From the NCBI GenBank assembly GCA_019671135.1, contig JAHRHY010000017.1:930001-994000 (forward strand): a stretch of DNA of 64,000 nucleotides, written 5' to 3'. This document shows, piece by piece, positions 1 through 64,000 of this stretch. The position numbers and the translations under genes are program-made. Below the pieces are notes generated by a model that was not told where the DNA came from, did no database searches, and saw nothing but the letters and a program-made list of their open reading frames with translations. Numbering within the stretch: the first letter of the stretch is position 1; every line of letters starts with the position of its first letter. This DNA comes from Linnemannia hyalina. Lineage: Eukaryota > Mortierellomycota > Mortierellomycetes > Mortierellales > Mortierellaceae.

Positions 1-631
1 GGGAGAGAGCTGGCCCTTCTCTCCGAGGAGATGACGCTACCTGTAGCATGCAACTCATATTCACTAGCGAAACCCGCTAAGAATATAATTACGCGACTGG
101 TGGGAACTACAGTTTAGATAAAGTCCTTTGCTGTCCTAAAAAAGCGACCTATCTCTTTTCCCTCCCGCTCTCCCTCTCCCCTTTATTTTTCTTTTTACTG
201 GTTTTTTTTTTTTTTTTTTTTTTTTTTTGACCTTGGATCGTTCTCGTCCTGCATCTCCAACATCCTGCTGACACGATATCGATATAACAAACAGACAGAC
301 GTGCCATCTCAGCATCCCAGTACTCCAAATGCGGTCTCAAACGCCTAGTCCAGCGTCCTGATAGGTCCAGAACACAACAAAGCGAAGCAAAGAAAAATCG
401 CGGCCCTGCCTTGCCTTTGCATATCCTTCCTCTCCCTCTTTCGATGCATAAAATGCGCTGGCAGTGCAGTACATTTAAACAAACTCAATCCACCCCCTTT
501 TCTCTCCCCGCTTTTCCGCTGTTCCTTTTGTATTTTTTGCTTCGTTTCGCGTTCTCATTCTGCTCGCTCAGCAAACCCCACCCTCTCTCTCTCTCGCCTG
601 TTTTTTTCATCGGACCATTCAGAGCTCACCA
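1..631. other. gene-free left edge with poly-T tract
   Basis: I see no convincing gene here. There is a homopolymer of about 27 T near 202-228, and the stretch from about 480 to 660 is C/T-rich. Short open frames on both strands are low complexity. Missing C-terminal sequence of the phosphopantetheinyl transferase could extend into this interval, but no family motif was found in it. Confidence 0.6.
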
Positions 632-2704
632 TCATTTGCTATTCCTTCTCATCTCCCTGTGGCTCTGCTCGAACTGAGCTCCCTGTTCATTGATATCCCG
701 GTGTGTCCTGTCCTGCCGTATCCTGCCCGCACCAACCACTCTCCGTGATGCATTGGATGTATCACGAAAATGATATTATTTTTTCTTTTTACCTTGGTAG
801 TTTCCTCCTCATCCTGGACTTCAAATTCGAATGACATGAGGTTAAAATCAATGCCTACGCCAAGAGCCTTGACTGTTGACTCCTTGAGACACCACATCCG
901 GTAGAATCGCTTCAATTGAGGCGCTGTTCCCGAGGGTGATGATGGGTCTGCAGGGGCGTCTGTCATGAATGCAACTTCCATTGCCGTGAACTGAGCCAAT
1001 GATATTCGGTTGTTATTTTTGGGTTGTTGTCCAGTGAGAGAGAATAAAAGTCGGATATTGGTGTGTATCCATATTTCAACAATCCATAATTGACAGTGCC
1101 ATCGAAGGGAAGTCAAAGCGGTGAAAAAGAAAAAGGTACTTTGGTTAGCGGGCACGAAGACGCTACCTGTTGGTATAGGATAAATGATGAACCAATCCTC
1201 ATTTTCCTTCATTCTCGACTCCTATTATTCTCCTCTTCTCTATTCGTCAATAGTCAATAGCACGCTCTTCTTTTACTCTTTCGTTCTTGCTCATTTTTTA
1301 TGTCCTGTGTGGTCATTTTGCTCAAAGGAAAAAAAAACGAAACGTACCTGATCCAAGAAACACGCGGAAAATGTTTCGAAAGATTCTCCTGGGACCTGCT
1401 CCTGGAAGTCCATGACATCAACTCCAAGACGGACCGTGCTCTCCAAGGACGTGTCGCCGACGAGGATGACCCAATCTCCATGATGGGAGATGTTGAAGCT
1501 CACTTTTTTCAAGTGCTCGGGTTGTAACTGTTTGTTGTTGAGATGTAGGAGGAACGACAATGACGGATATTCGTATCCGGCGAGGGATGGGAAGATGTGA
1601 AGGAGGGAGGGAGGGAATGGGAAGAAAAATTGAAGACGAAGACAATGTGACGGAAAGTGACAGAGAGGTAGGGAAGGAAGGAAGGTAAAGATTTGTTAGA
1701 TGACCGAAAGTAGAAAAGAACAGAAAAAGAGAACCAATAAACAGGTAGCATGGTATAGAAGAAACACGTTCCCAGAACGGAGAAAAATACAAAGAAAAAG
1801 AAGGCAAAGGTGTTTGACGGGGTGGAGAAGGAGAGTGAAAGTGAAAGTGGAGAAAGGGTGAGGATACAAGGAACAGGGGGCTGTTTATGTTTATCGGACA
1901 ACGTGTAACATGAGAAAAATACGAGACAAAGGAAGGAGACGAGACGAGGAGGAAGGAGAAGATAGGATGGGAGAGAGGAGGGGATGGAGAATGTACTGTC
2001 GGTGTTGTTGCTGTTGCTGTTGCTGTTGAATTGTTGAATTGCTAGATGTTTGTTGTTGAATAGTGCGCGAGTGTGAGGTAATGTACCGTGTGCTCTGTCG
2101 CTTTTGCTGATTGAGTTCACAGTTGGGAGAAGAAGAGAGGATCGATGATGCAAGTTGGTGCGACATGGGGTGGAGGAGGATGACGAGGAGGACATCGGGA
2201 AAGGGAAGAGAAGTGGGACACAATAGATATCGGGCAGAATCGATACGATAGAGTCCAATATAGGGCATGAATGGAACTAGACAACGGAGAGTTGGCCATA
2301 ACAAATCAAGGGTCCAGCAGAACTCATTCTATTACACAAGAACACGGTAACAGAAACAAACTAAGAGAAACAATAGTAAAGTCAATTGAATTGTACGAGA
2401 AAAACTTTACCAGGATAGGCTTGTTCGTATCGGATCGGGAAAAGACGAGCTGGTCCCATCGACAGCCATGGTGGGCCGCAAAGAAGCTGTGGATCATCAA
2501 ACGGCCGATCAGCGCCCGCCGCATGTCGTCCTCGAGGCGAAACTGGAGAACGCGGTCGCAATCGATCTTCGGAAGAAAGTTGAGGAGATTTGAGAGAGGG
2601 ACGATGTTGGGTCTGTCGTCGTCCGTGAGCGATGTGACCAGGGGCTCGACATTCTCGAGCAACAATGGCTGTCTAATGTTGAAGGCCCAGCGTGCGATTG
2701 GCAT
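632..2704 (-). CDS. 4'-phosphopantetheinyl transferase (Lys5/AASDHPPT type)
   Basis: Transfers the 4'-phosphopantetheine arm of CoA to a conserved serine of carrier proteins such as the alpha-aminoadipate reductase of lysine synthesis. Four exons are proposed on the minus strand: 2704-2411, 1527-1348, 990-793 and 682-632 (about 240 aa). Exon 1 gives the RWAFNI and RLMIHSFF blocks. Exon 2 gives FNISHHGDW and LGVDVMD, in which D135 is the expected Mg ligand. Exon 3 gives RMWCLKES followed by KALGVGI, the W-x-x-K-E-S family signature (K194, E195). Exon phases are all 0. The first three exons are well supported. The last is weak: it ends soon after QFEQS and lacks the usual downstream family block, so the C-terminus may be mis-modelled or short. 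Intron 1 is long (883 nt) and pyrimidine-rich. Confidence 0.82.
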
Positions 2705-3756
2705 GGTCGGAGTATGCGTGTCGGTAGATATGCTTTTTCTTTTCTTTTTCTTTTTCTTCCCACTTTGGAAGAGATGGTTTTGGGTTGGCTGGTTGGCTGG
2801 TTGGTTGATTGATTGGATTGGATTGCTGGTTTGGTTGGTTGGCGTCGCTTTGGTGAGTCAGAGAGCAAGAGTTAAAGAAGCCTGTTCGGAATGTTGGACA
2901 AACAACAACAAAAAAAAAAGGTGTCGTTGCCGTGTACAAGAGAAGCTAAACTGAGCCACTGTCGAGTACAGGAAAGGAAAGGAAAGGAAAGAATATGGAG
3001 CGAGTTTTTTTTTTGGTTGAAGTTATTGAAATGGAGTGATTCCGAGTTGAATGAGGTAATGGAGTTGAGGTGTCGGTGGAATGGCAATGGCGAGTTTTGA
3101 AGTTGGTTGTTGTTGTCGCGGCCGTGGTGGTGGTGGTGGTCCGAACTCGAGCTTGTTTTGTTTGAAGCGAGGAGGAGGAAAAGAGTTAAAGTGAAGGATA
3201 AGGGTAGGAAAGCTGAGCTGTTGTCTTTGACTGGCTGGTGAATGGAGGAGGAGGTATGAGTGAGCAGGGACGACAAGAACACAAGGAAGAAGGAAGAAAG
3301 GAGGAAGCAGAGGTGAGAAAAGGATGGGAAAGAGAGGAAAGAAGAAGGAGGAGGAAAGGGAGAAGGAAAAGGAGGAAAAGGAAGAAAAGGAAGAAAAGGA
3401 AGAAAAGGAAGAAAGGAGAAAAACAGAATAAAAGAAGGAACGAACGAACGAACGAATAAGCAAATAAGGGTCCACGGGTGAAGATTTCCGATTTGAATGA
3501 AAATATATGCTCTACCCCTTTTTTTGATACGAATCGTCGTCAACTAGAGACGTTTTTTGGCGGGAAATCGACGTGTAATTGACAGGGGGTTCTTGAGAGA
3601 GAGCCAAAGCAGGAAGGATGACAAAGGTGTGCAGGAGCAAAGCAACAAAGAAAGGAAGGAAGGAATGGAAAGGAGGTGTATGGAAGGAGTGAATGAGAGA
3701 AGAGAGAAGGAAGGACGAGAGGGAGGAGGAGAAGGAGACACGAGAATGATGTGAGA

Positions 3757-3797
<41 letters not shown>

Positions 3798-6700
3798 GAG
3801 AGAGAGAGAGATAAAGAGAAAAAGAGAAAAAGAGAAGAAAAAAAAAGAGAGATCGATCTCTTTTTATCTTTGAAAAATAAAAAGGACAACTGATGCATCC
3901 CCACACTCACTCCTCACACAAACATACAAACAAACAAATAAACATAACAAACAAAAAATTGACCTTCTGGATGGACTGGGCTGGCTCTCGTCCTTGCTTT
4001 CTTTCTTGGCAGCAACCATACCCATGGATCGACGTTACATAACACCAGCTCTCTCACATACACAAAGAACTCTCTCTATTTTTTTCTCCGTGTTGATCGG
4101 GTCTACTACTCAGTCCGCCCACCTGGTAGGGTGGCGGAGGCAAATTATATTATCACAGCAACAATAATAGCCTTTCATTGTCATCGCCTTTTTTTTCCTT
4201 TGAACATCGTCATCGATCCGCACACTGCTCTCCCGGCTGTCCTTCCTCCTTTCACAAAAAAAACAATTCAGACGCGCCAGATTCATGTGAACCCGTAATA
4301 CAGTCAAGGTACCCGGGTCACTTTCTCTTTTACACTCGTCGACCGCACATCCGCCCATCACCGTCAGTGCTCTCCTCTCATACACTGGCACGGACAAAGT
4401 CAGCAAAAGACAAGTACGAGTAAAACATTGGTCCAACATCCATCGTCATTGAAGCACCAAAATACACGGAAATTGCTCAGATCTTTCTCTGTGTTTTCTT
4501 TCTGTCATGCTCTCTACATTCACTCCACTCACTCCCTCAGATCTCTTTTTGTCGTGTATTGTACTACATTTCTCAAATGCAATAATTGCATCTCACTCTT
4601 GATGTTTTGAACAACAACAATTCCATTCCATAGACTACAACTTACATGTTTGTTTCTCCTTCTCGTACACGCACACGCACTCAATCTCATAATCAAAACT
4701 GAACCCTTTTGGAGTCAGGGGGGTTCATTATCTCGAGACATTGTTCTATACCGCGCAATCTTTTTTTTTGTCTCCCAGCGAACGGAAGAAGGGCTGAATT
4801 GCAACAGCGGGACAGAGATGAGGCATCCTTCCTTGTCGCGTCGTTTGACCTGTCATGAACAATGAATGACATTTGATAGACATCACGACTTGTTAGTTTG
4901 GTGTTGCGTGGATTCTTTTTTTCGTATTGGTACCGTTTATTGGTCAATGTCATGGTGTCGACTCCTGGAAGCTAAACAATTACGCCTAACTTTTCCATTC
5001 TCCCTCGTCCTCTCTTTCTTCCTATTTTCTTCTTCTACTTCCCTGTTCTTCTGGCCCTGACCCTGAATAGCCTGTCCAAGGTTACGAACAAAAATATAAT
5101 CTCATTGTTTGACGCCCCGCATCAATCTTTCTTCGGCGCCCGTTCCTAAAAAACAAAATCATTTAACGGAGGCGAGCCCAACACTCGTCCGTGTTTCGAC
5201 TTAACGAACAGTCACTTCTTTGCCACCAAACCTTGTTGACCACTCTGACCCACTTTTTATGTCGCGCCGGGTCGTTACTTTTTCGCGCTTTGCTAGTCGC
5301 GATAATGTGCTTGAATATGTGAGAACAAGGCATGAGTAAGATTACTCGACTTTCAACTATTTTTTCATTGTCTGCCGGCCGTCCAAGCATCGCTCGATGC
5401 AGTACAGAATCGCCGTTCAAGCACAACGAATAAGCCGCATAACTTGGACCGGGGCAGTGCTTCTTTTTTAGCCGTTCTGAGCACCAATTCTCAAGATAGA
5501 AAAGTAAAGAGAGAGATGCTGTAGTGAACATAGTTTCATGGGACCAAAAAGGCCCTGTCGAAAAATAATGTTTTTTATTGCGGACATTAGAGCAAAACAT
5601 CTTGAATCAAGTGTAGAGATATCTTTGCAGGTATCGTGGGTAGGGTGGTTGCGGCGGCCACGGTGGTTATGGCGGTATGTTGTGAGCACTCTCGCAAAAA
5701 CGTACACCGCTGGGCTGGCGGATGGGTCAGGTACAGTAATGACCAGTGTATTTTGGTTGCTTTGGAGAGAATTGTGCCACAAGGTAGTCCCGGTGGATCT
5801 ATTTTATTTTGCGTTATTGCTATCAAGGCTGAAAGGCAAGGGTCACCGATCTGGCCTGTTTTTCCATCGGGCTTGTTAACAAACAAAAAAATGAACAGCG
5901 TTGTGTGGTCTCATCTTTTATCTAGAACAATAATAGACTCGATGCACGTCCATCTTCCCTTGCTGTTACCCCTTGAACAATGTTAATAGGCGCTAGTATG
6001 ATGGAGAGGGACACGCGACGGCCATTGGGTCAAGGAACGCGGTCTAAAAGACACGCTTTTAGTCTCTTTCACCAAAAGACCCTGTTCTGGCCCCAACTTT
6101 ATTTTTTTCCTATTATTGCCTCCACAAGCGAGCACATCCCTGAACAAGCCTACAGTTCACAACCTGGCACGACCCATCGCGTCAAACCGCCCGCTCGCGT
6201 TTGATTGTTTCCACTAGCCCATCAAATTCTTTCGCGCCTCAGTGTTGTCTATTTCCATAAAGCATCTGGCGACGCTAAAGATAGCACCACACCATACAAT
6301 GCCACATCATTTTTTCACTTCCTTGTATGGTAACCATTGGCATTGACCGACGCGTCTCTCAGATAACGCACAACTCACAACCACAAGGCAGGCCCAGTCA
6401 TACAGGTCAGACACATTCAGCAGTAAACGGAAAGTAGCAATACAGCAAACCAATCGGTAGTCGAGTTGGTAATAGCCATCAAGCTGACGGATGCACATCA
6501 ACACCTCAAGAGCTTTGATTACTCAAACGGGGAGCCGACAAAAATCCAATTATGCATTCTGCATAATCAATGGGTACCTTTCCCCTTCTTCCCCCTCAAC
6601 TTTCTTTTGGTTTATTTTTGACCATTTGGACAATGATATCTGGTGTTCTCTTTGGACTGTCGTCGAAACTATCACATTCTCTATAGCTTTGTCACCCTTT

Positions 6701-7748
6701 TTTTTCTTGGTCGAGCTAGGTTTTGTAATAACCGTTTCCTTTTTTTTTGGAGTCTTATGTTTTTGTCTCACAAAAAAACAAGTAGATCGAAATAAAAAGG
6801 CAATAATTGTTGTTCATCGCCCCGGTTTTTTTTTCACTCTTTCACAGACTCCTGTACTTTTCCGTTGCACGTCTGATTTGTCACTTGTCTGTAGTTATTT
6901 TCGGGGTTCTCGTAAGATTGCATCTGCATGAGCACCATCCATATACCATGCATTTTTTTTTATACCTCTCCTTCTTTCTCTGCCTCACTCTTGTTCTCGC
7001 TCATTCCATACCCATGCATTGGTTTTGATTCCTTCTGTTCCTTCTTGTGTTCGTTCCATGCAGCTGAATACATTTTTTTTTCTTACACACACATGCTCTC
7101 CTTGTTCGCTTCTCTTTCTATCTTTCTTTTGCTCTTCTCTCAATCTCCCAAGAAATCTCGAAAATAAACGACCGGGGTCACCAGATTGTTTTCCTCTCGC
7201 ACAACTTTGTTTTATGTTTTATCCCATTGACTCATGGGGCTATTGATTGAATGCAATGCCGGTCGGTGTAGTGTATATATACATGTGTTCGTCGTGGATA
7301 CATAACATAAAGCCGTATGCCTTTTTTTTCCTTTTTCTGTTTCCCTTTCCTCCCATCTGTCGGCCTGTTGGCCTTTATGCTTTTTGTACTAGATCTGAAG
7401 TACTTTATTTTGTTGTGCCGATCACGACAAAGGAGAGACGTGTGGAAAAAGGAAGACGGGAAGGAGAGGAAGGGAAGGCGGAAAGGAAGGAGGGAGAGGT
7501 GTGTTATGTGCGGTACGCCTCCTTTCGGATGGGCACCCCGACGGGAGTCGAGTCTGAACTGGCACGCCATGAGATGGGTGGATGGCAAGTAAAGAAGGCC
7601 AGGCTGAAGAAAAACAAAACCACTAATAATGAAGGTACATACCTTTTGCGCAACAGCCATTTATTTATTTTTTGTATTGGGTTATGCAATAACGAGATAT
7701 GTACAAAGCTTATGACTAAAGGAATGCCTGGGAGGAAAAAGGAGAAAC
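2705..7748. other. 5-kb gene-poor, low-complexity interval
   Basis: No ORF here shows a recognisable family motif or a consistent exon chain. From 2705 to about 3850 the plus strand is very purine-rich (GGAAGG, GAAAAG and GA repeats), including a pure GA run at about 3760-3794. From about 4000 to 7700 the composition is mixed with T-rich tracts. The overlapping open frames at 5163-5986 on both strands were examined and match nothing I know. The stretch may hold untranslated leaders, regulatory DNA or decayed transposon sequence. Confidence 0.5.
3758..3794. repeat. GA dinucleotide microsatellite
   Basis: An uninterrupted GA/CT dinucleotide run of about 36 bases, followed by further GA-rich imperfect repeats to about 3815. 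It lies in the purine-rich block between the phosphopantetheinyl transferase and the GH16 gene. Confidence 0.9.
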
Positions 7749-9405
7749 TTAGAAACCGAGGTTTTGCTGGTTGGAGGAAGAAGTACGCGTGGTGGACGTG
7801 ATGGACGTGGTGGTCTTGGTTGTATTGGGTTCAGTGAAATAAGCCGCTCCACAAACCAACGCCAACAGCACAAACGTCCACTTGATCAACGACAGGACAG
7901 CCATCTCCATATACCCCCGCATCCTCCCAAAAAACCCCTCCTCGTGTCCATATCCATGATGCTCTTGTCCTCCATTAAACTTGCCATCATCGCCCTTCTT
8001 GCCCTTATTCATCTTTCGGTACCTCTTGGCCATCTCCGTCTCCAAAGCTTGAGCCTTCTTCAGTCTCTTCATTGCATCGGGGCCCGGCCAAGGTTTGTTG
8101 CCTTCCTTGGAATCGAAACAGTTGATCTCGATGGAATCGACGGTAGTGATATACTCGTCCAGGTTATCAGCTCCGTAGTCGGTCTTCCCGCCGGCCCATT
8201 CTCGCGTCTCGATCGCGTGCCCTGCATCCCAAACCGTCAATTGCAACTGCATGGGCTTCTCAGGCAGGCCACCAAGAGCTGGGGTGTTGACGTCCTTGGC
8301 AAGGACGGTTCTGAGGACCTTTCCGTCAACGGACCAACGGATCATCTTGTCGGTCCATTCGATCTTGTAGACTAGGTCGTGTTTTGTCGAATCTCGTTTC
8401 AGTTCATGACTTTCCTCATGAGACTCCAATTTCGAAACATGATGGTGATGGTGGTCGTGACTATGGACCCCGTTGTCTCTCCCCATATGGTGCTGAGACT
8501 CCTCAAGTGTTTCGGTAGGTTGGATACGACGGTAATAGTTGGTAATAACTCGTTTCGGGTCTCGACCAGTCAATTCGAACGAGATCTCTTCGCCGAGGAC
8601 AGGGTTGGAGAGTAAGAAGGCGGTGACGATGCCCGGTCCTGTGGCGCCTGATCTCAACTTTGCGGTGAAAGTTCCGTATTTGTTCCAACGAGTCGATGAC
8701 ACGGTTGCACCGAATCCTCCACCACTCTGTGTCTGGACCAGGTCTCTAATTTCGTGTCACGGACCGCGGTTGTTGTGATTCGTTGGGAGAAGAATAAAAT
8801 GAGGTCAGAATGTGATCATGTTTAATTGCATGAAAAAGGGCTTTCCTTGCGAGAGGGGCTTACCTGCGAGTATGAAGCAACAGTTTGTGGTTGTGATGAT
8901 CAATCTTGGCATAGCGGGCGATGTGATGGAAATCAGAGGTCCAATGGGCTTGGTTGGGGTCACCGGTAAAAGCCTGCTTGGGGATCAAGACGTTGGCGTG
9001 TTTGAACTGGTCCTTGATGTTTCGACAGGCTGGGAGAGGGAAACAACCCTCGAGGTGTGAATGCGTTGGATCGCAGCCCAGCGATATTGGACATGCCTCC
9101 ATTGATGTTGTGTGACATGTTCCGTCTACAGATGACGTGGGATGGTAGTGAAGTGATACTAAAGTGTGAATAACAAACAACGCGAGATAAAATTTTTTTA
9201 TCTTCTCCGCAAGGTGGCAGTGGGACATACTGTTGCAACATGGCTCGGCGATAGGACATGGCATATGATGGGATCCACAGAAGGAAGATTCGCGTTTGGT
9301 CAAGGATTTGGGGAGGTTCTGGTGGCGACCAAAGAAGGATGCCTCGACTGGCATCAGTGGTAGTGCCAGTAAAAGCAGCGAGATGGACAGTGTGAGCGTT
9401 TTCAT
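7749..9405 (-). CDS. GH16 cell-wall glycosidase/transglycosylase (CRH-like)
   Basis: Predicted secreted or membrane-bound enzyme acting on cell-wall glucan/chitin. Three exons, 9405-9231, 9125-8864 and 8745-7749, give 477 aa in one frame (phases 1 and 2). Residues 1-23 look like a signal peptide. A Cys-rich module follows (FCGSHHMPC, CCNN, ACPISLGCD, GCFPLPACR), then HWTSDF and LLLHTR, typical of this fungal GH16 group. The active-site block is E199-I-S-F-E203: both catalytic glutamates of the E-x-D-x-E signature are present, but the middle Asp is Ser. A His-rich insertion lies at about 231-248. A transmembrane helix at about 427-449 and a 28-residue Thr/Ser-rich tail end the protein. The ATG at 9405 is chosen because it directly starts the signal peptide. 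Confidence 0.9.
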
Positions 9406-10244
9406 TTTTTTAACCAAGTGAAGATGAAGAGTGAGTTGGGTGAGAAAAAGTAGGCAAAAGGTAGTGGTGATGGTGTGTGCGTGAATGAGAATAAAGGAAA
9501 AGAGAAAGCAAGAAAACCAAAAAAAAAAAAAAAAAAAAAAACAAGCAGCGGACCCTCGACAAACAAAAATGAAACGCGACAATCGTCATTTTGCATGACC
9601 GAAACCGAGAATTTTTTCGCGCCTTCTGTAGAAATGTTTCGCCCTCTCGCTTACTATTTGTTGACAACTTTTTCTTCACTATTCCTCCGCTTAATGCCCA
9701 CAGTGTAATTGCTTCTCCTTCGAAGGCATTGGCACCCAAAATGCTATCCACCCATCCCTCCTTCCTCCCTCGGCAATCAATTGCGATCCTTCAACGGTAC
9801 AGATAGTGATCAGTTATGGGGAAACTGGATAATCGTCTACAAGGGTGAAAAAGAATGGCGCCGTCGTCTTTGAAGTGTCCCGATTGCCATAAAATGCCGT
9901 TTTATTTTTGATACCATCTCTCTCCGCATTCCATTCCTCTTATCTCTCTCCCTCTCACTGCTGTAGACGTTATTTTTCGCGTGCATCGTACCAATTGAAC
10001 TCTCACATTCTTTGTACACATCTGGCGATGCTAGACAGCTGGTTTTCATAGAAAAGTTGGCTCTTTTTTCCCGACTAGCTGCTATTTTTTCTGTACACAG
10101 TTTTACTTCTCTGACAAACAGCACAGAGGAAGACTACAGACCAAACTCTTCAGTGCACCATCCACCAGTCGCAGTCCGGTCCAGAACCTGGCTCTGCGCA
10201 ACAATTGTCGCTGCTCTTCACAGCTTAAACGGAAGAAAATAAAA
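9406..10244. other. intergenic, poly-A tract
   Basis: Upstream region of the GH16 gene. It holds a run of about 23 A (9519-9541) and C/T-rich stretches on the minus strand that could be the leader of that gene. I see no coding region. Confidence 0.6.
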
Positions 10245-11654
10245 CTAGATACGAATGAAGGGGATTCTTCCCATCCTCTCCATCATTGACAACCTCCTCC
10301 TTCCTAACAAACTCTCCAACAACCGCTCGTCAGCAGCGCGTGGGTCCTTGGTCGCCCCAGGGCACCTTCCTTCATCATGTGTGGCTAGCGAAGCGCCACA
10401 CGGACAGAAACCATCGTGCGTGATGTAACCGTATCCTTGACTCCAGTCACCTCGGGGGCCTGTGTACTTGGATGTCTTGTCCTTGGCAGAGATGCCCTGG
10501 CTTTGTTCCCACGCGATCGTCGCGGAGCACCGAGGTTTCCAGATCAGCTCCGAGGCCTGCGCCTCCAGGTAGCCAACAAATTTGTGAAGGACTGTCTTGG
10601 CGATGGACATTGGGGTCCGGAAGACCGCGGACCATTCAGTCAACATGCTCAAGGGGGTGATGCCGCGGAGGAGATCCGACACATTCCACATCGGTTTCTC
10701 GTCTCGATCGGGAGCTGGACTACCGCTGTGCACGGCTCGAGCTCCACCGATGGAGGAAAATCCTCGCACATGATCCGCATCCGAAGGGGGCCACCAGTGT
10801 ATGGGTACTGGCCTCGGTACCTGACGACCTCTGTCCACCGCGCGTTTGTATTCTCGCTTCCTGGCTGCGTTGTAGCTGTTTGTCGCCTGCACACCCCACT
10901 CATTAATCTTGCCCATGGCCTCCTTCCAGATCTCAGTGGTGGTCTCAGCTGCCGAAGGGCATTTCCAGACGTGATCGTTATCCTCCTTCTCGAGCTCGCA
11001 TCGTCGGCACACGCATGTTGGGTACAGGTTGGGCTTGCGAGCCTGCATGGAGTTCAGAGTGGGCAGCATTCCATGCAGCTTTTTGATATGATGTGTGCGT
11101 TGGTGAGAGTCCTTGCTGTTGCTGTAAAAGGTGAAGACTGCGTGCCTGTCGTGGACATAAGCCAAGGTCGAGTTCCATTCCACGTCATCGATGTCAGGGA
11201 TCGCCCTCTTGACCCGCCTCTGTGACGTCCAGGCCTGATGGTGACGGATTGTCGATTGTTGTTTGAGGAGCTGACGTAGATCGATTTCAACAATCCCGCC
11301 GTAACAATGTGCAAAGGTCGTGATATCCGTCTGTTGAGTGAGATCCACCATCCAGGGCACTGAACCACTCTGTGCTGCCACCTTCGCCGCCTGATCCGCA
11401 AGTTCGTTTCCGTGGATGTTGCTGTGACCTTTGATCCACACCACCTCAACCCCGCCTGGCCGAGATTCCACAACCTGACAAAGCACCGCCCAGATACCCG
11501 CATATGTACTCCTGAATCGCTTCCTCGGTAAGGTGTCCCGACGATTCTTCACCAGGCGACTATACTGTTCCACCACTGACTGATTGTCCAGCTTGACCAC
11601 AATGTCCTGTTCCGGTGGTGCTGACAAGACGGATCGGGGGTCCTGATACAGGCG

Positions 11655-11655
<1 letters not shown>
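10245..11655 (-). mobile_element. 5'-truncated non-LTR retrotransposon, RNase H region
   Basis: About 470 codons stay open without a stop, but only the 3' part of a LINE-type ORF2 is left. The N-terminal part matches the second half of an RNase H domain: VVKLDNQS carries one catalytic Asp, VVWIKGHSNIHGNELAD carries the conserved His and the last catalytic Asp. The first Asp and the Glu are missing with the lost 5' end, so the domain cannot be active. A C-x2-C-x8-H-x4-C knuckle (CVCRRCELEKEDNDHVWKC) and an unassigned C-terminal region follow. The reverse transcriptase and endonuclease are absent. The truncated 5' edge abuts a 28-nt homopolymer (11657-11684) that reads as poly-A on the element's strand. 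Loss of the 5' end is usual for target-primed reverse transcription. Confidence 0.85.

Positions 11656-11656
<1 letters not shown>

Positions 11657-11684
<28 letters not shown>
11657..11684. repeat. poly-T (poly-A on minus) at element junction
   Basis: A 28-nt T homopolymer sits exactly at the upstream edge of the truncated retrotransposon and about 87 nt upstream of the tRNA-Asp gene. On the minus strand it reads as poly-A followed by the element body, so it may be the tail of an earlier insertion rather than of this copy. Confidence 0.7.
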
Positions 11685-11685
<1 letters not shown>

Positions 11686-11771
11686 GTGGCGTTGGTTTGC
11701 AGCACAAGCGATTGCAAATCTTCTAAATGATAACAAAGATATAAAAAAAACCGTTTTCACAAGAAGCTCAT

Positions 11772-11843
11772 TCCTTGGTAGTATAGTGGTGAGTATCTCC
11801 GCCTGTCACGCGGAAGACCGGGGTTCAATTCCCCGCCAGGGAG
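11772..11843 (+). tRNA. tRNA-Asp (GTC)
   Basis: A 72-nt cloverleaf can be folded by eye. The 7-bp acceptor stem pairs TCCTTGG with CCAGGGA (one G-T wobble), with discriminator G. The anticodon stem CCGC/GCGG encloses the loop CTGTCAC, giving anticodon GTC at 11805-11807. The T arm has the GGGTTCAATTCCCC stem-loop with the B-box. There is no intron and CCA is not encoded. The retrotransposon remnant lies immediately upstream. Confidence 0.96.
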
Positions 11844-11849
11844 CTTATC

Positions 11850-11853
11850 TTTT
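11850..11853 (+). terminator. Pol III terminator of tRNA-Asp
   Basis: A run of four T starts 7 nt after the tRNA discriminator base, the usual RNA polymerase III stop signal. Confidence 0.7.
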
Positions 11854-12662
11854 GCACTTTTCACCTGGGCGATGTCCAAGGGACCCTTTTTTGGTGCAGC
11901 CCTGTCGGCACCACGTTTTGCCTTCGTTCCTCACCCTCTTTAACTTGCCTTGACCTTTTTCTCGACAATCTTTCCTTTTCTTTTATTGAGAAACCTGCCG
12001 GCGATAACACGAATTGGGTGCATTTTATTGTTTTCTTTTTGGAGAGACCGGTTGTAGCCATAATGAGTGAAAAATGTAGTATAACAGCGGTTTTGGGATC
12101 TTTGGATAAACCTTTCTCGAAGCTCTTTGCTTTAGCTCGTTCAAGGTGTTTTTGTCTTCGAAGCGCGTCGGGTATTCCAAAGCACTCAACATGATCTGAG
12201 GAACATGATCCGGTTGAATGTGGACTAGTTTCTTGACAATAAACGAACCCTTCCTTGATTGAGGTCAGTCGGCTATGTTGACCGACTTGGTGAAAGAGGT
12301 GAAGAGGGGCCTCGAAGGGTTTGGGTCTTGTGAGTACGCTTGAGTATGAGCGCAGCAAGCATAACTGTGAACGACAAACGCAAGCGCAGTCAGCGTGCGA
12401 GTTCAATTACGCCCAGATCCCGATCTCGATCATTTTTTTAACGCGTGTGCATATTTCCGCCTTGTCTAGTCACATGAAAAACAAGGGTTGATGTTTCTTC
12501 TGCACCTTTTCTTTTTTTTCTCCGAACTTTTCTACTCTCCCCCTTTCTCTCTCACATACACACTTTTGACATCCTTCTTTTCCCTTTTTTTTCCGAATCA
12601 GCGACATCGACATCCCACACTCATCCTATTCCATTCCTCCGCCTCCCTTCCTCTCTCAGCAC
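11854..12662. other. intergenic, lipase promoter region
   Basis: No gene is recognised between the tRNA and the lipase start. The last 170 bases before the lipase ATG are C/T-rich on the plus strand, like the leaders of other genes in the window. Confidence 0.55.
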
Positions 12663-14800
12663 ATGACGACGACGACGACCGACTACGAAAACGTCCACTT
12701 GATCATCCTCCACCATGGACTCTGGGGGAACGTCGGCCATGTCCGCTTCATTGCCGAACAGTTCAAACAGCGTCTCGGAGACCGCCTCCTTGTCGTATGT
12801 ACTTACTCTTGCTATCCTCTCCCTCGGTTCAATTGATATTTTCGACTCAATTGATGCCCTTGTTCGCACTCGATCCAATTAATACCGTAGCGAACACTTG
12901 ACTCAATTGAGCTTGTACCTGCGTTGTCTCCTTTAGAAAGCATGCATGCTGACCTTTGTTTTTTCACGCCTTTTTTCATGCAATTGGGTAGTACCGGGCA
13001 CAGGCGAACGAGTCGGCATACACGTACGACGGAATTGATGTCTGTGGACAGCGACTGGTTCAGGAAATCCACAGTGTTGTCAAAGTGATCGAGAACGGTG
13101 GCAATGTTGAGGAGATGAAGGGTCAAAAGCTGAAGCCCACTACCACCGCCAAATCTGACGAGACGAAGCAGGGCACCACTAACACGAGTAACAAGAACGA
13201 GGATCTCTCAAAGGATATTGGTACGGCAGGATCATCAGGATCTGGCAAAAAACTGCGTAAAGTGGCCCAGTTCTCGTTTTTGGGTTACTCGCTGGGAGGG
13301 TTGATTGGTCGGTTTGCGATAGCGATGCTCGATCTGGAGGGGTTTTTCACGTCGAAGGAGGAAGGAGGTCGAGGTGTGGAGCCGGTGTACTTTGTGACCA
13401 TGGCCACACCACATCTCGGTATCCGACAGCCTTCTCGATCAAGGTTCACCAAGGTGTACAACTTTTTGAGTGCCCGTATGCTCAGCCGAACAGGTATGTT
13501 TTTCTCTCTTTCATGAAGGTGGACTTGGTCATTTGGAGGATTTGGATTTGTGCAAATAATTGCCAATTAATTCAGTTCCATGCTCTTTTTGTTGGTGTAC
13601 ACGTAATGTAGGAGAACAATTGCAGCTTGTGGACGACTACGTGTATGGGAAGCCGATCCTGTTGGTCATGTCGGAACCGACCAGCATCTTTATTCACGTC
13701 CTGGCAAAGTTCAAGAGGAGGGTGGTCTACAGCAATGTCAGCAACGATCGGTCGGTGCCCTTCTGGACTGCCAGCTTCTCGGATGCGGACCCATTCCGGA
13801 AACTTGATGCCATGGAAATGTAAGGAAGCCGTTTTTTAACACGGTCTTGTTCGCTACTACATGTTGGACTCGACCAAATATTTGACATGAGTTAACACGG
13901 CCACCACTCTCAATTGTGCATAGTCAATACCACGATGAGTATTCATCGCTGATCGAATCGTACGAGCACCAGGATCAGGAAGCATTGGAACGAATTGCAA
14001 AGGAGCGAGCGGAATACTTAAAGATGGCATCGTTTACAGAGCGCACTTCTATTCGACTCAAGGCGATCCCATGGAAGAAATACGTTCTCTTTGGGCTCCT
14101 CGGCCCTGTCCTGATCCCTGTCTGGATTGTGATTGCGTGCTCGACCATCTCGGTGCAAGGTTTCAAATCGAGGAGGAGGACGAAGCAGATTTTTGGATCG
14201 AACCCAGAGTTGGACAAGATGAAGGATGAGGCTGTCGTGGTTCGGATGACTGCTCTATTAGATGAGGATACATCGTCGGCTTCGTCCTCAGCGACCGGAT
14301 CTCCAAAGGTGCCGGAGCAGCGCCTCTTGTCGACAAAAGATACCCAGGCGGATTCGTCCGTCACACTTCAGGATGATGCTGAAGGACCAAAAGGAGGAGC
14401 TAATACCACTACTACTATTACAGCTACGCCAAAATCCACCCAGACTTCCATCGCCGAAACCATTGATGGCGACGACAGCAACCACGTCAACAAGACTTCC
14501 ACCACCCAAGCTACTACTGCAACCGGTTCAAGCTTCAAAGCAGCGGCAGCGGGGCACGTGGCGTCAATCTCGTTCCCACATCTCAAGAACGTCCGACAGC
14601 TCCGTCTTCTCCCCGTCCAGATCGAGATCTCGCGCAACATGAATCGGTTGAAGTGGAAGAAGAACGCGATTCATTGTGCAACGGCGATGAACGCGCATGC
14701 TAGTATCATTGTGCGCGAGGGGCGGTTCTCGGGCAAGGACGGTATTGCGGCTGTCCAGCATGCTGTCGATATATTTAGGGACGATGGCGAAGATATATGA
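12663..14800 (+). CDS. DUF676 serine esterase/lipase (ROG1-like)
   Basis: Alpha/beta-hydrolase of the DUF676 group, whose yeast members act on lipids. Four exons (12663-12794, 12992-13493, 13612-13819, 13924-14800) give 572 aa in a continuous frame. Seen motifs: LHHGLWGN with the oxyanion-hole HG at 18-19; nucleophile elbow FLGYSLGG with Ser144 (G-x-S-x-G); FVTMATPHLG; and VSNDRSVPFW with Asp257 as the likely acid. A hydrophobic segment (KKYVLFGLLGPVLIPVWIV) after the fold could be a membrane anchor or hairpin. A Thr/Ser-rich low-complexity region follows, and the C-terminus again looks conserved (LNRLKWKKNAIH-like end with HAxIIVR). The catalytic His is not assigned with confidence. The start is the only ATG just before the conserved first strand. 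Confidence 0.9.
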
Positions 14801-15162
14801 GAGCGATTGGATGGGGGATTGGTTTGTTTGTTTGAAGGAGAACACCAAAAAAAAATAGAGTCGAGATCGCGCAAAATAAAATGAAACGGGTGTCAAGTGC
14901 GATCGATTGCACTTTACCCTAAAAAAGACAAGAGCTGCCTTCCCTTCTTTTTCGTTCCTGCTTACGCATGCATTGTCGTGAAGTAGAAGCAGAAGGACAA
15001 ACAACTTACAGTCAGTTCCTCCTCGACTGTTTTACCTTTTCACCGCGCAATTGAGACTGCTTTGCTGTTGTATGATTGATTTATTGAGAGTGATATTACA
15101 AGGCTCGACCTGGAGCCGTTAAAAAAACAATGCCAATGCAGTATGGGGTAAAGAAAAGGCAC
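14801..15162. other. convergent intergenic spacer
   Basis: Spacer between the 3' ends of the lipase (+) and the LUD gene (-). It should hold both 3' untranslated regions. Nothing else is seen. Confidence 0.6.
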
Positions 15163-16209
15163 TTAGAATCCAAGAGCCTCGTTGACCAAAAGAACCTGGA
15201 TACGTCCAGGAGCGAAAGGGTTCTGCTGAAGCAACAACTCGTAATGGCTCATGGAGGTGCCGGGGGCCTTGAAGACCTCTCTCGAGAAGGCACCAGCGGC
15301 GGGAATGCACCACTCGACGGTACGCTGGTAAGCCTCGTTGACATCCTTGACAATCTTGTTGGAGCCAACAACAACGATAACGTTCTTGGCACCATAGGCA
15401 ACACCTCCAACCTTGGAACCGCTCAAGTCACCGTGGGCCATAGCACCGGTCTCGGTGACGGCGGCCATGGAGGTGAGGAAGTAGTCGACGGTGGTGCCGA
15501 TGGTGCGGCGGAGCTCGGCCTGCTTTGCGAGATCCTTCTCGGCGAGAATGGTCGAACGAACGTTGTTGTAGGGGGTCTCTCCGATGATGTAGTCGATGAA
15601 TCCAATCTGTTGATGGGGTTGGTAGAGAGGTGATGGGATGAAGGTTAGTATGGTGAACAAATAGAGTTGAGGAGTGAGGGAGTGATCTTGATTTTTTTTG
15701 TCGGGTAAATATCATCCGTCAGAGAGTGGATACTCAGTCCACTTTCTTTTGATCCATCTCCTGCTTCTTTTTTTCCTCCTTTGAACTTAAGCAATGACAA
15801 AAAGGATATATCAATAATGCTTACCTCCTCAAGAGTGGTGCTGTGGGCAACGTTCAAGGAAGCACCCTATTATTTCAAAAGTTATCATATATGAAAACGT
15901 ATTAGTCGATCAATCTCTCACCGGGAGGCAAAGCAAAAGCACACAACAAGTTACTTCAACGACCAGCACAAGAGAAGCAAAACTCACATCGGGGATGAGG
16001 GTCTTGAGGGTCTCAAAGGCCTCATCACGGTTCTGGGCAACGGTGACCTTGAAGCCCTTGGACTCGAGGGCAGCGCGGGCAGACTCGAAGCGCTCAGGCG
16101 AGGCGGCCTTGGAGTAGGCACCGTCCTTGAGGTGGGCGATCTTCTCGTCAGTCTTGAGGAGAGCCTCGAGAGTGGTGTGGGCGTAGGAGTTGGCAGGGCG
16201 GGTCGACAT
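15163..16209 (-). CDS. LUD-domain protein
   Basis: Exons 16209-15988, 15866-15825 and 15606-15163 give 235 aa, all phase 0. The joined middle reads IPDGASLNVAHSTTLEEIGFID, where the tiny 42-nt exon supplies the GASLN..HSTTLEE block typical of LUD/DUF162 proteins. SNKIVKDVNEA and GAKNVIVVVG follow in the C-terminal half. In bacteria LUD proteins are LutB/LutC lactate-oxidation subunits. Here the protein is a lone LUD fold with no ferredoxin-type Cys clusters, so its reaction is unknown. The correct in-frame fit of the 14-codon exon is the main support for the model. The gene lies between the convergent lipase and the viral RdRp insertion, with no functional link apparent. Confidence 0.85.
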
Positions 16210-17027
16210 CTTTGTGTTGTTGTTGTTGTGAGTTAGGGTTGTGTGAAAGTGGGTATAGGTTTGGTTTGATGGTTGGAGTGGGAAGTGGGTCAGTATTTAT
16301 ATATTTGTTTTTTTCTTGATTAGTGTTGTCATGCCTTACTCAGCGAAATAAAAGTACAACAGCACATCCAGAAGAGGAGAAACTCAGTCCACCACCACCG
16401 GTCCTGTGCCCTGTGTATGCCTCAATTCTTCTCTTTTTGCCCTTGTGTTTCAAAAGAAAACGATAAGAATTCAACCAGTCAGATCGTAAAGCCAAGTCCT
16501 TGGACAACAGCTTTGTTGGCCTGGTGGTGGCATTCTGCCTAAATGTGATGCAACTTTTTCATGGTGGAATTCGTGATGTTATTGGCTGGCGGGTATGTAA
16601 TGGGTTGCGCCTTTTGAATTTGTTCTGGATGATTAGCAAGCGCATGAGGGGAAGAACCTTGAGCCTGTGGCTTGGATGAAGAGAAGGTTCCTGGATTACG
16701 GTGGCTGAAGAGGTGACAAAGAAAGAAGAAATTAGAAAATAAGAGTTTATTTTGATGTGTGTCCAGGATGGCTGTCCTGGATGGACAAAAAGGAAGCTCT
16801 TACTTTTATTTTTAGAATCTTGCTGCAGAAGGGAAAAGGAAGCAGGAATAGCGGGTCTCAAGCGCGCGTAGATAAAGAAAATAAGGAACGAGGGGCAAAC
16901 GCGCGCTAAAGAGAGAGCGTGTTCAAAGGGAAATGAGGTAAGAGTGGGAGAGGGTGGGCTGTCGAAGGTCAAAGAAAGACGATAACGGATGTCGAACGAA
17001 GGACAAGCAAGGCAGGAAAAAAAGAGG
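16210..17027. other. intergenic, downstream flank of RdRp element
   Basis: Holds the promoter side of the LUD gene (16210 to about 16320) and the 3' flank of the RdRp ORF. There is no poly-A tract just after the RdRp stop, and no capsid-like or other viral ORF can be recognised. An open frame at 16559-17044 (-) is low complexity and looks non-coding. Confidence 0.5.
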
Positions 17028-18818
17028 CTACTCCTCATTCTCACGGGCGAGGACGGTTATGCGGTACCATTGCTCGATCGTAATACGGCAAGGCAGAGGA
17101 GGGAGTCGTCCCATGTTCCAGTAATCCCTCGTCACCATCTTCTCCATCGACTTGGGCCAAAGAGTGGGCCGTTCAAAATCCAGCGTCTCGAGATAGTCCA
17201 GATACTTCTCCAGCCATAGTTGTGTCTCTGGGTTGCCCGCCGCGTTTAGATACAGTCCAATCGCTCGTAGCCATGAATGTTCTGGGGCATACTCGCCATA
17301 CTTAGGGAACATTAGGCTTAGATACGTCTCCTTGAAGGGCCGGTAGGGAACGACAATCTTGGGCGCGTATGGGCCATCACCCCAGCGTTGGTGTCGAAAG
17401 TAGGCGCCCAAGAATTGGACGCCCTGGAAGGGAATCGTACCAGGCAGGCTGTCGTCCATGAGTTGTCGAGTGCTGAAAGACTTCTTGCCAGACCAGTCAA
17501 TGTTAAAGCAGTCCAGGACCACTGCTGCAAGAGTCTCCTTGGTGAGGTAGACCCAATTCATCTCGAGTGCCATGACCATGTCATCTCCTAGGACGTCGAT
17601 CTCGCACTCCATAAGGATCATATCGATACCTATGGCTCCCCTGCGCTCCTCGGCCTTGACAATCAGAGCAGTGTATCCCAAGAACATGGTGATGATGCTC
17701 TGAACTAGAGTGTTGAAGCAATTTCCACTGGTAGTGCCGACATGTTTCTGCATCCGGATCCCATCATCGCGACAAATCACCACCTCCACCAAGGACTCGT
17801 AGACAAACGACCACAGCGTGTCGTACTTGGGGTCCATCCCTCCCACAAACTGCTCCCTCAGGATCAACAGCGCCTCCTTGACCAACCAGCCATCGATCGC
17901 GGCATCAAACTTTTTGGCGTCAAAGCAATGGTAGACCGCATGGCGGGTCATCTTGTTCACAAACTTCTCAGATCCGCCATGGTACCAACTCTGTCCAATA
18001 TGAATCGGCCATCGTTCGTCCAGGTACGCCGCCGTCAATGGTTGTTCCAGCGCCCCCAGGATCAACAGATCGCGATGACTCAACATCAAGATCAATCTGC
18101 CCATCGAGATGTTATCCTTGTCTACATCAACTCGTCCGGCCTGACCTCCAGCACCTCTCTCAATCAACTTGCCCTTCCCACCCAATCGAGTGTCATGAGG
18201 TTGAACAATCCTCCCATCGAGCAAGGTATCCCAGACGATCCCTGCATCACTCAACGCCATTGGATGGGCCTGGTGCCGAGACTTGAGCTTTAACCGCGCA
18301 TAGTCCAGTCCCGCAAACTTGGACCCGTCATAACGAACTGTCGACAGTGTGAGCTTGGTCGGCATGGGCAGTTTCTCGGGCAGGGCCATGAGTGCAGACA
18401 CGTGTCGGACAGCTCGACGGAAGGCTCGTTCGTACCTTTGGGGCATGGGCCTCGGTTTTCGGTTGAACAATCGGAGATGGTTCATCTGGATGGGCGAACA
18501 GGGCTTGACATAGTCGTAGTGGGAGACATCAACGCCGGCGGGCAAAGGAGGAGGGCACATCTCGCTGAATTCTCGGGTATGAGGGTCCTGCTCGACATAG
18601 TCTATTATCTTGTCCATGGGCTTGTAGAACCTCTTGTTCTTGTGGAACGTGAAGTGAACAAACTCGCTCTGGAGTTCCGCTCGAGTCCTGTTAAGTTCGG
18701 GTAGGTTGAATAGTGGCGGTCCTTTATGGACGACAGGTGGTCGTCGGTGAAAAGGGGTTTGGGAGATATGCATTTGACTGATAAGATCGGCCAAATCGAT
18801 TCCATTGAGAAAAGCCAT
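17028..18818 (-). CDS. endogenous partitivirus-like RNA-dependent RNA polymerase
   Basis: A 596-codon uninterrupted ORF, with no intron, encodes a palm-domain RNA-dependent RNA polymerase of the dsRNA mycovirus kind. Motif A is CFDAKKFD (D300, D305). Motif B is GTTSGNCFNTLVQS (S364-G365), with Asn where most partitiviruses have Thr. Motif C is VLGDDMV (G411-D412-D413). Lysines 445-446 fit motif D. Upstream, SMGRLILMLSHRDLLILGA and WPIHIG resemble the motif F region and the F-A linker. Downstream, QFLGAYFRHQ and the LMFPKYGEY block resemble the C-terminal partitivirus region. Length fits Partitiviridae (about 420-660 aa). Because it lies in nuclear DNA between intron-containing fungal genes, it is an endogenous viral element. 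No frameshift or stop breaks it. An in-frame upstream extension of 61 codons is hydrophobic, low complexity and probably leader. Amalgavirus-like origin is an alternative. Confidence 0.9.
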   Translation of the reverse strand: MAFLNGIDLADLISQMHISQTPFHRRPPVVHKGPPLFNLPELNRTRAELQSEFVHFTFHKNKRFYKPMDKIIDYVEQDPHTREFSEMCPPPLPAGVDVSHYDYVKPCSPIQMNHLRLFNRKPRPMPQRYERAFRRAVRHVSALMALPEKLPMPTKLTLSTVRYDGSKFAGLDYARLKLKSRHQAHPMALSDAGIVWDTLLDGRIVQPHDTRLGGKGKLIERGAGGQAGRVDVDKDNISMGRLILMLSHRDLLILGALEQPLTAAYLDERWPIHIGQSWYHGGSEKFVNKMTRHAVYHCFDAKKFDAAIDGWLVKEALLILREQFVGGMDPKYDTLWSFVYESLVEVVICRDDGIRMQKHVGTTSGNCFNTLVQSIITMFLGYTALIVKAEERRGAIGIDMILMECEIDVLGDDMVMALEMNWVYLTKETLAAVVLDCFNIDWSGKKSFSTRQLMDDSLPGTIPFQGVQFLGAYFRHQRWGDGPYAPKIVVPYRPFKETYLSLMFPKYGEYAPEHSWLRAIGLYLNAAGNPETQLWLEKYLDYLETLDFERPTLWPKSMEKMVTRDYWNMGRLPPLPCRITIEQWYRITVLARENEE

Positions 18819-19326
18819 CTTTCCTGTCGTGAAGCCAACAAGTGCGCGTGTGTATTGTGAATATGGGTGTGCTTGTGGATGTTGATGGTGAGAAAAGAAG
18901 TGCGTGGAGGAGGAGGAAAGAAGAGAGAGAAAAAAAAAAGTACAAGCAAAAAAAAAAAAAGACAAAGGCGCAGGGCAGTGTCGTTTGATCCGGGACAGCA
19001 TCCATGCACAGTTTTAGCTCAATTGATAACAATAACGTATGGTACACTTTTTTCCCGTCGACTTTTCTTTGTGCCTGTCCCCAGTCCCGCACGTACTCGT
19101 TCTTCCACCCACCCGCCCTCGAGATGATTGTTGTCTGTGGTAAAACCATCGTTCACTTCGTCAATGCGCATGGTCTCCATCATCGGTTGTATATCTGCAT
19201 GAACAACGTGTGGTTTTTATTTTGTAGTATAGCAGAAGACAAAGGGGTATGAGTTCCATCTTGTGATTTCTTCTCTCTCTGCGTCCCCGTCTTTCCCGTT
19301 ATTACGTCCAACGACTCGCCATGAGT
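18819..19326. other. upstream flank of RdRp element
   Basis: On the minus strand this begins, relative to the RdRp, with a short A/C-rich leader. Just before it lie a T/C-rich tract with two T runs (about 18930-18960) and a CT-rich block (about 18900-18930). This resembles the pyrimidine-rich leaders of the cellular genes here, so the viral ORF may have a host-type promoter. The rest is the 3' flank of the RING gene. Confidence 0.45.
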
Positions 19327-21262
19327 CTAGTCCAACCGAGGGAATGCCCCTGGAAAAGTTGAGGAGCTTCTCTGTTGCTGCTGCTGTTGCTGCTGCTGTT
19401 GTTGCTGTGCGTCTTCCTCAGGTACCAAAGAGAACCGACATGTCGGGCAAGTTGCACTTGTCTTGAGCCAAGGCTTGATGCAGTCCTCGTGGAAAATGTG
19501 TTTGCACTTCAATTGAGTGCATGTATCCTGGCTCTCAAACTCGTCTTTGCATACACTGCACTCGGTTTTTGCATCTATGCAGTTGGGATAGAGATGGAAG
19601 GTAAGAGAACAAGCAAAAAAGTATTAGATGATGTATCCATTTTTTTTTTTTTTTTTTTTTTTTTTTGAAATCAAATGCGTATTCGAGAGGCTGTGGTCAA
19701 AACTGTGAAGGAAAAATAAGAACTTACCAAGTTCCTCAGATGTGAGTGTATGTTGGGGTAACTCGTTAATCGCCTCCTCTGACAATGCCACAGGCCCATT
19801 CTGACGACTACGAGTTCACACACATACACACACACACAAAAAGTCTTGGATTAGAACGATACGGTCAATTGATCCATAATCAACGAGCAGCTCATTACTC
19901 ACAGAATAAAAGAGTCGAAGGAAGCAAAGGACGAGGTACATACCTTTGCATCTCCATCATTTGCGTGATCACATCATCGAGTCCTCCTTGGCCAAAGACA
20001 TAGTCTCCTGGATTTCCGACCATGTTGAACAGCCCTCCGAATCCTCCCAAACCCGGCTGACCGCCTTCGTTCATGAAGCGTAGCTCGAGTCCGATACGTT
20101 CCAACAGGCTATGATTAGAACGAGTAAAAAATAAGAATGACAAACAACAGCAAGTCAGCATGACATTGTCACAGGGAGGGGCGAAAAAAGGAGAGTTTTA
20201 TGGTGCGTCGATGTGTCCCATATTCGTGACGAACAAAGAAGTGTACGGTTGATCCTCGCCCAGTAGAACAATTCAATCCTCTTTGTTTGCTTCTTTCTTG
20301 TGTCATTCTTTTCGGTGTCATTCCACTCTGCAATCTGTTAATGGCATACCTTGAAATGGACGTTGGTGGTCCCTGTGGTTGTTGACGAGGTTCCGTATCC
20401 TGTTCGACATCTAGCATCTCTACATCTTCGTCATGGGAATCCGTGGCAGCGGCGCGAGCGACATTGGTAGTGGTGTTTCCTGAAGCAGATCGAGCCGCCT
20501 GAGAATTGAATAGGCTGAAAGGGCTCGTTGCGGCTCCTGCTTCGGTTCCTGTAGGGTATCCGCCGGGCGATTGTACCTGTGCCTGTTGTTGCCGCTGGTT
20601 GACTGTCATGGGCGCACTGGAGAGGAGGTGGATGACGCGAAGCAGATCCTCCAGTCCTACGGTCTCCTGTCCTTCCTGTCCATCATCGTCGTCGTCGCCT
20701 TGTTCGTGTCCAGCTTCCACAAAGGACCGAGGGTCGTTGTCCTCCTCAATCTAAAATACGTCGCAATAGCGGGCCATTATGACAGGAAGGGGTTAGGTGC
20801 AACACTTTGTTCGCAATCCTGCTGGGCATATCCTGTCTGAGGCCATATTATCGGGGCGATTATTTGGTTGTACTTTTGCCACGCCTGTTTCCTGTTGCGG
20901 TGAAAGATGTACCTTTTCGACAAACTCGCTTTGGCACTCAGGACAGAGAGGGTGCGGGACCATCATAGGGGTGATCTCGGCAGAGCACTAAACGATTCCA
21001 AGAGGAATGAATGACAAAGGTAAAACAAGTAGAAGGATTTGTTAAAATAACACGACGCTGTTGCTTCATTGTTACATTACACAAGCAGCTTTTGAGCAAG
21101 CTTGGCATTTTTTCTTCTGTGTAAGTTTGGTTGGTTCCTGATTAGTTTTCGACACCAGTCCCGAGCGGAATAAGACGAGGCACTTGCCTGATGGCACCAG
21201 TGATCTCGACGAGACCGTGGGGCTGTTGTTGGTGGGGTGTTTTCAGCGAGCGGGCTGTTCAT
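19327..21262 (-). CDS. RING-H2 E3 ubiquitin ligase (RNF115/RNF126-like)
   Basis: Six exons (21262-21188, 20987-20913, 20750-20350, 20108-19944, 19807-19728, 19574-19327) give 347 aa in one frame. The N-terminus is a BCA2-type zinc finger, C23-x2-C26 and C40-x2-C43 (WCHQCSAEI ... LCPEC). An acidic/Gln linker leads to DYVFGQGGLDDVITQMM, conserved in this family. The C-terminal RING-H2 has C271, C274, C289, H291, H294, C297, C308 and C311. It is expected to recruit an E2 and ubiquitinate targets in the cytosol; the N-terminal finger binds ubiquitin in relatives. A run of 12 Gln follows the RING. The first intron starts with GC (CAG|GCAAGT) rather than GT; only this donor keeps the zinc finger in frame. 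The next intron of note holds a 27-nt T tract. Confidence 0.92.
19372..19410. repeat. CTG/CAG trinucleotide repeat
   Basis: Imperfect CTG/TTG repeat on the plus strand that encodes the 12-residue poly-Gln run near the C-terminus of the RING-H2 protein. Confidence 0.85.
19640..19666. repeat. 27-nt poly-T tract in an intron
   Basis: T homopolymer inside the last intron of the RING-H2 gene. On the transcribed strand it is A-rich, so it is not the splice polypyrimidine tract. Confidence 0.85.
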
Positions 21263-22042
21263 TGTTGTTGTTGTGGTGGTGGTGATGATAGAAGTAGGAA
21301 CTGGGTGAGTTCTGTGGCGAGGAAGGAAACTGTCAGGAAGGACAGCAGGTAGGTAAGATGTGCAGAGCGAAGGAGTGAGGGTGTTGCTCTAGTCAAGATG
21401 TTTGAGGGAGAATTGGAAGGTGTTGAGGGTTTGTGTGCAGCTTGGAAGCGGAGTGAGTTGGGCAACAAGAAAGGAAAGGAAGGAAGGTGAAGTGCATCGA
21501 TGTGCAATTGATGATGGCGTGACCGGGCATTTCTTCAAAGTGATACATGAGGAAAAGAAGAACACGAATAAAGTACTGTAATGGCTGCCGATCAATCAAT
21601 GATAGAATGCTGACGCAAATCCCACTTGATTAGTGATGAACGCGTTGAACTACGCCCCAAAACCTGCCTGCCTGACACTCATCCTTCGATCAACCATCCT
21701 CATCTCGCTCTCCCTCCTTGGCTGTAAGGGTCAGGTCTTTTGAACAAGGAGGTGATTCCTCAATGTTGAATAATGTGAACGTGGGGTTCCGAATCCTTGA
21801 CGGACGGCGAACACACGAACACGAACCTTATTTTGTTCTTCTTTGCGCCTTATCATCACCCCCCTTCTCACTTCTGACTCGACTCCCTGATCACTTTCAT
21901 TTTTCATTATTTCATTCGTTCATTTGTGTTCATTCGTTCATTCACTTTTTTTTTATTTTTTTTTCTTTTTCTTTTCTTTCTTTTTTCTTCACACTTCCAC
22001 CATCAAGCTTCCGGCGACAGCAGGACAAGTCGTCACGGAAAC
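21263..22042. other. divergent promoter region (RING / ferroportin)
   Basis: About 780 bases separate two divergent starts. Close to the ferroportin ATG the plus strand is T/C-rich (about 21890-21990). Nothing coding is recognised. Confidence 0.6.
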
Positions 22043-24720
22043 ATGGCGACACAGGATACTTTACAAGGACCATACGATGATCGGCCGACACAACAACAGT
22101 TGCAGCCTTTACTCAGCAATAATTCCGGATCAACCACTCCGGCCGCCGCCGGACTTTACTCTACACACACTTCCCACTCACAGGACATCGCTGGAAGTCA
22201 AAGCAGCAACGACGGCGACGACGATGACGGTTTGGATCCACCCCACAGTGTACCATCTCTCCACCTCTACGTTGTCCATGCTCTTTGGTAAAGCAATCCT
22301 CTCGGAGAAAATTGACGCAGAGCGAAAAAAACGCTCTCACGACGTCCATTGATCATTTCTGCAATGATACAGAGCAAACAGCAAGAGCACACATCATAAC
22401 GTCCATTCGATTCCTAATACCATCTTCTCTCTACTTTATCTGTTTTTTGTCGCAATATATTAGCACCTTCGACGAACGACTGTACGAATTCGCATCCTAC
22501 TTTTTCATCATGGAGATCTTCAAGACAACACTTTTGCCCATGTCAATCTACGGGTTCTCGACCACCGTTGCTGGGATTCTCTTCAGTACCGCTGTTGGAT
22601 CGATTGTGGATACCACCCCTCGACTCACAGGTTCGTCCTATCCTCCTGATCCTTTTTTGTTCCCTTCAAAGTGTTTGTCTGTGTGTGTGTGCCGTGAGTA
22701 TGGGCTCCTTTGTTGAGTCTAGAGAATGTTTAACACATGTTTCTTTTTCACCCCAATCTTCCGCACACATTTTCGCGGGCGCTTTTGTTTTCTTCCAATA
22801 GCGGTGCAGTCGTTCCTTTTCACTCAGAAACTTACAACTATCATTGGCGCACTCGGGTTCTGGATTCTTTTGACGTGGTTCGATCCTACAACAGCAGCGT
22901 CCTCACCACTACCACCATCCTCAGTAACATATGCCACAGCTGCAGCGGGAAGTTTGACAGGCAACATGTTGGAACTTTCGATGGCACAGGGATACAGCCT
23001 GTTCGCGCTGATGGTCGTCGCCAGCGGGCTCTTGAAACTCTCGGCACTTGGCTGGTCCATCTCAATCGAACGCGACTGGATCGTCGCGCTCTGTCACTCC
23101 AACTCGGACGCCTTGACCCGTAAGCACACCCTCTTACCTCCATACAGTCCAACACCTGCACCAAACCCATCACGCAGCTCCGTCTAACAGTCTCCTTCGA
23201 TTCTTTGACGCAAGCTAGGCCTGAATGTGACAATGAAGAGGATAGACCTTGTCTGCAAACTCATCTCGCCACTCGTATTCGCAGGACTCTTGACATACCT
23301 CCACGCCGGATACTGCAGTCTGATCATGGCCATTTGGTGCATGGCATCCTTCCTTACAGAGTGGGTCCTAGTCCGTCGGATCTGGGACCTCTCTCCCGTT
23401 CTCTGGCAACCACGGTCACACCATCATCATCTATCGTCGCCTTCTGAGGGTGATTATGGGCGGCGGGGGTCTGGATTTGTGGATGACAGGAATGTAGGTA
23501 CAGAGTCAGCGGTAGCGGCGGCGGCAAGGAAGAAGAAGAAAGATAGTGATAGCCGGACGCCCTTGGTTGATCGAGACGTCTTCTCGAATGAAGAACGACA
23601 GTCGTTGTTCGCAGCGGAGGATGCTGGACATCATCAGCGGCAACAACGTGGACAAGGAGGGACAGGATCTTCGCTTATGAAGCGAGGCATTTTGTCGTTC
23701 CGCGAGTATTCACATCATATCGTCTTCCTAGCCTCACTCGCCTACGCCATCATCTACATCAACATGATGAGGTTAGTATGCCTTCCTTACCTAAACCTTG
23801 GCTATTGTTCATCTCTCCCGTCCACCAGATCAAACTGCCTAACACTCACATCCACCATCCCTTCTTTCTCCTACTACCAAACAGCGTCTCAGGAACAATG
23901 ATTGGCTACCTACAATACCGCAACTTCAGCGCAACATCCATAGCAGCCCTCAAGGGAATCTGCACAGCCTCAGAACTCCTCGGCACAATCCTCATGCCCA
24001 TCCTTACCCGATATGTCGGCCTAACCCGTGCAGGCGCCTGGTCCATCTGGCTTGAGGTTTTTACTCTAACGCCGGTGCTGTTTTCTATTTATTCGAACCA
24101 GTTACCGGTCCAGGTCTTTATCTTTGGTAAGTCGATCAGAGGAACGGATGAAGTTGGTTGATATTCGTCACCAATTTTTTCTGTGTAACTAACTCACACA
24201 GATCCACAATCTTCGAAACTACAACACTCCTCGTATAGCGGGAATGGCGCTTTCCAGAATAGGTGTCTGGTCATTCGACCTCGTCATCACCCAAATCATG
24301 CAAGAATACATCCAACCCGACCCTCATAATATTGACAGCAACAATGCAGGAGTCATCAACGGCTGGCACTACTCGCTCATGAACCTCTTTGAACTCGCCC
24401 AATTCTTCCTGACAATGGTCTGGTCCGACCCTCAGGTGTACTACATCCCCTGCACGATTTCTTTTGTCTGTGTTGTTGTGGGAGCTGTGGTGTATACGGT
24501 GCATTTGTTGAGGATGCGGGGGCATTTGTTTCATTACCATCGGATCGTTTCTTCATCGCCTTCTTCAAGTTCTACTGTCGCGGTGGTGGACGGTGTCGGT
24601 GAGAATGATGGTCAACCAGAGTCGTCGCGAAACAGTGGCGGCAGCAGTGTTGTTGTTGGCGTTCATAGAGATGGCGGACATGATAGCGCAGGCGTTGTCT
24701 CCCGCCGACCCATTCATTAG
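22043..24720 (+). CDS. ferroportin-like iron exporter (SLC40 family)
   Basis: Six exons (22043-22287, 22464-22630, 22802-23119, 23219-23771, 23885-24126, 24239-24720) give 668 aa in one frame. Family blocks seen: HALCTFDERLYEFASYFF in the first membrane segment, LLPMSIYGF, TPRLTA at an exon junction, LTRLNVTMKRIDLVCK, and AGMALSRIGVWSFDL, which matches the VGLWSFDL hallmark of ferroportins. About ten to twelve hydrophobic segments can be counted. The N-terminus (about 75 aa) is hydrophilic and acidic. A long Arg/Gln/Gly-rich loop lies in exon 4, and a Ser/Gly-rich cytosolic tail ends the protein. The last acceptor is taken at 24238 because it alone keeps the FIFAGMAL block in frame; the nearer AG at 24201 would shift it. 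Likely moves Fe(II) or related metals out of the cytosol, across the plasma or vacuolar membrane. Confidence 0.88.
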
Positions 24721-24902
24721 ATATTTACTAAGAATGATAAAAAGGAAGGTCTAATTTTGTTGTTGTTTCCTTATCTATTGTACAATGTGTTGTTGTTGAG
24801 TGGGGTAGAGTTTGTGTAGAGTTGTGTAGAGTTGTGCATGAATGCGAATCGAAGGAAAAAAAAGGAGTCCCTCGTCCAAGCATTGTCCTCCAATGAGAAA
24901 TA

Positions 24903-27084
24903 TCACCGAGATCCAGTAGAGCCAAGATTGCCAATGGGAGAAGGGTCGTTTGCATGTCCAGACCAATTCTTGACATAATCCATGACAGCTTCATAGACTA
25001 AAAAGTTCAATGAATGGATCGGCATCGCTCGGTAACAGGTCACGCTTAGACCACGGTACAGACCCCTGATTCCCTCCCGGCGGACAATATCCTTGGCACA
25101 GTCCAGTGCCCCCGAGTACTTTGGATGTGTTGCGAGAACCTCCTTCTGGACCACGCTCTTGACAAGATCGATCGGGAAGACTACCAGCCACGAGAACACG
25201 CCACAGAGTCCTCCCGCAAAGAAATGAACCATCGGTCCTGGTCCCTTGAGTGTCGTTGTTGTCGTTGTACCCGTGGTTCCTGGTGCGGCAGCTGTATGGT
25301 GGTGTGGCCTAACATGCTCAATCGTCTCAGACATGAGCCGTTTGATAGTCTCGTAACTCGAAAAGTAGATTCCAGTACCGAGCAAATCACGCGTAATCTG
25401 CAGACTCGCTCCCTTGTACAGTCCAACAATTCCTTTCTTCTGTACAATCGCTTTGGTAGTCTTCCAACTCGAGTTCCCTGCCTCCTCCTTGGGAGGCACT
25501 CCATACTGTGTAATTGATCCATGCGAGTGTCTCTCCACCTTGGCAGCCACCACCGCCGAAGAAGCTAATCTTCCTGCTCCTTCAACAGCAGTGGCTGCAC
25601 CCTTCTTCTTCTCCATAGCCAAACCCTCTCTCAGGAGCGCATCTCCCGTTAGCGACGTGATCTGAGCCTCCTTCCTTGCATGCATAGCCATCAGCTTCTC
25701 CAATTGCCGCTGCAGCTTGACCAACTCCAGAGGACTCGACATCATGGCCACCACGGTTCCTGCAACACTTCCCGAAATAAACGTCAGGCCGATCAGCGAG
25801 GGGATCGTGTTGCCCTGTAATGTCTCTGAGACGCTCCTGATTTGTTGTTTAGACCCTTCGTAGACCGAGAATGAGATTGACTTGATGATTGACACTGTGA
25901 TCAAGGGTGGGATCATGCCTAGTTCATAGTTCATAGTTCATAGAAAGAAAAAAATGACATCATGTTGGGTTAGTTGAATTATTTGATCCGATAGGTCTTC
26001 CTTAGATCGAAAAAGAAAAAAAACAATCCTCTCATCTCAAGAAAGGTGACAGTCAGCCTTCCTTTTTACCATTCTGTTTCCTTACCTCGGAAGAAACCAC
26101 CTAGCCGCTCCTCTGCATAAGTCTTCCGGACACAATCCATGATCGATTTGTACGAGTGCGTCTGCATCCTGGTCTTGACCGAATCGAACTACAAATAGAA
26201 ACAATTGTGCATGACAATAGAAGTGAGTGAGAGAGTTCGGGAGGAGAAGAAGTGAGCATTTAGATCCCACGGAATGTTCATCTGGAAAATGGCATGATTT
26301 TTGTCTGTCCCGCTTATTTCTTTTCCCATTTGATCTTTTTTCTGGATTCATGGGGGCTGGGTGCTTGCTGGTAAGCAAGATCATGTTGAGGGCCATGGTG
26401 AAACGGCGGGGGGCAGCAACAGGTGACAAGCTGGATTGCAATGAAAAGCGCCGTAATAGTCCATCCTCCAGCTGCAACCATGAGGGTCAATTGATCCCAA
26501 TGTATCGTCCGCGCACTGTGTTATTTTCCATGGTTCTTTCGTCGCTTTTGTTCCCTATCCTGCTTATTTCTCGTCTGTGGTTGCACGGTTTGTACTCCAG
26601 TTTCCAACAATTCCTCGATTGAAACACGAAAAAGTGCTCAGTGTGCAACCACAGCCGTCCGGGAACATTGTGCGTGTGTATATTGTCCACTCACCGGAAA
26701 GCCAGACAAGACACTGCATACCGCCGCGCTCGAGGCTGCCAACACGGTCCTATTCTCTGGAAACGATAAGAAGTAACAAAGGGAGTGAGTTTTTTTTGGG
26801 GGCTTTACTTGTCATGTTCAGTTATACAAAGTCATGCACAAGGAATGCATAATGACGTTCCATCAGCCACAACGACAAGATTAAAGAAACGTACTCCATG
26901 CCCATTCCTGGAGAAGCTTGTGATCGTGTGGGGTGATGGCAAAGAGATGTGAGACCGAGGATGATGACGATCCGTCACCGAGTGATCGTGGTGGCGACGA
27001 CGAGGGATCGTCGAAGGTCCTGGTATTGGTTGGTGCGGTGACTGATGTAGTGGTGGATGTTGATGTCGTTGTTGTTGATGCCAT
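24903..27084 (-). CDS. mitochondrial carrier family (SLC25) protein
   Basis: Exons 27084-26895, 26756-26695, 26188-26086 and 25918-24903 give 456 aa in one frame. Three carrier repeats are visible, each with the P-x-[DE]-x-x-[KR] signature: GFPFDSVKTRMQ (spanning the exon 2/3 junction), SSPLELVKLQRQ and VFPIDLVKSVVQ. Each is followed by a G-[IL]-x-G-x-[YF]-[RK]-G type block (GGFFRG, GLYKG, GLYRG). It should sit in the mitochondrial inner membrane and exchange a small metabolite. The contact residues I can see do not fix the substrate; carnitine or amino-acid carriers are possible. Two features are odd: a Thr/Ser-rich N-terminus of about 60 aa, and an extra hydrophilic insertion of about 60 aa in repeat 2. 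The ATG at 27084 is the only one in frame before the first repeat. Confidence 0.9.
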
Positions 27085-27665
27085 GGCTGTACGAAGGTAT
27101 TGCAACAGAAAAAAGGAAGGGAAAGAAAGGAGAGAAAGAGAGAAAACGTGAGTCGAGAGAGATAAAAGAGATAAGAGGAAAGAAAGGAAAAGGAAAAGGA
27201 GAGTGTGTCGGATCGATATGTTCGTGACAGTTGAACTTAAAAACCGATTTGATCAATTGAAACGGAAAATGAGAAGGGAGCGACGGAGCGGAGATGCAAT
27301 GGGCTGCAGGTCAGGGCAACCAAGAGGTGTGCTGGGGCTATGAGTCAAGGAAAGGAGAGAGCGAGAGTGGAAACAGGGAGAGAACATGGACCCTACATAA
27401 TGGAGCGAGAGGAATGCCGATCAAAACAAGAATGAAAAGAACGCGAGGTTGAGCCAGTAGTAGCAGCATCATCTTTGGTGGTTATCTTATTTGTTCTTTT
27501 TGTCCACACAGCCGCGACAATGCATTGCCTTTTGAGGGGGCGTGCGTACGGAGATAATGTGATGCTGCTATGCTATGCTGTGCGTATTGAGGTATCTCTT
27601 TAGCACTGTCGTGCTGCACAATACCCGATCGGGATCGATCTGGCATCCTGACCGGTGAACTCCGT
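27085..27665. other. spacer between carrier start and AP-3 beta end
   Basis: Purine-rich on the plus strand at 27100-27210 (a C/T leader for the minus-strand carrier gene) and A-rich further on. The gene-distal part should hold the 3' end of the AP-3 beta transcript. No gene is seen. Confidence 0.55.
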
Positions 27666-30600
27666 CTATCCGCGACGACCATTGGCTCGTTTAGGTGGAA
27701 GAATCGCCTCCTCTTCCGATGACGATGCATCCTCCTCGTCATCTTCGTCCTCGTCATCATCTTCCTCCTTTCCTGACCCACTCTCTTCTTCACTGGTCCC
27801 CTCCTCGCCCTCTTCGCTCGTCTCCTCTTCGTCACTCGTCTCCTCCTCGCTGTCATCCTCCTCATCAGAACTAGTCTCCTCATCAGACGACTCCAAAAAC
27901 TTGTCCAACGTCTCAGCACCACGGTATGGACCTGCCTGATTGTCATACCGTCCTTGGCCTCCAGCAACACTACTGTCCTGTCCCTGGCGACTCTTGGCGT
28001 ATGCAGAGTCGCTTCCAAAACCAGTCCGGTCATTCATGTATCCAGGTGCCTCCATCGTCGCTGCCAATCGACGCACCGATGGATCAGGCTGCACCTTGGG
28101 CCAATCTGGTAATGCCTCGTAGCCAGCCACAATTCGGTTCAGCACCAATGACATCGATCCAACCTTGTATTGCTCGCGACCTAGTACAACACGAGGAAAA
28201 AGATTAGTCAAGGCTCTCTGATACCGGGGTGGCATAGTCAACTTTACATATGGCGAATTGATGATCTGGCCGTGAAACTTACCATGTGAAGGGTTCTCCT
28301 GAACGGGGGCTGCCTTTTCGCTCAAGAGAATGGCCTTGATGTGATCCGAAAGGTTTAATTCCTTCTCACTGTACTCAAATCCACCTTCGTCATCCTGAGC
28401 GTCCTGCTCCGTGCTGTCAGATTCTTGCTGTCCATTCTCGTGATCGTTCTCGTCCGAGTCCTGGTCTACAGTGGCCTCAGCTACCTTCTGCTTTCCGTAC
28501 ACAAGAGCGCGCAAGAACCGAGCACGGTCACGCACACCGTAGTCAAGGTCATAGCGTGCCATATTGAGTACATATTGAAGCAGTAGGCTCACCGTCTTGG
28601 ACGCTGTGCCTTCCAGCGCCACCAATTTGCCACCGAGAGTCAAAATTTGGAGCTTGCTTGACTCGCTCTAGTAACAGAAAAATAAACAATGAACGCGTGT
28701 TAGCACTGGTAACCATTATTCCGGAGGACCTCATAGAAATGATTCAATAGATAGTATCCTCACCTCAGTGGTAAATGACTTGGCGGCCTTGCGGAGGACA
28801 TCTGGTGCAATTGTCTGAAGTTGGCTGCTGTACTGACCAACCAGCCAGAAAATGTTGGCGCGAGCTAATGGTTCCGTAATCTCATCCAATGCCTTGGTAA
28901 GCTGCGTAATCATAAAAACACTGTCTCCCGGTCTTTGCTGCAACAAACGGCGGATCGCCACCACCGACTGAGCAGCAACCGAGTCTACATGAATATAACC
29001 GACAAAGGTGAAAAACAAGTTAGCTCAGTCGCTCAATCAACCCATAGACAAAACAACGCGACAGTACTGCTCAGATTACATACCAGACTTGCTGTAGGAC
29101 AACTTGAGGAGGCCTCCGAGACAGCTTTCCGCCATTTCAGGTATATTGGAGGCACAATGACCGATGGCTTCGATGGCCTGGGTGACAAAGCCCTTGTTCG
29201 AGCTCTTGACATATTCCTGCAACTCGCGAAGAATGAATGTGATGTTGCTCTCGGTTGCAATCAATGTCAGGATGTCCAGCTTGAGATTGCGGATGAAAAC
29301 AGGGTCGGTTGAGCGGACGAAAAAGTGCTGATAGAACTGGTCAAAGACATAGGGCCTCTGACTGGCAATCGCCACGATGTTGTTCAATACCACATATTGG
29401 ATTTCCCGGTGAGTCCTGAGTAGGCGAACAAGCGGCCGTCCAATCTTGTAGGAGTCCTCAGCAGGTGCTAAATGCATGTACAGTTTCGCCACCGACAGCA
29501 CAACCTAGCGAGCGAGAGTGAGAATAAAAATAAGCGTCAGCGCCAAGTCCGCTTTTATCGTGTCGGCAGTTATGTTGTCCTTGCACATCCATGTCAACCT
29601 ATTGATTCCTGGCGCCTCCGTACCTGACTGTTTCGGCTCTGCAGGAGAGGAAGGGCACACTTGAGCAAGTAAGCGAGATCAGGGTCGACAGAGTTGTTCT
29701 CCTCCTCAGACGAGTCGGACTCAGAGTCGGATGAATGGTGAGAGACATCCGAGTCGTCGTCCGAGTAAAATGACTTGACAACAGATTTTTCCTTCTTGGT
29801 CCGCGTCGTTGGCTGTGATGTTGTCTTTCCAATTGGGTTCAAAAACTGAGTTCTAGTGGACATGGATGAAAATTGTATAGAGAACTAAGTGTCAGACAGT
29901 CCATTCTTTTGACTACGTATCCAGCGTGTCCAGTTACCTTGTACAATTGACATTAGTAAGGGCGATAATGTACCTTGAGTATCGCAACAAGAGGTCCATA
30001 GCGGTGATCTGACCCCACTCGTCCATATCCACGAGCATTTTGCAAAGTTTCCTGTACTGGGGGTGAATCAGATCCAGCCTATCGGGGCAGACCTGGTCGA
30101 AGGCCATGAGCACGCCTCCAATCGTAAATGTCGAGTTGTCACCGAGCATCGTCGAAATAATGTCAACTAATGCATCCTTCTGCGCTGGGTCCAACCTACA
30201 AACAAAGACAATGGGGTAAGCAGATAAAAAAAAATGCATAAGTGAGAAAATGTGGTCCAGATCATTATAATGTCAGCCTTCTTGGACAACATTCAAGTCC
30301 CGCAAAGGAAAAAAATCATAAAGAGAACTTCTTCCCTTCCGCTCGCGCATTCGTTTCCCTTGACGCCTCTTTTGCAAAGTGAACTCCTTGAAAAGCACAC
30401 TGTGGTCCTTTGCTTTATCCTGTTGCACTTACTGGTAGCATTTAGGGATGGCATGTGCGGCAATTTTGCGGACATAGGGCGACAAGTCCGTGACACACTT
30501 CTTGATACCAAGCATGACGATAGGGCTGATGACGGGAACACGGATGCCAGACATGACACGGAGGGCCATAGCGCGAATAAGTTGGTTTTTATCGCTCAGA

Positions 30601-31245
30601 TCCTTTTGAAATGTGTTGACAGAGAGAAGCGCCAGATCCTGTTCCTGCTCAGCATATCGTAAAATGTAAATGTAGACCAGCTTGCGCACCTCCAAGCTGT
30701 TGGAGGCTACATTCTTGACCACGTCCGGGAAAAACTCGGAGACATCCCTGCCTTTTGAGATCATCTATCAAATTGAAAGGTTGAGATGTGGGGTCACAGG
30801 GGAAGATGAGTGAATCCAAGCCCTATTCAAAGTTGATAGACGACTGGGAATCGCCAGACACCGCCACGGTTGACGACCAAACTTACAGCGATCAAGCGCT
30901 TCAAGCCATCCAGCTTCTCCTTTTCGTATTTTGAATCCAAGTTCTTGCGGATCTCCCTATTTATCCACGATGAACAACAAGATAGAAAAAACGGTTATTC
31001 GCTGGGTTGGGTATCATGGTCATTGATCGGTTATTCGGTTCCTGAGCGTTATATTTTTCTGGTGCCCACTCTGTAAGGGAGTGCCTGTTGACTTGCCTCA
31101 TCTTGTCTTCGTTTGTGTCGAGAAAGTGAGCCTGGTTCTCAAAGCGCAGGTCGCGCGTGTTCTCGACGATGCCATCCTGGACCTTCTTTGAGAGTTTGAC
31201 GGCGTTGGATGTCAGTGACTTGAGGTACGCGTCCACGTTATACAT
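27666..31245 (-). CDS. APL6: AP-3 adaptor complex subunit beta
   Basis: Large beta subunit of the AP-3 adaptor, which sorts cargo from Golgi/endosome to the vacuole. Eight exons (31245-31097, 30956-30887, 30764-30433, 30195-29938, 29852-29624, 29504-29084, 28984-28764, 28667-27666) give 893 aa in one frame. The N-terminal trunk matches the adaptin superhelix: [78 protein letters not shown]. An acidic Ser-rich insert follows exon 4. The C-terminus is an extremely acidic Ser/Glu/Asp hinge of about 80 residues, after which the protein stops; the ear domain of animal homologues is not apparent. Intron 1 uses a GC donor (AG|GCAAGT), required to join DTNEDKM to REIRKNL. Confidence 0.94.
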
Positions 31246-32054
31246 GTTTGCTGGAGGCGATTAGAAAAAGGGAGTATGTTGGTGTACGACAGCGTCGATG
31301 AGGCTAGTGAGTGTGTGGTTGAGCGGGCGGATGAGGAGCAGGGAGTATGATGGGCGGCTTAAATGAGGATAACCCCAAGGTACGAAGAGAAGAAGAGAAG
31401 GAGAGAAAGAGGACGAGAGAGGAAAGGTGAGAGAGAAAGAGGGTAAGTAAGCAAGAGCAGGCGGGAGAGCGTTGACCAGGGGCGAGCGAGATGGTTTGCT
31501 CTTTTCCTTAGCTGGGCTGGCTGGGCGGGCTGACCGCAATGCTGTAGAGACAGATTTCCTCTTGTCAGGAAAGAACACGTACAAAGTGTGTGAAGCGACA
31601 CGTAAAGATACGTCACACGTGATGTATTTTACACCCCGTAAGTCGGAATTGTGTTGTGATGTTTTTTTTTTCTATTTTTTTTTCTGACTCCGCCATCGTC
31701 TGGATGGCTGGCTGGTCTGCACCATCCCCACGGCACTTTTTGTTTTTACATGGAATTAGCACAGATAATGAAGCCAACAAACATCACACATCACCACCCA
31801 ATCCCGCCGCGATGTTGTTGTTTTGAATTTTTTTTTCTTGGAGGTGATAAAACCGCACTCGCCTCGCAAAAGTACCGTTCTCTTCTTCCCTTTTCTCCTC
31901 ACCACTTTTCAAGGTAAGACCCACACACCACCATACCCCCATCCATCTCCCACCCACCCATCTCCTTTCTTTTCTCTTCTCTTTTCTTCTCTCCTCTTTT
32001 CTCTTTCCTTCCTTCCTTTATCCTTTCATCCTCCTCTCTCCTCTCTCTCTACTT
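31246..32054. other. intergenic, divergent, pyrimidine-rich
   Basis: Divergent spacer. A purine-rich block at 31375-31450 is a C/T leader for the minus-strand AP-3 gene. From about 31880 to 32055 the plus strand is a strong C/T leader that contains a donor-like CAAG|GTAAGA at about 31911-31920. Confidence 0.5.
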
Positions 32055-32237
32055 GTGCGTATGATGTATATGTTGATTATCGGAGCAGGATCCTCCTTCG
32101 CTACTCTCGCTCTCGTCTATTGGAAATCAAGCGTCATCCAGGATGGACAAAAAATACGGAGCTTCATCCCACCACTGCCTCCTTTTGTGGACTTATCAAC
32201 TGCCTCCACTCTCCCTTGGACTGATCAGTTGCCTTGA
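32055..32237 (+). CDS. small putative single-pass membrane protein
   Basis: A 60-codon frame starts directly after a long C/T-rich leader. It begins with a hydrophobic segment (MYMLIIGAGSSFATLALVYW) followed by a polar, Pro-rich tail. This is the pattern of small mitochondrial inner-membrane subunits, but I recognise no family. It may also be only one exon of a longer transcript, since a good donor lies about 140 nt upstream. Support is limited to position, leader and composition. Confidence 0.35.
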   Translation: MRMMYMLIIGAGSSFATLALVYWKSSVIQDGQKIRSFIPPLPPFVDLSTASTLPWTDQLP

Positions 32238-32711
32238 TCACCCTCGTCAACTCGACCTGGGACACCTCAACAACAGGGAGAGGGCGCCATCTGATTGATC
32301 TTTGGTTTGGCTTCTTGAGTTGGGTTGGGTTGATTATGAGTCCTCAGTGGTCACACAACATACAAGAAAAAGATTTTTTATGATTGAGGAAGAAGAGTGG
32401 GACGTACACACGCAGAAGATATGGTATCGCGCCTGGGAACATCCTAAAAAGAAGGGAAAAGAACAAATAAGAAAAAATAACAAAAGTGTGGACAGAGACA
32501 TACAAAAGAGAGAAGACCTCCTTCCAAAACGTCCTTAACTCGGCAAAGAGTTTCCCAGTGCTGGTCTGTCCGGAAGGACATTATCATTCTATCCAGTCAT
32601 CATCATCATTACCTATCGAACCATATATGCTTTAAGCAACCAACTAACAGCAACCTTTACTCTTTCCCTTTCTCCTCTGCAATCAACTCATTTAATCACC
32701 AACTAGACACA
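32238..32711. other. spacer and eIF5A leader
   Basis: No gene recognised. The 70 bases before the eIF5A ATG are C/T- and A/C-rich (CTCTTTCCCTTTCTCC), typical of a translated-gene leader in this window. Confidence 0.6.
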
Positions 32712-33305
32712 ATGGCCGATAACGACGACGAGCAGCACAACATCACTTTCGAGGGTACCTCCTCGGGTGCTTCCTTGACCTTCCCCATGCAGTGTTCCGC
32801 TCTCCGCAAGAACGGACACGTCGTCATCAAGGGCCGTCCCTGCAAGATTGTTGACATGTCGACCTCCAAGACCGGCAAGCACGGTCACGCCAAGGTCCAC
32901 TTGGTCGCCATCGATATCTTCACCGGCAAGAAGCTCGAGGATCTCTCCCCCTCGACCCACAACATGGATGTCCCCAACATCAAGCGTGTCGAGTACACCC
33001 TCATCAACATCGACGATGGTTTCATGAACCTCTTGGATGGCGACTCTAACCAGAAGGACGACGTCAAGGTCCCCGAGGGTGAGCTCGGCCAGAAGCTTGA
33101 GGCTGAATTCGAGGAGGGCAAGGACGTAAGTTTTTTTATCCCTCCCCGCATGTGCTCTCAATCTAATTTTTCAATGACACCAAATACTCATACCGTCTGT
33201 TCCATCTTTTTTTCCCCCTTCTTTCATTAGCTCCTCGTCACCGTTATTGCCTCCATGGGTGAAGAGGCCGCCATCTCCTACAAGGAGTCCCCCAAGACCG
33301 ATTAA
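32712..33305 (+). CDS. translation initiation factor 5A (hypusine-containing)
   Basis: Two exons (32712-33125, 33231-33305) give 162 aa. Relieves ribosome stalling at difficult peptide bonds and aids termination. The hypusination loop [13 protein letters not shown] is complete, with Lys56 the residue modified by deoxyhypusine synthase. The SH3-like N-domain ([21 protein letters not shown]) and the OB-fold C-domain ([13 protein letters not shown]) are intact, and length equals the family norm. Codon choice is strongly biased to C-ending codons (ATC, GTC, AAG), more than in neighbouring genes, as expected for a highly expressed gene. The single intron interrupts the C-domain between GKD and LLV. 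Confidence 0.98.
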
Positions 33306-34728
33306 ATCCGTGTCTAAAGGGGTTTCGTTGCAGAAGTTGTTGGAAACGCATTCGCAGAACAAATAGCATTTTTTTTTATAAACTAAAAACGAACAACGAG
33401 CCGTTTGCTTTTGTATTAAAGTGTTTTTCGTACGATGTGATTTTTTTTATTATCATCAATCCAAGTTCGTTCTACGGTGTGGCGATAATGGACTTGCAAG
33501 TGTGTAGTGTCCTACATCGTTGAGTGGGATAGGGGCCAAAGGGAGTCAAAAGAATCGCCCAACGCAAGCCGAAAACAGAGCGAGCGCGTCTCCTTAGCCC
33601 AACATCAAAATCTGCATGGTACAAGCGAGGGGATGTCCAAGGGGGAATAGGAAAAGAAACAAAAACAAAGACAATGCATCGTGTGGCGTCTGCTGATTTC
33701 ACAGTCCACGTCCCCCTATCCGCTCGATACGAAACATCTGAAGTAGGGAAGGAAAGGAGGCAAAATGACAGGCAGACAAGACAGGGTAGCTATGGTGATT
33801 TTGGTCCTTTGTTCGCGTGGAATGGAGAGTATATAATCTCTTTTTTTTTTTCGAGTGCATGTGAGGTTCGTCTACCCGTAATCAACGTTGCGCGTGGCAT
33901 CGGCATGGAAAACAAGAAGTGTGGGAAAACGTGGCATTTTTGCTCATTTTGTTGGCGCCACCAAAAGGTAAAAAAAAAAACCACAAAACAAGCGAGTGGT
34001 TGCAATCGAACTCTTTGCTCTCGCCCAGTTGTTGTCCAGTCAAAAAGAAGAAACCCCCCCCTTCCCCCCTCCTCCCCTCCCTTCTCTCCAAGCGAATAGT
34101 TACCATTCCTTTTTCTCTTTTCAAGCTTCTGATAGGTAACGCAAAGTTGAAATAAGGGAAGGAATCGACTTTTTTTTTCTCTCCTTTGGATGGGACTTGA
34201 GCGAAGCGACCAGAAGGGGATGTCGCGGACCTCATGAAACGAGGAGGGTGTCGAGTTTGAATGGCTGTTGGGTGGAAGAAATAACGTACGAAGCAAAGAG
34301 ATACCGAACAAAGGGCCAAAAATTGAGAGAATGAAACACATGGGACGATTTGCTTGTCGAGAACGCCCACCAAAGGCAAAACGAGAAGGAATTCGCGTCA
34401 AGGTGTCCACACAAAGGTACACACCCACTCCTTGTTTTCTTCGCTGCAAGCAGATAACAGATGGCAAGCCATAGTTACATTTGTAGCAATGCATGCAGAT
34501 TTTTATGTGCAAAAACGAAACAGAAGTCAGAGTGTAAGAAAGAAAGCAAAGGAATAAAAGCGATATTGCGCCAAAGACTGGCGCAGGTGAAAGAAACGAA
34601 ATGCTCTAAGGTTGTATGGTAGGTAGGCTATGGACAATGGCGATGAGGTAGATAAAAAGGAAGGGAGACAATCAGGGTACGAGTTGAAAAGAAGGAAAAG
34701 CGGGGTATATGTAAAAAGGGGAGGAATA
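33306..34728. other. convergent intergenic interval
   Basis: Holds the 3' ends of eIF5A (+) and LRR protein A (-). Long open frames occur in several overlapping phases (33674-34512), but they lack family motifs and are shot through with homopolymers, so I do not call them genes. Confidence 0.5.
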
Positions 34729-37700
34729 TCAACCAGAGGTTGAGAGGGTAGAGAGAGTCATGAGGGCTGGAGAAGAAGAGTTGGCCAAGGGAGACGAGCC
34801 AGATCCGCCCACAATCATTGAGACTGGTCTTCTCGAACCCTTGAATCCTGCTCGGCTCAAGAGTCCCGTTGAAACACGGCTCATGGTTGACGGCCTAGTG
34901 ATAGTCGCTGTCATCTCTCCGCCGCCCATAAGAGGGGACGATATCAGAGAGGGAGAGGATGCCGAAGAGCTGGAAGCCGAAGAAGGGGTCGAGATCATGA
35001 AAGCAGACAGGGGGCGTTCCCGTCTCTCGCTCTTGGGCCTGAGCAGCATCGAGAGGCGGTGTCCAAGTGTTGGCCGGACACGCTGCACCACTTGCTGTTG
35101 CTCGTTACCGCTATCAGACGTCATAGTGGGGGACGACGACGACATGGCTGGTGAGTTGGCGGCCGACGCAGAGGACGTTGAGACATACGAGTCCGAAGAG
35201 AAGAGAACAGGGGCCTTTGAAGATCCTGAAGCAGTGGTGGATGCGCTGTTGGACTGAATGGTCTGCTTCCTGACTTGCACGATCGCACTGTCACTGTTTT
35301 TGTTGCCGGTGCTGCTGTTGTTCCGTTGAGCTCCTTGAGGTGGTGGCGTGGTTGCGAGTTTGGGACGAGGCGAGGTGATGGGTCGAGGACAGAACAGCAG
35401 CCTGACTCGCTCCATCTCCGTGTTCCAGTGCGGCAGGCAGAGCGTGTACTCGAGCGGGATAAGCATCTCGTTCTTCTCGATCAACTTTCCCCGCTTGACC
35501 CATGAATCAAAATAAGGTCCGTCGCAGAAGGTGCACGATTGGGCGCTGTCAACATAGGCCTTCAGGTGAGGCAACATCAAAGGAGGCATCTGGATATCAT
35601 GTCGAACAATGACTCGGGCAGCTAATTCCAGCAAAGTTGGGGGCGAATGCACAGGCGAGTGAACAAACTCCTCGACGAGTGGGCAACTCTCCAGCTTGAG
35701 GCGTCGCAGGAACTGAAGCTTTCCAACCTCGGCTGGCAGAACTGTGATCGGGTTGTCGGACAGATCCAGATTGACAAGTTCCTTAATGAGACCGATCTGG
35801 GGTGGGATTGAGGTGATCTTGTTGTTGTCGAGGGTGAGCGAGGCGAGCTTGGTGAGTCCTCCGATTCCTGCAGGGATGGTTTCCAGTTGGTTAAAGGAAA
35901 GCTTGAGTTCGACGAGCTTGGTGAGGTGAGTGATTGACTCGGGCAGACTCCTGAGGCAGTTCTTGGACAGGTCGAGGAGGGTGAGGTTGCGCAAGAATCC
36001 GATTTCCATGGGGATGCTACCCAACTCGTTGCAGCAACTGTGTTGTTGAATGGATGGTAGTAGCGCATGGTGTGAGTGAGTTCCCGAGACGGGGCATGGG
36101 TGGATGAGATGATTTTCGATTGGTGCAGGCGAATTAATAACACAATTGATGGGTTAATTTATCATATTAAGATGAGAAAGGAGAGAGGCAAGGTTAGAAA
36201 GAAAGTTCATCTGCAGCTTCACAAAGAATCGCCCAGTAACAATGAGAAAGAGGCTGAAAAAGACCAAACACAATAATCACAAGAGAAAAAGAAAAAAAGG
36301 CGCCGACTCCCAATCCAACCAAGGCAGGAAGTGCACACTCATGGTCAAAACACAATCGATATGAGAAGAACAGCGAACCAATCCTGGGTCATGCTCATTT
36401 TGCCATCGAGATCTGATAATATACATTAGCCCCAAACCATAAAACACAAGGCAGAAAAAAAAAAGTATTCAAGCCAGGGGGAAGGACGTACATTTGCACA
36501 CAGGTGGCGGACGCCAAGAGCTTGATGTTGGACGACAGGCGTACAATGCCACGAGAGCAGAGGCCAATGCTGGTCATGCTGGGCAGCTCCGAGAAGGGGA
36601 TGGGACTAAGATGGCCCAGCTCAACTCCTAGGATCGAATCCGTTTCGTCCGCACCACCCTCGAGCTTGACCATCCCTTCCTCGCCCATATCCAGCTCCAT
36701 GTCTAGTTCCTCTTGAGCCTGTTGTTGGTATCGCTGTTTCCTCTGTTGCTCCTCGTCAAGGACGTCGAGAGTAGTATCAGACATGTGGCGAATCCGATGA
36801 TCTGGACCGGAGAGTGTTCTCGAGGTCTGTTGTCCCTCATCGTCCTGTTCCAGTCTAGACCCTATTCCTATGACAGGTGGGGCAGCCACGACCGCATCCA
36901 GATTGGTGGAAATCGAAGGGTGTTGGCACGAGGTAGTTCCATGACCGTGGTGGTTGTGGTTGTGGTGAGAGTGCATGTGGTGGCGGAAAGAGAGTTCGAC
37001 GGCGTTACTCTTGCTGCCACTGCTGCCGCTACTGCCGCCATTGTTGTTATTGTTGCTGATGCTGCTGCTATTGTTGGCAGAGCTGGAGCTGAAAAAATCA
37101 TACGGCGCCGCCTTCAGATCGGCAATTTCCAAAGCTGAAATGATATCCATATCGTTATCCTGCTCCTCCTGGGTGCGCATTGACTGAGAAAGCCTTTGCT
37201 TCTGAAGCGGACTTGTTGAAGAAGAACAACTCTCGGCAGCAGCTTGTCCCAAGCGACTCGACGTCCTAATCGGTACTGCTGTTTCCTTCAAGGGAGCTGA
37301 GGTCGAAGAAGCAGCATGGGCCACCAGGTCTGGATCGGTCATTGCAGCAGGCGTGGTGTGGGTTGTGTTTGTCCATGCAACGGATGAGCCCGAAGAAGGG
37401 GTCAAGGTAGCACTGCTGTTGTTGTTGTTGTTATTGTTGGTGTTGCTGCTGTGCTCTGAGCATGAGGCGGTTACTGCGATCCGGTGTTGGTTGTGTGAGG
37501 AATGGGATCCAGCACCAGCGGCTGTAGTGTTCGACCGAGTCGAGTGCTGCGAGTGGTCAGATTCGCCTAACCCTGGGATTGCAGAAGCCCCTGTTCCAGA
37601 TTCTGGAACGAAAAAGGTCGAGGCCGTATTGTCCGTATTCGTGCCTGTACCGCTACTGCTGGTACTAATTGGGTTGCTTGTTGTTGCCGTTGCTGTTGCT

Positions 37701-38032
37701 GTCGATATAGTTGTCCAATTGGTGGGGCTAGAGGAGGAGAGTGCGCTGAGTGTGGCGGGAGGAAGGACGAGGAGAGGAGACAGGCTCGAGGAATTGGAAT
37801 AGGAGACGAATGCTGTCGTCTCGAGGAGTGTAGAGGGAGCGTTGGTAGGGAAGGTGGCTGTAGGAGTGTCTTGGATGGGGAAGGGGGTAATGGAGGTGGT
37901 GTCAGATGTTCTGAGGAGTCTTGTTGCGAGTTTCCGGCGGGAGACGGAGGAGGCATTGAAAGAGTGGTCTTTGCGGGCATGGGTGTAGCCAAAGGGCAGC
38001 TTGGCGTGGTCGCGTGAAACAGCAGCTCCCAT
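34729..38032 (-). CDS. leucine-rich repeat protein with C-terminal Cys module (A)
   Basis: Two exons (38032-36492, 36037-34729) join in phase 2 to give 949 aa. The first 500 residues are low complexity (Ser, Thr, Asn, His, Gln runs) with a basic N-terminus after MGAAVSRDH, where Gly2 could be myristoylated. About six leucine-rich repeats follow, with the consensus L-x-x-L-x-L-S-x-N-x-L-x-x-I-P (for example LTLLDLSKNCLRSLP, LASLTLDNNKITSIP). After them comes a cysteine module, C682-x2-C685-DGPYF ... C714-x2-H717, as in LRRC58-like and related fungal proteins, and then a Ser/Thr-rich tail. LRRs bind protein partners; the partner here is unknown. Exon 1 ends inside the first repeat and only this join restores it. 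Confidence 0.85.
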
Positions 38033-41000
38033 TGTTGAGGTTGTATTATTCTTGCTGCTGAAGGAAGTTAGGGAGGAGAGAGGGGGAGAGGGGGAGATAT
38101 AAAGGGGAGAGAGGAGGAGAGAGAGAGTGGAGAGACGAGGGAGTAGAGTCGAGTCGAAGAATGGAAGTCGGCGGGAGGGAGAGGGTAGGGAGAGAAGGGA
38201 AGGGAAGGGAAGGAAAGTAACGACTGTGTGAGAAGGAAGAGAAGCCGGGATAAGTGAGAAAAGGAAGGAAGGAAGGAAGCGAGAAGGAAACGAGAGGGAG
38301 AGAGAGAGAGAGAGAGGAGAAAGAGCGAGAGCGAGAAAGAGCGAGAGCGAGAAAGAGACAGGAAGGGGAATGTGAGGAGAAAAGGTGAAGAGAGAAGAGA
38401 TGAAAAACGAAAAACGAATGAAAAGAAAAAGTAAAAGAAGAAAAAATGGAGAGAGAAGGAAAGAAGCAATTTGGCTGGAAGTGAATATCCAAAAGTGTCT
38501 AAAAACAAATAGAGAACAGAAGAGGTCAGGGGTAAAAGAAGAGACGACGGACGGGGGCAGGAAAGTCAAGCAGAGGAAGGAAAAAGAAGGGGATAGGGAG
38601 TGGAGGTATGTGTCTGTGTGTGAATGGATGGAGGGTCACACAACGCACTCACACCAGGGATGAAGTGTTGACAAGAAGCAGACAAACAAACAAGCAAACA
38701 CAGGAACAGATGAAGAACAAAAAATATGCACATGCATAATACATGCTTGCGTTGTTTGTTTTTTTCAAGAGGAGTACTAATGGTGCATACAGTACAGACG
38801 GAATATACCCGAATTGGATACATGGTTCTTCTGTTGCTTTGGTTCGCCACACTTCCCTGGTTCTTCTTCCTCCTTGAACATGCGGGACAACAACAACAGT
38901 AGAAAGTAAAGGGAGGGGACATGGGTGGTTCGGATGGGGATGGACCCTTGTTTGTATGTTCCTCATTGTCAGATCGACAGATGAAAGAACCGAGATGGAT
39001 GGACTATGGGCTATGGATGGTTCTGATAGTCACCAATGACCAGGTTGAAGGCTGTAGCGACAATTGACTCTGGTTCGAGGATAGTAGGTCGATAGTAATG
39101 GTCAGCCTTCTCTCTCCTCTTCTCTCGTCTTCATTCTCGTTCTCGACCTTTGACCACGTTTGGTTTGTTTATTTTTACCTTTCATCCTTTCAACAACCAG
39201 CACTTCAACAAACAAACAAGGCATCGCCAACCTTCTGTGGATTAAAATGAGGAGGACACAAATAGCAGAAACAATGAATATTGGACAAGGGCCATTTTGC
39301 AATTTCGCCTGCCTTCCCGCCTGTCTGCCTTAGCCTCTATGCCTCAATGCCTCCCGTGTTCTTTGTTTGTGAGCCAGTAATTATATTGCTCGACTCACTC
39401 GAACATTTTTCCTTTCGCAATGCTTTTCTCGAAAAAAAAAAAAAAAAAAAAAAACACCAGGGCACATAATCGAAAGTGAGAAAGACAGAGACAAAAAAGG
39501 GGAGGAAAGGTGGGCTGTAAAGTTAGTAAACACACACACCTCCTCTTCCCTACTCTGCATGTGTGTTGACATTGATATTCAGGTGGATTTTGGGTCATTG
39601 CAGTAATGGGAGTTAAAAAGCACAGGAAAAATGAGGGGGAGGGCGTGTGCATTGGCATGGGTCGCTTCCATCGGATGTACCTCCAGATACACACACATCG
39701 CCTCGATGAAGACGATCAGGATTGTCAGGCACACAATGCTCAAGTCATAGACAATTTTTATCGGAGTACTCGTTATTATTACAAAGACGTTTTTGCTCAG
39801 ATTCCATTGCACGGCTCTTCTCATTGATTTACTGTTTTCTCTCCTCACCCACACCCCCCGGAAAATGGAAACCCATCTTCCAAATGGACGCCATCTCTGG
39901 CCCCTATCTACGGTGCCCTGTCCATGCTGGCCACCCCTGATCACCCTTACTCCAACCTGACCTTCACCATGACCCAGCCCCCTATCTACAGTTGAGATTT
40001 TCGACCTCATTTCCTATGCATCTGGCCCCTCTGCTAGTTCTCGTTGATAATGGGCTTTGAGGGTTGACAACAAAACACAAAGGATCTCCTTTTGCACTGT
40101 CGATCGAGCCAACTGCGCTTCCCATGACGCATCATCTTCCCCCTTCTCTTGCCTTCCTCCTTCTCCTTCAGCCTTGTTCCCTCATCCATCCTAACCATCT
40201 GTCACATCACATTCGTCTCGTAACCACAAGCTGTCATCAACCAACACCACCACCAAGAGGAACAGAAAACCTCTTTCCTCCCCTCTCATTCCACTTTCAA
40301 CCTCCCTCTCTTCCACTTCCTCTTCCCCTTCCCTTCCCTCGTGCACTGTGCAACCTCAACCCAACAACCCCTTCTCTTTGACAAGCTCAAGCTCTCGCGC
40401 AATCTCATTCCCTCACTCCCCTTTTTTTTTCTTCGACTTCCCCAATTGTCCGTCGTACAGCCGTGAGCTTTACCCGTCTATCCCACCCACTACGCAATTC
40501 CAGCACCACCACCGTCTACCAGCTCTCTCCCCTTTTTTTCCCTCTCTTTAAGCTAGTCTGGTACTAACTGACACCTTACACCTCCTGTCGAATGAGTCGC
40601 ACGTTTTTGCTCGACTCCTTCGTCTTCGTCGACGTTAGAATTTTCCTTGCCTCTATCTCCCTCCTTCCTCGCTCCTACTCCCACTCCCCCCACACACACA
40701 CCTTCTATTCGCCTTCTTCCCCTTCTTTCTGTAGTAGTTTTTTCCCATCACTTCCTCCTTGCATTAGTAAAGACGCATAAAAAAAATAACAGACGCGTCT
40801 TTTCTTTTTCTTTTTCTTTTCACTCTATAGCGGCCAAAAAATGAATAGCTAAAAAAAAAAAAAAAAAGTCAAAAATCAACTCTTGTACTTCGCCCTGAAG
40901 AGTAAAATGTATATTATTTTCCCATCCAGTCCGTAGAAAAAAAAAAAAAAAAAAAAAGTGAACTGGACTGGGGAGACTACCCCACTCTACCAAACAACGG

Positions 41001-41734
41001 CGCACAAAGAAAGGAAAAAATAGAAATATAAAAATAAAATACATAATTCTACCGGCTAGATCTGGCCTCCTACTCTTCTAGTAAGAATGTGAGAATCAAC
41101 TAACCCAACGAACTTCAAACCTGATTCCCAATTTCCACAATCCAACGAAAACTCAGGAGAAAAAAAAAAAAAGCAATGAATAAAAAGAAGGGGCTAGGCG
41201 GGTAAAGAAAAATAATAAACACAAGGAGTGGGAGAACACAACTCAATTGAGCGGCGGGAAGGAAGTGTAGCGGGGGGGGGGTAAAGGTGGCCAGTGGCAT
41301 CGCCTGTAAATGAGACGGTACTTGGGGTCGTTAGAAAGAGTTGTACCTCCCCGTCTTGGTTCTATATTATTCTCCTATTTCTCCTCTCTCCCCTTTTGTT
41401 CTATTCCCAATCTCCCGTTTACCTTCCCCTTGCGAACTAAGCGAAATTGGTTATTTTTTTTTGTTTTCATTTGAATGTTAACGCGTAGCGTATCTGAGTA
41501 TGAGCATGAAGTATGGAGTGAGGATTAAAGACTATGAAAAAGAGTGTACTGAAACTATGAAAGACTAAAAAGAATAGGCGGACTGGGCGCCATCCGGGGG
41601 AGGGGAAGAGCAAAGTAGAAACGAACAAAGAAAAAAAAGTACAGTGCAGACGTCGACGGCTACAGCGAGGCCGTCCAACCATCCAGCCACGAATTTCTCG
41701 ATCTTCGTCTCGTTCTTCATTCCCTCCCTCCTCT
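38033..41734. other. 3.7-kb gene-poor interval
   Basis: From 38040 to about 38570 the plus strand is nearly all purine (an over 500-nt C/T leader for LRR protein A). From about 40130 to 40740 the plus strand is C/T-rich. Three poly-A runs occur (39432-39454, 40851-40867, 40937-40957), and a run of about 10 G lies near 41271. No gene with recognisable motifs is found, although the C/T-rich stretch looks like a leader in search of a gene. Confidence 0.45.
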
Positions 41735-43334
41735 TCAAAGAACCATCCAGGGACCAATGACAACAACGACCTGCATGACCAAGCATGTCATGAGCAGCCC
41801 AACTGGGGTGAAGAACAATCGACCTAGGCGATTGTGGATGACCTTGTTGGAGGAGGCGTGACTCCTGTGGGAAGACGAGGCCGTATTTTCGTCGGGGTCT
41901 GTCGACTTGTCGTTGTTGTTGTTCGAGGAAGGAGAGGAGGACGAGGAGGATTTATCGTTCAGTGGCAGCAGCTGGACACTTGTCGATGCTATTCGAGAGA
42001 AGGGTATGGGTTGAACGGTTAGTGCGCGCACGGACGCGTAGACAAGCAACAATACGAAGCAAACAAGCAAAGAGATACTTACAAGAACCAGAACATCGCG
42101 AATCGCCACTCTTATGATCAACCCCCGTAGTCAACTTGCCCACCGTCATATCCCTCACATAACCCCCCATCTTTTCCTCCACCTCCTTCGTAAACACCCC
42201 TCCAGCCTCATGCGCCGGCGCCAGTTTAATCGCACTCTGCCCCATATCCGTATTCACTCCAAAAAACACCGTCCCCCCACCCGTCAGATTCGCCCTCAAC
42301 ACCGACTGTACCACCGATCGCACCAACACCGTATAATCCGTCTGGACACTCGTCAGGACATGCTCGGACCCGGGTACGGACCCATACGCCCAATTTGTCA
42401 CCCATTCGTCGGATCCGGATCCGATCGCGTAGATCCCTTGTTGGGTGGTTAGGTTCTTGAGGGTCAGGGTTCCGAAAATCGAGGCGGCGTTGAAGACAAC
42501 GGAGACCTTTTTGTCGGTGAGGAGGTCAGCGACGGTTTTGATGAGTTTGGGATCGGATTCGAAGGTGCCCGAGTAGAGGCCGTAGGCGATGCAGGTTGAG
42601 CAGGCGATCTTGACGCCGCTACCGAACCCGTTTACTTGGCGGCGCACACTTGGCTGGTCCACTCCTCCAATCACTATTAGTCATATTGGGCATTGTAAAG
42701 GAAGAAAAAGAGCGGAAAAAATGAAGCGAGTGAGTGCAGGTGCAAATTAGACAGAGTCATGTCAGCTCCATCCATCCAACTCAACAGCTCCTCCAAAAGC
42801 ACCCAGAATTTTACCAGCAACTTTCCCACCTCGCGACTTGGCAACCTCCCCCGCAACCAACCCCGCGAGGTACCCAATCTGATCCTCCGAAAACATCACA
42901 CTCACAATATTCCCCACAGGCGGTGTAAACTCAAAATCCACAATCCCAAACAACTTGTTCCCATTCGCATTCGCAGCTGTCTGGATCGCCTTGGACGGGA
43001 AATACCCAAGCGCCATCATGAAATCATTCTCCCCAGTCTTGGACGGGATCAAGCCCGAGTAGGCGCCCAGGGTCTCGGATTGTGGGGTGTAGGTGTGCGA
43101 GGTACAGGATTTGTATTGGTAACCTGAGGATGTGGGGAGGGAGGGGAGGCAGGCGTCTTTGAGACCTTGGAGGGCGAGCGCGTTTTCGGTGCCCTCTTTG
43201 GTACCGTCTGGACCGCCTTGGAGGACGAGGCCGATGTTAACGTTGGAACCGGAGCTAGCGTTCGTCAGGATTGTGGACATTGTAGCGAGAAAGAGGAGAA
43301 GAAGCAGAAGAGTGGTGGTGGTGGTTGCCCACAT
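41735..43334 (-). CDS. BMP/PnrA-like substrate-binding protein with membrane tail
   Basis: Three exons (43334-42803, 42673-42083, 41988-41735) give 458 aa. The fold is the BMP family (PF02608), best known as bacterial lipoproteins that bind nucleosides for ABC uptake. Seen: signal peptide of about 26 aa; VNIGLVLQGG; FMMALGYF; FGIVDFEF; GYLAGLVAGEVA; KILVIGGVDQPSVRRQVNGFGSG across the exon 1/2 junction; IYAIGSGSDEW; SVQTDY. After the domain comes a Ser/Asn/Asp linker, then a hydrophobic stretch of about 25 residues at the very C-terminus, which fits a GPI-anchor signal or a tail helix. The protein should therefore face the cell exterior or a vacuole/ER lumen. Intron 1 has a weak donor (G|GTGCTT), so that junction is less sure. 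Bacterial origin is possible; the gene now carries introns. Confidence 0.85.
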
Positions 43335-44064
43335 CTTGGAGCGAGATCGCAGGGTTCGTGTTATGAACAGAGGTATTTTCAAGAGGAGAGGAGGACGAGG
43401 ATGCGGTTGAAATGAGGAACGAGTGCTTTTTTGTGTATGCGTGTAGTAAGTAGTCTAGTTGTGTTGAAGGTTCGATATAACGAGTGAGTGTATGAAGTGG
43501 TGAGCGCTTTGACAAAAAAAGAGAAAGAAAGAACAGGAAAACAGCGGAAACAAATGTGTAGAAAATGGGTTCAAGGAAGAATAAATGGTCCATACTCCAC
43601 GCCAAGAGCCTCCATATCATACACACCTACATACCTATCTCTGGTTCGTCATCAATCAGACTACAGCCATCGGGCCCGATGTTCGGAGAATATCCATCCT
43701 TCTTATCAGTCTAGCGAGGTATCGACAAAAATATACACTACGAGAACACGCGTGTCCTAACCAATAGCTGTCGCATCAGCGCGCCTTTTCTCCATCCCTT
43801 TCTCCCTGTCCATCTCTCATTTGACGCGCGTTGATGTCCTCCTATCTTTTTTTTCACGCTGACGCGCGAACACGCGTTATTAATTATTATTAGACAGCAA
43901 CAAAAAAAATAATTCATGCAAGATTCGCAAACAGGTAAGGAACAAACAAAGGACAAGAGCACAGCATGACCGCCCAAAAACCAGACTGTATTATCAATAT
44001 CGACCGATCATGCAAAATAAACAAACAAATGATGTACGACTTCTATTTGGCAATTGGGGGGTTT
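43335..44064. other. spacer between PIAS 3' end and BMP-like start
   Basis: No gene seen. Several short inverted ACGCG motifs (about 43749, 43836, 43861-43877) occur, without a clear meaning. Confidence 0.5.
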
Positions 44065-47000
44065 TCACCGTGCTCTAGCGCCTCGGATACCATTAGGGAA
44101 AATCGGCGCCTCATCGTCCCGAGAACTGCTGCTGCTGCTCGCATGCAAGCCTTCTCCTCCACCATCACTACGACGTCGATCATCCATATACCCTCCTCCA
44201 CCCCCTCCTGACGACGACAGCCCACCATTTCCTTGACTGGAACTATATACATGGTGTGATGGGCGGTGTTGGTGCTGCTGCTGCTGTGACTGATGTTGAT
44301 AATGATGTTGCTGATGATGTTGGTGCTGTGGATGGGGAGGTGGTTGCGAGTGCGAGTGAATTCCATGCGAATATCCACCTATGTCTCCGCCCTCATCGCC
44401 ATTAGTATTATAGTCGGTGCGATAATGAGCCCCACCTCCACTCTTGACAGATCCTCCGTTTTGGGGGTCCCGCCGATCATCCGTTGATCGGTGGCGCTGA
44501 TGATGCTGCATCGACTGAGAATGCGACTGAAAAGATGCATGGTGCTGTGAGGACGACGAAGACGACGCTGTTGGAAGGTGATGCGAGTACGATTGGGGAT
44601 AGTGTCCAGAAGAAGGCGAGACTGCCCCTGTCCCCCGAATTTCTTCGCCACTGATCCTGCGAGGGCTGTTGCTGTGGCTCAGATGGACATTGCCACTCAG
44701 GTTCACAGCCGATCCATGGTCGCCTCCCCATCCATGTCCACCGCGATCTCCATTCCCTACTGCGGAGAACGATCCACCGTTCATGTGCCCACTCTCAGAA
44801 GGTGACCATGCCGCAGAGCCGCCTCCATAAGGCGCCAAGGAAGTCAAGTTTGACGACTGCCTGGACATCCCGACAGGACTGGACCGTGACACCAAAGTCG
44901 CCTCTGTTGATCTGTGTCCGCACGAGGGAGGGCGCGAGCTGCTCGAGTAATAGTCTGGGCCTGGGGAATTCGTCGACCGATGGTGAGGGTGGTAGTGCTG
45001 TTGTGAGGTGTGATGAGACGCATGGTGGTGGTGAGGATGGCTCGTCACGTTGTTGTAACCATGATGCAGCGGTGGCGACTTGGTGGCGCTCCGTGAACTG
45101 CGACCAAGGGATCCTTGAGAACTATGATTCTGGAAGTGCTGTGGTGACCGGTGGGCGGGTGCATAGGATTGGTGATTAGACGTGATGAAGGCTCTACTGT
45201 CAGCATGTCCATTCTCGTAGTAAGGCATGGCGGCAACACGACTCAATATGTGATCCCGACGTGTCCTCTGTGTCGCATCATCATAGTCGCTGTGGTGGTC
45301 TCCAGCACTTCTCCGGTCCAGATCGTGAAAGGATGGGACAGGGGTCGGAGAAGATGTCGAGCGCCTGATGACATCGGGTGAGGGCATGGCCGAAGATGAT
45401 CCACGGTCAGAACTACCATTCGAACGAATATCCAGTCGGGCCATCCTCTGCCTGTTCTCATACGACATGTTATTGATGTTTTGGTTATCGAGTGTATCTA
45501 CAACACCACGACATCAACGACATCAAGGGAGGAATTGGTACGGGGGAACGCAGAGGTTAGCGAACCAGAAAACAAAGTAAAAACAGCAATCCATTCTCAA
45601 TACTCTGGTTGAAAAATGCAGCGGATGATGATTATTGTGTTGTTGATGGCTTAAACCGTACCATCGATCTGCCGCCTTTTCCTCGGGTTGAGAAGTGCAT
45701 TCATGAACATCTCTTCACTATTTTCCCACACCGGGGGTGTCCTGGAGGCAGCTGGCGAGACGGTGCGATGAGGGGGCATGGGTTCCGTCTGAACCATCCT
45801 GTTGGAAATCACAGGAGAGCCCTCTGAAGATGCCACTGGCGACCGACTTGCCGATCCAATGAGACTTGGTGCCTCCGGTGCAGTCGGCACAGTCTCATTT
45901 TCCACCGGTGCTGATCGCTCTAGATCCTCCGTCTTGACGGCTGCTGATGGCCCTGGAGTTGCATGCGCCATATTCTGAAGCAAGTTGGCTGCCTCCTGCA
46001 TACTTGAATCGCCATCGGGATCGGTAGCTGTTGAAGCAGACGCTGTTGTGGTTGTGGCGGCCGTTGTCGTGGTTTCCTCGGCGCCCTCATCCTCGCTATC
46101 TGAAATGAGATCAATGACTTCGATCGCTGGTTTGGCTGGCTTGACGGGCGTTAGCGGTGCTGCTGCTGCTGGCGCCTCATCGTCATCGTCGTCGTCATCG
46201 TCGTCGTCATCCTCGTCGATGACAAAGACGCTGTTGTCCGAAGGCGCCGGCTTCTTTTTCGGCGATGGGGCGATAACTTGCCCTGACGTTGACGACGCCG
46301 ACGGTAACTCCCACGATCCATCTGCCTGGACTGTAATGTTCTCCAATGACTCTGGGGTCGAATTAAGCAAATCCTTGAAGTAACTGGTAATTGCAACGTA
46401 CAGTGACACATAAAGGCGAGTTCAGCGTTAGACGGTTGTGTTGGGCCGTAGGGAGCAAATTTCCTGACATGTCAAAGTTGTCTACTCTCCATATCAAAAT
46501 GCTTACCCATCCACGACGATCTCTTCCCACGAGTGCATCATCCTGCTGCAGACCGGGCACGTCCATGTCGGTGTTTGCTCGTTGAGGTTGAAAAAGGTGT
46601 ACGCGTCAAAGCACTGCAAATGTTGGCAATAGGAAGAGCGGATTGGGATTGTAATTCTCTGAAATCCAAGCTATTGTAGGACAAAGGGGAAAAAAGGGCA
46701 TTTATCAGTTTCCTATTTTCCCTTTCAACGTTCAAAGCATGCTGGCTGACCCATTTCCAGTCAATAAAACTTACAGGGCACTTCAAAGAAATTGTACTTG
46801 ACGTGGCCATAATGTCGTCGTCCTTGTTCCTATCCTCGACTGTGAAAGGGTGTTCCCATTAGTACATCCTGGTCCACGTTACTTTGAACATACACCATTG
46901 GTATTCCTAGCGACAAATCGGCATTGGTCACGTACGAATTCGGAGCATCTGTTCCTTGCTCAAGAACTTTCCGCGCTCGATTTCCGCCACGATAGCGGTG

Positions 47001-49175
47001 ACTGATGACTTCTTGACCAAGTTCACTGACGCATAATAACGCTATTAAAGACACGCGATTAAGAATCCCAAGAATTTGTTAGATCATGAAGGTCGGATGT
47101 AATATCAAGCCGTCGACATGTCCCAGAAAAATTATCATCCCGTCCCCCGTCCCGTACCTTTGGCGAGTTGGCATATATGAACTCCACTTTGTTGTATTCA
47201 GCTGGGTCCAATCGACAGAGTCTGGTGATGTTGGCAGGCGACACTGTACCAGGTTTGTTCTTCATTCCTCGAAGATTCTAAAAAGGTTCACACCAATGAG
47301 CATTGTTTAAGGATCATTAGTCTCCGCACTCTACAATGATCATATCCAAAAATCGTTCCAGAGTTGTCCCTGACCGACTACTTACTGCCTCCAGAACGCG
47401 CCCACTGATTTTGATCTCACACACATGTGGGAACTCCATCAATGCTGGTGGGTTTGTTGCTCCTTCCGCCGATGTACAAAACACCATAATCTGGTAATCG
47501 GGCTCCCTATGGTTTCCATGGATACAGAGGTCAAAGCGGATTAGCATATCAAGGCTTCCATGAGCGAGGACATTTCTGCTGCGAGTCCTTGTATGTCATC
47601 CTGGCAATGTTCTCCTTACCTCTTCAACTGGACCGAAAGCATAGGTGCAACTGTAAACGGCAAGGTCACAGACATTGTCCGCTGCTCCTTGGCCTCTGTT
47701 AATAAGAAAGGTCCCATCCAGATCCAAATCGCAAGTAGCAGAAAATAAAAAAGTGAGGAGGACGACTGGTTAGTTATTCATTCTCCTTAGATTGTACGTT
47801 TTCTTCTTCACCCCTTGAATTACGCAACCTCTCTCTCTTTCGCAGAAATAATAAAAGCACCACGTCCAAAAGACTGTGAATACAGTCGCCATAGCCGAAG
47901 TTCCTATCCCGCAATATAAGCGGTGTCCCGCAACATAAACGGTGTCCCCTCTCTTCCACGTTCGGAATCGCCCACTCTCCTACTTTTCTTTCGCAGAAAT
48001 GGTTCCAGGATTCTTTACCTATGCAGAGCCGTGCCGGAGACAAGACCTGAACATCCTTGTAGAAGGGACTGGATTTGAAAACGATCTTGTTCTCCGGAAG
48101 TCCCGAGCGTGCCATGGTCATGTAATGTGGCACTGGTGGACGAACCCCAATATGGCTCTGTTGTACTGGGGCCGCAGCCGGTTTGGATGTCATCATGTTG
48201 CCCGAGTGTATCCTGAATCCACTGCTGCTACTGCTACTGCTGCTGTTGCCGTGAGGGTGTTGAAGTGCTACTGAAGGTGTTGAAATTGTTGACACTTCCC
48301 TACAGAATGAAGTGGTACAATTAGCATGTTAGATACCCGGAAAGGCATTTACAATACATTGGAGAACCCTTCTATGCATGAACCACACATGCAGCAATAA
48401 AATAAGGGGCCCACCAAGAAAGAAAAAAACGACAGGCTAAACAGCAAAAGCGGAAAAACAAACAACCATGTTTCTAAACCAAAAAGAAGGTCCTTACCCT
48501 TGGTTAAAGGCAGCGATGCAGTGTCGAATCTGACGGATGGCGACTTGGTCTCCTAGCTGATGGTGGTGCGTGACGAATGCATTGAGCCGCTGGATCAGTT
48601 CCGACTTATTGCCACCGAGTTTGAGCTGCGGACTGGGGCGAACGTTGTCATTCAGGCTTTTGATAAGCAGCTTCAGCTGAGTGACGAGAAGGGAGGGAAT
48701 GATACGCCCAGTGATGGTCTATTGTATCCAGAGAGATAGGTTGATGGCACGCACAAAAGTGGGGTTCGAAGAAGAAAACGAAGGGTGAGAAAGCGAGAAA
48801 AGAGCCAAAAAGAAGAGTGGTTTTTGAAGAAAGAGCAGATCCAGTTCCTGGTTGTCATGAGCCCTTCCCTCCTCACTCCTCCTTTGTTCATGGTGTTCTA
48901 ACATCCCGTATGTATAGTTGTGTCCCTGCGGTGCCCATCCACTTCCGGTGTATGTGTTTTTCCTTTACAAGGCGTCCCTTTCTTCCATTCTGTCTCCTGG
49001 GAAAAATGCGCGGACAGGCCAAGGTAAGTCAGTCGATCGAGATGAATTCCTTGCTCCTCCTGGTATTTGGGCTGTTGTTGGATTGTTCCTTGGGAAGGTG
49101 GGAGAGATGAGTTAAGCTGTTGACGATTGTTGGATGTCGCGTGTGCAGCAGGTTCCTTACCGAGAGATCCTCCAT
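44065..49175 (-). CDS. PIAS/Siz-type SUMO E3 ligase with long His/Ser/Gln tail
   Basis: Eleven exons (49175-49161, 48718-48498, 48299-48019, 47695-47620, 47506-47386, 47277-47158, 47041-46936, 46839-46775, 46658-46507, 46383-45662, 45497-44065) give 1103 aa with all phases matching. Order: SAP domain (LKLGGNKSELIQRLNAF); PINIT region (FKSSPFYK ... FPHVCEIKISGRVLEA, NLRGMKNKPGTVSPANIT); DDDIMATSSTISLKCP; SP-RING with C346, H348, C351, C369, C372 (YCQHLQCFD ... WTCPVC); SUMO-interacting motif EVIDLISDSEDE; then about 475 residues rich in His, Ser, Gly and Gln. It should transfer SUMO from Ubc9 to nuclear targets. The last exon could be mistaken for a separate gene, but DG|GTACGG at 45662 joins it in frame and it lacks its own promoter. 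The first coding exon is only 15 nt and is the least certain. Confidence 0.88.
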
Positions 49176-49789
49176 GAGACTCTGTGTGAGGGGGTGTTGA
49201 TGAGTCTGTGGTGCGAGTGTTGTAGAAGGAGCAGTTGGTTTGTTGGAGTCGGACGAGAGTCAATCAATAAAGGAGAGGAGACGAGTGCGCTGACCGAGTG
49301 TTGTATGTTGTTGTTGGTTGATAAAAAGAACTCTCCAGAGGCTGGCTGTCTCCTGGCTGGCTGAATGACTGGCTGGACTGACTGTCGGCGTGTGGGTTGC
49401 ACTTGTTTTCTTGGTTTTTGTCGAATAAGAGAGAAAATAAATAAAAAGGGCGAGTGGGTGAAGATAAGAAGAAAAAACAACAGGGCAAACAAAGGGAGGC
49501 GCGCAAAAAGGAAAAAATTCGACCGTCCCCCCTCTCTCATTCTCCTATGCCAAGAGGGAACACACCTTGGCACAACACTGCCTAAAACCTGTATGTATCT
49601 ACTACCACCACCGTCAATCGACTGCTTCGCTGGCCACTCTCCCTCGATGGATACTCTCACCAAGGACACAAGCTGTCAGGCACCACCAAAAAAACAACCC
49701 CGAGACCACCTACTTTTTCTTTGGGCTCACGCACGGCACCTCCAGACATTTTTTTTCTTGGTGCTTGTGTGACCTTCGTGCAAGCAGGA

Positions 49790-49820
<31 letters not shown>

Positions 49821-50018
49821 GAACAAGAATACAGCTCGTCTCTTATTTTTCTCAGCCCCCGTTCACCCTTCATGCAAATCCCAGCTCCCTTTGCATGATA
49901 GCTCAAAATTCACGGAGCATGAATAGCTATAGCAAAAGAAGGGGGTTGTGAAGTTTTTGTTTTGTTGTTGTCTCTATTTGTTTGTTCAACATTTAGTATA
50001 TCTTGTCGTTCTCGTAAC
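49176..50018. other. intergenic with poly-A tract
   Basis: C/T leader material for the PIAS gene on the minus strand, then a run of about 27 A (49789-49815), then the 3' flank of Bud22. No gene is recognised. Confidence 0.55.
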
Positions 50019-52368
50019 CTAGTCGCTATCATCAAACGTAATCTTGTTGCTCTTGGCACCCGAGAGAGCAGCAGCCATGGCCGCCTTCTCAGTCTGCTTG
50101 GCAATCCACGAAGGATGCAACGTAGGATCGTTAAGATCGGGTCCAGCGGGCACAGGCTTCGCTCTAGGCTTAGGTTGTTGGACAATGCTTGCCGATCCAT
50201 CACCTGCACCGATGGTACGACGGTTGGGCAGCCTCTGCGCATTGGCCGTCGATGCGTCCCTATGGGCATTGAATTTCTCTTGCTTGGCCTTGCGTGCTGC
50301 CTTCTTCTCAGCACGGATCTTGGCTTCTTCCTCGGCCTTCTTGACATGGTTCGCTTCCTTGCCGTACTTGCGCTCCGCTTTGCTGTGAAAGAGGGGGAAA
50401 AAAAACATGGGATATTAGATATGAGATATTGGACATGGGATATGACAGGTAAGAGTCACGAGACAAAGCCAAAAAGCGGATATAGACATTTTGAGTTAGA
50501 AACCAATAGAGAACTAATGCACATCGATCGTGGACATAGATAGAAACGATCTCAAAACTTACGCGCGGCGGGCTTGCTGGCCAGGACGGTTCTTCTTGAC
50601 TTTACCATAGATCTCATCAAACTTGTCGTCGACCCAATCGTTCTTGTCCTTCTTGCCCTTCTTATCCTTCTTATCCTTCTTGCCGCCCTCGTTCAACGAT
50701 CCAATAAACATCGATGCCACTGACGACGACGATCCTGCAGATGACTTGCCACCCATGGGCAGGGGAAGTCCGTCCGAGTCATATCCGTCATCTTCCCGCT
50801 CAGAGTCGCTGATATCTGACAGGTCCACGCCGTCCATCTCCACATCCTCGTCATCCTCGCTTTCCTCGCTCTCCTCGTTATCGCTCTCTGCCTTCTTGGT
50901 ATCGTTTTGTGTCTTCCCCTTCTTGTTCTAATCATCATCAACAACCAAAAACACCTAGCGTTAGAAAATGCACTGTGCATAAACACGAATTTGATCCGCT
51001 GAATCCAATACATTAAGCCCATGGTCCCCATTATTACCTTGGGCTCATCCTGATCATCGCCTCCCTTCCGCTTCTTGTTCTTCTCTTCATTAGCCTTCTT
51101 GCCTGTAATGATATTCTCCAACTCATCCCATAGCTTCGACATGTGCTCCTTGACCGTCTTTGTGTTTGTCAAACGCGCTTCAATGATCTGAATCGTTGCG
51201 GCATCCTCCTGTGATCCAGAAGCAGCTGCAGTCTCCTTCTTGGTTGTGTATGGTGCCATAAGAGTATGTGATCCGAGAATAGGGTGCTTAGCCAACTTTG
51301 TCACAAACGCATGCTCCGATAATGAGTCCATGTCCATTTTCTAGAGTTTGAGAATCATTTCCAATGTTAATAACATTTCCAATGATGTATATCATTTGCA
51401 CATTCCATTGACGCGCGCGCCAGACAGGAGACGTCTCGAAAACGTACCTTGACCAACTCCATCTCGTTCTCAAACTTGGTGACATCCTCCTGGGTCAAAT
51501 CCTGCTTCGTCTTGTGTACTGGCTTATCATCCTCCTTTGCTTCGCCCTTGTTCTCCTTCTCTCTAGAAGGACCAAAATCAATTCGTAGGAGAAATGAGTA
51601 GTCAGTACATTGGCTCGCATTCGTTCGTAATTTTTTTTCTTTGCAACAATGTAACGCTAGCGCCGCGATTTCCTGTAATGATATTTTAGAACTTACTCGA
51701 CAGCCTTCCGAGCCTCACGGAGTCGCTTAACAAGCCTCTGAGTCTCAAACGCCTTGGCCTTCACAAACGCCTTCCTGATCTCCTTCTTCGCATGATACTA
51801 TCTCATACAAACAAACAAACAAAAACGCAAAAAAAAAAATGTGTTTCGTTAGTCAACTTTTTTCAGTTAACCGCAATATCCCATAGTACATCCATGAGCA
51901 AGAAAAGAAAGGGAGGTGGAGGGGGGGGGGGCGACCTTACAATCTTCTGGCTAATCTTCTGCTCCTTCAACTTCAAAAGCTTCTGAGCAGCTTGACTCAA
52001 CGCCGCTGACTCCTGCTCCTGTTCCTGTCCTTCTTCTACTGCCTCAGATGTAGATGTAGATGCGGTACCATGTTCCTTTTTCCGCTCGGCCTCAACAATC
52101 TTTTTGACCTTCCTCGAAGTCGACTCTCCGACCTGGGCCTGAAGCTTGATAATCTCCCATCCCAGGTTGTCCTTCTTCTTGCCGCCCTTGTGTTCTCCCT
52201 TCTATTTTGTTGGACAAAAAAAAAAAAAAAAAAAAAGTAGCCAAAGTGAGAGGGGAAGAAGAGATGAGTTTTTGAACCGTTTTAGAATGGGGGGCGTTGT
52301 TTTCTGGTCAGGCATGGTTTCGTTGTTGTATGAGAGCGTCGTTTGAGTAGTGCGGCATGGGTTACCAT
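50019..52368 (-). CDS. BUD22: Bud22-like ribosome biogenesis factor
   Basis: Nucleolar factor of the small-subunit processome, needed for 18S rRNA processing. Clear exons are 52201-51941, 51797-51697, 51562-51448, 51340-51038, 50927-50563 and 50382-50019 (502 codons). Conserved blocks: NLGWEIIKLQ, ISQKIYHAKKEIRKAFVKAKAFETQRLVKRLR split over an exon junction, FENEMELVK, a Lys/Asp/Glu/Ser-rich middle, AERKYGKEANHVKK, LHPSWIAK and the C-terminal KITFDDSD, the Bud22 hallmark. The start is unresolved: the 52201 exon opens in phase 0 with KGEHKGG and has no Met. The nearest fitting donor is CATCATG|GTAACC, where the ATG at 52368-52366 would be the whole first coding exon (503 aa in total). A 22-nt T tract directly precedes the acceptor of that intron. 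Confidence 0.87.
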
Positions 52369-52760
52369 GATGTAGTTGTGTGAGTGTGATGGTAATGGAC
52401 CGTGCAAGAGTAAAGCTGCTTCGAAGCTTCAAAAAAAAAGAAAAAGGGGAGGCCACGAAAACAACAACAAAAGTGACTGTTTCTGTCTAACCGCTTCAAA
52501 AAACTTTGCCCTTTGGCAACCGTAGAAAAAAGTAAGGTCAAGGCACCGTTCGTCAAGTGTCCAAGTGTACGAGCGACACGCATTCAAAACTATGCATGCA
52601 CACAAAGATATCAGAGTGGGACAGAAGGATAAAAAAAGGTGATTTTTTATTACGGAGATCGTCCATACTCCATGAGTGTATCGTAACATCCTCCGTTGAT
52701 GCACCATATGCGTGTATACTGAGTAATTGAAAATACGTCTCCTGCACGCCGTCGTCGCCC
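52369..52760. other. short intergenic spacer
   Basis: Upstream region of Bud22 and 3' flank of the PDAP1-like gene, both on the minus strand. Nothing coding is seen. Confidence 0.55.
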
Positions 52761-53975
52761 TTAGCGCTTGCGGGACTCAGCCTTGGCCGCAGCAGCCTCA
52801 TCTCTTGCTATATTCGATGAATGCAAAGCAAAGAGAGAAGGAAAAACAATAGCGTCATGTCAGCGCAAAGAACGAAAATGACCGAACCAGCAGCCCGCAG
52901 TAATTTTTTGTAATCATTGAACAAATTAAGATTTCAGTCGAAAAGCAGCAGGACAACAAGCGCTCACCTTGGGCTTCGGCCAAACGCTGGGCAGCAGCCT
53001 CCTCACGCTTCTGACGGATAACGGCCAAACGTGCCATATCGGACTTGGCCTGATCAGTCTTGCCCTCCTGGTGCAACTTCCAGTACTTTTGCTTCGCAGC
53101 CTCCTTCTCAGCAGCCTCCCTAGTGATATATTCAATCATTTTCGTAAAAACCACACGGAGATGGAGAATGGGTCAGTAAAAAGAAAGAGTGCTGGTGATC
53201 AAACAGAAAGCACATTCAGCAGAAGCGTGGTTTTCTTCCTATTGTTCGCCCTCCTTCCTTCTTCGTTTCTAATGGCGTGTGGTTTTGAAGTAAAAGTGGT
53301 TGCTATTACCTTTCCTTGCGAGACATCTCAATAGGGGTGGTGAGGTCCGAAGCCTTCATGACCCTGTTTCCAGAAGCACGGTTGGGGTTGGAGATATCGC
53401 TGGCGGGAGCAGCAGTGGGGGCGGGCTTCCTCTTCTATGGTACGAGAAAAAACGTCAACAGGACCAGTGGTGAGTATATCGGTTGTGTCACGATCCTCCT
53501 TTGTCCGATCCAGTTCCTTCAAACGATAGCAAGCAAGAAACAAGGTGTCCATGGTCATAAGGGGACGAAGAGCAACAAAAAGGAAGACAACCCAACTTAC
53601 GGCGACGATATCCTCCTCCTCAGAAGACTCCTCTTCGGAGTCGCTGGCCTCAGACGATTCCTCAGCAGACGACGACTCATCCCCGGACTCCTTTCTGTCA
53701 CGGTACTATCCACAATAACAAGGTCAAGAAAACAAAGATGGAAATGAGCGATTAGTTTGCTTGGCCTTTGTTTTGCTTTGTGGTTGTTGTTGCCATCAGA
53801 TCCGCATGGCCACGTTTTGTTTTCGGTCCTCTTCTTTTTCCGTGAGCTAATTGCAGGAAGGTGAGAGAAGAAGAAAGAGAACACATACGGCGTTGTTGGT
53901 GTGGACGGCTTCGATGCGACGAGAGAAGGTTCTGCCACCTCCGCGCTGGGGCTTCTTGAATTTTCCTCCGGCCAT
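52761..53975 (-). CDS. PDAP1/HASPP28-like acid-stable phosphoprotein
   Basis: Five exons (53975-53889, 53705-53601, 53434-53310, 53119-52968, 52807-52761) give 171 aa, close to the 181 aa of human PDAP1. The N-terminus is basic and Gly-rich ([13 protein letters not shown]). An acidic Ser block with likely CK2 sites follows ([21 protein letters not shown]). The family core is [60 protein letters not shown]. The C-terminus is Ala/Lys-rich and ends in SRKR. The yeast and animal relatives bind mRNA or the translation machinery; the exact role is not settled. Every exon phase fits, and the start is the first ATG of the conserved N-terminus. Confidence 0.92.
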
Positions 53976-54176
53976 TGTAATTGGTTGATGTGATGTGAGA
54001 GTTGAAGGAAGGTTGATGAGAAAAAGAAGAAAAGAAAAAAGAAGCGTGCGGTCTGTTTGTCTTGGAGGGAAATTTATCTCCGTCGTTCGTGTGGTCACAC
54101 ATCACTTCCAGGGAAAAATATACGTTTTATTACAAGTACGCTCCAAACCAATTCCCTTGCACTGCACTGGCAGTCA
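53976..54176. other. short spacer
   Basis: Leader of the PDAP1-like gene (C/T-rich on the minus strand) and 3' end of SLY1. No feature seen. Confidence 0.5.
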
Positions 54177-56910
54177 TTATTGCTCCTTGCCAAGTGCAGA
54201 GAGCTGCTGGAGGAACTCCTTGGGGTTTAGCACCTCTGTCGATCCATATGTAATCTTCTTCTTGATCGTCTGTCTCTGCGCATACTCGTTCAGGTTCTGG
54301 TACTCCACATAGTTGCCTCCTCCCACAACAAACACAATAGCCTCCTGGAAGGGCGTCCGCGTGCGTGGCATCTTGGCATTCGACGCCCGGTTGACCTTGG
54401 GATCAAAATACAAAAAGTCCTCGTTCGTCTCGTTCGCCCCTCCACCTGGCTCCATAATCGACTCGATAATCCTCGTCATCGGCAAGTCCTTCTTTGTTGG
54501 CAAAAAGTTCTTTACTCCCGCCAACAAGTTCTCAAACCCTCCTCCCAATCCACCCGATCCCAAGTGATCCGACAGCTATGAGGTCATCAATTGAATAAGT
54601 TGTTAGTCGATCGATTCGGCTCCAATGACACACCACTGGCCAATTTGACACCACACAAAGCAGGTATAAATTGTACCTTGTTTCCGATGTTACCGAGGCG
54701 GTTGAGGAGATAATCGGGGCGACCAAAGCTCTGGGGAGGCTGCTGGGTCATGTTGGTCATACGAGTGTAGGCACGGACACTCTTGACATATCGGAGAGGG
54801 GCAAGATCACAGCCCGCCTTCACCAATGCATCCTCATACTCCTGCATCACGTCGCTAGAGATATCCTCCTGAACCGAGAGGTAGTAAATCAAGAAGAGAC
54901 GCATCTTGTCATCAGCCACCTTCTTCTCTGGATCATTGATAGCCTCCAGGATGTTAGCCTTTGTCTGCTTGGTGATTGATTCTTCCATCTGGAAGAGGGT
55001 ATCCAGTTGTCTGTCCTTGATTCCCTGCAGCAGTCCAGTGGCAATGTTCATGTGCATGTCCAATGTTGCCTTTCTTGCAGTGAGCTCGGGTAGAGCTGTG
55101 ATCGCCGTCTTCAAATGCTTTGCGCCCGACGAGAAGTCACTAATGATAGAAAAAGGGCGACGTTAGGACGAAGTCATATTTAACAACATTGTCTCGATCT
55201 GGAGACAACGATCCTGAGATACTTACAGCTGGCTGACATCGTCTAAACTACTGACGCCGCTCATCTGGGAGATCTGTGCGGCGTCCTTCTTGTACTTTGT
55301 CAACTCGCTGTCAATCTCCTCTGCGACTTGAGGGAAAGGAGCCGAGGCGTTCTTGTTCCAGAAAAAGTCCTTGGCCTCAATATCGTATTTCTTCTTGACC
55401 TGACGTCCATTCTCCTCCGTCTATTAGGTGCAAATTTGTAAATAGTAGGGTATTATGTGTTAGTTCCATGCGCAACAAATAATTATGACATCGCCAACCC
55501 GTCCTAATAAAACGAGGAACTCCTTGAAATCCCACAAATTACCTGGACGACAATCTCGTTCAACTTCATGTCCATGACATCGTGAACGAGGGCCTGATAG
55601 GTCCAAGAGTGACTGAGAATAGGGACCAGATCCATGTTGCGGTCCATAATGACAAGAACAGGTCGCTGAAAGTTCATGGTGTTGGAATCCGAAAAGAGAT
55701 TGTTCCTGCTGTTCATGACATGATCCCTCAAGCGGCTATCCAGCTTCTTGGCCAACATCTCCGCTGCTCCACTCCGAGGGCACCGAATAATTGGAATAAC
55801 GCCTAGATCAAGTTGTAAATAGGTTGTGTACGAAGTTAATTCCCTGTTTCAGGGTCATATGAACGCGTCCCATGGAAGTAAAAAAAACAGATGTGGCGTA
55901 CCCATGGTGGCAAGGACGGAAAAAAGGGAGCTGGCTGCCTTGTCGATTGACGCCTCGATTGCAGTCTCAGGGGCGGTGGGGTCGTGAAGAGCCAGGTATG
56001 ACTGGCGATCGTTGAGCGAGAACATGTTGGGTTCCGAGCAGGTAAAGTTCAAGTATTGATCGTAGACCTGCTGGATCTGTGACGAGCTTCCGCTGGGGAT
56101 CGTCGAAGCGGCCAGTTCCTCCATGAGCGGTCGTGGTATTACTGAAGAAAAGTTGATGTAGTAAGAGTCGTACAAGTGGTTCGAAAGATCCTATGATAGG
56201 GATGAGTCCAGTGTGGGTTGTGCATGTTAAGATGTTAGGTTCATCGCTCTCCTTGGTGTTCAAGATGCAAATTATCAACTTCCTGAAGGGTCGTATTGGC
56301 TTGGAGCGAGTGGGCAGGCACTCACCTCGCTGATCCTGCGAATGTTGTCGGAAGTTGGCTCCACAAAGTAGATAGCAGGTACGTCTGGAATGGGCTGTCG
56401 CTCGTTCTTCAGAAGCCTAGTAACATACGCACAGTAAACTATCATCAGGGCAAAGTATAATGTCTCGTTTGTCGCAACCGAGGATGTCATATTGCCAACA
56501 AGAGAGAACGCTTGGGATAGAGGGGACGTACATGTGGACGGTGACGCCGTTTTCACGAAGGTCATTGACGCGCAGGACAGAAGAGATGACATCCCGACCG
56601 AACGTGTCAAAGATCAGCACCTTCCACTCTGCATTGGAAGCCATGGGAATGACTTGGTCGGCAGAGACAGGCTCTGGCTTTTGGTTGAGGTTGAGCATGG
56701 CAGCGATGGCAGCTAGAAGGGTTCAAGATGACATTGTATGAGACAGGACGCGGGATGATGAGTGGGTGCATGTGTGAGTTGTGTGTGAGTGAGCAAGAAC
56801 CAAGACTGCTGAAGGCGGTTGTATGCTATGCTTGTCGGAAGTAGAGCAAAAAGAGAGTGTTTACCGATTTGCTGCTCCCGCAAGGAAGGGTCCCTTGGTG
56901 TTTGCGCCAT
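54177..56910 (-). CDS. SLY1: Sly1 (Sec1/Munc18 family)
   Basis: Sec1/Munc18 protein that binds the Sed5/syntaxin-5 SNARE and drives ER-Golgi membrane fusion. Eight exons (56910-56865, 56712-56532, 56416-56326, 56190-55902, 55802-55543, 55420-55227, 55139-54677, 54575-54177) give 640 aa, matching yeast (666) and human (642). Motifs in order: [96 protein letters not shown], and in domain 3b [21 protein letters not shown]. All junctions keep frame. The gene diverges from the coiled-coil membrane protein gene at 58.5 kb. Confidence 0.97.
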
Positions 56911-58514
56911 GGTTGAGTGAAGGAATGTGAGGTGAAGGTAAGAGTTGATGATGGGGCAGACAAAGGTAAAGGCGAATAAAAAGTTGAGCCGCTTCCTTCT
57001 CCCTGTCCGCCACGTTCTTTTTTTATATTGGCGTGACTGTGTTCCAGACGGAGAAGGCACCAAGGCATTAAGGAACCGTGCTTCGTGTCCCGTGGTCCAG
57101 ATATTCTCTACACCTGGAGATTGTCGAACAAAGTCGCGTCGCGTCCCTGCTTTCTCGGTCCTGATTCCTGCATGCTGAGAAGGGCGATAGGTGATGTTTA
57201 TGAGTTGAAAGTGACTCGAAAATCAAATATACTAATTGTGAAAGGAGTTACTTGACCCACCTTTAGTATTCACTCTCCTTCAGTTTCCCGACCTTTTTTT
57301 TTGTTTTTGTTGTGTTTCTTTCTTTTCTTTCTTCTCTGCCTTGTACATTGATAAAACGGCGGCAGTGATGTTTCTTTCATATTTGCTTTCGCTCCCATCC
57401 TTCCATCCTGTGAATGCGTGTCTCATTGATCGTCAATAAAAGTGAGAAAGGTTGTGTGGATCAGCCGTTCTTTTGTCTTTGTCATTTTCTTGACGTCTCT
57501 CTCCCCGCGTCCCCCTTTTTGACCACTGCTGTCGCTTGTAAGAAAAAAGGTAAGGACACCATTCAACTCTAAACACCTTCCGTTTACTCTGATGTGCACA
57601 GAAGTATTGATGATGATGGATTGGCACTGTCTGAAATTGCTGGGGAGGAAGAAAGGACGATTGCTACGAATGGGAAGTAGTGAAAGAAGCTGATGTGAGT
57701 GGGCATAGGGTTATGATCGTAACTGGGGGCCACAAGGGTTACTATACGCGACCGATAGACAAACAGGACAGGACGCGTTTTTATTCAGACAAGCAGGACT
57801 GCGTTTGATCCCTTTGACGCGAATTTAAAAGACAAACGCGTTTTTATCAGTCTCGATAATATGACGGCAAAGCATTTATTGTCACTCGTCACCAGGAAGA
57901 AGAGACATAAACACCCCCCCTGTTGTAAGATAGAAAGAAAAAAAGGAAAAAGAAAAAAGTGACTGGACTGTAAGAGTACAGTACGTTCGTTGTCATTGGG
58001 AATGTGTACGGTAAGGACTAAGCAGGTTGCAAGAGAAAGTAAAGAAAAAAAAACCAAGACAGTACCAACCTACCAACCAACACGCAACGATACGAAACGA
58101 AACTCTGTAGTAAGTTGGCTGTTGAAGTTGATCTCACCGTTCCGCTGGGCTGATCGTGCCTGAATGCTGCAACCATAAACCTCGTTCACCGGCGACGCGT
58201 TCCTGCGCCTTATTCTGACCGTCTGTCTATCTGCCACCCTTGGCCCACGTCAGCTATTCATGTCCTCTTCATTGACGAAACGTCATCGACTTCGAATATG
58301 ACTTATATGGAAGACCTCAGTTGGTCCAACAAAGTTGACTCTAGACTGATCGTTCGCGTTGCGTTGATGTTGTGCACATTTGAAGGCTTGAACATCAATC
58401 ACTCTTTGTGCGAGGTCAAAATAGAACCCTCCCCCCACACCATATCCTCACCTTTCCTTCTTTCCTTCCTTTCTTCCATCATACGTGTCACCCCTCATTC
58501 CCTCTTCGCCAAAA
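56911..58514. other. 1.6-kb divergent intergenic interval
   Basis: Between two divergent starts. Several ACGCG/GACGCG motifs cluster at about 57775-57845, and the last 70 bases before 58515 are C/T-rich. No coding region is recognised. Confidence 0.5.
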
Positions 58515-60315
58515 ATGACAAACGATGCCCCACAAGACCAACAACCACAACTTCACCACCACCACCACCACCAACAAGAACACCAACAAGACTTCAAACA
58601 GAAACTAGAAGCTCTCTACAGCCAATCCAAATCCTGGTTCGACCGCCAAAAACAAGACCTCGAAAACCTGGAAGCCCACCAACACGATATCAACCAAATC
58701 AATCTCGAATCCATCGCCAACGTTAAAGCGAATCTTCAGCTTACGAGGAGCGATGTTGCCTTCTTAAGAACTAATATTCGCACTCTGGATGAGCATATTG
58801 ACGACGTACGTGCAGAGAAAATAGAGTAAATGGTGCATTCATCCTTATTTTCATTGCTTGCTTCACGTGGTAACTCACTCGTCTATCACTTTTTGTAAAT
58901 AGCTTCGAATGTTGGTAGACAAGAACAAGCAACTCTCAACAATCCAAATAGAAACCGTCGCACAACTTAAACTAGAACGAGCGTCTTTGTTAGCCTACCA
59001 AAAAACCCTCCATCAACGCGCCGAGAAACTCGAAGCCGACCTCGCAGCCATGACCCTCCGCATCGAAGCACTAGGCCGCCAACTCTCGCGGGTAAAGAAG
59101 CCTTTTTTATTTTGTGTGACAAATTTACGGGACACATTTGCTGTGCGTGTAGTTCTGACAACTGCGGCTATTTTTTTTTATATGGCTCCATTGTCTTGAT
59201 AGCTGAAGAGAGAGGTTCGCGAACACAAGGAGGCGCCTGGACACAGTACTGCCACCACAGTCGCAGAGGAAGACAGGAGAGCACAGGAAATTCAAAGGAT
59301 CTTATCGACGATCCACGGCTACGAGGCCGTACACGCTTACGCCCTGGAACGCATTCCTCCTCCTCCTCCTTCCTCCGACCTATCCCAGAAACCATTCCAG
59401 GCCCAGGATCAATATCGTGAAAACTCTAGTTCCTCGTCCTCTCTTCCTCCTCCGTCTCCACGGGCCCAACCAACAATCTATTTCATCGCCGATACGCCAC
59501 ACGGAAAACCTTCCCCCACATCCACATCCACACCCTCATCTCCAAGCACCCCTCTATTTCCTGTCACATTCAACCCTGCAACCCCACTTTTCCTTACGGT
59601 ACGTATCCTATCCTATCCTATCCTAAAAAAAAAGGATCGCCACCCCTATGTCCATGTTGTATTCGTCCGTTTTTATGGCAAGGAAAGCAAAACTCACAGT
59701 GAACCTGATAGACTTTTCTTTCCTACTACCTTATCTACTCAAACTTTTGGCACCTTCAACTAGACCTCGCCGCCGCCACCTCCGCCCCCTTCGATTGCCG
59801 CCACTACATCGACAACAGCAGCGGCAACAACAACAGCATCAGGAAACACGCCTAAGGAGACAGTATCCCTTGCCTCACCCTTTCAACTCCCTCACGCTCA
59901 ACAACCCTCGCCTTCACCACAGCCACAATTGTCACCAGAGAAACTCCTCCGACTCCAACAAGTACACCAAAAAATAGAAGACTACAAGGGATTGATGAAC
60001 CAGCAGATTGAGCAAAGTCAGTATATCTTTCAACAGTTCCCCCTCCAAAACCAAGACCAAGGCCAGCGGCGGCCACGAATTCCTCGTAATCCATTCGCTA
60101 CTTCTCCACAATTCTCTCACGCCCTCGTCAGCTTCGCCCTCTCGCTCTCGGTCTCCTTCCTCGCTTACATTACGATCCAAATCTACTCCTTCTTCCTCCA
60201 ACCGAATCAACAATATCAGCAGCCGGAAGACCTGGCCACGGTCTGCGAAACTACGTACAACACCAACTCAATGTCGTGGTTGCTGCAGGAGGAAAAAGCT
60301 TTTATTCCAACGTAG
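58515..60315 (+). CDS. coiled-coil protein with C-terminal membrane segment
   Basis: Four exons (58515-58805, 58903-59091, 59203-59598, 59764-60315), all phase 0, give 475 aa. I recognise no family. The N-terminus is Gln/His-rich. Residues about 25-190 form heptad-rich coiled coil (LEALYSQSKSWFDRQKQDLENL, LKLERASLLAYQ, LEADLAAMTLRIEALGRQLSR). A Pro/Ser/Thr-rich region follows, including long Pro runs, then a short second coil (LLRLQQVHQKIEDYKGLMNQ), and one hydrophobic segment (HALVSFALSLSVSFLAYITIQIYSFF) before a short polar tail. This resembles tethering or scaffold proteins of the ER or Golgi. Regular splice sites and periodic hydrophobicity support a real gene. It diverges from SLY1, which also acts at ER-Golgi membranes, but a link is only a guess. 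Confidence 0.75.
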
Positions 60316-60555
60316 CTATAGCGAAAATTAGAATGAGGAGAACAAAAGAGCAAGGACCATTGATAGCAATGAGGGGCGAATAAAAGTACAACAAAGAAAA
60401 AGTACAGGGTAGATATATGACAGGAGCAAAGAGCATGAAGCGAGAAAGATGCGAAGTAGGAGTAGAGGGAAGAGTGGTAGCTGTCAATACGAGTGACAAA
60501 CCCATAAGCAGAGTCGTCGTTACCACGAAAAAGGTTGGCCAGATTGACCGCCAGC
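60316..60555. other. convergent spacer
   Basis: The 3' ends of the coiled-coil gene (+) and LRR protein B (-) meet here. Nothing else is seen. Confidence 0.55.
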
Positions 60556-63189
60556 CTAGGAGTCAGTCGATGCCATCCTGATGGCTCCAGAGGGCGACGA
60601 GTGTGACCCATCAGCGCGTGAGGACCGACCCGCCAGGTCTGGATCCGTCTGCCGAGGCCAAAGGGTGTCAGGCACGCCAGGACACGTCCCAATCCCACAC
60701 CCCTTCCACCGGATAGGGACCCGCTTCTGTCCCAGCACGTCCTGCCAGACAATCACAATCCGACACGGCTTCCAGAACCGTTTTTGACACCCGCCACATC
60801 GATTGTTGATCATTGCTCGCTTGAAGATATCAAATAGGTACGGCGTCATGTACTCCTTGAGGACTTCTTCCTTGAAAAATTCGACCTGCCTTGCCTTCTT
60901 CTTGCTTACCGCTGACTGCTTCCTGCGACCGATACAAGCGTCGTTCAGGGTCACATCCCCACCGGTGCACAGTCCCGTGGGATCCTCCAGGAAATCGTCG
61001 TCATCTTCCATCGATATCTTGCTATCCTTTCGTGGCCGATCCGCGCCTTCGTCTCCTCCTCCCTTGGCCGTCTGAGCGTCCATGTAGTTCAGGATCACAT
61101 TCCCTGCAAGGTGGGCAAGTGTAGGGAACCGAGAGCGAAATACCCTGTGAGGCGGCAACTGTACACGCGTCATTGGCGTCGCGCTCTGCGGGTGGACTGG
61201 TGCTGCTACCTGCTGATCCATATCATCATGACCCAGGTGTGCTTCGTCTGTCGAGTCAGCGCCATGGAAACTGGGTCCGGCCTGCGAGCCCTGCTCCTGG
61301 AGCGGCGACATTTCGATATCATCGCTCTGCGATTCCATGAGTTCAGAGTTGCTCATCGTAGGCGTCTCTGGTACACTTTGTTGTTGTTGGTCTTCCTCCA
61401 GATCCTGCTGGGCGCCAATGTCGTCAACATCATCTCCAGTAGGATCCTGCTGCTGCTGCTGTTGTTGCTCGGCGGGGTCCTGCTCGACAACCCCGCCTTC
61501 TGGTATAGGGCACATCAAGAACGGGTTGGGATGAATGGTAAGGATATGAAGTTTTGGCAAAAACGTGATTTGAGAGGGCAGATGTTCCTATGACGAACAA
61601 AAAAAAATAAGCAACAACCGGGTTGGGGGTTTTGGGCAATACATCAAAAATATTATTAACATATGCTTCTTCATGCATGTGCATGTGCTTGATGTTTGCC
61701 AATATATCAGATGAAACATAAATGACTTACCAAGAGGTTACCGCCGATGGAAAGCTCAACCAAGTTGTAGAGAAGTCCAATCTCTGGGGGGATGGCCTTG
61801 ATGTTGTTGTTCCCTACACGAATACAACGAAACACACAATTGCGCCCATGTTAGCCATAAGGATTTAATGATTAACAAAAAAGGGGGTCAGGTCAAACAA
61901 AAAGCTAATTGCACTTGTGACTTTGACACACTTACTCAGGGACAGGACAGAAAGATTGTGGAGCTCAAAGACGTGCATGGGTATGGTGATGAACTGGTTG
62001 GAGCTCAAGAACAACTTCAGTCGGTTCATTGACAGCGCGAACGATCCGCATTCATTGTAGACAATCGCATAGTTCAAGTCGCGAATATCTGGTGGCAAGT
62101 CAGTCAGCTCTAGGTTACTATTAATGGAAAGGGCGTTGTGCAACAACAACAAGGTCAGAAAACCACAAAAACAGGGCTGGCACAACTCACACGCCCCCTA
62201 TTAAACTAAACTACCCTCCCCCTGATTTCCATTGGGCTGAATACCAAGACATACCTGAGGTCCAGTTCTCCAACACCGTCTTCAACAGCCTCCTGGATCA
62301 GTTTCTGCACATGGCTAGCCACCATGCGGTCGTTCCTCTCCTTGAAGTAAGGGCCATCCATCGTGCGTCTGGCCTTTCTGCGTGGCTGCAAGTCCAACAG
62401 GCATTCCCCGCTGTCCTTGAAACTGTCTGAGCGATCGTGGTTCTTTTGTGGGGTCATCGTTGCTGCGGGGATCATATACGAAGTGGCGCCACTTCCCAGA
62501 GTTGATGAAGTAGCTCCATTATTGGTGCTCTGTTGATGATTGAACCCCCGATCATGATTCTGGAAGGATAAATCTTGGAACGTGGCACCCGTAGACATGG
62601 TCAAAAAAGTACTATCCGGTGGCCAAAGGCATCGATTCGAACCGGTGATTGAAGTCAGCGGTCTCCTAGGGATCAAGTCGTCAGGGAGAGGACCATCGGT
62701 AGGTGGAGAATCTGGGAGCTGCGCACAGAACCATCTCTTGTAGATAGATTGGTTGTCGCAGCCCGAGGTAACACCCGCCCTGGTGTCGTATTGATGCGAG
62801 CCCACAGGAATGACAGGTGATTCGGGTTGTCGAGAGGGTTGAAGCCGACGAGCGATGTGTTCAAGAGCTGCATTGTATGCTGGTCGAGGGGGGGAGGGTG
62901 GGTATGTAAAGGCAGGCATGGGAGGTGGGGTAGAAAAGTAGACATCAAAGTCGTCTGAAGAAGAGGGTGACCCGATAGAAGAGTTTGACCGTCTGGTTGG
63001 TGTAGTCATACCGTCCGCAAGGTCGTCGTTCACCTCGTCTTTGTACCTGCCACAGGCAGCTGTTGATACCCTTTCTGGTGATGCAGTGTCGAGGGCAGGG
63101 TCGGTTGTTGCACCAAGGAACCCTGTAGTGGTGGTGGTGGCATTCAGCGCAGGCTGCCGTTGGACTAGTTCACTCCTGGCGAAGTCCAT
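60556..63189 (-). CDS. leucine-rich repeat protein with C-terminal Cys module (B)
   Basis: Four exons (63189-62255, 62117-61936, 61813-61731, 61587-60556) give 743 aa in one frame. The N-terminal 300 residues are Ser/Pro/Thr-rich and disordered. A short run of repeats follows and is interrupted by introns: GELDLSNLELTDLPPDI, LKLFLSSNQFITIPMHVF, LSVLSLRNNNIKAIPPEIG, LVELSIGGNLLEHLPSQI, LHILTIHPNPF. An acidic Gln-rich linker (poly-Gln of 7) leads to a C-terminal cysteine module, NRCGGCQKRFWKPCR followed by KGCGIGTCPG. The layout (disordered head, LRRs, low-complexity linker, Cys module) is similar to LRR protein A at 34.7-38.0 kb, though the Cys spacing differs. The start ATG at 63189 is the first in frame. 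Confidence 0.83.
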
Positions 63190-63735
63190 TGTTGGGTTTG
63201 TGCTCACAACCACTGGGACCGTTTTTTTGAAGGCGTCTCTTGTTGAATGGGCGTTGCAGTTCAGTCAGGCAATTGACAAGGGTAGGGTTGAGGAATGGTG
63301 AAGAGAAAGAAAGGGCGAAGAGAGAGAGAGAGTGCGTATGGTATAAGTGTGGTGAGAAGAAAGGAGAGCAAGTTGTTGTGAGAATGAAGAAGAAGAGAAG
63401 GAGAAGTGTGGTGATGGAATAAGTACGGAGTAAGGAAGTGCGTCTGAGTGAGTGAAATAAAAAAAGGTCTCCCATGCAAAAGACGCCCACAAGGGTGTGC
63501 CATCCTCTGATGATGTCGCACGTGACTCATCCCCAATACATTCATGCATGGCCGCTTTTTATGTTGCTGTCTGGTCTTGCTCGTCGTCGTAATAGTGGCT
63601 CACCAGGAGCAACAGTGTCACTGCCATTGCTACTTACTGCTCATACCGGAAACTTGGATAGCCTCTCAGCACAGCATACTTTTTAATGGCACCACCTAGT
63701 CTTGTTTTCTGTGAGGTGGTCGACCAGACTGCGAT
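63190..63735. other. upstream region of LRR protein B
   Basis: Purine-rich on the plus strand from 63290 to 63420, which is a C/T leader for the minus-strand gene, followed by mixed sequence. No gene recognised. Confidence 0.5.
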
Positions 63736-63942
63736 ATGACCATCCTCTCCAGCATCCTTCCAGGCCCCGACTCCACAAACCTCAACACCAACAACCACGA
63801 GATCCACAACCGCGTCAAGAAGTATATTTGCCAGCTGTACCGGACTCCAAACACGATCAGGTACCCCACCATCGCATCCAGCATCAACACCAGTACTCTC
63901 GAAAACCTAGCACACAACAGCCAGAAGATAGGGCGTCAATAA
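63736..63942 (+). CDS. possible first exon of an unidentified gene at the window edge
   Basis: A 68-codon frame with even composition (MTILSSILPGPDSTNLN, then HNRVKKYICQLYRTPNTIR) and non-repetitive sequence, unlike the surrounding DNA. A donor-like AG|GTACCC follows the NTIR codons at about 63860. It may be the first exon of a gene that continues beyond the right edge. I do not recognise a family. Confidence 0.35.
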   Translation: MTILSSILPGPDSTNLNTNNHEIHNRVKKYICQLYRTPNTIRYPTIASSINTSTLENLAHNSQKIGRQ

Positions 63943-64000
63943 AGGGACGGTAGGCAATACCACATCATATCTGAATGCTTTGCAGCTATTACTTTGCACA

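Follow-up and report, generated by a model that had tools for sequence, protein, structure and literature searches.

The window analysed here, a stretch of 64,000 nucleotides of Linnemannia hyalina DNA, carries on its reverse strand a gene for a virus-derived RNA-dependent RNA polymerase (RdRp), together with the features listed in Table 1. The RdRp frame contains no internal stops, and the only Pfam match of its product up to an E-value of 1 was RdRP_1 (PF00680; E = 2.3e-14). The first-pass annotation had described a 596-codon open frame with the RdRp motifs A, B and C, lying in a chromosome between cellular genes, and both points were borne out: an RNF115/126-type RING E3 gene lies on the 5′ side and a LUD-domain gene on the 3′ side (PF02589 was found in P0117, a close relative of the latter). 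The RdRp is present as a single copy in the 51.5 Mb genome (50 contigs), at a site 947 kb into contig C9 with cellular genes on both sides. Codon usage of the RdRp, set against a single host gene plus two exons from the host, proved too noisy for use: the host sequences correlated with each other at only 0.05.

Table 1 Features in the window (fungal: the window protein and its 30 relatives in the Mortierellaceae branch; virus-like: the 30 sequences defined in the text).
Feature	Position	Strand	Remarks
RNase H-domain open frame, LINE-like repeat	10245-11756	-	One of at least 87 matches
tRNA-Asp gene	11772-11844	+	About 15 bases from the start of the LINE frame, on the opposite strand
LUD-domain gene, 3′-side neighbour of the RdRp	15163..16209	-	Three exons, read by eye
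Virus-derived endogenous RdRp gene	17028..18818	-	596 codons, intron-free frame
Motif C, residues 408-415, GDD at 411-413	17574..17597	-	GDD in 30/31 fungal sequences
Motif B, residues 358-376, S364-G365; N366	17691..17747	-	His at 366 in 30/30 virus-like sequences
Motif A, residues 296-308, D300 + D305	17895..17933	-	Both Asp in 31/31 fungal sequences
RNF115/126-type RING E3 gene, 5′-side neighbour of the RdRp	19327..21262	-	Several exons, read by eye

Viral ancestry of the RdRp

A search with the window RdRp among annotated proteins, down to 0.55 times the query length, listed 71 proteins. Of these, P0001-P0030 (30 proteins, with 54-97% identity in our alignment, A1) shared one branch with the window protein, with a support of 100 for all 31 sequences and of 100/100 in a careful tree of 28 sequences that sampled 10 of them (10/10 in the branch). 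Names were available for 27 of these 30 relatives, every one a Mortierellaceae genus (genera confirmed against the taxonomy). The remaining matches were mainly encoded on contigs of 1.3-3.2 kb or belonged to named bipartite or curvula-like mycoviruses, which exhibited 33-45% identity to the window RdRp (BLASTP); they also included sequences from Phycomyces and Apophysomyces, P0051 and P0052. A relation to Curvularia thermal tolerance virus was likewise present (P0071, 45% identity over 46% of the query). Thirty sequences were treated as virus-like because of a virus-sized contig or a virus name, 12 of them bearing such a name. Six sequences were left out of A1 (P0049, P0059, P0063, P0064, P0065 and P0066); five were shorter than 480 amino acids, and the omission of P0065, with 726 amino acids, had no good reason. 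The fragment P0071 was kept out of the trees, and P0076 out of the RING alignment.

No partitivirus occurred among the names displayed for the 71 matches, many of which carried no name. Among the structure matches, named partitiviruses reached 14-16% identity (TM 0.62-0.66) versus 31-45% for the curvula-like viruses; the trees contained no partitivirus sequences. The window RdRp does not group with cellular QDE-1/RDR polymerases: it had no PF05183 (QDE-1/RDR) domain, and the PF05183 gene of this genome lies elsewhere, on contig C48. When the genome was searched for two further families of viral polymerases (PF02123 and PF05919), no match was obtained, but the controls matched nowhere either, and the result is therefore no evidence of absence. 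Judged by sequence relatedness, the window RdRp is of viral origin, as the first-pass annotation had proposed, and its closest kin are Curvulaviridae-like "bipartite mycoviruses", not the partitiviruses to which it had been likened.

P0051 and P0052 are RdRps on long contigs (the longest of 146 kb and 13 kb, respectively) that placed outside the Mortierellaceae clade, beside virus-sized sequences; in P0051 the GDD is replaced by GDE, and P0052 carries a long repetitive C-terminal tail.

Predicted structure

An AlphaFold2 model built from A1 (66 sequences) had a mean pLDDT of 88.7, with residues 1-7, 14-32 and 225-233 below 50. A PDB search by sequence gave no match up to an E-value of 1. Among solved structures, the elongation complex of a polymycovirus RdRp (Z 28.7 over 493 residues) ranked first by Z, level with norovirus polymerases, and the Foldseek list was topped by coronavirus polymerases. 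The best match among viral models was the RdRp of Sclerotium rolfsii dsRNA virus 1 (TM 0.86; BFVD). The window protein is thus predicted to adopt a polymerase fold, and this fold is well modelled.

A genomic site shared across Mortierellaceae

In 12 of the 27 named relatives, from Podila to Linnemannia, a RING gene was found at the locus tag immediately adjacent (±1) to that of the RdRp, with matching longest contigs. The RdRp and RING entries of Lobosporangium had an equally long longest contig. The LUD gene was found at ±1 tag in four relatives and at a distance of two or six tags in two more. The RING record listed for M. hygrophila is partial and lies on a different contig, and the Podila RING sequence had a weak placement (74) in the RING tree. 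A RING neighbour common to several genera indicates, from gene order, a single old integration passed down vertically rather than a fresh viral insertion. The first-pass annotation had considered the gene to be either a young insertion or one kept by selection; the neighbour shared across genera excludes a young insertion, and the conservation of the protein described below favours retention.

No RdRp entries named Actinomortierella, Benniella, Modicella or Entomortierella parvispora were listed, though RING entries were present for all of them; copies that are unannotated, unnamed or clustered would escape this listing. The RING sequences of Actinomortierella and Benniella sit in a paralogue branch of the RING tree. 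The RdRp may therefore be absent or dispensable in these four taxa, and it looks like an accessory gene, not an essential one, across the family. In the accessible text of PMC11134847, Actinomortierella is sister to the other sampled Mortierellomycota, so its lineage may have diverged before the RdRp was captured.

Conservation and fungal-specific substitutions

In 88 of the 91 pairings of 14 genomes (the window and Lobosporangium included), identity was higher for the RdRp than for the adjacent RING gene, with means of 69.0% and 56.6%, respectively, and a correlation of r = 0.77 across pairs. Amino-acid conservation peaked in motifs A to D of the polymerase, and K217, R241, R249, D300, D305, S364, G365, N369 and K446, which include residues of motifs F and D, were invariant in all 31 fungal sequences. 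That polymerase residues, the metal-binding ones among them, have been retained suggests selection for catalysis. The clade tree amounts to 6.5 changes per site, for which ~224 stops would be expected under neutral amino-acid change and none occurs in the listed proteins, a count to which we give little weight by itself, since a search limited to annotated proteins no shorter than 0.55 times the query could scarcely list stop-bearing copies. These comparisons of proteins support that the frame has been kept by selection for its product. A scan of viral contigs with A1 for the DNA of relatives yielded 26 pattern matches, none of them confirmed.

The gene model of Lobosporangium transversale (P0026) has a seven-residue gap over the GDD in an otherwise good alignment; it may reflect a modelling error or a true loss.

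Seven positions (152, 257, 335, 366, 368, 506 and 525) were fixed in the fungal clade in a state unlike the commonest virus-like residue. Fixation extended to 31/31 fungal sequences (30/31 at position 525), and the commonest viral residue was carried by 26-30 of the 30 virus-like sequences. Residue 366, beside the motif B Ser-Gly, is Asn in every fungal sequence and His in every virus-like one, and residue 506 changed from Glu (virus-like) to Lys (fungal). All seven fungal states were present in the deepest sequence, P0030, and in one Podila sequence. Phycomyces and Apophysomyces had none of the seven, and P0051 and P0052 shared Phe 368 alone.

One capture or two

The Phycomyces and Apophysomyces copies grouped with two ~2 kb contigs, apart from Mortierellaceae (support 97; 100/98 in the careful tree). 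Judging solely by this size, the two contigs may be viruses. A single capture before the split of Mucorales and Mortierellales is proposed in the accessible text of Myers et al. 2020 (PMC7482067). Such a single origin of the Mortierellaceae and Phycomyces/Apophysomyces copies was not rejected in a quick tree of 65 sequences (p-AU 0.057) and was rejected in the careful one (p-AU 0.0007), whose 28 sequences, out of 66, were picked after the first tree had been seen. Because of this choice, we consider separate captures likely, not proven, from these phylogenies. A grouping of Phycomyces, Apophysomyces, P0051 and P0052 all together with the Mortierellaceae clade was rejected in the quick tree (p 0.0001).

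A possible origin and role for the captured polymerase

We propose that the RdRp of a curvulavirus-like dsRNA virus was reverse transcribed, a step inferred here, and inserted once next to the RING E3 gene, in an ancestor shared by a large part of Mortierellaceae. The copy would since have been inherited as a host gene, with selection keeping its RNA-templated RNA polymerase activity. We regard this history as probable. Its product would then polymerise RNA in the cell, and that RNA might feed RNA silencing or hinder related viruses. Besides a single QDE-1-type RdRP gene, the genome carries genes of the Argonaute type and gave two strong matches to Dicer, so that dsRNA made by the virus-derived RdRp could enter silencing; the enzyme could instead oppose related viruses. 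Taken by itself, a role in silencing or antiviral defence is a tentative suggestion, which we would not put at even odds. A more elaborate version seems doubtful to us: an active, virus-derived second silencing polymerase working beside the QDE-1-type enzyme, its change from replicase to dsRNA maker marked by the seven substitutions, of which one lies in the motif B loop, and with a separate capture in Mucorales.

Several other explanations deserve consideration. Repeated recent integrations, or a co-assembled, host-specific exogenous virus that mimics the host phylogeny, would, unless the locus tags mislead, have to place the RdRp beside the same RING gene in each of the 12 genomes with adjacent tags, and an exogenous virus would be at odds with a single-copy locus so deep inside a contig; we consider both extremely improbable. 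In other hosts, small RNAs can arise from viral copies of non-retroviral origin, and the frame might accordingly have been kept for such a non-coding role, or by chance, and not for its protein. The excess of protein conservation over that of the cellular neighbour in nearly all genome pairs, with its peak in motifs A to D, makes this very improbable as well.

Less easily set aside, though still unlikely in our opinion, is a decoy or dominant-negative restriction factor that binds the RNA of related viruses, or the partners on which their replication depends, and thereby stops these viruses without catalysis. Integrated RNA-virus genes have been proposed, in the accessible text of PMC6166632, to confer resistance to related viruses; the patchy presence of the RdRp would suit an accessory defence gene, and the Lobosporangium copy may be devoid of GDD. 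However, a decoy has no need of metal-binding Asp or other polymerase residues, which are kept in 31/31 sequences bar the one GDD gap. If the one-time capture of an RdRp that still polymerises is correct, an intact viral polymerase that stayed in place while the family radiated would make the reuse of a viral replicase by the cell directly testable. The sequence of this gene in Mortierella RNA data, moreover, need not signal infection.

Other elements in the window and the genome

The LINE-like repeat of the window lies next to a tRNA gene. Around other copies of this LINE, a tRNA gene was present in 14 of 16 regions, drawn from the better matches, versus 0 of 16 offset controls. In all 14 regions the tRNA and the LINE copy were on different strands, with the tRNA 5′ of the copy, and many isoacceptors were represented. 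The gap between ORF match and tRNA ranged from 71 bases to 4.4 kb, with matches starting at differing points of the LINE. On this evidence, the element looks like a non-LTR retrotransposon that targets tRNA genes, similar to TRE5 of Dictyostelium. No fungal case of a tRNA-targeting non-LTR element is named in the accessible part of a 2018 review (PMC5911963).

Nine Piwi-domain matches of equal length (profile 231-299) were found on contigs C1, C4, C12, C18, C22, C49 and C50; every one is interrupted by three stops, TGA twice and TAG once. They are perhaps an Argonaute piece travelling in a repeat.

Comparison with known systems

The RdRps of Curvulaviridae and bipartite mycoviruses, with named relatives in the bipartite mycoviruses of Trichoderma harzianum and Cryphonectria parasitica and in Curvularia thermal tolerance virus, resemble the window RdRp in motifs and fold, at the identities given above for named viruses. 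These are exogenous viruses whose dsRNA genome is divided into segments of ~2 kb, in Curvulaviridae with a second segment besides that of the RdRp, whereas the window copy lies within a contig of DNA.

The first-pass annotation had presented the locus as an undescribed system, a claim that does not hold since the family is already in the literature. The accessible text of Myers et al. 2020 (PMC7482067) describes an expressed, novel endogenous RdRp gene with transcripts in relatives, and that of Virus Evol 2025 veaf074 (PMC12548735) a host-tracking clade of 64 Mortierellaceae RdRp sequences. The window gene is an orthologue of this family. These endogenous RdRps of Mortierellales and Phycomycetaceae agree with it, as far as the accessible text of both papers goes, in family, host group, location in the host genome and a recognisable RdRp domain. 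In that same text, the two accounts come without a shared gene neighbour, residue-level analysis or function; to that extent, the position beside a common RING neighbour, the seven fixed substitutions and the argument for separate captures appear to be new. Further afield, the totivirus-derived genes of yeasts (accessible text of PMC2805616) are likewise RNA-virus genes kept in fungal chromosomes, from another virus family and in other fungi. NlToEVE14 of planthoppers, in the accessible text of PMC10636211, differs in its insect host and toti-like origin, but it is also a co-opted non-retroviral viral gene, and one whose knock-out showed that it matters.
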